A stretch of DNA of 64,000 nucleotides. Source: Suillus spraguei. Its lineage: Eukaryota > Basidiomycota > Agaricomycetes > Boletales > Suillaceae. The notes below the pieces were generated by a model, which saw only the letters and a program-made list of their open reading frames with translations, ran no database searches and had not been told where the DNA came from. The position numbers and the translations under genes are program-made. Shown here one piece after another: positions 1 to 64,000 of the stretch; the first letter of the stretch is position 1; each line of letters starts with the position of its first letter. The stretch lies in NCBI GenBank assembly GCA_016800925.1, contig JABCPU010000290.1, forward strand, positions 1 through 64,000, given 5' to 3'.

Positions 1-847
1 ATGCCCAAATCGGCCAAGGTTATGGTATGTCTGCTGCTTCTTGTTCCCCTGAGGCTGACATTTGTCGCACCTGGAATCCAGGGCTGACCGAATCCTCTAC
101 ATCACTCACAATGTACTCGGTGGATCAGAAAATAGGTATCCCAGGTAGTGCTGGACAGTTACTCCCCGGTGTAGTTGCCCGAGTAGTTAGGCCTGATGGT
201 TCCCTGGCTGGTTTTAATGAGCCAGGCGAATTGAGAGTGACGACGCCTTCCATGGCGTTGGGGTACTGGAATGATGAACAGGCGACAAAGGAGACATTCG
301 TTGAAGGATGGCTTTGCACCGGAGACGAGGTTATCATACGTGAAGACAAGGAAGTCTTCATTGTCGATCGGTTAAAGGTATTCTGCTCCAAATCACTGTT
401 GTAATGGCTGACCTGTCTATCAGGAAATTATGAAAGTCAGAGGATTCCAAGTAGCTCCTGCGGAACTAGAGGGTTGTATTCTAGATCACTGTGACGTTGC
501 AGACACGTGTGTCGTGCCCATACCTGACGACTACAGCGGGGAAGTTCCGTTGGCGTTTGTCGTGCTTCGCGCGCTCGCTGCGGATCGTGTAGGAAAAGAC
601 TCCCGCGAAGCAAACAAAGTAAAGGCGTCTATAATGAAGGTTTGGCATTGCATTTCAAAGCGATTGTAGTCAGGCTGAAGTTGTTATTCAGCACGTCGCG
701 GATAACAAAGTCGCATATAAGCACCTAGCGGGAGGCGTGGAATTCATAGATGTCATACCAAAAAATCCGAGCGGAAAGCTACTACGGCGGGTGCTTCGCG
801 ACCGAGCTCGGCAATTGAGGGCAGGAGAGCTCAAGGCTAAATTGTGA
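1..847 (+). CDS. Acyl-CoA synthetase (AMP-binding, 4CL-like), 3' part only
   Basis: C-terminal part of an ANL-superfamily acyl/aryl-CoA ligase, which activates a carboxylic acid as acyl-AMP and then acyl-CoA. The 5' part lies outside the window. Exons read as 1-24, 82-377, 424-639 and 692-847; introns are 46-57 bp with GT..AG ends. Visible motifs are QIGQGYGLTESS (the A5-like motif), GWLCTGDE (A7), VDRLKEIMKVRGFQVAPAELE (A8 hinge, split by an intron) and PKNPSGKLLRR (A10 with the catalytic Lys). The spliced protein parallels the next gene closely, including all intron positions, so the two are tandem duplicates. It ends in KAKL, a weak candidate peroxisomal signal. No lesion is visible in the part present. 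The physiological substrate cannot be told from sequence. Confidence 0.85.
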
Positions 848-1242
848 TATGTTCTCTGTAATGACAACCTACATAGCCTCAGTGTTAATCTACGAAGGTA
901 TAAATAGCTTATTGTGGCTGTACCTTGCTCGCTGCGCTTTCCTGTTCGCTACCCGCAACTAGTACTTCCGTTCACGGGACAGGTATAAAATAGTACAACT
1001 GTTATATGTATCGCAGATTCATTGCAAACCAGCCAGCGTGCTTGTACAATCCCTGGCCAGCCAATAGAAGCACCCCGAATTGAATGAAGTTCGGGCGACA
1101 CCCGTTCCTAACCCAACCATTGGAAAAACTGAGATCCTTCCGGACAAGTCACACACGAAGAACTTGGCATCCCGTAAGCCATTGAAACCGCCAGCGCCCG
1201 TGTTCAAGTTCCTTCTTGCTCTCTGCATTCTGCAAGCCCTCC
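848..1242. other. Spacer between the tandem ligase genes
   Basis: About 395 bp between the stop of the first ligase and the chosen start of the second. It must hold the terminator of one gene and the promoter of the other. A TATA-like stretch (ggtataaaatag) lies near 982-993, about 250 bp before the start codon. Nothing else is recognisable. Confidence 0.5.
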
Positions 1243-3806
1243 ATGTCTGAAATTCATGGTCCCACTCTCGAGGCGTTTGTTCCAGATGACCTTACTTTAC
1301 CTCAGTTTATCCTCGACTCGTACCATCCATTGAGGCCTATCCGATCGAGCCAAGTGCCATGGTTCATCGATGATGCTAGTGGAAGGGGGGTGGGATATGA
1401 AGAGGTGAGTTGAGCACAGTGATGACGTCAGCGATAATTAATGTACGCCCAAGATCCGTACAAGGACTTATGGACTTGCGAACGGCCTAAGTCTGCAATT
1501 CCGTGTCAGTGAGTCCTGTTCAAAGCGCTACGATCTGTAAGGGCTTCTTTTGACCAACCCATTTTAGAGGAAAACGATTTAGGTGTGTGCTTGAAACGCG
1601 TACTAGGCCGCGGCGTAGAACATCGAGACTCATTGTCTTTGCCCTAGTGGTCATTTTCAGCCCAAACCACATTGGTATTTTAAGTGCTGATTGCTTCTGG
1701 TCATATACTCACTGCTTATCGTAGACTATCCGGTGGCCATATGGGCAGCGCATCGGCTAGGTGGTGTCGTGTCGTATGTTATGCACGCTCTGATGTTTTC
1801 GGACCCATCTGATCATCACTGCGCTTCTATCACAGATGCGCAAATCCAGCCAGTAATGTCAGCGAATTGCTGTATCAGCTTAAGATGGTCCATGCTTCTT
1901 TAATTATCACGCATTCCTCTGCTTTGCACACCGCATTAAGCGCTGCTCAGGCTGCGGGTTTGCCATCCGAGCGCGTTGTCACTTTCGATGAGTCGAGTCA
2001 GATAACTGTAGACACTCTGATTCAGCAAGGGCTGCGGAGCGAGCCAAATTTCGTTGAGCGAAGGCTGCGGAAAGGAGAAGCAAAAACGAAAGTTGCATTC
2101 CTCAGTTTTTCGAGTGGTACAACGGGAAAGCCGAAGGTGTGTCGAGCCTTGGACTGATGAATGAGGACTCATACTTGTGATCGTGATAGGCTGTTGCGAT
2201 ATCGCACTTTGCTCCTATCGTGAATGTGATTCAGAAGGCTGAGCACCAGAAGGTTAACCAGAACTATGCCCCTTGGGAAGAACAGAGGTATCGGCCAGGG
2301 GATACGGTTGCAGGAGGTGCGCTTTTATAGGCATAATGTGACGTCGCTAACCGTCTATTGTAAAGTTTTACCTTTCTACCGTACGTAACCTCTTTCCATT
2401 GATCGTCCAACGAACTCAAGTATGCAACGTTTCTAGATATCTACGGCCTGGTGCTGGGAGTAAGTTGGATCTCCACGGCCCAATTATATTACTTAAATAT
2501 GGTTACCTTAGATTCACTTTATGGCATTTTGTGGCGTGAGCTTTCAAATATTTCTTGCTATGGCTCTTTCTCAACTCCTCGCAGATCTCAATTGTGGTAA
2601 TACCCAAGTTCAACTTCACGGAGTTCCTAGAGAGTATTGTGAGACATCGTATAAGCCATCTTCTGTGAGTCGCCACCATTACCATGACTAATCATAGGAA
2701 TTCTGACTTGCACACAGGCTTGTACCACCTCAAATTGTGTTGTTTTGCAAGGTCAGCACCGACATTTTTGGTAATTGATTTAATCAGCCTGATACTCCTG
2801 GCAGCACCCTGCTGTAAAGAATTATAATCTAGATAGTGTCAGGTTCCTGCTGTGTGGGGCTGCCCCTCTCTCCGCCTCTCTTGTTGACCAGCTAGTAAAA
2901 ATTCTGCCGAACGCGCAGATAGGTCAAGGTTATGGTGGGCAGCTTTCTGACCCTGTCATTGCCTGTTTTTCATCATTTTTAGGCATGACCGAGTCATCCG
3001 CCACTATCTCGATGTTTTCCGTGGACGAAAAACTTGGCGTTCCTGGCGGTGCTGGGCGCCTGGTACCTGGTGTCATTGCCAGAGTTGTCAAAGACAACGG
3101 GACCCTAGCGGGATTCAACGAACCTGGAGAGCTCCAAGTGAAAGTTCCATCTGTAGCACTAGGATATCTGAATAATGATGAAGCGTGAGTAATTGCACAT
3201 GCCATATGCTAGCCCGAGCTGAGCTGCTGTTTATTAGCACGAAGGAAACCTTCGTTAATGGTTGGGTGCGTACTGGTGACGAGGTTGTCATACGCGAGGA
3301 CCAAGAAGTGTTCATCGTTGATCGCTTGAAGGTATGCTGTCATCCCCTCGTCCTGTATCAACCTTCGAGGACTTCAACTTTTTCGGCAGGAAATCATGAA
3401 AGTCAAAGGATTTCAAGTCGCTCCTGCAGAGCTAGAGGGCTGTCTTCTCGAACATCCCGATGTTTCAGACACGTGTGTAGTGCCGATTTCTGATAGTTAC
3501 AGCGGGGAGCTTCCGATGGCATTTGTGGTTCTTCATACTAACGCGGTCAAGAGGATCGCATTGGATCCTGCTGAAGCCGAGAGGGTAAAAGTATCCATTA
3601 CGAAGGTTCGTGCTTTATTGTCGTTTGGACAAGACCTGATTGTTGTCTTTTTGAAGCATGTGGCAGACAACAAGGTTGCATATAAACACCTTGCTGGTGG
3701 GGTGGAGTTTGTGGACGCAATTCCAAAAAACCCAAGTGGAAAGCTGCTGCGTCGTGTCCTTCGCGATCGGGCGCGTGACTTAGCACGGCCGAAATCGAAG
3801 CTGTGA
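1243..3806 (+). CDS. Acyl-CoA synthetase (AMP-binding, 4-coumarate-CoA-ligase-like), complete
   Basis: Complete ANL ligase model of 567 aa in 17 exons: 1243-1404, 1454-1508, 1568-1582, 1648-1674, 1725-1773, 1836-2136, 2190-2316, 2366-2380, 2437-2459, 2512-2535, 2585-2664, 2718-2751, 2805-2934, 2983-3184, 3238-3331, 3390-3605, 3657-3806. The exon sum is a multiple of three with no internal stop. Motifs in order: FSPNHIDYPVAIWAAHRLGG, FSSGTTGKPK (P-loop), VLPFYHIYGL, QIGQGYGMTESS, GWVRTGDE, VDRLKEIMKVKGFQVAPAELEG, PKNPSGKLLRR. The start at 1243 (MSEIHGP) fits the family; an in-frame ATG at 1216 would add nine residues. The C terminus PKSKL resembles a PTS1-type SKL tripeptide, so peroxisomal location is plausible. 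Exons 3 and 8 are only 15 nt long. Likely role: activation of an aromatic or fatty acid; substrate unknown. Confidence 0.9.
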
Positions 3807-5037
3807 TCGGATTGCTCGTCATATGGATGGTAGTTAACCTGTCCACGTAATCTGATTGGTACTGTACATTCAGTTGCTGAGCGACTTCAGAACAAGATGT
3901 GAACGTTTATGGGTACCATCACCAGTGTACCCGGTTGAACATTGGAAGGTTGAGCGGGTGTCCCTATCCTATATCTTGCGGAAGCTGCTGCAGCTGACTC
4001 AGCCTCCGAGGAATTAGGCTTACGTCCTGCTGCAGCTGCGACACCCTCATGTCACATTACTCGTTTTGTTCCTTGCTTTCTTTATCATTAGTTCTATCAC
4101 TGCAGTATAATCTATTTGGTCTTCTCCAAGTTTTGGAACTTTGTCAGGACTTTTAGATCTAGCTTGGGATGTTGCTGACTGGCACTAGGATTGGATACAA
4201 GGCAGAGACCGCGAGTTCGACAGGTAAGACATGTGATGGAGACAATGAAGACAACAATACATGGAAAAAAATTCGCACCTTTTTCCGACACAGTTGGATT
4301 TTGCGAGAGGTCGAACCTTCACTAAAAACGCGTGAGTTGAACGATTCTTAGCATGGGTTGAGAGCTTATCTATTTCACAGTGATAACAGTTCGCATCACT
4401 GAATATTAACGCCATGGCAATCAGCATCAGGAAAACCCACGTCAAGCAGGGTTTTTCCGAGCCTCCATGGGCGCGGCAATGATCGGATCAGCCGCTGGAC
4501 GTTTTGTAGCACGTAGTCATGTTTGTGTGTGCCACGCGGCACTTGAATTCGTAGAGTGATCTGTGTCGGCTGTTAGGTCGGTTGTGTCTATACTTATCAT
4601 GAACGACTTTAATTGGCTGTCAGTGATGGGACTAGGCTACATCTTGCAACGCGGCTGGCAGTGCGGCACAAAAATGATATCTTGACGTGACAGCTCCAAC
4701 ATTTGTACATGCCCAGTTTGACCTGCAAAGTCGTGTGTGATATGGCTACCTTGCAGTCAAAGACCGTGATGAGTTATGCTAGCCCGACGACCGAGAAGAC
4801 GGCATGTGCTTCCACCAAACATGTGACAGGTGTGCTCTCGTTATCAGCACCAAAGGAGCCATCTTAATCCGCATCACAGGTCTTTTTTTAAATATGAGAG
4901 AAATGACTGTGTTAGATATTTCCGCCACATCCGTAAGATCCCAGGTAGCATTGCAAATTGGCAATGCACTAGCCTAATAGCGATATTTAATACGTACCTT
5001 GCCAGTGATCACCTTGCAAATTCCAACCAGCAAATTA
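3807..5037. other. Intergenic stretch, no supported gene
   Basis: About 1.2 kb between the ligase and the first DUF6534 gene. The short open frames here lack family features and splice support. The final few hundred bases resemble the 5' flanks of the minus-strand DUF6534 copies, suggesting that the promoter region was duplicated with the gene. Confidence 0.4.
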
Positions 5038-6843
5038 ATGTCTTCCTCGGTGCAGGACCTCATCCCACAACTCAATATCGAGACAACTTTCGGGGCACTT
5101 TTCATCGGAATTAACATTGCAGCAATGTTCGTAAACAATTTGCTCGGCATGCGAACATTTACTATCGTCCTGACTCATCTTGCGGAACAGTCTCTTTGGT
5201 TTGAACAATGTTCAGGCCTTGATCTACTTTCAAACGCATAGGGGCACCGGGATGACATTCTACAAGCTTGCTGTATGTTTATACCACCTTCTATCTGTTA
5301 TGCTCTGAATGCCATATCAGATCATCTGGCTCTGGTATGTATCCCATCGAGTTCCCACTATCGAGCACGTCGAGATTACGGACGTCCCTGAAACCTTAGG
5401 ATACTCGATGCTCTGCACCTGACCTTCATCGTCCACTGCGTCTATTATTATCTAGTGATCAAATATGCAAACCTCAATGTGTTTACCGAAATTGTATGGA
5501 GCTTTAAAGTGAGTTCTTACTTTGGTCCTCCACGCGGCCCCGTAGTAATATGATATTGATGGGCTTATGCAGCTTCAGATAGTATTCGAGGTGAGTTATG
5601 TTTTCTAAGTTCTGCGGTGCACCTCAGTCATGCATTCTACAGGTTTTCATCATCTATGGAATACATCTGTAAGTTTGATGTCCAGAATGTGATGTGCAGC
5701 CTTTAATCAATACATTCTTTCCCTCATAGCCTGTATGTTTATCACATATGGTTATGTATGTATCTCCATATCGATAGATCTCTACGACTGATGCAATATA
5801 CCTAGTCAGCCAGGGCAGATCAAGAATCCTCCCTATCGCAGTGGTAGGTTTACAATCGTTCTAAGCCTCTCATTCCGTTGATTCGTTATTAGGCCATAAT
5901 CACCACCTTAACTTCAGGTAAGTCTGTTAGCTGGAGACGCTCGTTGTTCGATTTTGAAGATCCATTCAGCTGTTGGTATCGGTAATTGTTTAAATGACAC
6001 TCTTGTTCCTGGCTCATCATTTTAACCCGACGTCAGTCCTTATTTGGGCCATGTGAGTGAAATTGTGTGCTCCTTAACTAATCGAAGTGCTGATAGTGAG
6101 TAGATATCAGTGTCATGTGTTCTCGGATTTGCTTAAAATCGAGTGGTTCACATTTATAACTCTGGGCACCATTACTTTTGCCGACGTCGTTATCGCATCA
6201 TCACTATGCTATCTCCTGACTACCTCCCGTACTGGATTCTCTGGGTAAGGAGCGGTCTATTCATCACCTGGCTGAAATATTACTAACACAAAATATATAG
6301 CACCGATTCCTTGATAACAAAGCTCATGGTTTACGTGATTAGTACCGGTTGTCTGACGAGGTATTCCTTTTTCCAGACCATCCCATATCTTGACTCACAT
6401 TTCATGCAGCGTATTTTCGATGGCAGCTATGATTACAGTGAGCTTCCAGAGATTGTATTGATTGTCTCTTATCCCGGTCTACAGTGTGCAGTCATGCCGA
6501 CCAACTTCATCTTCCTTGCTGTTGAAGTTTTATTGGTTAAATGTATGGCCAAAAACTTCTCCTAGAATTGTACTGACAAGTGGTCTTGTTTAAAGTATAC
6601 GTCAACTCGTACCTCGCACTCCTGAATGCACGGTACTACGGACAGGTCAGCGCAGACACTAACAATTATTACTCATCCCACAACCGCCACGAGGTCTATC
6701 GTCCGGAGCTGCACATCAGGGCGTTGGAAGGCGGGGAGCTCCGGGCACCCCGGAGGGACGTATTTAAACATCCCGACGATGAAGCTGTGGATCGTTCTCG
6801 ATATGTCAAGGTCGGTACTAGTTCTGTGTCATTGAGGACTTAA
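5038..6843 (+). CDS. DUF6534 multi-pass membrane protein, copy A (intact)
   Basis: I recognise the Agaricomycete DUF6534 family of roughly seven-helix membrane proteins; biochemical function unknown. Spliced model of 329 aa in 16 exons: 5038-5126, 5191-5272, 5321-5334, 5400-5508, 5573-5590, 5643-5668, 5730-5755, 5806-5843, 5893-5917, 5970-5981, 6037-6052, 6104-6244, 6301-6360, 6410-6437, 6485-6542, 6596-6843. The exon sum is a multiple of three and no stop occurs. Landmarks: short N-terminal tail with TFGALFIG, then AAILFGLNNVQALIYFQTH, DALHLTFIVHCVYYYLV, VFIIYGIHLLYVYHIW, QGRSRILPIAV, the DUF6534 core (GTITFADVVIASSLCYLL, SRTGFSGTDSL, LMVYVISTGCLTS) and a polar cytoplasmic tail. Several exons are only 12-28 nt. 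It is the only intact plus-strand member; the others lie head-on to it on the minus strand. Confidence 0.88.
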
Positions 6844-7230
6844 CAAGCGACGCTTTAGCCCCAGCGGCCGATCGCGGCGATAACGGATACAGTAGAGATG
6901 AATTCTTTCTCGCCTGTGTGATGGATGAGCATGGTATTGTCTACTTGTCTTCTCACGAGATAAGGGTCATAGTAGCCTGGACATTGCGAGCTGAGTGACT
7001 ACCCTCTCGGGCCTCTCCTACACGAGTCACACAGCCCGTACACAGTGACGGGGAGCGGGGGGTCTAGTCCACTATGTTGTATCTGTAGGTTGAATATATC
7101 ACTACCAGCTTAAAATTATATCTATTAGTTCATTCGAGATAATTTGTTAATTTATTATCAGCGACTTTTCATGGCACCGAGGGAGCGACGGGTGTGGTAT
7201 TAATCTAATGGGAGTTCTTGATTGGATGGT
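6844..7230. other. 3' flank of DUF6534 copy A
   Basis: Contains a block at about 6860-6930 (gatgaattctttctcg core) that recurs at the 3' side of the other DUF6534 copies and in the relic blocks at 20.0, 23.4 and 27.1 kb. No gene is seen. Confidence 0.5.
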
Positions 7231-7806
7231 TCAATTCTTCCAATACATATCAGCCCACTTTTCATCCAGAACACCCATGCTTAAACTGTCTTCCCAATGT
7301 CCATCATTGCAGTTTGCTCGTCGCTTCCTACCCGCTGCCTCAAGTTGTTGGTTTTTATCCTTGCAGCATCGCATGAAATTTGAATTGCCCCACATTTTCT
7401 TGTAAGCTGCAATGGCAGCTTCATTTCCCTCCGATACATTCAATTGAACTCCCAACGCTCTAAATGCATGATCTACAGTAAACCTCGTCGCCTCCGTGCC
7501 ATAACCCATTCCCCAAAACTTTGGAAGCATCGATATCCCAAATAATCCATCCCCATTCTTCACAGGCTCTGCCACTTTGATGCTGCATTGCCCCATGAAT
7601 TTCCCCGTTTCCTTGTGGACGATGGTAAACCAGATGGTTGAGTTCTCTGCAAGAGTTTTCAGGAACTCTTTGTATTTCGTTGGTCGCGGAGTGATGGGTT
7701 CGGCAGTCACCCCTCGCATAACACGAGCATCGTTCCGGAGCGCGAAGAGATCATCTAAGTCGTTATCTTCAAATCCACGCAAGACTAGGCGTTCTGTTGT
7801 GAACAT
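7231..7806 (-). CDS. GNAT-family N-acetyltransferase (RimJ/RimL type)
   Basis: Single-exon reading frame of a GNAT acetyltransferase using acetyl-CoA; substrate unknown. Start chosen at 7806 (MFTTERLVLRGF), the usual beginning of this family; the frame stays open to an ATG at 7893, adding 29 residues. Landmarks: FTTERLVLRGFEDNDLDDLFALRND, WFTIVHKETGKFMGQCSI, PKFWGMGYGTEA (acetyl-CoA loop, R/Q-x-x-G-x-G/A region), LNVSEGNEAAIAAYKK, DGHWEDSLSMGVLDEKW. Two oddities: about three residues are missing before LNVSEGN relative to the family and to the decayed copy at 10.5 kb, and an unusual Cys/Lys-rich insert follows YKKM, which might be an unspliced intron. The gene may therefore be damaged. Confidence 0.75.
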   Translation of the reverse strand: MFTTERLVLRGFEDNDLDDLFALRNDARVMRGVTAEPITPRPTKYKEFLKTLAENSTIWFTIVHKETGKFMGQCSIKVAEPVKNGDGLFGISMLPKFWGMGYGTEATRFTVDHAFRALGVQLNVSEGNEAAIAAYKKMWGNSNFMRCCKDKNQQLEAAGRKRRANCNDGHWEDSLSMGVLDEKWADMYWKN

Positions 7807-8081
7807 GACTGTGGGACAGCCTTCACCCAGCGTGTGACTCTCCGGTCTCCAAGCCACTTCCGGCGGCTTCGCCTTAGGCCGCTGTAGATGCAACAGTCAT
7901 CATAAATTGCGTACGGAATATCTAAGCTCGACCGTCAATCACAACCAGTTTCCTTCAGGCTTTCCGCCTACCTATGCGATGACATTCAACGTTATTGTAC
8001 TTATTCAGGCTACAAAATGTCTGAAGATGAATGGAGCACTTGTACGTGTCCAAAAGCTAAAAAGTAGAGACACTGGATTTT

Positions 8082-9307
8082 CTACTGTTCATATACATGT
8101 GCGCTACAAATTAACTCGAAAGAAGGAACAAGGGTAGCGTATTCTTCTCGCTGTCCAGCTGTTATCCCCATTGCACAGTCGAGAACCAGCCTCTCGAGGG
8201 AACATTCTGACCGCGTTAAAAATTCCATAAACTCTTTATGTGGCCACCGCTCGTTATGGCGAGCTTCAACCACGCGAAGGTTGGGGAGTGTAATAACCTT
8301 GAATGGGGCAATATCCTCGCTGGAGCTCCAGAGTCCACTCCAGGACATGCACAGGGATTGAAGGTTGACGTGCGTGGCTGATTCCACAGTCTCAATCGGG
8401 TAGAATACTCCATCCATCGTCAGGGAAGTGAGGTTGGGGCAGAGACGCAGTATGCGGGTGAATGCGTCTAGTCCGCTTATGGTGACCTCGACATGTGTTA
8501 GATGAGCCCATACGGAGTCAGTGAAGAATTCCAATTGCTCGCGGTCAAACAACAGCTCCTTCATGTTAATTCTGCGCAAACTAACCGGCAATTTTGAAAG
8601 AGAGCGGTCAATAACTCGCGCAGGATCATCAAGAACGTATGGGTTTATCGTAAGCTCCTTGAGTGTGCGGAAGTCTTTCGTCATGAAGGGACCACCGTCG
8701 CAGGTAATAAAATCAAGTGTAAGAAACGAGATTTGTTGGATGTATGGTTTGAGTAGGTTTTGTAGCTCGTTGCAGTCAGTGTGACACAGGAGTCTCAATG
8801 AGAGCGGACATCCTCCTGACCGCTTGAGCCAGGAGTCGTAGCAGAGAGCTCTCTTCTGCCAATCATCGAACCCGACTGCCAACTGCAACGTGCGCCATAA
8901 CCTGGGCAGGCCAATGGCAACCTCCCTCCATCGGCGACATATCGAGGTAAAGAGGATAGGAGCCAGTTCTGCTCTAGGCACCAAATGCTCGTCGTGCGGC
9001 AAGCAATACATGAAGATTTCTGACAGTATTTCAGTTGGAAGGCGGTAGATAGCCGGTGAAGATACGGTGACCAAAGTGTTGGACCGAACGGTATCGGCCT
9101 TCTCTTTGATGTATTGCCGCTGATGATAACGAACGCTGTTCCTGACCATTTCCAGGCCTGAGTCCGCGCGCACAGTCTGTTGCAGTGGATGTTTATTATT
9201 ATATTCAGACGTAAATACCTCCAAAACCAAGTACTCACGGGTTTCTGCACCCCACCAGTAGTAGCTGCGACTGGTGGTGAATCAATGTTGGAGCTGGGCG
9301 CTTGCAT
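8082..9307 (-). CDS. F-box protein with LRR-like C-terminal region
   Basis: Two exons on the minus strand: 9307-9239 (23 codons) and 9176-8082, with a 62-bp GTGAGT..CAG intron in phase 0; 387 aa. After a polar N terminus, residues about 67-110 form an F-box-like domain (YRLPTEILSEIFMYCLP ... LFTSICRRWREVAIGLPRLW), typical of the large Agaricomycete F-box family thought to recruit substrates to SCF ubiquitin ligases through Skp1. The rest contains spaced leucine motifs (SLRRINMKELLF, LTHVEVTISGLDAF, CPNLTSLTMDG, LPNLRVVEARH) like degenerate leucine-rich repeats. The start at 9307 gives a continuous reading frame after splicing. Substrate unknown. Confidence 0.85.
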
Positions 9308-10239
9308 GTTATCACGTTAAGATGCTGGGGATAGAGTTGTGAGGTCTATGTTCCGCCAATTGTCGAGTTCCTATTTAAGTTCAACATCTTGAAAACCACA
9401 AGTCCACAACAGACACACCTTGCTATTGTACTTTCTAAAAGCCGACCTTGGGTAAAACACCCACCATCCACAACTAGAGACCTTGCATTGTGGCAAAGGT
9501 AGCCAGTGTGGGCGCCTGTGGAAGGGTGATCTTGCTCAATGGCTTCGGCACTTGATCGCAGTACCACCAGGCCATTGAAAACCTTTTGATGCTTTCATGT
9601 CAACGTGGAACAGACTTGTCGATCGATTGATGTTTGACAGGCGTGAAGGTGCTCATGAAAATTTGTTTCAATTCGAGTCTCCCCTGGTACCTCTTCGACC
9701 GTTCGTAATACTGAAGAGCCAATTCTCTCTTCGTCAACCGTTCAACTTCTTAGTGATACTCCTGCTCATGTCAACTGTAAGAAGCAACTAGAACAAGATG
9801 ACTTGATGAGTGTCGGGAAAGTTATTAACCGCCAGGTTGACATTGACACATGGTTGCATTGTGCTATAGGCAACTTCGAGCGCACGTCACCAGATCGGGC
9901 ACAGCTATCTGGAACACATAGATACATAGAGGTGGGACATGCGCCTATATGTCTATCAGTGCTCTTCGTCCTTACTAGCATCCTGGTAAGATGAAAGCCC
10001 ATATAAGCATTGGCACGCATGGATGAACTGACGGCTGGTTCAAGCAGCCAAAATGCGGCACTTGAAATGAGTTAGACTTGAAAAACTCAATATCAAGCCT
10101 AGCCTTACAGAGCACAAGAAGAACCGCCGAATACATCCACTAACTGACATACTTGCTAACCTTTCTTCATTATGGCTTCCAGCTCGATGCATCACAGTGC
10201 AGTGGAAAATAATTCGATTCCGAAACTAGTCGTGACCTT
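9308..10239. other. Intergenic, no supported gene
   Basis: About 930 bp upstream of the F-box gene. It presumably holds that gene's promoter. Short frames here show no family motif or consistent splice structure. Confidence 0.35.
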
Positions 10240-10504
10240 ATAGTGAACCGTGACATCTCGAGAACAAACATATTTCGTCCATTTTCCCGACGGGCAAGCA
10301 ATTGGTCAGCGGATCAGGTGATAAGACCATTCGGCGATGGGACCTACGGGAGGTTAAATAGATTGAGAAAGCTCTGGAGGTTTGCAAGGATTGTAATAAG
10401 TAGAAGTAGTGGGGTATCAAGGGATGGTCGGGTTGTCACTGCTCAGCGCTCAGTGAAGCAAAGGACGGCGATCGTGGGAACATTTCATGAGTACATGCTT
10501 TTTC
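10240..10504 (+). pseudogene. WD40-repeat gene relic (internal/C-terminal part)
   Basis: In one frame this encodes FPTGKQLVSGSGDKTIRRWDL, a canonical WD40 blade, then an in-frame TAG, then IEKALEVCKDCNK. In another frame it continues as GVSRDGRVVTAQRSVKQ, matching the following blade (..W.VSRDGRWVVTA..) of Agaricomycete WD40 proteins. The stop and frameshift show a pseudogene. It matches a more C-terminal part of the kind of protein whose N-terminal half is relic at 14.3-15.0 kb. It abuts the GNAT pseudogene directly. Confidence 0.65.
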
Positions 10505-10830
10505 TTGTATGATGGCGGCTTCATTTCCCTCCAATACATTCACCGAGATGCATTGAACTCCCAGCGCTCTAATCGCGTAAACCTCGTCACCTCTGTGCCA
10601 GAACCCTTTCTCCAAAACTTTGAAAGCCTATCGATGAGATCTATTCCTGTTCGAGTTTCCCTTCGGATGATGGTAAGCCAGATGGTCGAGTTCTCTGCAA
10701 GAGTTTTCAGTGACTCTTTGTATTTCGTTGGTCACGGAGTGATGGATTTGGCAGTCACTTCTCGCATAACACGAGCATCGTTGTGGAACGCGAGAAGGTC
10801 ATCTAAGTCATTGTACGCAAATAATTTCAA
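10505..10830 (-). pseudogene. Decayed second copy of the GNAT acetyltransferase gene
   Basis: Base-level similarity on the minus strand to the 7.2-7.8 kb GNAT gene: the stretches for NEAAIAAY, the Val/Glu-Phe Leu-Lys region and the ALRNDARVM region are all recognisable in order. Internal segments are missing and frames shift. Where the intact copy lacks about 9 bp before the SEGNEAA helix, this copy has extra bases, so it preserves an older state of that segment. Confidence 0.7.
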
Positions 10831-11065
10831 ATGCAAATGACCTAATAGATACAATCCCAAGTTGGTAGTAATACATTCAACCTACAGATGCTGAGGGAGT
10901 GGACCAGATTCCCCTCGCTCCCCACCACTGCGTACTGTTTGATAAGATAGGATAAGAGTTCGCAAAGGCCATGACCCCTATTTCGCAAGAAGACGATGGA
11001 CAATACTGCACGCATGCTCACCCATTACACAGACGAGAAAGAATTTATCTCCGTTGTCTCTGTTG

Positions 11066-12907
11066 TCACTGCGATCGGCTGCTGTGGCTAAAGCGTGTCA
11101 TTAAGTCTTCAGGGACACAAGAAGTAGCACCGACCTTAACAAATCGAGAGGAATCTATAGCTTCATCATCGGGATGTTTAGACACGTCCCTCTGGGATGC
11201 CCGGAGCTCCTCGTCTTCCGACGCCCGGATATGCAGCTCCGGACGGTGGACCCCGTGGCGGTTGTGAAATGAGTAAGAATTGTTAGTGTCTGTGTTGACC
11301 TGCCCGTAGTGTCGTGCATTCAGGAGTGCGAGGAACGAATTGACATATACTTGAAATAGGACCATTGGTTAGCATGATTCTAGGAAAAGGGCTTCGGTTA
11401 TACCCTTAGCCAATAAGAAGTCGATAGTTATGAAGATGAAGCTGTTCGGCATGACTGCGCACTGCAGACCCTCAGAGAAAAGATAGACAACACATCATCT
11501 GGAAGCTTACTGTAATAATAGTTGCTATTGAACATACGCTGCATTAAATATGAGTCAAGATATGGGATAGTCTGGAAGGAGGAATACCTTGTCAGACAAC
11601 CGGTATTAATAATGTAAGCCATGAGTTTTGTGATGAAGGAATCGGTGCTATGTATTTCATGTTAGTAGTATCTCAGAGCCAGGTGATGAATTGGCCGCTC
11701 CTTACCTAGAAAATCCAGTACGGGAGGTAGCCAGGAGGTAGCATAGTGTTGATGCGATGACGATGTCGGCAAAAGTAATCGTGCCCAAAGACAGGTACAT
11801 CGCCCACTCGAATTTAATCAAATCTGGGAACACATGACATTGATATCTACTCACTATCAGCATTACTCGTAACTAGGGAGTACACAGTTTCACTCACAAG
11901 GCCCAGATAAAGACTGATATTGGGTTGAAATGATAAGTCAAGAACAAGAGCGTCGTTTAAAGCTCACCAGCTGCAACACCTGAAGAGATCTTCAAGATCG
12001 AACAACGAACATACCCAGCTAACAGACTTACCTGAGCGCAAGATTATGATCATGCCCTAATGACGAATGAACAGAATGAAATGTTGAAGAACTTATATCA
12101 ATTGTAAACCTACCACTGTGATAGAGAGGATTCTTGATTTGCCTTTGCTGACTAGGAATATTGCATCAGTCGTATAAATTCATCAATACAGAGACACGTA
12201 CTTGTCCATATGCGATAAACGTAAAGGCTATGGTACAAGAATGTTTATAGGTTGCATATCACATTCTGCACATCAAACTTACAGATGTACAGAATAGATC
12301 AAAACAAACTGTAGAGTGCGTGACTGATATGCATCGCAGAGCTTAGCGAATATAACTCACCTCGATAGCTATCGAAAGCTGCATAAGCCCATCAATATCA
12401 TAGTACTACGGGGCTGCACGGAGGACTATCACCTTAAAACTCCATACAATTCCTACGAGCGCATCGAAATCTGTATAGTTGATCACTAGATAATAATAAA
12501 TGCAGTGGACAATCAAGGCCGTGTGCAGAGCATCGAATGTCCTAAGGTTTCGGGGAAATCTGTCATTTCGACGTGCTCGATAATGGCAACTCGAAGGAAT
12601 GCATACCAGAGCCAGATGACCTGATATGGGGTTTAGAGCAGAATTGATAGAAGGTGGTAGAAACGTACAGCCAACTTATTGAATGTCATTCCTGTGTCCC
12701 TATGTGTCTGAAAGTAAATGAAAGCTTGAACGTTGCTTAAACCAAAGAGACTGTTCCGAAAAATAGGTCAGAATGACAGAAAATACGGAACTGCATAACG
12801 AGCGAATTGTTTACGAACACTGCTGCAGTAGTAACCCCAATAAACAGTGCCCCAAATGTGCTCCCGATATCATGTTGTGGGATGAGGCCTAGATCCGAGG
12901 AGGACAT
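11066..12907 (-). CDS. DUF6534 multi-pass membrane protein, copy B (intact)
   Basis: Same 16-exon structure as copy A; every splice junction I walked through is GT..AG and the frame stays open from MSSSDLGLIPQHDIG to the stop at 11066. Landmarks include AAVLFGLSNVQAFIYFQTH, DALHTALIVHCIYYYLV, FVLIYSVHLLYVYRIWT, DFLIKF-type loop (VFPDLIKFEW), GTITFADIVIASTLCYLL, SRTGFSSTDSF, LMAYIINTGCLTSVCSIATIITCAVMP and LLNARHYGQVNTD, then a charged tail with RASEDEELRASQRD. The tail is longer than in copy A by about ten residues (ends HSSRSQ). Membrane protein of unknown function, presumably expressed from the flank conserved among copies. Confidence 0.82.
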
Positions 12908-14343
12908 TGTTGATTATAATATGCAAGATGTCCAAGTCCAGGTATTAAGTACAATAAGAGTAGCATGGTGCATTGCCACCTGGTGATCTAGTGCTGATGA
13001 CGGGGACACCGATATTTAATTGATTGAAGAGGCCGCATCTGAGAGTATCGGCCATCGGGCTAGCATGATCAGTGATTAATTGCCTCTGGTAAGTGCGAGA
13101 CTGGCACTGAAACGCCAAATTGCGAGCACTGCCACTGGCCGAATTGAACATGAAACTTGGAATCTTTCGTATTTTTGTCCATCCTGAGTCTCCGACGATA
13201 TTTTGATGCGGACGCACTGGGCAAAAATAAAATAAGAAATAGAACAACAAGTTGAAAATTAGTCCAAGTTGTCGATCTTCTTATTTCGAACCTCATGATC
13301 AATTTGCCGAAGTTCCTTGTTTACATGCACATTTGGGAAACGAGATGATTGCAATTCAGTAAACAAAGTCGCCAAAGTCGTCATCGATTCTGCGACGCTT
13401 TGCTTCCAGTGCTCTGCTTGTGATGCATCTCTAATATGGACTTCGTTCACTCCCGGCCCTACTCGTTTCAGTTCTCATTTTTCCATCTTCTCCCAAGTCC
13501 ATCACCGTTGGAATCTTACACTACATACCAGTGCAACATGATCCCTGATCTAGTTCTATTCCCGTGCCTTGCTTGCAACTATGTAACAGATAATGCAGTG
13601 CAGATGGTCGATGGTTTTCTGAGCCTCCATCTAGATCAAGGGGGTAACCTGCACAATGAAGATTTGATATAAGGAAGCCATCAGGAGCAGACACGTATCT
13701 TTATGTCTGACGATCTACTTGAAACATAGAAAGGGGGTTAAAGAAACAACAAATAAATATTGGAGAGTTTTCGGTGCTTGGATTGAATGCTAAACTTGGT
13801 GGTGATCATTCTCCTGACAAAAAGTCATCATGTGATCCTCCGACTTCGAAAGGTGGAGTGGGCAAGTGCGTAAATTGGCGGAGTTGGTCAATGAAGGAGG
13901 AAACAGGAAATGGCTAGAAGGACAGTACATTAGAGTATCGATCGTTTTCGTATGACGTGAAGTTACATGAGATGGCTAAAAACGAAAATCACGAATTATT
14001 GACCTTAGTGGATGTGTCTGAGTCAGTGACCACGATATGATTGGTCAATCCTGGCATCAGTTCTGAAGCAGACACAGGATGACGTATAGGACATACCTTA
14101 AAATACAATTGAACAAACGGTGCCCAACTTCCTCGACTCCAATCCAAACACTCACTGCCCACTGTTGGCCGGTGATCGGACCACTCTAAACGGCGCTTCT
14201 CATAGATAATACTCTAGGTCCTTCTGCTTACCAGTGGCTTTGAATGCACACCAAGATCTCTGCACATTCTCCAATACGCAACTATCATATATCAATGCCG
14301 AAGTTAGAGGACCGGATTCCTATAAGGCTATTTGGTGTCAACC
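12908..14343. other. Copy B 5' flank and gene-free spacer
   Basis: The first ~330 bp (12908-13230) match the 5' flanks of the other minus copies and probably hold the promoter. From about 13250 to 14340 I see no gene; short frames lack motifs. Confidence 0.4.
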
Positions 14344-14977
14344 ATGTTTTCCAACACCAAGAAGAAACAGAATATGCCAGCAGTCACGCCGTCAGATGAT
14401 GCGAGGCCATACTGGTGTTGTAACAGGTGTTGTGCACCTGCCTGAGAGACGACAGATCATGTCATGTTCGCTGGACAGCTCATTGCAACTATGGAATTTG
14501 GAGAGCAACGCACAGATAGGCAAGGACTGGCGAGATGAGGGCGATGAGCATGAGGACGGTTGGATGTATAGCAATGCGTTGTCTCCAAACGGCAAGACGA
14601 TTGCCGGAAGTTTCGATGGGAAGGTAAAGTTGTGGGATGTTGAGAGGGGAAAGGTTATCGCAAAATGGACAGGACACACAAAGAAGTCATCAGTGCGCTG
14701 AGCGGATCCTGGGATGGGACAGCAAGAGTCTGGGCACCAGAATATACTTGCCCGATGACGCACAAATTTCGACAGGGGGATACAATGAGAATGCTGCAAA
14801 AGTCTGGGATGCAAATACGGGCGAGCTTCTCGTCACACTCAAACACAATTATATTGTGTGCAGCTTGGCATAGACATCAGATGGAAATAAGCTTTCATAC
14901 GGCCCGAATATTTGACACAGCCACTTGGAAGTACCATTCTAGAGGGTCATGAAGACTGGGTCAACGCCATCTCCTAC
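14344..14977 (+). pseudogene. WD40-repeat gene relic (N-terminal half)
   Basis: Begins with MFSNTKKKQNMPAVTPS, then after a small frameshift MRGHTGVVTGVVHLPERRQIM, SLDSSLQLWNLES, SPNGKTIAGSFDGKVKLWDVE, AKWTGHTKKS, then in further frames SGSWDGTARVW, ISTGGYNENAAKVWDANTG, FDTATWK and ILEGHEDWVNAIS. These are successive blades of the repeat-rich WD40 proteins common in Agaricomycetes. At least three frame changes without splice sites make it non-functional as written. It stops at about 14977, where sequence switches abruptly to the 3' flank of DUF6534 copy C: a recombination junction. Confidence 0.72.
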
Positions 14978-15030
14978 TGCACACATACTCATCCATCACA
15001 CAGACGATAGAGAATTAATCTCCATTGTCA

Positions 15031-16865
15031 CTATGATCGGCTGCTGTGGATAAAGCGTGTTATTAAGTCCTCAGCGACACAAGAACAGGCACCGACCTTG
15101 ACAAATCGAGACGGATCCACAGTTTCATCATCGGAATGTTTAAACACGTTCCTCTGGGATGCCCGGAGCTCCTGGTCTTCCGACATCTGGATGTGCAACT
15201 CCGGACGGTAGACCCCGTGACGGTTGTAGGATGCGTTAGGATCTGTATTGGCATGCCCGTAGTGCCGTGCGTTCAGGAGTGCGAGGAACGAGTTGACATA
15301 TACTTGAAACAGGGCCGCTGGTCATACAATTCGAGGAAAAGGGCTTTCACTATACCTTTAGCCAATAAAAATTCAATAGCGCGGAAGATGAAGTTGAGTG
15401 GCATGACTGCGCACTGTGGACCCTCAGAGAAGATATAGACAATACAATCTCTGGAAGCTTACTGTAATCATAGCTACTATCGAACATACGCTGCATTAAA
15501 TATGAGTCAGGATATGAGATAGTCTGGAAAAAGGAATACCTCGTCAGACAACCGGTATGGATCATGTAAACCATGAGCTTTGTTGCCAAGGAATCGATGC
15601 TATGTATTGTGTTAGTAGTACCTCGGAGCCAGGTAATAAATGGACTGCTCTTTACCTAGAGAATCCAGTACGGGAGGTAGCCAGGAGATAGCATAGCGAT
15701 GATGTGATAACGATGTCAGAAAAAGTAATCGTGCCCAAACCCATGTATGCCGACCACTCGAATTCAATCACATCCGAGAACACATGATACTGATATCTAC
15801 TCACCATCAGCATTCCATGTAGTTAGGGATTGCATAGTTTCACTCACGAGGACCAAATAAGGACTGGCATTGAATTAAAACGATGAGCTGACAAGAGTGC
15901 CGTTTAAAACTTACCAGTTGCAATACCTGAAGGGATCTTCAAGATCGGACAACGAGCATTTCTAGCTAACAAACTTACCTGAGCTTAAGGTTATGGCTAT
16001 GCCCTAACGACGAATGAACATAATGAAATGCTTAGAACCTATATCAATTGTAAACCTACCACCGTGATAGGGAGGATCCTTGATTTGCCCTCGCTGACTA
16101 GTATATTGCATCAGTCGTAGAAATCCATCAATAGGGATACACGTACGTATCCATATGCGATAAACGTAACAGCTATGGTATAAGAATGCATTATGGGTTG
16201 CGCATCACATTCCGCGCGTCAAACTTACAGATTTACTGGAAAGATAATCAAAACCTGTAGAGTGCGTGACTAAGGTGCACCGCAGAGCTCAGCGAATGCA
16301 ACTCACCTCCATGACTACTAAAAGCTGCATAAGCCCGTCAATATCATAATACTATGCGGCTGCACCTCCGGCTAAGGTAAAAACTCACTTTAGAACTCCA
16401 TACAATTTCTATAAGTGCATCAAAATTTGCATGGTTGATCACTAGATAATAATAGATGCAGTGGTTCATCAGGGCCAGGTGCAGAGCATCGAGTATCAGG
16501 GAAATTTGTAATCTTGATGCGCTCGATGATGGCAAGTTGAGGGAATACATACCAGAGCTAGATAACCTGATATGGTGTTCAAACTAGAATTGATAGAAGG
16601 TGGTATAAACGTACAGCCAGCTTGTAGAATGTCGTCCCTGTGTCCTTATGCATCTGAAAGTAGATGAAAGCTTGAACGTTGCTTAAACCAAAGAGACTGT
16701 CCCAAAAAACAAGTCAGGATGATACAAAACGCAGTATAGTTTCAACTGCATAACGAGCGAATTGTTTACGAACACTGCTCCAATGATAGCCCCAATAAAA
16801 AGTGCCCCCAAAGTGTTCCTGATATCCGATTGTTGCGAGATGAGGTCCTGCGCCAAGGAAGACAT
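15031..16865 (-). pseudogene. DUF6534 copy C, disabled
   Basis: Full-length homolog of copies A and B (start MSSLAQDLISQQSDIR at 16865), but with two clear lesions close together. The 14-nt exon that reads VIWLW/IIWLW in intact copies has TGG changed to TAG (near 16557-16570). The next intron has lost the stretch carrying its 3' splice site: intact copies read ccc-gaaaccttag-gatactcgatgc, copy C reads ccctgatactcgatgc, near 16500. Downstream exons (GTITFSDIVITSSLCYLL, MVYMIHTGCLTS, NARHYGHANTD) still read well, so inactivation looks recent. Exon skipping could not rescue it without losing the second-helix region. Confidence 0.78.
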
Positions 16866-17810
16866 TATTGGTTATAATCTGTAAGGCGTCCAAGCATAGG
16901 TATTAAGTACAATGATGCTGCATTGCCACCCAGTGTTGATAGTGACAGAAGCGCATCGTATTGGTTGGCTCAAGCACATACCGTACACAGTATCGTATCG
17001 GTCACATCAGGCTAGCATGACTCCGATCACGGTCTTGATTGCCCGTAACGCCAAGTACCGAAATTCGAAAGGCCAAATTGCGCATGACGTCAAATAAGGT
17101 CACGAATATTGGAGCAATCACATCGAAGTATGATTTTGCACTGCACTGCCAGACGAGTTGCTGTTAGAAGAACATGAAACTTGGAATCTTTCTCACAAGA
17201 AGCAATTTTCGTATTTTTGTCCAGCCCGCGGTATGATGGGACGCCCTGGATAAAAATTCTTCCACACAGAGGAAGTAAAACTGGGAGTTCTTTTTCAAAT
17301 AATAAATAATAAATAGAACAAAATCAGTTCAAGGTTATGGTAATACAGAATGTCGAGACAGACCCTGATATCATCAAATGGTGCTCAAAAGACAATCATC
17401 GACACAATTCTCCATCCTGATAAACTGTCGTTCTGTAATGAGTGCCATGAAAAGTCACTGGCAATAAAACGACTCTTTCTACGCAAACTGTCTAGAATAT
17501 AAGCTGGTGTGATACAATTAACAAATAGATACCGATGTAATGTAGATCCTCCTTGCTCCCCGCTACTGTGTGCCGTTTGATAAGAGAGAGCTCGCAATGT
17601 CTAAGTATGACCTCTATCTCGCGAGAAGACGGATAGACAATATCACATGCATGCTCATCCATCACGCAAACGAGAAAGAATTCATCTCCGTCGTATCTGT
17701 TGTTGCCGGAATCAACCGCTGTGGCTATGCGTGATTAAATCCTCAACGACACAAAAACTAGCACTGACATTGACAGAACCAGAAAGATCCACAGCTTCAT
17801 GGTTGGAATG
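16866..17810. other. Copy C 5' flank and copy D 3' flank
   Basis: Conserved array flank (cttggaatctttc near 17180, tttttgtccagcccg near 17215) followed by the 3' flank of copy D. No independent gene is seen. Confidence 0.45.
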
Positions 17811-19536
17811 TTAAAACCTATCCCTGCGGGATGCCTGGAGCTCCTGGTTTTCTAATGCCCTGATGTGGAGCTCCGCACGATAGGCCCCATGGTGGTTGTG
17901 GAACTGATAAGAACTGTTAGTGTCCATGTTGATCTGCCCGTAGTGTCGTGCATTCAGGAGTGCGAGGAACGAATTGACATATACTTGAAACAGGACCACT
18001 GGTCAGCACGGTTCCAGGGAAGAGCTTTGGTCATACCTTTAGCCAATAAAAATTCAATAGCGAGGAAGACGAAGTTTGTTGGCATGACTGCGCACTGTAG
18101 ACCATCAGAGACGAGATGGACCATACAATCTCTGGAAGCTTACTGTAATCACAGCTGCCATTGAACATACGCTACATGAAATGAGTCAAGACATGGGATG
18201 GGATAATCTGAAAGGAAGAATACCTCGTCAGACAACCAGTATTAATAATGTAAGCCATGAGATTTGTTATCAAGGAATTGGTGCTGTGTATTTCATGTTA
18301 GTAGTGTCTCAGAGCCAGGCAATGAATGGACCACTCGTCACCTAGAGGACCCAATGCGGGAGATAGCCAGGAGGTAGCATAGTGTTGATGCGATAACGAT
18401 ATCGGCAAAAGTAATCGTGGCCAATGCCAAGTATGTTGCCCACTCGAATTTAATCCAATCCGAGAATGTCTGAGACTGATACCTACTCACTATCAACGTT
18501 CCGTGTAACTGGGGAGCACACAGTTTCACTCACAATGCCCAGATAAGGACTGACATTGGGTTAAAATGATGAGCCAACAACAAGAGAGTCGGTTAAACAA
18601 TTACCAATGGCAACACCTAAATGGATCTTCAAGATCGAACAACGAGCATTTCCAACTAACAAATTTACCTGAGTTTAAGATTATGACTATGCCCTAATAA
18701 CGAATGAACATAATGAAATGCTACATCAATTATAAACTTACCACTACAATAGGGAGGGTTTTTGATTTGGTCTTGCTGACTAGGTATATTGCATCAGTCG
18801 TAAAAATCCATCGATAGGAGACACATACTTATCCATATACGATAAATATACAGGCTACGGGGTAAAAATATTAATTATAGGTTGCATATCACATTCTGCA
18901 CATCAAACTTACAGGTGTACCAGACAGACAATGAAAACCTGTAGAGTGCGTGACTGAGGTACATTGCCGAGCTTAGCAAACACAACTCACCTCGATGACT
19001 AGCGAAAGCTGCATAAGCTCGTCAATATTACAGCACTACGGGGCTGCACGGAGGACCAGAGTAAGAACTCACTTTAAAACTCCATACAATTTCCGTGAGC
19101 GCATTGACGTTTGAATAGTTTATCACTAGATAATAATACATGCAGTGGATGATCAAGGCCAAGTGCAGAGCATCGAATATCCTAAGGTCCCAGAGAGGTT
19201 TGTCATCTCGATGAGCTCGACAATGGCAACTTAAATGATGCCTACCAGAGCCAGACGACCTGTCATGACGTTTAGAGCAGGAATGACAGAAATTAGTATG
19301 AACGTACAGCCAGCTTATATATCGTCTTCCCTGTGTTCTTATGCGTCTGAAAGTATATGAAAGCTTGAACGTTGCTTAAACCGAATAGACTGTTCCGCAA
19401 AATAAGTCAGTAAGTTTAACTGCATAACGAACAAATTGTTTACGAACACTGCTGCAATGGTAACCCCAATAAAAAGGGCCCCGAACGTATCCCCAATGTC
19501 AAGTTGCGTGATGAGGTCCTGCGCTGAGGAAGACAT
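17811..19536 (-). CDS. DUF6534 multi-pass membrane protein, copy D (C-terminally truncated)
   Basis: Start MSSSAQDLITQLDIGDTFG at 19536; the 16-exon structure is retained and all exons through the last membrane segment read openly (AAVLFGLSNVQAFIYFQTH, VVWLW, DALHLALIIHCMYYYLV, ATITFADIVIASTLCYLL, NTGCLTSVCSMAAVIT, CAVMPTNFVFLAIEFLLAK). In the tail, where other copies read RRDVFKHPDDE, this one reads RRDRF and stops, losing about 30 polar residues. Membrane topology should be unaffected. Whether the tail matters is unknown. The intron-3 donor is GTAGGC rather than GTATGT. Confidence 0.75.
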
Positions 19537-19959
19537 TGTTGGTTGTAATCTGGAAGGTGTCTGATTAATAAGTACAGGCTAGTGCATTGCCACTTGGTGC
19601 GAATAACGGAAACACTATCACATATTTGGTAGAAGCACACCGCATGACTCGATATTCAACAACGGTCGTGATTGCCTGTCGCTCCAAGTTCGCTGGTCAA
19701 ATTCAAATTGCACGGCAACCGTGTGAGGTCAAATCAATCAGGCAACAAGCAGCAGAGCAATCACTGATCAAAGTGTCATTTTGCACCGCACTGCTAGCCA
19801 GTTACAAGTCGTTCATCCATGGTTTATGCAGATGACACGAGCCTCAGGTCAACTTGAAGAATTTGTGTCACGAGCTTAGCTAAGTCAAGAACGTATGTAT
19901 CTTTCTCACAGGGTTTGAATTTCAATTATCCAGCCCCTTAAGTGTTGCATATCACTCGA

Positions 19960-20390
19960 CCTCGGTTCAGGCTGTGGCTGCGCTGGTGTTGGACTAATAG
20001 TGACTTGCTTTAGCCTCAACGGTCGATTGACGCGACGATGGAACTGAATTCTTTCTTTTCAGCATGATGAACCAACTAGGGTGGATCGTTTTCTCCGCAT
20101 TCGCGAGATCGGCAGGACCAGCTAATGCCTCATACTTGGCAAACCATGAGGATGCGGGTGCGAAAAAGCATCAGTCCACTCCCATCCTTTCCGTTTTTAA
20201 GGGTTGGAGTTTCTCGAATCGAGTACTACTGTACATACAACTATTTTTTGTTGCACCCGTAGTCAGTGCTCCGGTGGGTTCAACTTTACTATATAGACTA
20301 GTGGTACTATCAAATTTGCAACAACGACATCTTCATACTGCGGGTGCTGCACCCTCTTGTAAAATATATAATCGTGTCAAGGATATTTGA
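19960..20390 (+). repeat. Relic of a plus-strand DUF6534 copy 3' end
   Basis: Similar to blocks at about 23340-23700 and 27100-27400: shared stretches include a gaattctttctttt core, a run encoding something like WTIVSVFARPAND, and a later tcagtccattctcattcc stretch. In the 27-kb copy this block lies just 3' of a recognisable plus-strand DUF6534 tail, and the same core follows intact copy A. I therefore read it as leftover 3' flank of a lost plus-strand gene. Confidence 0.55.
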
Positions 20391-20821
20391 TTGGTGAGAT
20401 CTGAACTCTCGTCTCGAGCTTGCGCAGTCTAGCACAGGTGTACACTACCCTTCTGGGTCAGAAATTTCTACATTCTGGAAAAGATACCAAATACAAAAAG
20501 GCCCCACGGAAAGATGGTTCTGATGTCCGATGGTGATCGGACTCTTGTCAAAATTGAATCAACAACTCCCATCAAACTGATGCCACCCGGATCCTTCAGT
20601 GCCGTGAGAAGTCCTAGTCAATGCCAGTGAAATAGCTTCTTCTGCACAAATCATATTGAACGACCTAATAGATACAATTCTAAGCTGTTAGTAATGCATT
20701 CAACATACAGATACTGATAATAGAAAATACCTCACGCACGCTCATCCATCACACAGACGAGGAAGAATTCATCTCCGTTGTCACCGTGATGAGCCGCTAT
20801 GCCTAAAGCGTGTTATAAGTC
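20391..20821. other. Spacer and 3' flank of copy E
   Basis: Holds the array-specific block at about 20660-20720 (cctaatagatacaat) also present at 10840-10905. No gene is seen. Confidence 0.4.
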
Positions 20822-22627
20822 CTAAATGAGACAAAACTTACCACTGACCTTAACAGACTCGGGGCGAGACGGATCCACAACTTCGACATCGGGATGTTTA
20901 AACACATCGTTCCGGGATGTCCGGAGCCCCTCGTCTTCTGATGCCCCGATGTGCAACTCCGGACGGTAGACCCCGTGACGGTTGTGGAACTGGTAAGAAT
21001 TGTCTGTGTCTGTGTTGACCTGCATGTAGTGTCGTGCATTCAGGAGTGCGAGGAACGAGTTGACATATACTTGAAATAGGACAACTAGTCAGCACAATTT
21101 TAGGAAAGAGCTTTGATATACCTTTAGCCAATAAAAATTCAATAGCGAGGAAGACGAAGTTGTGCGGCATGGCTGCGCACTGTAGACCGTCAGAGAAGAG
21201 ATGGTCCACAAAATGTCTCGAAACATACTGTAATCATAGCTGTCAACGAACATACGCTGCATTAAATGAGTCAAGATACGGGGTAGTCTGGAAGAATGAA
21301 TACCTCGTCAGACAGCCGGTGTTAATAATATAAGCCATGAGCTTTGTTATCCAGGAATCGGTGCTGTGTATTTCGTGTTAGTAGTATCTCAGAGCCAGGT
21401 AATGAATGAATCTTACCTAGAGAATCCAGTACGAGAGGTAGCCAGGAGGTAGCACAGTGACGATGCAATGACGATGTCGGCAAAAGTAATCGCAGCCAAA
21501 GCCATGTATGTCGCCCACTCGACTTTAACCAAATCCGAGAACACATGACACTGATACCTACTCACCATCAGCATTCCGCGTAGCTAGGGAGCACACAGTT
21601 CACTCACAAGGCCCAAAGAAGGGCTGACATTGGGTTAAAATGACGATCTAACAAGAGCGCCGTTTAAAACTTACCAATTACAACACCTGAAGGAATCTTC
21701 GAGATCAAACAACGAGCATTTCCGGCCAATAAACTTACCTGAGTTCAAGATTATGACTATGCCCTAATGGTGAATGAACGTGAAATGCCTAGAACCTATA
21801 TCAATTGTAAACCTACCACTGCGATAGGGAGGGTTCTTGATCTGCCCTTGCTGACTAGGTACATTGCATCAGTTGTAGAAATCTATTGACAGGGAGACAC
21901 ATACATATCCATATGCGATAAACATACAGGCTATGGGAAAATACTGTGTTAATTATCGGTTGCGTATCACATTCTGCACATCAAACTTACATATGCACCG
22001 CATAGACGATGAAAACCTGTAGAGTGCATGACTGAGGTACACCGCCGGAGCTTAGCAAATACAACTCACCTCGATAACTAGTGAAAGCTGCATGAGCCCA
22101 TCAACATCATAGTACGAGGCTGCACGGAGGACTGAAGTTAAAACTCACTTTAAAACTCCATACAATTTCCGTGAGCGCATTGACGTTCGCATAGTTAATC
22201 ACTAGATAGTAATACATGCAGTGAATGATCAAGGCCAAGTGCAGAGCATCGAATATCCTAAGGTTTTAGGGAGATCTGTAGCCTCGACGTGCTCGATGAT
22301 AGAAAGAATGCCTACCAGAGATAGATGACCTGTTATGGCGTTTAGCTTAAGGGCAGAACTGACGGAAAGCGGTATAAACGTACAGCCAGCTTAAAGAACG
22401 TCATCCCTGTGTCCCTATACGTCTGAAAGTAGATGAAAGTTTGGACATTGCTTAAACCGAATAGACTATTGGCAAAATAAGTCAGGATGACAGGAAACGC
22501 ATAACTTTGATCGCATAACGAGTAAATTGTTTACGAACACTGCTGCAATGATAACCCCAATAAAAAGTGCCCCGAACGTATCCCCGATGTCAAGTTGTGG
22601 GATGGGGTCCTGTGCCGGGGAAGACAT
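20822..22627 (-). CDS. DUF6534 multi-pass membrane protein, copy E (intact)
   Basis: Start MSSPAQDPIPQLDIGDTFG at 22627 (an in-frame ATG at 22666 would add 13 residues that the other copies lack). The 16-exon structure is conserved and open throughout: AAVLFGLSNVQTFIYFQTY, VIYLW, DALHLALIIHCMYYYLV, VFIVYAVHILYVYRIWIF, KGRSRTLPIAV, AAITFADIVIASSLCYLL, SRTGFSSTDSW, NTGCLTSVCSLTAMIT, CAAMPHNFVFLAIEFLLAK, LLNARHYMQVNTDTDN. It ends VSGKFCLI at 20822, a shorter tail than B or F. Function unknown. Confidence 0.82.
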
Positions 22628-24007
22628 TGTTGATTGTAATCTGCAAGGCGTCTGGGTAGTGTACAATGAGGCATATCTGTCACATGTTCAGTAGAAGCAC
22701 ATACCGCATGACTCAACCACGCTTTTGATTGCCTGTGACTCCAAGTTCGAGACTAGTACTGAAAAAATCAGGCTAAAATGCACATGAGATCAAATCGGGA
22801 AACAAAAAGTGGGGCAATTATGTATATCAATGACTCAACCGCGTTGCGGCAAAATGCGACGTAATCACCGTCAGCCGCAATCACAAGTCGTTCAACATCC
22901 ATGGTTCGTGCACACAAAGACGCATGACCTACACCATGGTAGCTGACACGGGTCACTTGAAGAATGTACACAAGTACGATGCAGAACAAACATGACAATA
23001 ATTTGATTCACGAAACTTAGCTAAGTTATTTCTCACAGGGTATCAAATTTCGTATCTTTGTCCAGCTCCTATATGTAATTAGCAAGGGTGCTCTATCAAC
23101 CAACTACATAAAGGCCGAGCTTCGCCGGCAGCAACCTTGTACCATTAGAATAGGTCTCAATTTTTTACTTAAGAACCTCGTTTGGGATTCCAATAGGCTC
23201 TCTTCTGGCAAGGATTTCGGACAATATTACATAGTAAACTACAGTCGCGATAGCGAAAACTTCATAGGCTCCGTAGCATCGTTGATAAAACTTTCCTTGC
23301 GTTTATCAGACAAGGCTTTGGCGCATCAAGGTTTGCATCCGCTTCACGAAAGCCAATATGTCGACATGTTATTTCTTTCGTGCTGGATCCACTGGTGCGG
23401 ATCATTGTCTCCGTATTTGCGAGACTGGCCAATGACTTTAACTTCTTGGTATATTATGGTGGTATACTATTCAGCAGATAAGTGTGAAGAGGCATCAATC
23501 CACTCTCATTCCTTTCAGTTTTTAATTTTCATTGCAGCTTCTCGAGTTAAATACATACAACTATCTATCAGTGCACCCATAGTCAAACATCAGGTGGGAT
23601 CAACTTTATTGAGTAGGCTAGTGGCTCTATCAACATCAGGGAAACATAATTCACTACGGAGTGCTACGGAGCACTCTGTAGCACAATCTGTCAAGATATG
23701 ACTATCGACGTCATTATCGTACGTACTCATACATTTATTTTACATACACAATCACTCCTCGTTGCACGCCTCAGACACGTTTCCCTGTGATTCTCCGTCT
23801 AAACCATCATATCAAAACCTCTCGTCGTCGAATATCGTTCTTTAGTCTTTTGAGCTAATTCCAAGTCATCGTTTCTCGTTCCGTTCCCAGTCCGAGCCTC
23901 ATCAGATCTTCACACAATCCAACCCGCTGATTTGTAACAGCATCTTCCCGGTGCCTCACGCGGGCGTTACAACCTCGTTCGTCACATGGACGAGAAAGAA
24001 TAAGAAT
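22628..24007. repeat. Copy E 5' flank, plus-strand relic block and copy F 3' flank
   Basis: 22628-23080 is the conserved 5' flank; 23340-23700 is the second of three relic blocks described at 19960-20390; 23700-24007 leads into the 3' end of copy F. No intact gene is seen. Confidence 0.5.
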
Positions 24008-25869
24008 TCATCCCCGTTGTCGCCATGATGGGCTGCTGTGCCTAAAGCATGCTATCAAGTCCCAAATAAGACAAAAACTAGCACCGACCTTGACAGACTC
24101 AGGTCGGGACAGATCCATGACTTTGTTATCGGGATGCTTAAATACGTCCCTCTGGGATGACTTGAGCTCCTGATCTTCCGACGCCCTGATGTGTAACTCC
24201 GGGCGGTAGACCTCGTGGCGGTTGTGGAACTGGTAAGAATTGTCGGTGTCTGTGTTGGCCTGCGTGTAGTGTCGTGCATTCAGGAGTGCGAGGTACGAAT
24301 TGACGTATACTTGAAACAGGACAACTGGTCAGCACAATTCTAGGGAAGGGGCTTTGGTATACCTTTAGCCAATAAAAATTCAATAGCAAGGAAGATGAAG
24401 TTGTGCGGCATGGCTGCGCACTGTAGACCATCAGAGAAGAGATGGTCCACAAAATGTCTAGAAACTTACTGTAATCATGGCTATCATCGAACATACGCTG
24501 TATTTAAATGAGTCAAAATATGGAATAGTCTGGTAGGAAGAATACCTCGTCAGACAACCGGTATTAATAATATAAGCCATGAGCTTTGTTATCAAGGAAT
24601 CGGTGCTATGTATTTCGTGTTAGTAGTGTCTCAGAGCCAGGTAATGAATGAATCTTACCTAGAGAATCCAGTACGGGAGGTAGCCAGGAGGTAGCATAGT
24701 GACGATGCGACAACAACGTCGGCAAAAGTAATCGTGGCCAAAGCCATGTATGTCGCCCACTCGATTTTAAGCAAATCCGAAAAATCATGACATTGATATC
24801 TACTCACTATCAGCATTTCACGTAGCTAGGGAGCACACAGTTCACTCACAAAGCCCAAAGCAGGGCTGACATTGGGTTAGAATGATGAGCTAACAAGAGC
24901 GCCGTTTAAAACTTACCAATTACAACACCTGATGGGATCTTCAAAATTGAACAATAAGGATCTCCAGCTAACAAACTCACCTGAGTTTAGGATTATGACC
25001 ACGCCCTAACGACGAATGAACATAATGAGATGCTTAGAACCTATATCAATTGTAAACCTACCACTGCGATAGGGAGGGTTCTTGATCTGCCCTTGCTGAC
25101 TAGGTATATCGCATCAGTCGTAGAAAATCCATCGGTAGAGAGACGCATACTTATCCATATACGATAAACATACAGGCTATGGAACAAGAATGTATTAATG
25201 ATTGATTGTGTATCACATTCTGCGCATCAAACTTACATATGCACCGCATAAACAATGAAAACCTGTGGAATGCGTGATTGAGATGCACCTCAGAGTTTAG
25301 AAAATACTCACCTCGATAACTACCGAAAGCTGCGCAAGTCCATCAATATCATAGTACTATGGGGCCGCATGGAGGACCAAAGTAAGAACTTACTTTAAAA
25401 CTCCATACAATTTCCGCGAGCGCATTGACGTTTGCATAATTGATCACTAGATAGTAATACATGCAGTGGATGATCAAGGCCAAGTGCAGAGCATCGAATA
25501 TCCTAAAATTGTAGAGCCTCAACGCGCTCGATAATAGCAACTCGAAAGAATGCCTACCAGAGCCAGATGACCTGTTATGGCGTTTAGCCTGAGGGCAGAA
25601 CTGATAGAAGGTAGTTTAACGTACAGCCAGCTTATAGAATGTCATCCCTGTGTCCCTATGCGTCTGAAAGTAGACGAGAGTTTGAACATTGCTTAAACCG
25701 AATAGACTGTTCCGCAAAATAAGTTAGGACGACAGGAAACGCTTAACTTCAACTGCATAACGAGCAAATTGTTTACGAACACTGCTGCAATGGTAAGCCC
25801 AATAAAAAGTGCCCCGAACGTATCCCCAATGTCAAGTTGTGGGATGGGGTCCTGTGCCGAGGAAGTCAT
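24008..25869 (-). CDS. DUF6534 multi-pass membrane protein, copy F (intact)
   Basis: Start MTSSAQDPIPQLDIGDTFG at 25869; the same 16-exon structure reads through without stops: AAVLFGLSNVQTLVYFQTH, VIWLW, DALHLALIIHCMYYYLV, VFIVYAVHILYVYRIW, ATITFADVVVASSLCYLL, CSMIAMIT-type mini-exon, CAAMPHNFIFLAIEFLLAK, LLNARHYTQANTDTDN, tail RASEDQELKSSQRD and a C terminus running to a stop at 24008. Closest in sequence to copy E, consistent with the most recent duplications being at this end of the array. The intron before the DALHLA exon is shortened but keeps its AG. Confidence 0.8.
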
Positions 25870-26559
25870 TGCTGGCTGTAATCTGCAAGGTGTCTAGATA
25901 TCAAGTACAATGAGGCTAATGCATTGCCGCCTGGTGCTTTTAACGGGGGCATATATATACCTGTCACGTATTTGGTACATACCGCATGACTCAAGGCCCA
26001 TGAGGTCAAATCAAGCAACGAAAAGCGGCGCAGTTACATCAATGATCAAAGTATCATCATGATTTTGCGCCACACCAGGGCGCACACAAAATCATGATGT
26101 AGCGTAATCACTGTCAGCCCGGAATTACACGTCGTTCAACATCCATGATTTGTGATGCAAATACATGACCTACACCATAGCAGCTGACACAGGTCACTTG
26201 AAGATTTATACAAGTAGTGATGCTACGCCAGTTCACGAAGCTTAGCTAAGTTACATAAGAACATATCTTTCTCGCAGGGTTATTTTTGTCCAGCCCGACA
26301 AGTATTTCTGTGCTCCATGACCATCAATCAATCACTACAGAAGATGCGGCGGGAAAGTTGGATTGATGCTTTAGAGGTACGCAGGGCATTTGCGAACTCA
26401 TAATCCCCATACATGCTGATGGGCCTAGCGCTAATATGTCAAAATTCGCCATTTTATCTCCTCAGTACGTACTGGCTTCCCGAGGCAAGTTACAGTCCGT
26501 GCACCGTTAGGTCTGAAATGCTAACATAACATGGTACTTAAGACAGACCTCTTCATAAT

Positions 26560-27420
26560 AAATACCATGAGCTGTATCTCAATACGGGCTGCTTGATGAG
26601 GTGTTCATTCTAGCCTACCACATCCCTTGACTCTTATTCGGTTAATTTCGGTGCAGTGTGTTCAATATGACGGCTATCATTCTATTGAACTCTTACTTCT
26701 TATTCCGGCCATCTTTTCCCCTTACCATCTATAGTACGCAGTGATATCGAAGAACGGCATACTTGAAGCTGTCAAATTTGTATTGACTAAACGTAAGGCC
26801 AAAGAATTCCTCGCACCCCCGGGCCTGAACGCGCGATACTACGCTCCCAATGCAGACACAATGCATTCTTGGGTCTATCACCCGAGAATGTACATTAGAG
26901 CGTCGTAGGACAACGAACTCCAGGCATCCCAGAAAAGCATGTTTGAACATCCCGGTGTTGTTGTATATCATTCTATCGTCATAATGGTCAGTGGCTGCGC
27001 CACTGTCGACGGCATAGGACTGATGGCTTTTTTATAATTCGTATTCATTATCCTTTAGGGTCGGGAACCCCATGGCCGACATAGCCGGGATTTCGTATTC
27101 CTGGACTGATGACTTAGCCGCAACGGCTGGTTGAGGTGTGATGGAAGTGAATTCTTTTTCTTCAACGCGATGGATCAAGTGGTATGGACCATTGTCTCCG
27201 TATTCGCGAGACCGGCCAATGACTTCAACTTCTTGGCTGTATACTATTCAGCGGACAGGTGTAGAAAGGTATCAGTCCATTCTCATTCCGAAAGTGTCAG
27301 TTTATAATCTCGAGTCACTGAGTATGCACAACTATCTATCGGTGTACCCATAGTCGGGTATCAGTCGGATCAACTTTAAGGATCAAGTAGGCTAGTTCCA
27401 TCCATCTTCGCGCCGCGCGC
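26560..27420 (+). pseudogene. Degraded plus-strand DUF6534 copy (3' half) with its flank
   Basis: Plus-strand sequence still recognisable as the last exons: CISIRAA in place of STGCLTS, a weathered mini-exon, then (about 26740-26960) VISKNGILEAVKFVLTK, then LNARYYAPNADTMHSWVYHPRMYIRAS, a stop, and DNELQASQKSMFEHP. Coding and splice signals are broken. The 3' flank block at 27100-27400 follows. It is the best-preserved evidence for lost plus-strand partners in the array. Confidence 0.7.
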
Positions 27421-28314
27421 GGGCGTTGCAGCCTTGTTATGTAAATGAGCAATTGCGATGAGGGTAATTGATTGACGAGACCGAACCTCGAGCACATCCA
27501 TTGAAATTTGAAGGTTTGAAACCCATGATTTTGAAGTTTGTCTGCAGTAAGTAGGTTTCGGTACCAGTACTTGTACAGTGTAAGAAACTCAAATAAGGCG
27601 CTAGTAATCACTGATCGGGAACGCAGATATTTTACGATCAGAGATACTCAGGAAGTCCGACATCGACCGTATTCTATGAATACATCTATCTCAAGTAAGT
27701 ATACAAGATGCGTCGACGGCTTATCTCGAATCTACGCGATGCAGTACAAATGCACCGCCCGTATATAGCCTCCCGGATCCGAATTTACTGCATTATGATT
27801 ATGGGAAAGATTCAGCTAAATACGAAACTGAGGTCCCACCAGCCAGCGGTCCTATTAACCATAGTTGTCCGACGACCGGATATGGATGCTACGTGTCCTT
27901 TCATTGATCAATAATCAGCCGTTGTCTCGGTCAAGTTTCAAGTTTCAGCGCATCTCTCCGTTCCGAATCGAGGGCATTTTATTTGTATATGAGCCAAGGA
28001 GCACATGCGATCATCAGGATCGGATGATTGCGGCTGGAAAACAAATAACCGAGCGCTAGTTTTAATTTTCGTTCAAATAGTACAACTCGTATGGTATACA
28101 ATATATCCATGGAATTCTTGGCATCAGCAGGGTACGTAGGGGATACTGTGAGTAAACAAGCGGTATAAATACGAACAGACACGAGAAAAAAAATATACAA
28201 GTGCGCAAGATAACATGTCAACGTCATAGACAAGGGGCCCACAAGTCCCGAAAGATATCGCATCACTCCACATGTATTGACAGCAAGCCCTGCCTGCGCC
28301 TTTAATTCCGAAGC
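27421..28314. other. Intergenic, no supported gene
   Basis: About 900 bp between the array and the next gene on the minus strand. Several short frames on both strands, none with domain or splice support. Confidence 0.35.
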
Positions 28315-29535
28315 CTACTTCCTTGTGGGAAATCCATCATCATACTCGACTTGTTGATCGACCGTGATTTGCACACCCAACCCAGTGCGCGCACGGGGAA
28401 TACCGTTATCAACGTCCTCCCCAATAATTGGAAGCACTGCCTTAGTTTCCTCGCCAGGAGTGACACTGTTTTTGTCAGCGTCCCACTCTCCTCCCTCTTT
28501 ACGACCAGCCACTGCCACGGTGGCATCACGCATATCACCGAGGGTGAATGTGTGGTTAACGCCTCTTGGTCTGTTCCCTGAGCCAGAGAGCGAGTGGGTA
28601 TTGGCTCCCGATGAAGAAGCAGCATGGGAAGAGATGGAGAATGTGCCACCGTTGGCAAGGTCCCCTCTAACAGAGAGGATGATGCGCATAGACATTGTTG
28701 TAGTAAGAACAGCTGCCATGCTGGTGACAATTGTCTTGATAGGGTCGTTTGTACCCGTCGGTGTCATAATGAAGTAGAAGAGGACATTGATGAGGTTTAC
28801 GAGGAGAATGGCACCGTACAGGTTCAAGCCATCACGAAGCATGAGACGCCAGTAAGACACCTGCCTAGTTTCGAGTGTTTTGATACTGCGCAGAGCAGCA
28901 AAGACGAAACTAGTGCCGTAGAGCAAGGTTGGAGCTAGCCAGTAAATTCCGACCCAGCTTGCGTTATTCAAGGGACCGGCAATGCACCCTTGGCCATCTA
29001 GAAGATGGACAGAGCGGTAGAAGCCGCAACAAATGGCAGTAACGACGATCTGCAAAGCGTACAATCCCCACATAGTCATGCGAACATGCTGAACGTGGTC
29101 GTAGATGGCCGATATGCGCATGACATGTACAGCGGATGCAACAGCAAGGAGAATTGCTGTGCAGATTGGCTCGTAAGGCCAGAAGGCAACGCAGTCTGTG
29201 TCTTGTAAAACTGTCGTACTAAAGAACATGACGCCTGTGATCGCGGTTTCAGGTTAACGCCCGAGGTTTCGCGCGATAAGACAGGCTTGGAAAGAAAACG
29301 CACCGGTTACAATAAAATCTGCTAGGACCCAAAATTGCATGAAGTAATACATGAATTTCAGAGCTGGCCATTTTGGCAAACGTCCCAGCCTGTACGACCT
29401 GGGAGTGAGAACGAGAGCATCCCAGGCTAAGACAGTGAGTGTGCAGACGAAGAAATACTTTTGAGCAGACAGATGAGGTGGAAGATCCAAGGAAGGAGGG
29501 AGGGTGGGGGTGGAGCTGGTTGTATTCGACGACAT
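28315..29535 (-). CDS. Multi-pass membrane protein, DUF6533-like
   Basis: Two exons, 29535-29304 and 29234-28315, with a 69-bp intron (GTGCGT..CACAG, phase 1); 383 aa. The N-terminal segment (YFFVCTLTVLAWDALVLTPRS ... KFMYYFMQFWVLADFIVTGVMFF) resembles the N-terminal domain of fungal DUF6533 membrane proteins. Several further hydrophobic helices follow (VASAVHVMRISAIYD, MWGLYALQIVVTAICCGFY, VGIYWLAPTLLYGTSFVFAAL, LYGAILLVNLINVLFYFIM), then a soluble Ser/Gly-rich and acidic tail of about 130 residues. About seven helices in total. Such proteins are abundant in Agaricomycetes and functionally uncharacterised. Unspliced, the first frame would stop after 93 codons, which supports the intron. Confidence 0.78.
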
Positions 29536-30063
29536 GGACGGAGGGAAAGAGGGAAGGTAATGAGCGCTGTATCTACATGGCTCAATAGCAGCTATTTTAT
29601 TCGTAAGGGAGGCGGTTCACATCAGTTACTCATTATGTCAGCAGAATCTGATCCTAAGATTCTGTTGCACAGGGTCCATCCTTGGTCCATCCCACGGTAA
29701 TTTATAAAGTGGCCGTAACAGCAATGAATCTTACCAATGTTCCATCCGACGAGCTCGCATAATATCAATGTCTTCACTGTCGCCGTCGTCAACGCCTACT
29801 CTTACTACCTCAAGTGATCACCGAGTCAGTCTTCCGGTGGGGGAGATGACCAACCGTCATCTACATCAACCACGCTATATCTGTATGTGTTACCTGATCC
29901 CACATATCCGTCATAGGTTAACACAGGCTCCATCATCCCATGCACCGCTTCCTGAACGTTTCAATCTGCAATCACAACACGTTTCTTTTCCCTTCATCGT
30001 CATCTTATTTTGAATTGATCTTTTAATTCCTTGATACCTTGTGTTCGGCTCCTTGCAACAACA
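29536..30063. promoter_or_regulatory. Shared divergent intergenic region
   Basis: About 530 bp between two divergently transcribed genes, so it should hold both promoters. It contains purine-rich tracts near 29490-29560 and pyrimidine-rich sequence before 30060. No specific factor site can be named. Confidence 0.4.
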
Positions 30064-30774
30064 ATGAACGCTACGACCAGTTTCACGTTCCTCGCTACCC
30101 TTTTTGTTCTCCTTCTCATCTCCGCTTCTATCATATTCCGTTCCTTCCTCGTTCGGCGTCGTTTTCGTCAGCGTGTGGAAGACGCTTTGGCACAAGGAGT
30201 TGTTCTTGACCTGCAACCATCGGTACTCGGTCTTACTTCACGGTTTATTGGAGAGAAACCCAGCGTGCATGAAGCCCGGGTTGAACTAGATGTCTTACGA
30301 GAGAAATCTCAGTGGCAGGTCATCATGGTGTGTTTTGAGCTATTAAGTCATCTACATGCGGGCTTGACTGATATTTTCTCTCAACAGCCTGTCACTGCTC
30401 TTCTAACACACAGGGTCGAGCTTGCTGCGGAGTCGCGATTACCTCACGAGTCTCCACAACAACAACGGCCCTCATTCCTTGCGCGCTTCAGGCGACATTC
30501 TGCATCTCCTGTTCCACGTCCAGCCACGATTATTCGAGACTGTACCTCACCAGAAGACAGTGTTTCCGTCTGTGTCCTAATCTCGATGCCTCACCCAGAT
30601 TCCCCAATTCGCTTTAAGCGTTCACAGGAAGATTTGGTCAAATCACAACTAATTGATGCGAACCTGGGCGTTAACACAGGGAGGGCCAGTGATGAGGAAG
30701 GCGTCCCAAACGTGGTTTTTGGTGTCGCCGAACTTCCTGTGCTTGGCGGCTGGACGGAAGCAACGATGGCGTAA
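30064..30774 (+). CDS. Single-anchor membrane protein of unknown function
   Basis: Start chosen at 30064 (MNATTSFTFLATLFVLLLIS), immediately giving one hydrophobic helix (FTFLATLFVLLLISASIIF) followed by a basic stretch RRRFRQR, as in type-III or signal-anchor proteins with a cytosolic body. A 60-bp intron (30328-30387, GTGTGT..CAACAG) is in frame, so both spliced (216 aa) and retained (236 aa) forms are open. The body has a Pro/Gln/Ser-rich linker and ends with VVFGVAELPVLGGWTEATMA. I do not recognise the family. An in-frame ATG at 30031 would extend it by 11 residues. Confidence 0.65.
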   Translation: MNATTSFTFLATLFVLLLISASIIFRSFLVRRRFRQRVEDALAQGVVLDLQPSVLGLTSRFIGEKPSVHEARVELDVLREKSQWQVIMVCFELLSHLHAGLTDIFSQQPVTALLTHRVELAAESRLPHESPQQQRPSFLARFRRHSASPVPRPATIIRDCTSPEDSVSVCVLISMPHPDSPIRFKRSQEDLVKSQLIDANLGVNTGRASDEEGVPNVVFGVAELPVLGGWTEATMA

Positions 30775-31906
30775 TATTTTCGGTTTTACACTTCCCTGGT
30801 ATGACAGACACGAATAGTGTGGTAATACAATACTTACCCTTTAACTGATCTTGGTTTTGCATTATACTGTATTCTTGTTTTGTAACACTTACTACTACTT
30901 ACTCACACCATGATACTCACCATACTATCTATTATGTATAGATAGGACTCAAGGAATTACCCGATTATTCTGTGTGGTTCCGCTAAGACACTGGGGTTAA
31001 CGTCATGAAGGTATCTGTACCTGTTGTAACCTCATCTGTCGCATAACCCTGATACTCGAGTACTGTGCCTTTGTACATAGAACGTACCGATGCCATGATC
31101 ACTACACGGCGTCACACGGTATTAAATAATTCAACATATCATGATCTACTAAGTGATTGTCTCCAAAATGCAGGTAGGCGTCGAGAAACCAGATATCTAT
31201 CTTAACCATCAAGTCGTGATGATCGCCATCATACCAGCCAAATCGCACAGCGCCTGGGTATCTGCCATGAAGCTGTGGCAACAGCGCTCGAGACCCCATC
31301 TGTTGATCTTTTAATTAAAGAAGGTGGCAAATTATTCACGCGCTGATCTCGAGTTCTCTCGGGTTGGTTATCATTCATGCTAATTGCATAGTGAAAACAG
31401 GACTTTGGAGAGCAACTATTTACATAACAAGGAATGCCATAATCCTGGATTTGGTAGACCTTGGTCGTGCTGGGTGAGACCAGGTCTCGCCGGAACTTCC
31501 GAAAGTCGCACAAGCCTGATGGGATGCTTAAATGATCAACGGTGTAGATATTTGCAATTTCAACGTGGCAGAGATTGCCTTTGCTAGGGTTGAAATTCCT
31601 TCCTTGAAGTCTTGGGAGATCTCGCGTGCTGCGGGCTAGACCGCCGCCGGGTGTGTTTGACACTAATCAGCAGACAGCGCGCGCCACGCTCGAGCCTAGC
31701 CATTAGGCCTTGCGGTGTTGTCGGATTGACTAACTGTGAAAGGTGCCGGTTCCTGAATGTTTGAACGACCGGAAGGAAACGACAGTATCCACACGTCCAG
31801 CTGAACTGTTTCGTCATCTTTCTCTCTAAGGTCTTCCTAACGACAACATCACATGATGCACACGTAATCTACCTTTAAAAGTAATAATTAAACTTCATCT
31901 ATGAAA
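30775..31906. other. Intergenic, no supported gene
   Basis: About 1.1 kb. One longer minus-strand frame (31229-31663) has no motif or codon-level support and I do not call it. Confidence 0.35.
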
Positions 31907-32215
31907 TTATTTATTCATTATCCGACTAAAAGTATCGTCGAAACTTTCATTCTCCTCGATCCTTTTCAACTCCTCGACGGTCGCAAATACAGTAGCGACA
32001 TCGTCAGGCGAGATACTCTCTGGACCAGCAAGAAGGTTATCTGCATCACAAGGCTCAGTCGAAAGCGGCGGTACTTGCGCGAAGGATGCTTCGAGATCCT
32101 GTGCAATTTCAGCAGCCATGTTGAAATTGTCGTTGATGTGATGCAAGAGGACGTCCTCTATTATACATTGTGCATCGTGCATCATGCACCCATCTTTGGG
32201 GACGTCAAATTTCAT
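31907..32215 (-). CDS. Small hypothetical protein
   Basis: Open frame of 102 codons, acidic, with low hydrophobicity. Its sequence (DCMM-like Cys/His start, then AAEIAQDLEASFAQVPPLS, ISPDDVATVFATVEELKRIEENESFDDTF) looks like an ordered helical protein rather than random translation. No family recognised; no signal peptide or membrane segment. No introns are obvious. It could be a terminal exon of a larger gene upstream on the minus strand, but no convincing partner exon is seen. Confidence 0.35.
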   Translation of the reverse strand: MKFDVPKDGCMMHDAQCIIEDVLLHHINDNFNMAAEIAQDLEASFAQVPPLSTEPCDADNLLAGPESISPDDVATVFATVEELKRIEENESFDDTFSRIMNK

Positions 32216-32849
32216 GTTCTATTGAATTCAAATTTGAACTGTCCTATCAGATCTAAATTGCATCTGGGTCCACGAGTCTTGGATCCTGCCAGGTTCTGCC
32301 ACCCTCCCGTTGCATAAGTTCCGCCGCTGGCGCTAGGCACAATCGCTTTTGCCAACAACATCAGGGCTCCGGACCCTCAGGCCTCGACGTCAGCCTCGAA
32401 CCTCAGTCGAACCTGCAGCCTCCTCGCTCGGTTCATATTTTCGCCCGCACTCCACTCCCCTGTAACATTATCATTACAGAGAATATATGTTTGCATCGTA
32501 ATCGATCTTATCTCGATCATCCGACTTCGATACCTACATACCCATAGTCGTACTATTTAGCTTCATCACGATAGCTCAATACTTATCATGGTCATTCAAT
32601 GCGAGAACCGCCTGTCGGATTTGTTTCCTGCCCACCTGGTGGTAGTCTCGTCGCATCTCTCCCTTGTGAAGCTGGACGACATTGCAGTGACCAGGTTGCA
32701 CGTGCACCGGGCCGTCGCGTGGTGAACAGTCACTTTCCTTTTTTTTTGCTTTTTTTGCTTTTTGATGCATTTTATCGCGTCGTCCCTCTAAACCAAGAAT
32801 CTAGGCTTGCTGCCTTCCAACCTTCCACCCTCCCTCGCGTCCGCAACTG
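32216..32849. promoter_or_regulatory. ADE4 upstream region
   Basis: About 630 bp before the ADE4 start. It includes a long T-rich tract (about 32735-32762) and pyrimidine-rich sequence (ccttccaccctccctcgcg) just before the start, which is typical of strongly expressed fungal promoters or 5' UTRs. Confidence 0.4.
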
Positions 32850-34882
32850 AGTTCGTTTCTCGATCGTGCTAAATGACCCTCTGACAGGTCTCCGATCTAG
32901 TGTGCGGTATTCTAGGGTTATTGCTCCATGATGCATCGGTTCATGCAGCATCAGAGATTTCTGAAGGCCTTTCCTTGCTGCAACATAGAGGACAAGATGC
33001 ATGTGGCGTTGTTACATGTGGTCATGAGGGTCGATTCTTTCAATGCAAAGCCAATGGTATGGTTCGTGATGTTTTAGATGAGAAGGCCATTTCAAGATTG
33101 ATCGGAGGTATGGGTATTGGCCATGGTAAGCCTTTGCAGTACTTAATGCGATCCTGCTGATGATTATCACACCACACTGTAGTTCGCTATCCAACTGCTG
33201 GCAGCTCGGACCACGCCGAAGCACAACCGTTCTACGTCAATTCACCGTATGGCATTGTACTCGCGCACGTAAGTCTGTCTTTCAGACTTTCCCCTTCCAC
33301 TCGATTGAAGATGGTGCTTAGAATGGGAATCTCATAGACAGTCATTCGCTCTTGCAATATATGGACGCCACCGCGCATAGACACATAAACACGTCCTCTG
33401 ATTCTGAGCTCTTACTCAACCTTTTCGCCGATAATCTCCAGAAGACAGGCAAATTCCGTATCAACGAAGACGACGTTTTCACTGCCATAGGAGGTCTTAT
33501 GACGCAGTGCACAGGAGCATATGCGTGTGTTGCAATGCTTGCTGGCTTCGGGATTATTGCGTTCAGAGATCCAAATGGCATAAGACCGGTTGGGATGGCT
33601 TCCAGAAGGACTAACACCGGAAGAGACTATCTCTTTGCGAGCGAGAGCATCGTCGCTGATGCTTTGGGTTTTAGTGAATGGGAAGATGTGAAGCCCGGTC
33701 AGTCATTGTCCACGCCGTCAGGTGTAGCTATTGATGAGCCGCATTGGAGGTATTAGGCGAAGCAGTGATCATCACTCGCTCAGGGGTTTCCAGGAAACGA
33801 GTCGCGGCTCATGCGACCTTTGCACCAGACATTTTTGAATTTGTCTACTTCGCCCGCCCTGATTCTGTACTTGACGGTATCAGCGTTTATCGCAGTCGGA
33901 TGGCTATGGGCGACGCGCTTGCTGTCGAAGTTGAAAAGGTTTTGAAGGAGCGTGGCATCACAGTGGATGTCGTCATCCCAGTTAGTGCTTTCTGCCGTTC
34001 TGCGATTGTTTGGCCAAAGATATTTTGCAGGTTCCTGATACGTCTCGCGTTGCAGCTTTGAATCTAGCTCAGAAACTCAACTTGCCTTACCGGGAGGGTT
34101 TTGTCAAGAATCGCTATGTTGGCAGGACATTCATTATGCCAGGTCAACAAATGAGGTATACGCATGAGTTACCATATACACGAATGAGTGATGCCAAGAC
34201 TTTTTACAGGCGTAAGAATGTGAGGAGGAAATTGAACGCAATGGCCTTGGAATTTTCTGGGAAGAATGTCCTCCTTGTTGATGGTAAGATTTGGAATAGC
34301 CGGATCTTATCGCCTCGTAAGACACATCCCAGATTCCATCGTTCGCGGCACCACCTCAGGAGAGATCATCCAGATGGCAAAGGACGTCGGCGCAAAAAAG
34401 GTGATCGTCGCGAGTTGCGCCCCACCTATACGGTAACTCCTACCAATACATAGACTTGAACAGATGACTGACGAAACTTCAGGCACTCGAACGTCTATGG
34501 TATCGATATGCCTTCGAGGACAGAGCTCGTTGCATATGGGCGCAACACCGAAGAGATAGCTGAGGCTATTGGAGCAGATCTCGTCGTGTTCCAGACTCTT
34601 CCAGACCTCATCGCGTCCGTGCGACAGTTCAACCCATCTATTTCGACATTCGATTGTTCCGTATTCACGGGAGAGTACGTCACTGGTGGTGTTAGCGAGG
34701 AGTATCTGCACCGATTGGAATCGCTCCGTGCGGACAACGTCAAGAACAAGGTGGCCGTGAACTTGCGGGAAGGTCAGAGTGAGGGCGGTAGGGTCGATGG
34801 ATTCCACACTCGGATGGACATGGTGCCATCTGGCGGCGCGGACGACACAGTTGGATTGCACAACACCTGGAATATTAGTTGA
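32850..34882 (+). CDS. ADE4: Amidophosphoribosyltransferase
   Basis: Glutamine PRPP amidotransferase (EC 2.4.2.14), first committed step of de novo purine synthesis: PRPP + glutamine to 5-phosphoribosylamine. Exons 32850 (only the A of ATG), 32901-33125, 33183-33268, 33322-33697, 33757-33980, 34031-34155, 34210-34283, 34333-34432, 34483-34882; total 1611 nt, 536 aa, no stop. N terminus MCGILGLL gives the catalytic Cys2 of the Ntn-type glutaminase; then [47 protein letters not shown], and in the transferase half [34 protein letters not shown], the PRPP loop [13 protein letters not shown] (split by an intron) and [19 protein letters not shown]. The start codon seems interrupted: no ATG precedes TGTGCGGT at 32901, but A at 32850 is followed by a 50-bp GT..AG intron. 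A broken partial copy lies at 36966-37290. Confidence 0.93.
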
Positions 34883-35129
34883 TAGTTGAACTCGCGGGAA
34901 GGTCAGAGTGAGAGCGGTAGGGTCGATGGATCCATACTCTCATTATGTACCAAGTACAATAGAGGGGGTAGGTCGCGTGCTAGAGCTCTACGAATGTCCG
35001 CCCTCAGTGCGCTTATGTCTTCCACTTCCAGTTCCACTTCCTCTGTTTCGCCAGTACTGTCAGATTTACATCGACTATTTCGCTGTAGCCAGCGCCACTC
35101 CGTCAGAGCCTCTCCAAAATGCTCCTTCA
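34883..35129. repeat. Short duplication of the ADE4 3' end
   Basis: Just after the stop codon, a stretch (about 34885-34932) repeats the ADE4 sequence at 34758-34801 (gcgggaaggtcagagtgag core). It is followed by a tcattatgtaccaagtacaa stretch that recurs, with one change, at about 36927 next to the ADE4 pseudogene fragment. This marks a local rearrangement. Confidence 0.65.
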
Positions 35130-36522
35130 CTAAACACTTCTGATAGAAGAGTCTAGTGAGGGAAGGATCCAGTTTGGATAAAGTTTACGATGACAACCCT
35201 TCACAAAGTACTTGTGTCCCCGACCAACTGATTTGTTAAAAGCACGGAAGAGGGCGCAGCAGGCATAGCATGACAATTTCGAGACCGCAATGTAGTTGAA
35301 AGGGGGGAAGGTGGGATTGAGGAAGTGATGCCTGAGGAGCAGGGCTTCACGATGAATGTCATTTGTGACACTTTGAATCAAGGGTTGTGCGCCGACGAAA
35401 GAAAGTGGCAGACTGACGATACTTGAGGTGCCCTTTTCCATGTAATTATTGTATCTGAGACCAAAGTCCATAACAATAATGTCCTTTGAGAGCGTGAAGG
35501 TATTGCTTTCAGACACCGGGTCAATTCGCTCTATGATGAGGGTATCAAGAACATGTCCCATGCGGTGCGGGTAGGCAAGGTTAGTCAGGAGCGACTGGTA
35601 GTGACACCTTTTGAAAGGTATCTCCGAAGTGGAAACACCACATTGTTACTTTCCTTCACTAGGTTGTATGTCAACTCCGGTGAGTACAGCGAGGGCATGA
35701 TAACTTACTCATTCTCATTTCCCTCTCCCATGAGGAGATTCTCGAGGCATAGCTTTTATCCTCTAGCATCCTCCGCATCTGCAGGGCCGTCGTAGTCACA
35801 AGGACTGCAAGCTTCTTGACAGTAGGAAGGATTTCCTCATGCTGAGAGTCCGACTCTGTCCATTCGAAACAAGCCCCAAGAATGGCTGCAGCTTCCTGAA
35901 ACTTCTCATAGTCACTGACCTGCTCGCTAGTCCACGAGTCTCGCTTTTCATCTGCACTTCTCTTCATGCAAGGAATGACTTCGGTTTTAAACTGAGTCTG
36001 TCTCTTCATGACACGCTGCCTGAACTTGCGCCAGAAAAATGCGTAGATACTTTGGAGAAGGTTTCTCTTCAGAAAGCACGTTTCTTCATTTTTTTTGGGA
36101 TGTGGAAGTGTCTAACTTCTCTGTCCCTACTGCCAAAGGTTGGGCAAGGGAGGAGCGTATGAGTTTGAGATGTGGCAGAGGTGCGAAAGCGTTTCTTCGC
36201 CGACACCGCGATTACCAGTGATGTGAATGACACATTTATTGTGTTTCAATGTAATAGAGACAGCGATAACTTGATGCCTAGCATCCTGGATAGAGATTGC
36301 TGCAACTGTATCCAATAGAGCTACTATGGTTCGTTTTGATTTCGAATGCTCATGGAATATGGGTAGTAGATCCCGTCCGCTATCGGGTGAATCTAAAACT
36401 ATGGCTCCCTTTGGGTATAACTTTTGTAAGATTGCAAGCAGGGCCTCTGGCGATTCTTGAACGTCAACCATGACAGTGGCAGCTGAGAGGGAAAATAGGA
36501 GCAAACGCAAACAATCGCTCAA
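35130..36522 (-). CDS. OTT_1508-like (fungal) deaminase-fold protein
   Basis: The last exon (about 35561-35130) carries the zinc-dependent deaminase signature of the OTT_1508-like family: IHREALLLRH (usual H-x-E motif, here HRE), then SKLSCYACCALFRAF (S-C-x-x-C zinc ligands) and the family-typical GCHRKLYPNWILP. Earlier coding stretches on the same strand are 36522-36127 (starting MSDCLRLLLF, with ITLKHNKCVIHITGNRG) and about 36060-35690 (RQRVMKRQTQFKTEVIPCMKRS ... AVLVTTTALQMRRMLEDK, helical). Exon joins between them are not fully resolved and one join crosses stops, so the gene may be damaged or my splicing incomplete. Substrate is unknown; these fungal proteins are proposed nucleic-acid or nucleotide deaminases. 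It lies between ADE4 and an ADE4 fragment. Confidence 0.6.
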
Positions 36523-36577
36523 TTAGGACATGGAGTAATTTGTGTATGAGGCTCGGTCCGTCGGATGGGACGCACTG

Positions 36578-36650
36578 GTGTAGGAGGTAGGTAGGTCTTC
36601 ATAAACCGCGGAGGTTTATGAAGATCTAGGACTCGACCTACCCCCTACAC
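36578..36650. repeat. Imperfect palindrome / hairpin
   Basis: Inner arms are nearly perfect: AGGTCTTCATAAACC at 36593-36607 and its complement GGTTTATGAAGATCT at 36613-36627, separated by five bases. Outer arms gtgtaggaggtaggt and acctaccccctacac extend the symmetry to 73 bp. It may be a small MITE or an extruding hairpin. Confidence 0.75.
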
Positions 36651-36965
36651 GACTAGTGTTGTGGGCAGAAGTCTGCCATTCTGCCAGTGATATTCCAACG
36701 AAATGGGTCTAAACCTTCCCATGCTTTCTCCACAGCCTCGATACCATCATCGGAGGAATGTGTACACCCATTTATGAAGTGGCATGTGACAAAAGCCACT
36801 CGGGTGGTGATATTCTTCCATGGGTCGCACTACTGGGGTGGTCAGTTGAAAGAACAAGCCAGAAAGGATGGTGTCAACCGAGTATTGAAGAAAAACTGCG
36901 AGTCTCGTGGGTATGCACTCAAGATCATTATGTGCCAAGTACAATCGAGCTACTGTACTTGACAG

Positions 36966-37290
36966 CGAGCTGCGCCCCACCTATACGGTAACTCATACCA
37001 ATACACTTTACCAGATGCGGCTAACAAAATTTTAGTCACTCGAATGTCTATGGTATCGATATACCTTCAAGGACAGAGCTCATTGCATATGATGGCAACA
37101 CTGAAGAGATAACTGAGGCTATTTGAGCAGATCCTGTCGTGTTCCAGATTCTTCCAGACCTCATCGCGTCCGTGCGACAGTTCAACCCATCTATTTCGAC
37201 ATTCCATTGTTCCATATTCATGGGAGAGCATGTCACTGGTGGTGTTAGTGAGGAGTACTATTTGCACCGACAAGGAAGCCGACGTTTTCA
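36966..37290 (+). pseudogene. Partial, broken copy of ADE4 (3' exons)
   Basis: Matches ADE4 from the end of the CAPPIR exon through the following intron and into the last exon up to EEYLHR. The intron is still recognisable but diverged. The coding part has an in-frame TGA (tatttgagcagatcc against attggagcagatctc) and small indels, so it cannot encode protein. It lacks the 5' three quarters of the gene and the true 3' end. Confidence 0.85.
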
Positions 37291-37493
37291 CTGTTCAATT
37301 GTATTTGTAATCATCGATGCGGCGAGATGTTTGGCATGTGTCATAAGTAGTATGTAGACAGGGTAATGGATGACTTTCCGTAGGCTGAAATATTCTGATT
37401 AGAATATACCGGAGTCTCAAAAATTTACCAAACATCGCTGATATGTTAATCTATACTGGAATAATCCCCCTACGCTCATTCAATTAAATTTAG

Positions 37494-38330
37494 TCTGGTC
37501 CTTGATGGACGAAACCTTGCAATCCAGCAGCTGCTTCTCAACGAAGACGAGGCTAAACTCTTCGATGACGATGAAAGACTTAAGGTGCTCGCTGCTGCTA
37601 TCATTGCTGGGAGTGAGGTATCACGACAAGAGCGCATTGACACTCGGCACCCACATCGTTTGTACCTTTGCCGACCCCAACTACTTCCAAATCCTCGCAT
37701 CAATACCCCATGGAAGGTGCTATACGACAGTCAACATGATAGAGCCTTCATCACTACAATGGGTGCATCAGGAAATTCACACATTCCTTGACGTCCTTAT
37801 GCGGATTATTTACACTTAACTGCTTGGTGAAATTGAATCTACTTGTCCAAATTTCAATGTGAATGAATTCAGAAAAAAAAAGTTGAGATATATTAATATA
37901 ATGTTTTATTGTATTTGCACTCAAAAAATATAAATATGCAGGTGAATGATGTGAGAGAGAGCAAACAAGTTTTGAGATAATGAGTTAAGCTGATTAAGCA
38001 TGTTAAGGAATGTGTGATTCCTGATGTGTTGATGTGTCCACCTTCTCCTTGCTACTTACTGCAGGCTTTGCGCAGGCATGGTATGAGACACCAATTCCTC
38101 GTGAGGATGTCTCTGCGCATGGAACTTCAAGGATAGATAAACGCTCCCTTGATGCTGCAGGGGCACTTGGGCTTGTGCTACACTATCTTAACTCTACTAT
38201 CCAAAGTCATCGCACGCATATGCGTTTCCTGCGCCATCATAGCGCAACTGAGGAATCGCCTGGCTATGAGGGACAATCATGGATTGGGAGGGGGCAATGT
38301 CAGACATTTGAGCGACTAAATATGTTTAGG
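37494..38330 (+). pseudogene. PIF/Harbinger-like transposase fragment split by a MITE
   Basis: Coding stretch before the MITE: LAIQQLLLNEDEAKLFDDDERLKVL ... RINTPWKVLYDSQHDRAFITTMG. Directly after the MITE (38027 on) it resumes in phase with VDVSTFSLLLTAGFAQAWYETPIPRED and SLDAAGALGLVLHYLNSTI. Together this is the N-terminal region of fungal DDE_Tnp_4-type transposases as I remember them. The catalytic DDE domain is not found, so the element cannot move on its own. Confidence 0.6.
37766..38026 (+). mobile_element. MITE copy 1 (261 bp)
   Basis: Terminal inverted repeats beginning CATCAGGAAATTCACACATT and ending in the complement. The copy sits inside the transposase fragment; the interrupted codons and a TG on both sides suggest a 2-bp target duplication. 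Interior is A/T-rich with poly-A and a TATATTAATATA stretch. Same orientation as copy 4. Confidence 0.85.
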
Positions 38331-38399
38331 TACTTACCTTGTGGCTACTGGTACATGACCTTTATATGATAGAAGTGTTTGTTGAGCCGTCGGATGCAA

Positions 38400-38672
38400 C
38401 ATCAGGAAATTCACACATTCCTTGACGTGCTTAATCAGCTTAACTCACTTATCTCAAAACTTGTTTGCTCTCTCTCACATCATTCACCTGGCATATCTTA
38501 TATTTTTTGAGTGTGAAATATAATAAAACATGTATATTAATATATCTCAACATTTTTTTTCTGAATTCACTCACATTGAAATTTTGGACAAGTAGATTCA
38601 ATTTCACCAAGGCAGTTAAGTGTAAATAAGTCTGCATAAGGGCACGTCAAGGAATGTGTGAATTTCCTGATG
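38400..38672 (-). mobile_element. MITE copy 2 (273 bp)
   Basis: Same family as copy 1 in the opposite orientation, with near-perfect terminal inverted repeats of about 30 bp. Flanked by AA on each side (possible 2-bp target duplication). It ends only a dozen bases before the LINE target site. Confidence 0.88.
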
Positions 38673-40577
38673 AAGGGGTGGGCATATTCATAGTAATCGC
38701 TTCTTGGACACAAACCAGGTGGCACCCCGACTAGGACCCTGGAACTCGACCACCAAAACAGCGCGCAACCGCGCACAGGACGCCAAAAGGTGGCCCCAAG
38801 AGCCCCAAACAACACAAGCACCCATCAACGAGAACCCAAGCATCAAAAAAAACACCAACCACCCAAGAAACATGGCCCCGACGAACACACCAAACCCACC
38901 AACTGCATCCCAGTCGACAAGAATGAACAATCGCAAAACAACAGCAAACAAACCTCTACTGTCCATCAGTAAATCTAACGAAGACCACGCGCTAGGAACA
39001 GGCATAAGAACGGATGTAAACTCGATCAACTCAGCAAGAAAGATTCTTGCTACTCATGGGCTGACACTACCGACGGCAGGCAACATGCTACAGCCCATAG
39101 CAACAGCCCTATTCAAGTTCAGCATATCAGCCAATCTAGGAGCGACTCACATCGATATACTCCGCACAATGGCCTTCGTTCTGCTCGAGATTGACAGGGA
39201 GATAGATGTACAAGGTATTGTTCAGAAGATCCAAGCCCTAATGGGAGGACCAGTCACCACACTGGATGAGAAGGTAGAGGAATTAAAGAAAACAATAGAA
39301 AAGCACAAGTCAGCATTGGAATACACAGCAACAGAGGTAAGCAAACAACTCAACTCAGCCGTACTAAACATTGCACAGGCATCCGAGAATGCTACCGCGG
39401 TCAGAAACAACACCCCAACCTCGCGCAGAGACGTCGCCGAACAGAAAGGCCAGAGATCATATGCAGCTGCAACCAAGGATGGAATTCCGACTCCCTTAGT
39501 CAAGGTCCTCGCCAGAAGCAAAGCTCAAGCATGTCAGATACTTATAGAAAGACGCTCACCGAACTTCACTAACATGCTAATCAACCTCACAGAAATTCAG
39601 CTAGTTACGAAAGCCAATCTAGCAGTGGAGGCCATGACTAAGGAGGACGCCGACATCCCACAGAACATCAAATTCTTATCAGCAAGACATCTCCCCCAAG
39701 GAGGCGTACTGTACAAATTCAACTCAACTGAATCGGCCGCATGGTTCGGTACACCGTCAAACCGCAGCAAGTTTCTTGACGGCTTCAGAATCAAGGTAGC
39801 AATCAGAGACAGGGCATTCCACGTCATAGTGGAGAACGTACCGATAAGCTTCGTACCAGAGAACCAAGCGGCACTTTCCGACATCGAACAGAAAGCAGGG
39901 ATGAGACCCCAGACAATAACGAAGGCAAGATACATCAAACCAGTCAACAGACGCAGCCCAGGCCAACGTACTGCCTACATCATCCTCACGTTAAATACGA
40001 AAGAAAGCGCCAACCAGGCAATCAAGTTTGGACTTACCGTAGCAGGTAAGAAAGTTTATGCAAGGAAACTAATCGCTGAACCTTCTAGATGTCTCAAATG
40101 CCACTCGTTCGATGGATCACACAAGGCAGCAGAGTGTCAGCAAGAATCCGACATGTGCGGCACATGCACTGGAATACACAGGACCTCGGCATGCACAATA
40201 ACTGACCAGAACTTCTTCTTCTGCGCGAACTGCAATGCCCAAGGCCACGCAGCCTGGGACAGGAACTGCCCCACGTTCATCCAGAAATGGGACAACCACA
40301 AGAACCGTCATGCAGAAACGAAGTACCGCTTCTACCCAACCGAGGATCCCCTCATGTGGGAGAGGATCACGGATGCGAACTTCGAACGACACGAGCACGA
40401 AAACTGGCAAGCAAGTTCACAGCAGCCCAACCAAGAACAGCAACCCCCAAGATACCCCCTGCCAAGGAACAGGGAGAACGAATGGCAAACGGTCCCAAAG
40501 GAACAGACAACCAAGAACCGCGAACCAAACGAACCCCAACTGCACACCCTTGGGGGGACAGACACGTATCACAGATA

Positions 40578-42195
40578 CAGTGGCTCAAAAAACTGTCCGC
40601 ATGTTTTGACATTTTTCACTATCTATGATATTGTGTGAGAATGAACAAATTCCTCAAGGACATACTTATACCACATTGTAGTATGGCTTCAGGGCTTTTA
40701 TTTGAGCCCTACACCGTGGGAATCGGCGGAGATATGGTGGAGATATAAGGCTTATAAAATGATGACTCATGTGGACAGTTTTTTGAGTGTATATTAAAAC
40801 TATATAAATCATTATTTATGACACCATAAGAATCATGCCACTATTATATAAATTATAAAGTGGTGTCATTATGTTATTTTATGACTATATCTAACTATAT
40901 AAACCAGAATATCTCATGTATCATAGTCATGATCACCATGAAAGCCATCTCCTCTGCTCAAAGAGATAATATCCTCTCTCTGTCTTATGCTGGCCTCTCT
41001 GCTCGCCAAATTTCCTCTAGAACTGGAGTATGCAAGTCCACTGTGGCCAAGTTCATCAAAGAAAGCCACCCAGACAAGGAAAACTCTTGTGGAGGACGTC
41101 CATCCAAGCTTACCTCTACTGACAAAAGGGCTATTATCCAACATATCACTACAGGAAAGGCTGATAATGCTGTCCAAGCCACCCATTATATCAATTCCAC
41201 CATCACTACCCCTGTCTCTTCACAAACTGTGAGGAATGTTCTCAAGGCAGCTCATCTCAAGGCAGTAACAAAGAAGAAAAAGCCTCTTCTCTCCATCAAA
41301 CATAGGCAGAGAAGACTAGCCTTTGCCTTAGCTCATCAACACTGGACTGTAGAGGACTGGAAGCGTGTTATATGGTCAGATGAGACCAAAATCAATAGGA
41401 TTGGGTCAGATGGGAAGGTGTATGTATGGAAAAAGAAGGGAGATGGCCTAACAGACAGAGAGGTTAATGGGACTGTCAAGTTTGGAGGAGGTTCTTTAAT
41501 GGTATGGGGCTGTATGGGATGGAATGGTGTGGGAATGCTTGCTGAGGTTGAGGGGAAGATGAATGCTGAGCAGTATGTGGACATTTTAAATGACCACTTG
41601 CTGCCTAGCTTGGCAGAATCAGGGATTGATGAAGAAGATATCATTTTCCAACAGGATAATGATCCCAAGCACACATCCAGAAGAGCTAGGGAATGGTTTG
41701 AAGAACATAACATCAATGTTCTTGACTGGCCAGCACAGTCTCCTGATGTCAATGTCATTGAACATCTCTGGGGAACACTCAAGAAAAAGCTTCAAGCCTA
41801 TGAAAACCCCCCTAAAGGAGTATGGGAGCTTTGGGAGAGAGTAGCAGTGGAATGGGGGAAGATCACAGCTGAGGATTGCCAGAAATTAATTGAGAGTATG
41901 CCTAGAAGGATAGAGGCAGTAATTAAAGCCAAGGGAGGTCATACAAAATACTAGAATACCTGGTTATTACTGTAAAATACTTGAGTCAAAAAAACTGTCC
42001 GCATGAGTCACCATTTTGTGAGCCTTGTATCTCCACCATATCTCCACCGATTCCCACGGTGTAGGGCTCAAATGAAAGCCCTGAAGCCATACTACAATGT
42101 GGTATAAGCATGCTTTTGAGGCATTTGTTTGTTCTCACACAATATTATAGATAGTGAAAAATGCCAAAACATGCGGACAGTTTTTTGAGCCACTG
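40578..42195 (+). mobile_element. Tc1/mariner transposon, apparently intact
   Basis: 1618-bp element flanked by TA on both sides (40576-40577, 42196-42197), inserted in LINE ORF1. Terminal inverted repeats are long, about 210 bp (40578-40788 and 41982-42195), starting CAGTGGCTCAAAAAACTGTC. Each repeat also carries an inverted copy of its own tip at its inner edge (GACAGTTTTTTGA), so the ends are nested palindromes. It encodes one uninterrupted transposase. The outer ~26 bp of the two repeats are identical. Confidence 0.93.
40938..41954 (+). CDS. Tc1/mariner DD34E transposase
   Basis: Cut-and-paste transposase of about 338 aa from ATG 40938 (MKAISSAQRDNILSL); the frame is open to 40860 upstream. 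N-terminal helix-turn-helix region (LSARQISSRTGVCKSTVAKF, then GGRPSKLTSTDKRAI). Catalytic triad visible: D in VIWSDETKINRIGSDG, D in IIFQQDNDPKHTS and E in VNVIEHLWG, with 34 residues between the second and third acids. No stop or frameshift; this may be an active copy. Single exon, as usual for the family. Confidence 0.94.
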   Translation: MKAISSAQRDNILSLSYAGLSARQISSRTGVCKSTVAKFIKESHPDKENSCGGRPSKLTSTDKRAIIQHITTGKADNAVQATHYINSTITTPVSSQTVRNVLKAAHLKAVTKKKKPLLSIKHRQRRLAFALAHQHWTVEDWKRVIWSDETKINRIGSDGKVYVWKKKGDGLTDREVNGTVKFGGGSLMVWGCMGWNGVGMLAEVEGKMNAEQYVDILNDHLLPSLAESGIDEEDIIFQQDNDPKHTSRRAREWFEEHNINVLDWPAQSPDVNVIEHLWGTLKKKLQAYENPPKGVWELWERVAVEWGKITAEDCQKLIESMPRRIEAVIKAKGGHTKY

Positions 42196-42376
42196 TATGT
42201 GGGGCCAGCCATCGAAAAGCCAGATGACACCGAAGCCATCACAGTCTCTGCAGAACCGACATGAGACTTCACCTCCCAGCATGCTTGACCCTCACTTGTC
42301 ATCACCCCGAGGATCCCCAACGCCACTCGGTGAATACAACCCAGGCAGATGGAGCGATGACCAAGACCTAGATTAA

Positions 42377-45300
42377 ATGCCAGAACAACCCAACGACCAA
42401 TTAGCAGGGGGCGACAACTTACAAATCTGGCAACAAAATCTAAGGAAATCGCTCCCAGCCTGGGAGCACATGCTCAAGGACCTGGACCCGAATGTATATG
42501 ACATCGCCTGTATACAAGAACCATATCTAAACCCAGTAAAATTAGCTAACGCCTCCAACCTAAGACAGTACTGGGATGTAATATACCCGACAGACCATCA
42601 TACCAGCCCAGAAAGATCGCAAGTAATAATGCTAGTTAACACAAAACTCTCGAAGAACGACTGGCACACCGTCACGATCAAATCATCGAACGTAATGGCA
42701 ATCGAACTGACGGGCAACTTCGGGAAGGTACGCATGTACAACATATATAATGCCTGTGATCACAATAACACACTAATATTTCTCGAACGGCACATGGCCA
42801 CGGAGCGCAACACAAGGCAGGCGCAGCGCACCGCTAAAGGCGAACAAGGCGCAAACCAGAGTACATAATGTGGATGGGCGATTTCAACCGCCATCACCCT
42901 TTGTGGGAACCACAGCATAACACACACTTATTTACAGCAGCAAATCTAAACGCTGCAGCAGTACTAATAAACATATTGTCTATGTATAACCTTGTACAGA
43001 TACTCCCACCGGGTCTAACTACCCTAGAAGCCTCTAATACAAGAAACCTAACACACCCGGATAATACATTCTGCTCCATGCAAATGGAGCAATGGATCAG
43101 CAAATGCAGCGTCGAACAACACCTCCGCCCAGTTGTCACAGACCACTTCCCAATCATAACGGTCATAGACATAGAACCAGAACGCGTGACGCACGCCCCC
43201 AAGCACAACTATCACGCAACGGATTGAGAAGAGTTCAGAGAGTACCTAGCCAGCAAGCTAAGCAATATCCCACCACCAAATGAACTAACTACCCACGTAC
43301 AGTTCCAGGAAGCATTGACAGCGCTGACGAGGTGCATTTTGGAAACAGTAGAAGCCAAGGTCCCTAAATCCAACCCCTCCCCATACGCGAAGCGCTGGTG
43401 GTCAAAAGAACTAGAGGCAGAGCGAAAAGGGGTAAGGAAACTAGCTAGAGACTCAAGAAAACACCTAGCAAGACGGAACGACCCGGTACACGAGGAATAC
43501 AGAGTGGCGCGAAACAAACTCGTGGAGAACATCAAACGAGCAAAGACAGACCACTGGAACGAATGGATGGAATCGCTAACACCAAAGGGGATCTGGACCT
43601 TTCATAAGTACGCAGCTAGTACACCAACTGACCAAATCCACACCAGAATAAAAACGTTACAAGACCAACAGGCTGACGGCCAAAATGGTGTAACACAGGA
43701 TAACGCTCGAAAAAGCGAACTGTTATATAACGTCTTTTTCAGATCACTGGTGGAAAACGACTCAGTAGACCCAGACTTCAACTATGACCCCCCAATATGC
43801 GATTTCGAGCCCATAATGGACCAGCAAATCTACCGCGCAATAGCCAAACTAGCTCCTCATAAAGCCCCAGGCTGAACGGAATTCGCAACATAGTCTTTAC
43901 CAAGTGCGCGGATCTAATAGTACCTCACATGGCACCAATCTTCCGAGCTACATTCACACTGAAAATCTACCCGAACGAATGGAAGTGCTCATCAACGATA
44001 GTGTTAAGAAAACCCAGAAGGCCAGACTACAGTGTGCCAAAAGCGTATAGACCAATAACGCTCCTGGATACCATGGCTAAGCTTCTATCCTCCTGCGTAG
44101 CAGACAATCTCACGTACATTGCAGAACAACACGGCCTATTTCAGCAACGCACTTCGGTGGACGGCCAGGCAGATCGACGGTAGACTCACTCCACATGTTA
44201 ACGAAATTCATAACAGACACTTGGGCATCGAAAGACGATCACGTCTCACTACTATTCCTCGATGTAAAAGTGGCATTCCCAAGCGTAGTTACGAACAGAC
44301 TCCTGCACATTCTGAAAAGAAAAGGGATACCAACGCAGTACGTCGAATGGTACAGAAGAAGACTCGAAAATAGAACCACCCATCTCTTCTTTGAGGACTA
44401 CCAATCGAAACTCTTCAAGGTCCCAGACGGACTCGATCAAGGATGTCCATTGTCCCCAATAGCGTTCATTTTCTACAACTCAGATGTACTGGAAGTCGCT
44501 AACCCCAACCCACGCAAAGGAGAACTGAGCCTGGGCTTCCTCGATGATGTCGCGTTAGCAGCCAGAGCGAAATCATATGAGGAATCGAATGAAAAGCTCA
44601 GACACATGATGGAGAAAAGGGGAGGAGCGTTAGAATGGAGTGAACGGCACCACGCTGAGTTCGAACTTGAGAAAACAGCACTAATATGTCTATCAAGGAA
44701 GCGCATACCGGATGAACAGAACCCACGCAAGACCACACCAGAACGCCGCCCAGCTATCACCATCCGCAATTGCACCATTCAACCATCGAAATCACACAAG
44801 TTCCTGGGCATGATTGTAGACGAGAACCTCAACTTCAACGAACACGCGGCCTACGCACTTGCAAAAGGAACAAAGTACGCACTAGCATGTATGAGGGTGA
44901 TCCGACTGACAAAAGGAATGCATGGAAGGGCGATGAAACGGCTGTACGAAGGAGTCATACTGCCAAAAATGCTCTACGCAGCGGATGTCTGGTGCTCAGG
45001 CCTCGTTGCAAAAAGGAGAGGGAAACAGAGAGGGGGCAGGGGACCGAAAGGCTTCGCCACACAGATGTCGAGAGTTCAGCGCATGGCCACGACCCTAATA
45101 ACAGGAGGACTAAGATCAACTTCCAATGATATGTTAGACGCGCACGCTAACGTCTTACCGTTTCAACAGACACTCCGCATGGCAACACTCCCAGACACTC
45201 ACCCACTAGCAAAGGACATCAGGTCAGCATACATGTTCGGCGCAAAAAGGGAATTCAAGGGGAGAAAACGACACCCGTCTCCACTGCACAAACTGACGTA

Positions 45301-46414
45301 CGAGTACCAGATAGACCCCGACACCACAGAGAAGATTAGGCTGGTCAGACACTATCCAAAGTGGACCCCAGACACCAAAACGCACATCGCAGACAAACCA
45401 GAGAGAGCAGCGGATGAAGACCTATCAGCGGAAGAAGACATAAGAGCATACTCAGACGGATCTTCGATCGAAGGAGGAGTGGGGGCAGCAGCAGTGATCA
45501 TGCGAGGCGAACAAGTGATTAAGAGTCGGAGATTCTACCTGGGCAAGGACACGGAGCACATGGTGTATGAAGGAGAGCTTGTGGGAATGATTCTGGCAGT
45601 TCAGCTTCTAAAAGAAGAGGGAGGAGAAAGGGGGGGTACCATGTCACTGGGGGTAGACAATCAGGCAGCCATCCGCGCAACATCAGCATTCCGTTCACAA
45701 CCAGGACACTACCTGATGGACATGTTCCACGACGACCTATGCAGGGTCATCCCAGCCAACGATGGAAGGAAACTCATCATCAGGTGGACGCCAGGGCATA
45801 AGGGCATCCCGGGCAATGAAGCAGCGGACGAGCAGGCGAAAGAGGCAGCGAGAGGGAAATCATCGGGAACGAACGAACTCCCGAAATCCTTGCTAACAAA
45901 ACACGGTGAAACCAAGGAACTGCCACGTAGTAAGTCAGCGATCAAACAGACATACCACCGCAGAATAAAGGACGAGGCGACGGAAATAGCAAACAACTCA
46001 CCAAGGTTCACCGCCCTGTGCACCATAGACCAGTCAGCTCCTTCCAACAAATTCGCTGCAAAAACTGCATCGTTACCAAGGAAGCACAGCTCGCTCCTCT
46101 TTCAGCTCAGAACGGGTCATATAGCGCTCAACAAACACCTACACCGGATATCGAAGAGCCAATCAGCCAAGTGCAAAAACTGCAACGCGCACGAGGAAAC
46201 AGTACATCATTTCCTACTAGTATGCCCCACCTTCACCAGACAGAGAGACGCCGTGCGTCTCGAAGTAGGCCCGCGCAAATACAATATCAAGCACTTGCTC
46301 AATGATACTCAAGGAATGAGAGCAACCCTGAAATACATCGCACGTACAAGACGCTTCGAGCAGACTTTCAGAGATGTTACCCCCCCCAAGGAAAAAGAGG
46401 AAAGGAGAGAATAA
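42377..46414 (+). pseudogene. LINE ORF2 (endonuclease - reverse transcriptase - RNase H), mutated
   Basis: Domains in order: APE-like endonuclease (LQIWQQNLRKSLPAWEHML ... DIACIQEPYL ... MWMGDFNRHHPLW ... VTDHFPI), reverse transcriptase (YRPITLLDTMAKL, HFGGRPGRSTVDSLH, LLFLDVKVAFPSV, DQGCPLSPIAF, catalytic FLDD), RNase H (AYSDGSSIEGGVGAA, E and D residues, WTPGHKGIPGNEAADEQAK) and a C-terminal CKNCNAHEETVHHFLLVCP zinc motif. Lesions: frameshift near 42865, TGG-to-TGA nonsense at about 43226, frameshift near 43875 (one C apparently missing) and frameshift near 44150. From 44195 to 46414 the frame is open (739 codons). Confidence 0.9.
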
Positions 46415-46625
46415 TAGAATGAAACCAAACCCAAACATAACTGCTTGCCTCCTCACAGGCATCACAGTTCCTGCCCACGCCGGAACCATTGTCAAGACGC
46501 TACCAAGACAAGATATATAGAGTAAATACCAAGGTACATACATGTAGGAGATGTCCAACATAGGGCTTAGCCCCAACGGACAATAAACAAGGATTCAAAA
46601 AAAAAAAAAAAAATATTCATAGTAA

Positions 46626-47124
46626 AAAAATAGTGAAGGACCCTGCACTGGTAACAGTGCAACGCGAGCGCGCAAAGCCAAAATGGAGGAGATACAAGGG
46701 TGCCGACTTTCGTTTGAGAGATAACGAAGAAAATTTCACATATAGAGCAGGAGGATTTAGTCACTAAGTTGCATTGGGGAAGATTGTAGGTACTGGTGGC
46801 AGACAGGTCAAGTAGTAGCTCCATTACAGGGTGTAAATAACTGAGCATGTTGTACTGGGCACCTAGATAGTGGTGGGAGAGACAGAGAGATCAGCATACG
46901 TGGAAAAAGGTTGAAACGTACCTTGGTATTGCTGCGCAAGGTGCCGCATTGCTAGAGCAAGGCTGATTATGTCAGCGTATATCGCTGGCGTTAGTGGCCT
47001 AAAACGGATGGAAGTCATCTGTAAAGTCTATTGGGGGGGGTAGATGACACACGATTACAAACTGACTGAAAATGAACAGCGGCATCGCGGCACACCTGCC
47101 TAATAAGGGTAAATATATGATATG
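46626..47124. other. Right flank of the LINE inside the Harbinger-like frame
   Basis: About 500 bp of pre-insertion sequence between the LINE and the right 40-bp inverted repeat. No convincing coding sequence is seen. It includes a run of G near 47033-47040. Confidence 0.4.
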
Positions 47125-47511
47125 ATATTCTAATCAGAATATTTCAGCCTACGGAAAGTCATCCTGTAGCAAATGTTTCTCCAACTCACTCCTGTAGCTG
47201 CATTTAGTGCCTCTTTCCAAATTGGAAGGAGCAGGCTCAGCACTCCACTTCGGGTCACTTTGCTGATGTGTTCCGTGTGCACTCTCCCTCATTCCAAGTC
47301 ATGCCATACAAGTGGGGCTCATGGCGTCGTGGCTACACATTGGTGCTACAGCAGGTCTGACTCATCTAGCCAGAATTAGTCCATCAAGATCGCTTCCATA
47401 CTGCTGTAAAGAGATTTGAAAGAATCCCTCACTCTTTGTATCTCATGACGCTGGCGGAGTTCAAATATTTGAATCCAATCATCGCTTGTGAGCATCAAGC
47501 ATTATGGTGCA

Positions 47512-48223
47512 GTGTCATATACCATACTTCTAATCTCAGATCCGACCATATCCGATCAGATCTGATCGATTCCATATCCGTCTGGTCCACAGATCCTGCC
47601 CGGACCACCCATCCAAATGTGCTCACTTCTCGCACCTTAACTCCCTTGTGTATATCTGCGTCTATCTCCTTTCGTCATTCCTCCTGTTTCCGGTATTCCG
47701 GCTGTTTATATTTCCGTCCTGTGTTACTGATCCATTTCCTGTGTTCATTTCCGATTCATGCTTACTGATCTGCTGTGCATTAACTAATAGACTTCCGTTA
47801 CACTTCGTACATAGCCCTCGGTCCCGGACTTGCTGATTATCCATCTTAGATACTTACAGTATATAAACCACTTGTAGATCTCCGTAGAACCTTAGTTCGA
47901 ATATCATCTTAGATTCTACTCATTCTGTTCCCTCCGGACTTAAGCCACTTTCCGCTTTAAGTCACCTTCCGAGACTTAGGATTGATTCCTATAGTCTATA
48001 TCTCCAACTCTATCTTCGGATAGTCTACCTCCGTTAGTTTCTAGTTAGGAACTCGTTCCGAGACTAGCCTTAATCTCTGTCCTCTCCTTATGTTCCGAAT
48101 AACCTTCGGACATACCATATCCGATACCTTCGGGCACCCGGATCCGTCACGCAACTCCTTCTGGGTCTTCGGACGAATAACTCCTCCCTGAAATAAAGGG
48201 GCATTACTCGAGAAAGGGGCACA
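47512..48223. mobile_element. Possible solo LTR
   Basis: About 710 bp with a fungal LTR look: Ty3/gypsy-like TCCGGA/TTCGGA-rich sequence, a TATA box (agtatataaacc near 47870) and no open frame. The pentamer GTGCA occurs immediately outside both proposed ends (47507-47511 and 48224-48228), which could be the target duplication. The ends do not form a standard TG..CA, so the call is tentative. Confidence 0.35.
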
Positions 48224-48870
48224 GTGCACGAACTGAGGCCAAAGCCCTTCGTATCTCTCTACCCTTGAGTACAGTCTTAACATGCAGTTTGAGCACCTGG
48301 ACCTTGCTAGTGCAAGTAGAAAGTATGATTGGCGCATCTCGCTGACTGAAATATATGCTGACCAGATCAAGGAGTAAACTTTTTACAGCTACTTTCATAT
48401 TGATAGGCCAGATTTCATTTTGTTCCCCTCACCGCTTTTGTTTAGTTGTGGAGCTGTACAAACAAAAGGCTCCTGCCTCTTACGATATTTGGGCGCGCAA
48501 AGTATCCTAGAATGGCAAGCTTCGAGTCTTGCTCGCTTCATGTTCTTATCAGTCACTGAGCTGCGATGATGAGCATCTGTCAGCTCTCGCAGCGTACGAC
48601 TATTGATTGATGATGATGTTGTGCTACCAGGTATACCACTATACTATTATATTCACAATTGAGCATGCTGATCCTTATAGTGATGCAGGTTCAATGGTGC
48701 TCGGCCCCATGCTCTGCTCAGGGCTAACAACCTAGTCATTAGCATGACGGCTTTCTCATCTTGTTGAATAACTGTCTCAGTGAGTTCAGGATGATCCGAC
48801 CGAGTCCACCTCCAACTGATGAACAAATGTATATAATACTTGTTGGTCAAGTGCAGGATCCCCACCAATC

Positions 48871-50015
48871 TCATGTCCGATTCAAGTTATTCTCAAAGTT
48901 CTACTCTTAATGAAGAGGAGCAGCGAGAGATACTTCAACAGCGCTTTCCTCTTGCTGGATACTGGTTTAACATGCTTCCCACCCACCCCTTCATCCATGG
49001 TGTTGAAAACATGCTGTCTCGTGTTCCGGCTCTAAGTCAGCCATCTCAGCAGTCCGTCAGTGAGTAAAGAATTTAGAATTTTTATCATTATGGTCATCTG
49101 AAACTTAAGAATCTGATCCTTCAGCTGTTTCAAATATTACTATCTCAATTCCGTTGAATACTGGAGTTATTGGGGGATGTGTCAGTCGAGTTCAACTTCA
49201 GCTTCCCCTCGACATTTCTTTCATCAATTTCTTCTTGCACATCTGTGCAAAGATGGATCTAGACCCAGCTAATGCTGAACTGGGGTATAAGTTCCAGACT
49301 GACCGACCGTGCCCATGATGATCCTCATCAGCTCTCAAATGAGCAGCAGCTTCGTGAAGCCCTAGAATGAGGCAAACAGCTGATCCAGCGTTCTCGCACT
49401 TGGCAAACCATTCTTGAGGTACACAATCTGGTAGGTGGAGACTGAGCTTTTAAATAACATGTTGCTAATTACAATCAGAAGAGACCTCATCAAGCTGTGT
49501 CAGTCACTCGTAATCGGGAAGAGATCGGAACCAGTGATCAAGACCCAACTACTCTCAGTTTTGCAGCCGAGTTCTGTGAGCTCAAGAGTAAGCTGGACTG
49601 CACAAAGCACCCTGGAAAATACTGCTATGTCAGCCCTATCAGTGGTGGCCACAAGGCACAGGACATATATAGCCTAACACTGTGGGCGAAAAAAATTGTA
49701 AGTGAGCCTGTCTTGAAATACCAGTCACCATGACTCATCCTTTTTTCAAAGTTCTTGAGCAAGGCTACTTATGAGAAACCTCCTGAGACAGCTGTGTTTG
49801 ACCATGTCTCAAAGAAACACTGGGTATCTTCGACAACTAGTGCTTCGCAGCCTGAGATTCATGTCCATCTCCCCCAAACCATTACACAGCCACTCAGCGA
49901 TATTAGTGGGGAACGCCATATCAATACATCTCATACTTGGATATTCTCAACTCCAGTATTTTGTGGTGATGATGATGATGAGTTCAGTAATGCATTACAC
50001 TGCCGGTTTGGGTGA
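48871..50015 (+). pseudogene. Decayed gene of an abundant basidiomycete hypothetical family
   Basis: Reads over four to five exons with GT..AG introns: MSDSSYSQSSTLNEEEQREIL ... HPFIHGVENML; VQLQLPLDISFINFFLHICAKMDLDP ... ELGYKFQTD; QAVSVTRNRE ... TLSFAAEFCELKSKLDCTKHPGKYCYVSPISGGHKAQDIYSLTLWAKK; ATYEKPPETAVFDHVSKKHW ... PEIHVHLPQ. I recall many similar unannotated Agaricomycete proteins, often in repeat-rich regions, but not a function. Lesions: a four-base repeat insertion near 49310 and a TGA (where Trp is likely) near 49368. It might be an accessory gene of a DNA transposon. Confidence 0.5.
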
Positions 50016-50226
50016 GAAGGTAATGCAATCTACACTTAGCATTCCTCCTGCATCACCACTTATTGATACTTACCCTGTTTTAATGCAATAGAATGACACT
50101 ATAGCCTGGTTTTCAGCAATGACTTGATACCCATGAAGTCAGGCTTGTTATAGAGCATTCATCGACAGCGAGAATGGTGGATTTGTTGGATAGCTTCCAG
50201 GGAAGGGTATTATCTGTAGTACAGTG

Positions 50227-50459
50227 CATCAGAATTCACATTCTTGACATGCTTAATCAGCTTACTCACTTATTCAAACTTGTTTTCTTCTCACATCATT
50301 CACCTGCATATCTTATTTTTTGAGTGCGAATACATAAACATGTTATTATATTTCATTTTTTTTTTGAATTCATTCACGTTGAATTTTGGACAAGTAATCA
50401 ATTCACAAGAGTAAGGTAATAATCCGCATAAGGCACGTTAAGAATGTGCATTCCTGATG
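50227..50459 (-). mobile_element. MITE copy 3 (233 bp, eroded)
   Basis: Same family and orientation as copy 2, but 40 bp shorter. Many of the differences are single-base losses within runs or dinucleotide repeats spread along its length. Ends still read CATCAG and CTGATG. Confidence 0.8.
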
Positions 50460-50718
50460 GATGTTAATACATCACTAACCGAAGATTGAATTAAATTTCC
50501 CTCACATTTTCTTTACTTGCACTAGTCAGCTTTTTCTATTCTGGCTGCTATGATTACAGCCAACCAAATTTGCAATTTGCGAGAGTCTTTTGCGAGGCAT
50601 AACAGTGACAAATTGTGAACTTCACTACTAAGTACAATGAATGCGGCAGTACATACTATTAGTACTCACTTTGCCATTGTCACGCTGCACAGCCACAACA
50701 TAAGCCTGAAAGTTCAGT

Positions 50719-50850
50719 AAAAAGCTTACTACTCATTCAGAATTGCGAATCAAGAAAATCTGTTCCAGTCAATTGTCCGCACACTTGGTACGAATAATCG
50801 ACTGGAACAGATTTTCTTGATTCGCTTTTCTGAATGAGTAATAGGCTTTT
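50719..50850. repeat. Long near-perfect inverted repeat (hairpin)
   Basis: Left arm 50719-50770 and right arm 50800-50850 share a core GCGAATCAAGAAAATCTGTT and its complement, with a 29-bp loop and only a few mismatches. It could fold into a hairpin of about 50 bp. No coding role; likely a foldback MITE. Confidence 0.85.
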
Positions 50851-50859
50851 TAACACAAA

Positions 50860-51778
50860 TGTCACGAAAAGTCATGTGATCTAGATGTATTTGCATGAGG
50901 TCTATCTTATGTAGATATATAAATTTTAAATAAGAGAAATACAGTTGAATCCACAGTGCAGAATCCGATCCATAATCGCATTCTCGAGGCGCTTCGACGA
51001 TTAAGCTCATAATCCGATTCTCACGTCCAAAATTGTTTTTTGAATCGTATTCTAAATCGCTCCATAATCGTTTACTCTGACTACCACTATTAATGACTAT
51101 GGAAATGACATCAAAGTCAAAACTCAGAAGGGTTTGGAATGGTTCGGGAAGGCCGAACCAGAACCGAACCGTTTGGGATGGCCTAGAACCGAGAACCAAG
51201 GACCGGACCGCGGACTAGTCAGACAACTGGTGCGGATCCTGTTGCTCTCAAACGCATGGCTGCTGTGATGCCACAAGGGATCTCAAATTCATCAATGACA
51301 CTGGCATGTCGCAATATGAGGTGTCTTGCTCGCAATCTGAGGTGCCTTGCTCGCAATATGTCTACCAGTAGCACTCTGGCAAGGTGCGGAGATTAAAATA
51401 ACCATCGGTTCTTCCATTAATATTGTAGGTTGGTGAAATGAAATTGCACTTAATGGCTCGCAAAGAATTATAACAGCATATTTGGATTTTTATGCACGTT
51501 TAGCTCCGGTTAAGACGTGAGAGCTCCTCACACTACCACTGGCTAAAGTCAGCCAACTGTGAATGTATTATGATGATGAAGCTTTCGCAGCGGACTCATT
51601 TGTATCAGTCACCAGACACCTGCCACGCAATTCATCCGAGTCAGATATTGTGTGTTGTATCGTGGCGGCACCCATCTTGAAATTTTTGACCACTGCTGGC
51701 TGTTGTCTGCTGACCATGATCTGCGCATATATCCAATTATTGTTTGTAGAAGAGGCGAAGATCGGACCTGCGAGAATG
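50860..51778. other. Gene-free region upstream of the repeat-peptide gene
   Basis: About 900 bp. A frame at 51563-51823 has no motif and overlaps the promoter of the next gene, so I do not call it. Confidence 0.4.
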
Positions 51779-51784
51779 TATAAA
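51779..51784 (+). promoter_or_regulatory. TATA box of the repeat-peptide precursor gene
   Basis: TATAAA within atgtataaagg, 61 bp before the ATG at 51845; short 5' UTR implied. Confidence 0.6.
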
Positions 51785-51844
51785 GGTCTTCTCGGTTTTT
51801 CAGTAGAGTGCATTGACGAATAGTCACTCCTCTTATCCATAAAC

Positions 51845-53482
51845 ATGCAGATTTCTTTGCTCTTGAGCGCACTTGTATCTCTTGTCATTCTTGGTGCAGC
51901 GTCACCCATGCCAGGAGCCATCTTGGAACATTCTTGTGAGTATTCATGATCATCAGTAGTATTATATTCACTCAGATGGACTGCAATGCACCACTCAGAC
52001 AAGCGAGAGGAGCTTTCTCCAGAATACTTGAAGTATGGTTCAACCGGAGGTGAGATATAATATATCCATCATTTATATTCATTTACCAATCGTAAATTTT
52101 ACACCAGGCGAGAAGCGAAAGGAGCTTTCCCCAGAATACTTGAAGTATGGTTCAACTGGAGGTGAGATATAATATATCCATCACTTATATTCATTTACCA
52201 ATCGTACATTTTACACCAGGCGAGAAGCGAAAGGAACTTTCCCCAGAATACTTGAAGTATGGTTCAACTGGAGGTGAGATATAATATATCCATCATTTAT
52301 ATTCATTTACCAATCGTACATTTTACACCAGGTGAGAAGCGAGAGGAGCTTTCCCCAGAATACTTGAAGTATGGTTCAACTGGAGGTGAGATATAATATA
52401 TCCATCATTTATATTCATTTACCAATCGTAAATTTTACACCAGGCGAGAAGCGAAAGGAACTTTCCCCAGAATACTTGAAGTATGGTTCAACTGGAGGTG
52501 AGATATAATATATCCATCATTTATATTCATTTACCAATCGTACATTTTACACCAGGTGAGAAGCGAAAGGAGCTTTCTCCAGAATACTTGAAGTATGGTT
52601 CAACCGGAGGTGAGATATAATATATCAATCATTCATATTCAATGGCCAATCGTACATTTTACACCAGGCGAGAAACGAGAGGAGCTTTCTCCAGAATACT
52701 TGAAGTATGGTTCAACTGGAGGTGAGATATAATATATTCATCATTTATATTCATTTACCAATCGTACATTTTACACCAGGCGAGAAGCGAAAGGAACTTT
52801 CCCCAGAATACTTGAAGTATGGTTCAACTGGAGGTGAGATATAATATATCCATCATTTATATTCATTTACCAATCGGACATTTTACACCAGGCGAGAAGC
52901 GAAAGGAGCTTTCTCCAGAATACTTGAAGTATGGTTCAACTGGAGGTGAGATAATATATCCATCATTTCTATTCATTTACTAATCGTACATTTTACACCA
53001 GACGAGAAGCGAAAGGAGCTTGCTCCAGAATACTTGAAGTATGGTTCAACTGGAGGTGAGATAAAATATATCCGTCATTTATATTCATTTACCAATCGAA
53101 CATCTTACACCAGGCGAGAAGCGAAAGGAGCTTTCTCCAGAATACTTGAAGTATGGTTCAACTGGAGGTGAGATATAATATATCCATCATTTATATTATA
53201 TTCATTTACCAATCGCACATTTTACACCAGACGAGAAGCGAAAGGAGCTTGCCCCAGAATACTTGAAGTATGGTTCAACTGGAGGTGAGATATAATATAT
53301 CCATCATTTATATTCATTTACCAATCGTACATTTTACACCAGACGGGAAGCGAGAGGAGCTTTCTCCAGACTACTTGAAGTATGGTTCAACTGGAGGTAA
53401 GATATAATATATCCATCATTTATATTCATTTACCAATGTACATACGTATCCTGCTCCAGAGAAGCGCAAGGACCTGGAGTGA
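51845..53482 (+). CDS. Secreted repeat precursor with kexin sites, one peptide unit per exon
   Basis: Spliced model of 270 aa in 15 exons: 51845-51935, 51999-52049, then twelve 54-nt exons starting at 52108, 52220, 52332, 52444, 52556, 52668, 52780, 52892, 53002, 53114, 53231 and 53343, and a final exon 53460-53482. The exon sum is 813 nt, no stop. Residues 1-20 are a signal peptide (MQISLLLSALVSLVILGAAS); a pro-segment then ends in HSYKR. Thirteen units follow, each of the type KELSPEYLKYGSTGGE bounded by KR; the protein ends EKRKDLE. Kexin cleavage after KR and C-terminal trimming would release thirteen 14- to 16-residue peptides. Variants: first residue E in units 1, 4, 7 and 13, K in the rest; LAPEY in units 10 and 12; SPDY in unit 13. 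All repeat exons are symmetric (phase 1-1), so exon gain, loss or skipping keeps the frame. Architecture recalls alpha-factor and dikaritin precursors. Peptide function unknown. Confidence 0.88.
51999..53459 (+). repeat. 112-bp exon+intron tandem array
   Basis: Thirteen copies, each a 51-54 bp exon plus an intron of about 58 bp (starting gtgagatataatatatccat, ending ttttacaccag). Unit length is 112 bp except near 53.0-53.3 kb (110, 112, 117). Introns are about as conserved as exons, and the E-K-K order of the first residue in units 1-9 suggests duplication in blocks of three (336 bp). Confidence 0.92.
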
Positions 53483-53904
53483 GGTCACATTTAGTGATCT
53501 CACCGACACCTACTAGGACAGCAAACAAGCTGTGTAGCATAAACATCGGTGTTTTTCGTAGCAATGTGTCTCACTTCCCCGTATCGTGTCAGGTCCATAG
53601 TTATGTCAAATCAATAGGGGAGAAATGTATTCAGTTGATCTGGTCTCCTACTTGATGATAAACAGTCATTCGTTCTTTCTTACGGAGTTGATCATATCAG
53701 ACGCTCAACAGAGAATAAAACACGTGGAGGAAAAGCTAGTAGGTGCGGGCAGGACTGTTTCCCGGTATTAAGATTCGAAGGTCAAGGAGAGATGCCCTCT
53801 TATGTAGTAGAGAGACCGACAAATCGCATCCTAGATCATACAACATGTATTGGTACCAAAATGATCATTTAACACCCATAAATCCACTTAGGCAGCTGCA
53901 AAAT
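53483..53904. other. 3' flank of the repeat-peptide gene
   Basis: About 420 bp without a supported gene. Probably holds the 3' UTR (aataaa-like gagaataaaacac near 53710). Confidence 0.4.
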
Positions 53905-54345
53905 ATTTCTCTAACACGCTCTTCGACACGACATGGGGCATTGTCCTCGTTTCAAATTGTACGTAACCCCGCTCTGCGGAAGAAGTACGTCTCCCGGGCT
54001 AGTGCTGTCAGTAGTTGTTGTCACACTCGCTGGAACGGTGGGTACGATGACAGATGATGCAGTCCACTCAGCATCAAGTGTCTCGATCAGCTTTACGGGG
54101 GGATTGGGGAAGGCTTCGACGAGCGCCTGCGCCTTGCTTGCAGTCCGATTGAACAAGTAGATGCGCTGGGCCCTCAAGGACTGAAGCACAAATATGGCGG
54201 CAGCAGGCGCACCGATGGATGGCGCACGAGAGCAGGTGGGTTCACGAATGCCGAACTACTCGGTATTGTCTCCGAGGACATGGTTTCCTCTGTTCGGGCC
54301 AATCACAGGAGAGTAGTCATAACGGCTCTAGTCCAACGAGTCCAA
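53905..54345 (-). pseudogene. Fragment of AROM (shikimate dehydrogenase domain)
   Basis: Minus-strand translation LQSLRAQRIYLFNRTASKAQALVEAFP ... SVIVPTVPAS ... SPGDVLLPQS matches the shikimate dehydrogenase part of the pentafunctional AROM polypeptide (prechorismate pathway). Upstream, in another frame, lies YSPVIGPNRGN followed by GDNTE and a TAG where Trp is expected, then FGIREPT. No other AROM domain is present, so this is a truncated, mutated relic. Confidence 0.75.
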
Positions 54346-54687
54346 TAAGCTCTGCAGAAGGCATTATCTGAAGTATAACACTCGCCTTTTAACTGTTGTG
54401 GAAAAAACTAGCGGATTGTTGGTCGAGTCTGAGTCCGACTCGAACAGCCCTTGATAGAGATGTACGAGCTGGACTCAAGTTGACATGCATTACAGCAAAA
54501 TATGTCTTTCAGTTGCAGTGACAAAAATAAAAGTGCCAAACACAAATCACTCGTCCAAGATATTCTCCGGAAGTATTCAGGAGTAGCCAATGATACGTTT
54601 GTCAACGCCACATCGGTTACAGTTCTTCAAACCCATCTGTAAGCAACATTCAATGCGAGAGAATGACAGCACATACATGTAACCTGA

Positions 54688-56025
54688 TTACTTAACGCGT
54701 TGACCGTCGATGCAACGCCGCTGCCTGCCTGAACTCCTGTAATGGTAATGTTCCATAATTTTCATGTCTAACTTTTCCCACTTTCCCAAGCGATTCATGC
54801 TCTTGACATCGTGTCGATGATTGTCGCGTCAAACGAACCTACCTGCGAAGATTTAGGCCGGATAATGATAGAGCAATCCTTGAACGTCGCTGAAAGAAGG
54901 TATGCTATTAAATAATGCCGGAGGTGTTCAGGGTTCAGGACTGTGTGGTCCCAGGAATGATAATCAGACTGGTAAACTTTGACGAAGTCTTCCCATTCCT
55001 CCACGGCAGGATCAGGAACTGAAGACCCAATACCGTCATATGGGCAATCTGGTGATGTCTGTGTGTACAACTTGGATAAGCCCTCTATATCAAGGATATC
55101 CAGTGTTCGTTGTAAAGTCGAAAGAAGGGGAAGGACGGGACTGTCAAGAAGTGGCTGCGAAAGAACGGATATGAACGATTCCCGGAGGTCCTGGACGTCA
55201 GTCAATTCGTTCGCAGTGAAGAAGAGTGCCAGCAATTGCATCGAGTGGTCCTATGCAAACCTATCAGGAATATGTGAGCGTGATATACTGAAGACGTACA
55301 TCATCTGGGTTTGCCATTCTGCCCTCGACGAAGAATCGCAAGTCATTGAGAGACCCATGCTCTCATACCACCCGGCCCACAAAGCACCTAGGCCCTTCTA
55401 ACACCGTCTGATTGCGGGAAAAAAAAGGTCCAACGGATAATATGTCGTACCGAAACCCCCTTGTTCCATTTTGAAGCTGGTGTGCATACAAAATCTGCAT
55501 GTTGCTGTCTTCAGAGCAGCAGTCGCAGGCGAGAGATGACATTCTGTAGGTAAAAATCCCCATGTCGGCTAAACAACCAATCAGATACAGATATTCTGCC
55601 AATAAACTGGCGACAACCTGGATTTCAATCGCGATGGACGTGCCTCCAATGAGATCCGTGGCTAACACACCCTTACTCCTGCAAACATCAATCTGATCCT
55701 TCTCTCTGCTGGGCGATCGCCGTTGCGTAGGACAACAAACGACCTAAGCCAATCTTCGTCGAGCACCACCACCGCAAGACTCGGCAAGAACTCAGAGGGA
55801 ACAAGTTTTGAGATGATGTTTTCCTGGAAGGCGATCATAGGATAATCTAACTGTTCAGTATTTTTTTCGAGTAGCATGTTGTCTGACGACCCGTGAGCGA
55901 CTTTACGGAGACGTAGACATGATCAGAGAATTTGACATTGTGAGGTCCTTGATACCAGAATACGATAGTCGCCGCTCCCTCAGAGACGTGTATCCAATCC
56001 TGAGGTTTTGTTTCAGTAATCAACG
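54688..56025 (-). pseudogene. Inositol-pentakisphosphate 2-kinase (IPK1-like), frameshifted
   Basis: Minus strand. Pieces in family order: QDWIHVSEGAATIVFWYQG, LRLRK region, PMIAFQENIISKLVPSEFLP, VLATDLIGGTSIAIEIQ, then after a 49-bp intron GFLPTECHLSPATAALKTATCRFCMH, TTYYPLDLF, DLRFFVEGRMANPDD, an intron, then HSMQLLALFFTANEL ... HLRHYLIAYLLSATFKDCSIIIRP and KSMNRLGKWEKLD. The enzyme phosphorylates inositol pentakisphosphate to phytate. As written there are at least five single-base frameshifts, most explained by loss of one base in a CC, CCC or AA run (near 55915, 55700, 55390, 55375, 54805). The N-terminal exon is not resolved. Either a pseudogene or a sequence with homopolymer errors; intron signals look intact. 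Confidence 0.75.
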
Positions 56026-56524
56026 AATATTGATATTGGGTATCTTTGGTTATGCGTTAACAGTGACATATGGACCACATTGATCCCTGTAAACGGATAG
56101 CTTTGTGCATCTTGAAAAAATTAAATCCTGATTTGTTATAAATTATTATGCGTTATGCGTTATGAGAAAGTCTACTGTAGGTTTGTGCTTTTCGACTTAT
56201 GTAAAACATGAGTAGTAAGTGGCGCATGCATATTACATAACGAGCGTCGAAGACTAAACACTAATAGGTGCAAATAGGACCTTTTCAGACCCTTTTTGAA
56301 CGAATTTTTCCAGATCTTCATTTGCCGGTGAAATACATACTGTCCCAACACAAATCAGCCCGTGGATATGGCGTTCTCGACCGTCTGAATACGCTCTACT
56401 TATTTGAAGATGAGATTGTCTAAATATTTCGCCAAGTTCATCTTCCACTCTCAGACGAGAGCAGCTTCGCCATCAACCTAGAGTTGCCTTCACTTTCGAG
56501 GCATTTAGTTTCACCTTCGGAACG
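56026..56524. other. Intergenic, no supported gene
   Basis: Probably contains the 5' end and promoter of the IPK1-like gene. A short repeat tattatgcgttatgcgttatgag lies near 56145. Confidence 0.35.
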
Positions 56525-57010
56525 ATGAAATCAGGTCCTGTAGTAAGCTGTTCTTGTCTTTTGGATCGCCTACCCGACGTTGATGATGCTCTGACCGCGT
56601 GCGTTTCTCGTCTGTTGGCTTGCTTACCCAAAACTGATGATATTTTGGCCGTGTCCCGCTCTCAGCCAGTCTGTTTCTCATTTGCTGGCTCACTTACTCA
56701 ACCCTGATGATGCACTGGCCACATCCCACTCCCAGCCAGTGCGTGTTCTCATCTTTTGGTTCGCTTAATACCCAACCCTGACGGCGCTCTTATTGCGTCC
56801 CGCTCTCAGAGTATGTGTTATCTTCTTTTGGTTTGCTTACCTGACGCTGACGATGCTCTGGCCGTGTCCTGCTCTCCGAGAGTGCCGTGTTCTAGTCTTT
56901 TGGCTCGATGCTGAATGATGCTCTTGCTGTGTCCCGCTCTCAGTTGGTGGAGGTTCTCGTGTTCTCGTGTTTTGGGTCGCTTGCCTGATGCTGACGACTT
57001 GTCACAATCT
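56525..57010. repeat. Degenerate ~70-bp tandem minisatellite
   Basis: Six to seven diverged copies of a unit containing gttctcgtcttttggctcgc, ttacccaacgctgatgatgc and tctggccgtgtcccgctctc in that order. Copies differ by substitutions and small indels. The frames are not conserved, so it is not coding. Weaker echoes extend to about 57300. Confidence 0.75.
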
Positions 57011-57974
57011 CTTGCTGTCCAACAAAAAGGAAGTGCGTGATTTCAAGGTGGTGCTTTGGCGACGGCCCATTCTCATACGGTGTGTGATGTCATCTGTTGC
57101 AATGTCTACTGTTTTTTGACCTTGACACCGCTGGAATGAGTTTCTCTGCGATGGCCCAGTCACGTTTCGCCCTCACGGTATATGATGTTATCTTCCCAGG
57201 TGAACAGCTAAATCCCATTGCCCTGTCAGATGGTGCGTGTTTCTATATCATGCATGTGTTATGTGGCACGTACTTCCTGTCTTCTAGAAAGTCGAGATGG
57301 GAGCAACGACTGGAAGCATCCGGGAGCGGGGCAGATCTACAGGAGAGCATATAGTCATATGATAGCTTCATATTCAGATGCTAATCCGACATGATTATGA
57401 TGGTATTCAGACTAAAATCAGACATGCGGACCCTACAAACCAACCAGATATAATTCAGTTGTCGGAATAGTACTAGAATTACACATTCAAACTCTGCAAG
57501 AGCCAGTGATCCTACGTCGGATTAGAACCAAAAACGGGTACTTCCCACTACTCTGTCACCTCGGAATTTGCATGATTTTCCACCTCTGATTACATACTGG
57601 TTATGTCGTCTTTTCGCACCCTGTCCAGACCTGATCAAATTCTCGTTTCCGTAGTGAGTGCGGAATGCGCAAATAACAAATGTGCAGATATAACGCTCAC
57701 TCGCTTAGTAAGCACTAGTTGCTTTATGCCACGGATGTGTTGTCATTTTGGCATTAGATTGCAACACATTAAAATCAAACCTCGAAATTTCCGACATTCG
57801 ATGCCGCTCCTGTGACACTCTCTTCACTCGTTTCACATATATGTAAATTTCGGTTGCTGCTGAACGGGTTCTTTCGAGGGGGACTGACGTGGCTAAGGTG
57901 CCCAAACATTACCATCGCGCTCGCTAGCACATATATAATGGGCCACCGAGTATGATATGACTTTCCAGTAAAGC
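57011..57974. other. Intergenic, no supported gene
   Basis: About 960 bp, including the promoter of the protease gene; a TATA-like acatatataat lies near 57930, about 40 bp before the start codon. Confidence 0.4.
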
Positions 57975-59442
57975 ATGTTCTCTGTTGTATCCTTGTTGAT
58001 GACCCTCACACTCCTGGTCTTGTCAACCACGGGATCGCTCGTTGAAGTCCGCAATTTTACCCTCCCCATGACCAGGAGACTAAAATTCTCCAATGTCACT
58101 GAGCTCTTGCAGCATGATGAAGCTCGCGTGGCTGCCTTTATGGACCGCAGCACGCATGGCCGACCTGCTCATGTTCCTTTGACAAACGTATGTTGGGGCT
58201 ACAGCGTGTCAGTTGGAATTGGCGTTCCCCCCACAATCTGTAAGTTCAACACTGAGAAAACACGTGGCTGCTAATGTATTATTGAAGACAACTTGCTTGT
58301 CGACACCGGTAGCTCGGTTACATGGGTTGGCGCCACCACTACGTACGTGAGAACCGGCACCAGCATCGAGACTAAAGAGCATGTGGTGGTCAAATACGAT
58401 TCTGCTTCCTTCGAAGGTATGACATACAACAATATCATAAGTTGAAGATACCTACAATTAATATCTATAGGAACTTTATTCAAAGATACAGTCATGTTCA
58501 CTGAAGGGCTCACCATTACCAATGTGCCAATCGGTGTTTCTACCACTACTTGGGAGGGCGCCACTTGGGACGGTATCCTTGGCATAGGGCCTAAAGACTT
58601 GAAACTCCACACCCTAGATGATACACCTGAAGAGACGATCCCGACTGTCACCAACTTCCTGTTTGAGCGAGACATCATTGTTGAGCCCGTTGTTGGTATC
58701 TTTTTCCAGCCGCTCGCTGCAAATGTAGTCAACTATGGAGAGCTTACCTTTGGTGGAGCTGACCCTGTCCTGTACACCAGCAGCATTGAATACACGTAGG
58801 CCACGTTAGCTCCTGGATCAATCCAGACTGATGGTAATCGTTTTGTCTCAGTGATATCACCGACTCCCACCCCTCATCGGAGCATTGGGGTATCGATCAG
58901 GCGATCACCTACGGCGAGACGGTGATCTTAAGACACACCGCTGGTATCGTCGACAGTGGCATGACCTTTATTTTTATCGCCTCCGGTGTGTATTTAGAGT
59001 GCAGCGAGTAATAATGGTCTCATCAGTGCTCGATAGATGCCTATAAGAGGTACAAGGCTGCAACCGGCGGTACAGTGAATCGGGCGAATAATCTTCTCCA
59101 GATTTCCCGTGACAAGTACAATTCCTTATATAGTTTAAACTTTCATATTGGCGAGGTATGTCAATTCTGTCAGCCCCCACACACCTTGTTCACCATTTTG
59201 CACAGCAAACCTATAGTCTCACCCGTAACGCCCAAATATGGCCTCGTTCTCTCAACAGCAAGGTTGATGGTGCTGACAATGATATATATCTCATCGTTAA
59301 AAGACTCCCCACACGCACTGGCGCAGGGCTGGACTTTATCAATGGCTACGTATTCCTCCAGCGCTTCTACACTGTGTTCGATACCAAAAACTCCCGTATC
59401 GGTTTTGCCGAGACCCGGTCCACTTATGCCACTACCAACTAA
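57975..59442 (+). CDS. Secreted aspartic protease (A1 family, polyporopepsin-like)
   Basis: Six exons: 57975-58239, 58288-58416, 58471-58795, 58852-58985, 59037-59155, 59206-59442; 1209 nt, 402 aa, no stop. Signal peptide (FSVVSLLMTLTLLVLSTTGS), pro-region with TRRLKFSNVTELLQHDEAR, then the mature enzyme. Both catalytic motifs are present: LLVDTGSSVTWVGA (DTGS) and AGIVDSGMTFIFIA (DSGM instead of the common DTGT). Other landmarks: DGILGIGP, GELTFGGADP, FINGYVFLQRFYTVFDTKNSRIGFAE (conserved C-terminal end). Expected to cleave extracellular or vacuolar proteins at acidic pH. It lies 4.5 kb from the repeat-peptide precursor on the same strand; a functional link is only speculation. Confidence 0.9.
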
Positions 59443-60179
59443 TGTGGAATTGCCAAAGTATACGAAGCATCGTTCTTCAGACGTAAAGCAGCATACGGAT
59501 CTGAAGGTTATACGGACTCTTCTCGAATAAGCTATTGAAGTCTTATTCTTTATTTCGGTTTCTGTATGATTAGATTATAATAATACAAGTGAGCGCGGCT
59601 CGTCTTTTAGAAGGGAATTCTGTGCGAGTTTGCGCCTGGTACTATAGGATATTTCCTTTGTGTATCAATACGGAGTATAATTATTATTGCCCTCTATCTT
59701 GTCCTGCAAAAATAGCATCCCAGTCTGCGTGCGTGGTACGTTGCAAATGTCAAAGAGTTGAGTTGAAACAAAGGATAGAGTAGGTCAAGACATCAGCGTC
59801 AACATGCAATTGCTCTCCAACAAAGTAGCAAATGACCTATATTGATGAAAGGCCACCAAACGGGATTATGGTCATATTGGTCGAGAATGGGGATGCAGGT
59901 GAGGAGAACGTGGACGAATGACAACAGCGTTCGTGCTAGAGATGCCACACTCGTGTGCTAGGATCACATAAATGGGGTCGAGGAATGATGTCCGTTACTG
60001 CATCGATTGCCACTGCCCAAAGAAAGTATTTTCACATGAAGAAAGATGAACTCCATCTAGTCACGGCGCTCAACATAGGTGCTGGTCATCAAGGCTGAAA
60101 TAGTCATCAGAGAACTGGTGGACAAATATATTATAATGATATAGATAGCAGTATATAGTACACAATCACGAGCATCAGC
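59443..60179. other. 3' flank of protease gene, no further gene
   Basis: About 740 bp. Probable 3' UTR signals (attataataata near 59575). Nothing else recognisable. Confidence 0.4.
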
Positions 60180-60279
60180 AAAATTTTGTTATCGATCATC
60201 ACATGGCCATGTTTGACCTTACATAGGGATGAACAGTTACTGATTTTACTACGCAGTTGTGTGATCGGTGAAAGACACT

Positions 60280-60590
60280 CACATTGCTCCACCTCAGACT
60301 TGGTGACAAAGTGGAGCAACAGCTAACATCAGCAAACTACTGGGAACCTGTACAGAATTGTACAAACTTGTACAGGCTCGACAAACTCACAGCTAAGTCC
60401 CTGCTGTGCAAGCCTGTACAAGCAGCCACAAACTGTACAAGCTTCTGGGGTTTCGGAGGAGAAATGGCAAAACAGTATTATCACACTGCATGTCACATCA
60501 CATGATTACTTTCACACATTATAATTTGCAGGAATTGAACCTACAGCAGTTACAACAGTGTTCTTACCACTAAGCCACAAGACCATTGTA
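60280..60590 (-). mobile_element. tRNA-derived SINE-like element
   Basis: On the minus strand, starting near 60584, is GGTCTTGTGGCTTAGTGG, holding a Pol III A box (TGGCTTAGTGG, 60577-60567), followed about 26 bp later by a B box (GGTTCAATTCC, 60541-60531). The T-arm can pair but the acceptor stem cannot, so it is tRNA-derived rather than a functional tRNA. The body downstream carries repeated tgtacaagc motifs and a small hairpin (ttgctccac..gtggagcaa near 60292-60319). The 3' end is uncertain. Confidence 0.6.
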
Positions 60591-60699
60591 TACCAAAGCA
60601 ATGTCCCATGTTCAAAAATGCGAAAATTCCACCAATTCAATACAACATTACATATTCTATTTACTACTACACAAATTCTAGTTACAGCAGCTTAATAAA

Positions 60700-61005
60700 A
60701 CCCACATATATATGTCAGTTTGTATTATCTGTAGACATCAGTAATATTGGTGGTATGATATCTAATTATATGTCTGTTGAGTTTGTAAGACCTGTGATGT
60801 CTTGTGACACCTTGTGATAGTTGTGACACTCACCTGTGATGAAATTAGTAGTTTGCTGATGCATATATGTCAGTTTGTATTATCTGTAGACATCAGTAAT
60901 ATTGGTGGTGTAATATTTAATTATATGTCTGTTGAGTTTGTAAGACCTGTGATGTCTTGTGACACCTTATGGCACTTGTGATGAAATTGGTAGTTTGCTG
61001 ATGAA
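60700..61005 (+). repeat. Tandem duplication of ~150 bp
   Basis: Two copies of a segment starting tatatgtcagtttgtattat and ending gtagtttgctgatg (about 60706-60861 and 60862-61003), differing by a small deletion and a few substitutions. The end motif occurs inverted near 60326-60340 (catcagcaaactac), so the duplicated piece may belong to the SINE-like element or a MITE around it. Confidence 0.75.
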
Positions 61006-61121
61006 TGATCCATCTAGATAGTACTTGGATACCACAAGAGATTAAAGAACTTTGACATGTGTGCGCACCTTCTTGTTTTCTGCCTTACTGGTCATCGAAC
61101 TTTCATATCATAAGGATGCCA

Positions 61122-61395
61122 CATCAGGAAATTCACACATTCCTTGACGTGCCCTTATGCGGACTTATTTACACTTAACTGCCTTGGTGAAATTGAATCT
61201 ACTTGTCCAAAATTTCAATGTGAATGAATTCAGAAAAAAAAAAGTTGAGATATATTAATATACATGTTTTATTGTATTTCGCACTCAAAAAATATAAGAT
61301 ATGCCAGGTGAATGATGTGAGAGAGAGCAAACAAGTTTTGAGATAAGTGAGTTAAGCTGATTAAGCATGTTAAGGAATGTGTGAATTTCCTGATG
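61122..61395 (+). mobile_element. MITE copy 4 (274 bp)
   Basis: Best-preserved member of the family seen at 37.8, 38.4 and 50.2 kb, same orientation as copy 1; about 30-bp terminal inverted repeats and a CA dinucleotide on both sides. Confidence 0.88.
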
Positions 61396-61739
61396 CAATA
61401 ATGGTGAGTAAACAATATTGAAAGTGCATTGTGGTGTTGGTACAGTGGTGATACTTATTACATGATTTACCTTGTAAAGTGATCACAGGAATCCGCACAT
61501 TGATCATTGATATGATCAAATTTCCACATAGCATCAGGAAAACTACTGGTCGCTTTTTTTACTTAATCCAGCACTTAATCACATGAAAAGGGACACATAA
61601 GTCGATTGAGTGAAAAAGTGCCAGCCACTTAATTAAGCCCACTCGTTGTCTGGAATTTTGCTTATTTGCCACTTATCTCACTTAAATAAGCAGAAAAAGC
61701 AGCAAAAGCATTTGATAGTGGGATGACAGCAATACATAG
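61396..61739. other. Intergenic, no supported gene
   Basis: About 340 bp of A/T-rich sequence between the MITE and the LINE fragment. I see nothing in it. Confidence 0.35.
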
Positions 61740-62523
61740 AAAGCATCATAAGCACGAAATCAAGGAGAATCCAAGTAACATAAAGAACAGCAGGGGAATG
61801 GGGAAAAGGCAGGCATACAGACAAAAAGCAGTCAATGACAGGAAACATGATAGTGGCACTGGCGGAAAACATGTGCTGCAATGAAACGAAATCCTGCAAC
61901 AATGGATGTCAGTAATAGGACACCTGAGTGATGAATACTTACAAATCATAGCACACTGGTCATCCTCAGACTCATCCTCATCAAGTGATCCTAAAGGTGT
62001 TTCAGTGACGTTGTTCAAGGTGGCACACACCATCTGTATTGTGGCCGCTAGCAACTTGAGGGGCCAAAGCTGCTATAGTGTGGTCGACGAGACGGGTGGA
62101 GAGAGATTTGGTCAGAGTCGCGGTAAGTGATGTAGAGAGGGAGGTGGCAAGGTTCTTAGCCGCAGCCTCGGCTATTTCACAGACGACGTGTTTCCTGAGG
62201 ATGAACGCTACTGCCCTGACTGCTGCAGTTACTGGGACCGGGGTGGTGGTGGTGGACATTTGGGTGATATGGAACAGTATGGACGACAGGTGGGTCAACG
62301 TGAAGGGTTGGCCCTCGAGGCAGAGGAGTTTGGAAGTCAGGAATTTCTCCGCGCTGGTAGTATCCATAACGTCGTTAGGTAGAGCCATGATGTCCTCGGC
62401 CGAAGTTGGGTTGCGCGTAGTTTTCCTGGTATTTGGAGCATTGGGTGGGGTTGTAGTCAGAGTCGGAGGGTGTGTTTTGGGAGGGCCAGTGCCCGCTCCG
62501 GCAGTGGTCTTTCCTGGAGGCAT
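61740..62523 (-). pseudogene. Fragment of a LINE ORF1
   Basis: Minus-strand frame from MPPGKTTAGAGTG at 62523 with a Pro/Thr-rich start, then FTLTHLSSILFHITQMS and AVRAVAFILRKHVVCEIAEAAAKNL, coiled-coil-like, to ALAPQVA. A shifted frame then continues as TIQMVCATLNNVTETPLG. The layout (Pro/Thr-rich, helical AxRAVAFxL segment) parallels the ORF1 start of the LINE at 38.9 kb and other Agaricomycete Tad-like ORF1s as I remember them. No zinc knuckles or ORF2 remain, so it is a 5' fragment of a different LINE copy. Confidence 0.5.
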
Positions 62524-62864
62524 GTTAGTATTATAAACGTGTAAAGACTTATCTAGAGGGTGTTTTTTGATGGTTTTAGACTTTTTCCGGGGTAACAGAA
62601 GTCTAAAGGGGTCGCCGTTGGGCGCGTTGAGCTCGATGGGTGTTCGGGGGTCTTTTTCGGGGTGCCACTTAGTAAGTGACTAAGCCGTTTTTTGAATGCA
62701 ATGTTGTGGTGGAAGGCCCTTGTTTAACCACGTCTGAGTGGGCGCAGGCGCTTTAGGGATCCAAGGGGCCTACATCATCTATCCATCAGACGTAACGTGT
62801 GTTTGCTTACACAAGGGGACATACCATGTAGTTCCCAGCATCCAATTTATCGAAATCGACGTTA

Positions 62865-64000
<1,136 letters not shown>

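Follow-up and report, generated by a model that had tools for sequence, protein, structure and literature searches.

A Suillus spraguei gene predicted to carry each peptide of a KEX2-processed repeat protein on its own exon

The window, i.e. the whole 64,000-nt stretch of Suillus spraguei DNA analysed here, carries at 51845–53482 a gene which we read with high confidence as a spliced gene of a KEX2-processed repeat protein (KEP) with one peptide per exon; this confidence covers the gene architecture and the class, and not the role. The original prediction of a secreted-type leader followed by 13 units, which are separated by KR and recur with an exon-plus-intron period of 112 bp, was confirmed by Tandem Repeats Finder and by the splice model, in which the splicing is predicted. 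More interesting than the 13 units is that introns and exons are decoupled across a part of the gene family, the introns being conserved where the peptide-coding exons are not.

Gene model and class of the precursor

A single strong long-period tandem array was found in the window, at 52001–53443, with a period of 112, 12.9 copies and 93% matches, and it was clearly the best of the three rows given by Tandem Repeats Finder. The DNA unit of the array consists of one exon (54 nt, the first one 51 nt) and one intron (usually 58 nt). The splice model of 51845–53482 comprises 15 exons (91, 51, 12 x 54 and 23 nt), which join to 813 nt and encode 270 aa with 13 units, and 14 putative introns of 56–63 nt, all of them (14/14) GT..AG. 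When the frame was read through, an in-frame stop was met inside 13 of the 14 introns, which excludes the single-exon reading of the array. Automatic splicing with a donor pattern resulted in 10 exons because two introns of the gene deviate from the pattern used; the 15-exon model was taken. All the repeat exons are of phase 1-1, as had been claimed for them. The features of the gene are the following.

51779..51784, + strand: TATAAA box, read directly, 60 bp upstream of the ATG; at a similar position in several paralogs
51845..51935, + strand: exon 1 with the signal-peptide-like leader MQISLLLSALVSLVILGAASPMPGAILEHS (splice model, hydropathy, leader alignment)
51936..51998, + strand: intron 1, 63 nt, GT..AG, phase 1 (splice model; P0016, a paralog with a public model, is spliced alike)
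51999..53396, + strand: repeat array of 13 exons, the first of 51 nt and the other 12 of 54 nt, each with a single core and a single KR site, separated by 12 introns of 56–63 nt (Tandem Repeats Finder, splice model)
53397..53459, + strand: last intron, 63 nt, GTAAG..CCAG (splice model)
53460..53482, + strand: last exon, EKRKDLE-stop (splice model)

The precursor begins with the leader MQISLLLSALVSLVILGAASPMPGAILEHS, which is followed by YKR, 13 units matching [KE]EL[SA]P[ED]YLKYGSTG.. and each ending in KR, and KDLE before the stop; one KR site is thus located ahead of the first unit and one behind each of the 13 units. The units are 17–18 residues long including KR. The last core, EELSPDYLKYGSTGE, has 15 residues and the remaining cores have 16, and two tyrosines are present in every unit (13/13). 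The mean hydropathy of the leader residues 4–18 was 2.43, i.e. signal-peptide-like as judged by hydropathy, and the alignment of seven family leaders resulted in a mean column identity of 81%. The last exon of the paralogs L011 and L012 continues into a 15-residue tail, DLESGHIYSDLTD[VT]Y, which the window gene has lost. The computed monoisotopic masses of the linear peptides KELSPEYLKYGSTGGE and EELSPEYLKYGSTGGE were 1756.852 Da and 1757.800, respectively; the mass of a cross-linked form would be 2.016 Da lower.

The exon and intron lengths were collected from six array models: the window gene, L010, L011, L012, C318 and C908, the last two being presumed haplotypes of one gene. The lengths of all the internal repeat exons (50/50) were divisible by three (51, 54, 63, 75 or 78 nt), and the introns measured 52, 53, 56, 58, 59, 63 and 64 nt. 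The public S. spraguei protein P0016 (BDR07DRAFT_1457014) was identical to the splice model of the three-unit paralog at C924:147438. We infer from the sequence that the introns of the window gene are real. The divergence between the units of the window array decreased in the order pS 0.120, intron p 0.054 and pN 0.024, which is the pattern expected of a conserved peptide; within-array divergence was determined with units of fitting length only (13/13 in the window gene, 6/10 in L010, 4/4 in L011). The case for splicing is weaker with the C382 copy (L010, C382:17500-22500), since GC replaces GT at 3 of its 11 donors. Some repeat exons of L010 begin with GCGAG or GTGAG, so donor and exon start are alike.

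Near-identical repeats (13 units) and dibasic kexin sites between them were found in the precursor, and the genome encodes kexin: the P_proprotein domain scored over the cut-off on contigs C925 and C1201, of which the latter is probably the other haplotype of the C925 copy. By its repeats and KR sites the gene is a predicted KEP gene, its leader being signal-peptide-like. The suggestion of a new class of fungal peptide was not supported as put forward, because the signal-peptide-like leader, the repeats and the KR sites assign the precursor to the KEPs, a class already described, and hypothetical proteins of Suillus in public databases are related to it. The ascomycete alpha-pheromone type of KEP was rejected: the STE13 dipeptides XA/XP are absent behind the kexin site, where the units begin with KEL or EEL. 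A match of the precursor to Pfam DUF3106 (over the cut-off, E 9.6e-7) was taken as spurious, an effect of repeats or composition.

No report of an exon-per-repeat KEP or fungal RiPP was recognised in the literature searched, which consisted mainly of openly accessible papers. Neither 'intron' nor 'exon' is used in the main text of PMC7329392 and PMC6339444, and in the text of PMC9769878 'intron' appears once, in the method of cDNA cloning. The KEP screens described there were run on predicted proteins (PMC6339444, PMC9769878). A gene with 15 exons, mostly of 54 bp, is easily missed by gene prediction, and comparable genes may have escaped notice in other fungi. With the 270-aa precursor as a protein query, no homolog was found among the 7999 candidates scored.

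The gene family in Suillus and the decoupling of introns and exons

Members of the family were located in at least 14 places of the genome by DNA and protein searches. A 97-aa single-unit relative from C320, used as a query, matched 14 proteins, and all those with a species name (12/12) were from Suillus. The profile search resulted in 61 proteins at E<=1 among the 7990 candidates scored, which were those with the most words in common, with Suillus again as the only genus among those with a species name. The core DF[IV]IY[AS]WYDGPG was present in 14/14 proteins (P0001-P0014) found with a query containing that core. Judged by the sequences, the function of this core is likely to be conserved, whereas there is wide variation among the remaining cores of the family.

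The number of units per gene was 1 (C536:31 kb), 3 (C924:147 kb), 4 (C924:88 kb), 10 (C382) and 13 (window). The leader of the gene at C536:31 kb is deleted. The gene at C536:51 kb, examined by eye, has a three-fold duplication with the inner introns shortened to about 15 nt. C36 and C967, compared by eye, look like a haplotype pair; C318 and C908, compared by alignment, are presumed to be haplotypes of one gene.

Exon-plus-intron arrays of two types occur in the family, the window type and the C318 type. The C318 array has the core DELETNLVGYVDYGGGSGTSR and consists of 13 repeat exons, each 78 or 75 nt long, and of introns measuring 52 or 58 nt; the last exon holds three copies of EELDAGQNDYAVAA separated by KR; both repeat styles, 13 peptide exons and 3 last-exon repeats, are thus present in one precursor of this sister gene (L069/L070, C318:126000-129300). 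The C908 form (L071, C908:3300-6500) has 11 peptide exons and 2 KR-separated repeats in the last exon. The site between the units is IKER in C318 and C908 and not dibasic KR, therefore it is uncertain whether kexin would cleave these units; some products in PMC9769878 possibly originate from cuts after single arginines. C908 was 99.06% identical to C318 (2965/2993 columns) and was shorter by 259 bp and by one 48-bp repeat, the 259 bp being two 130-bp units less one base. The claim that the peptide number can change by whole units was thus supported by these two presumed haplotypes of the sister gene, which differ by two units. If they are alleles, as presumed, their difference is the best evidence for such a change.

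In two of the three paralog comparisons the repeat intron was far more conserved than the core exon. The difference was largest between the window gene and L012, where, with one repeat unit taken from each, the intron was 97% and the core exon 46% identical (9 gap columns); the corresponding values were 92% for the leader exon, 86% for the first intron, 87% for the last intron, 88% for the 5' flank and 91% for the 3' flank. With L011 the intron and the core exon of the window gene were 95% and 74% identical, and between L011 and L012 97% and 54%, respectively. The closest copy, L010, differed in the opposite direction, with 96% for the repeat exon and 91% for the repeat intron.

The paralog L011 combines one window-type exon and three divergent exons with near-identical introns. 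Its unit 1 had 2–5 differences of 51 to each of the 13 window units. Between its units 1 and 2, a pair chosen post hoc, 11/51 exon sites and 0/58 intron sites differed (Fisher p 1.2e-4). Between the window units and units 2-3 of L011 the exon pS was 0.41 versus an intron p of 0.061. The exons thus also differ strongly at synonymous sites, for which selection acting only on the peptide is insufficient as an explanation. The decoupling would be better accounted for if exon cassettes were exchanged between the conserved introns or if the introns underwent conversion.

With <=3 mismatches allowed, the initial 35 nt of the repeat intron were found in 38 places of the genome, all of them in family genes (C382, C470, C536, C924), and the reversed control pattern in 0 places, which rules out chance. 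A mobile intron of the introner type was excluded, since 38/38 pattern matches as well as the other intron hits were confined to family genes.

The core exon and the following intron would have been amplified together as one 112-bp unit. Phase-1 introns bound each in-frame cassette, therefore unequal recombination could add or remove peptides without frame damage, and such recombination between the near-identical introns is a plausible route to the gain or loss of whole peptides. The skipping of an exon would likewise leave the reading frame intact. The further proposal, that the near-invariant introns serve as recombination arms by which core exons are duplicated, lost and swapped among genes as cassettes without risk to the frame, is put forward as tentative. 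Gene conversion of the introns alone or selection on the intron sequence would be the alternative. Whole-exon changes in copy number, together with the fact that some introns are better conserved than the peptides, offer a direct test of how secreted peptides diversify in an ectomycorrhizal genus.

Segmental duplication and neighbourhood

The gene is located in a duplicated segment.

50955..55754, no strand assigned: duplicated segment containing the gene, ~4.8 kb, with an inverted copy, 96% identical, on the same contig (C470) at about 65.1-69.8 kb

The gene copy in the inverted segment (C470, 67-69 kb) is interrupted by numerous one-base deletions, which affect its exons as well as its introns, and was read as badly assembled or dead; because of these deletions it was omitted when exon lengths and divergence were counted. 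C470 is unlikely to be a hairpin artefact of the assembly, since the inverted match 50955-55754 ends on both sides within longer compared sequence, and the self-comparison of the window gave no inverted match of >150 bp within 55–64 kb. An allelic relation of the window copy to C382 was excluded: the homology begins at window position 50955 although the sequence beyond was compared. The flank of C382 and the second C470 copy is common to both over the full compared length.

These surroundings bear on whether the window gene could be a decaying or non-expressed tandem array, the frame of which is kept by recent homogenisation alone. The deletions in the inverted copy, the loss of the C-terminal tail in the window copy, and the position on a duplicated segment with transposon genes 5–11 kb away would all agree with decay. 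However, the 13/13 units, the splice sites and the KR sites are intact in the window gene, pN is lower than both pS and the intron divergence within the array, and the internal repeat exons are multiples of three throughout the 50 cases. Decay is accordingly regarded as improbable, and the reading as a spliced KEP gene is retained.

The 3' part of the duplicated segment contains a fragment resembling inositol-pentakisphosphate 2-kinase (54795-55250, - strand), and this part was also found, whole or partial, at C382, both C924 places, C536:31 kb and C481. Elsewhere in the window, a ~1.9-kb element is present in six copies at 5010-25937, five in one orientation and the sixth inverted, with 79-87% identity; one ORF piece of the element was without a Pfam match. 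A ~275-bp MITE-like repeat occurs in both orientations at 37766-38026, 38400-38672, 50227-50459 and 61122-61395, with 82-97% identity within the window, and is also present on C320. A Tc1-type transposase (DDE_3) and a LINE-like reverse transcriptase with RNase H were located at 40860-41954 and 44195-46414, respectively.

Processing, possible role and known systems

By the gene model and by analogy with the KEP class, the pre-mRNA would be spliced at 14 short introns and the precursor would enter the secretory pathway by means of its leader. Kexin would then cut behind each KR and a carboxypeptidase would trim the basic residues, releasing up to 13 near-identical peptides of 15-16 residues with two tyrosines each. 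Across the family, many different cores are carried on one conserved leader. Most likely the product is a rapidly diversifying secreted peptide which may act extracellularly, its target being either the pine root or other microbes.

A linear, unmodified effector or signal peptide in contact with pine roots or other fungi is given about an even chance. The KEP features of the precursor are consistent with it, and S. spraguei is an ectomycorrhizal partner of white pines (PMC5065116). In other agaricomycetes, KEP peptides have been detected in a linear, minimally modified form, which speaks for a linear product and against a cross-linked one, but kep knockouts of Coprinopsis cinerea in the same work were without a detectable phenotype (PMC9769878).

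The other possibility considered was a dikaritin-type RiPP precursor, the released peptides of which would be cross-linked via tyrosine residues by UstYa (DUF3328) oxidases that act in trans and are encoded at other places of the genome. At least 45 UstYa (PF11807) pieces in at least 26 gene-like clusters were found on 13 contigs of the genome. Eight of these clusters lie on one contig, C536, at 32–184 kb, which is a possible UstYa-rich peptide-modification region in Suillus. For two family genes on C536 the distances to a UstYa piece are 775 and 3944 bp. The chance of at least 2/12 loci lying within 5 kb of UstYa was 6.4e-4, assuming independent loci, and that of at least 1/12 was 0.037. One of the two neighbours, the UstYa gene at C536:55 kb, is open exon by exon and carries the HQLHC motif. 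However, the two C536 family genes are perhaps not independent; one is leaderless and the other has cut-down introns. Furthermore, no UstYa piece was detected on the contig of any of the other 12 family places, including C470, where there was no PF11807 match, in searches that give lower bounds.

Tyrosine, which such cross-linking would use, is present in all the 13 cores of the window gene. The peptide list was derived from 61 of the 64 family proteins, with pro-region and tail peptides included and three proteins left out for having no recognisable leader start. Among the 151 distinct KR-delimited peptides, in which tyrosine made up 6.5% of the residues, 105 contained Tyr, 66 at least two Tyr, 48 the YxxY motif and 9 Cys; 46 were without tyrosine, many of these being derived from the shared pro-region. 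Of 1680 basidiomycete KEPs, 103 are accompanied by DUF3328 genes (PMC7329392), and 16 UstYa-like genes of Pleurotus have been linked to probable dikaritin production (PMC8893723), while confirmed dikaritins are treated as ascomycete products (PMC9233826, PMC12048977). Since UstYa genes neighbour two of the relatives and the window contig gave no match to them, dikaritin-type cyclisation is only possible, and we consider it less probable than a linear peptide.

In comparison with known systems, the precursor shares with the described KEPs (Le Marquer 2019, Umemura 2020, Vogt 2022) a secretion-type leader, the near-identical repeats, the dibasic sites and the diversity of cores, and differs in that each repeat has its own exon and its own intron. 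The dikaritins (ustiloxin, phomopsin, asperipin) and the epichloecyclins are similar in having a kexin-processed, multicore secreted precursor with tyrosine cores, and UstYa genes are near two of the Suillus family members. The differences are that UstYa had no match on the window contig and that the products of the Suillus family are predicted from sequence. The MSDIN cycloamanide genes of Amanita also combine a conserved leader with a core that is hypervariable across the gene family, each of them carrying one core which is processed in the cytosol by prolyl oligopeptidase. The honeybee apidaecin gene encodes a multipeptide precursor by several exons, each coding for one peptide (PMC3415428); the product is an insect antimicrobial peptide and the likeness considered is one of gene architecture. 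Among fungal genes, that of the Tremella mesenterica metallothionein TmMT encodes a repeated-unit protein by 10 short exons (63-105 bp), although its product is a metal-binding protein and not a cleaved secreted precursor (PMC4755600). The exon-per-peptide architecture is not new to biology, but, as far as could be seen, it is new for the KEP class.
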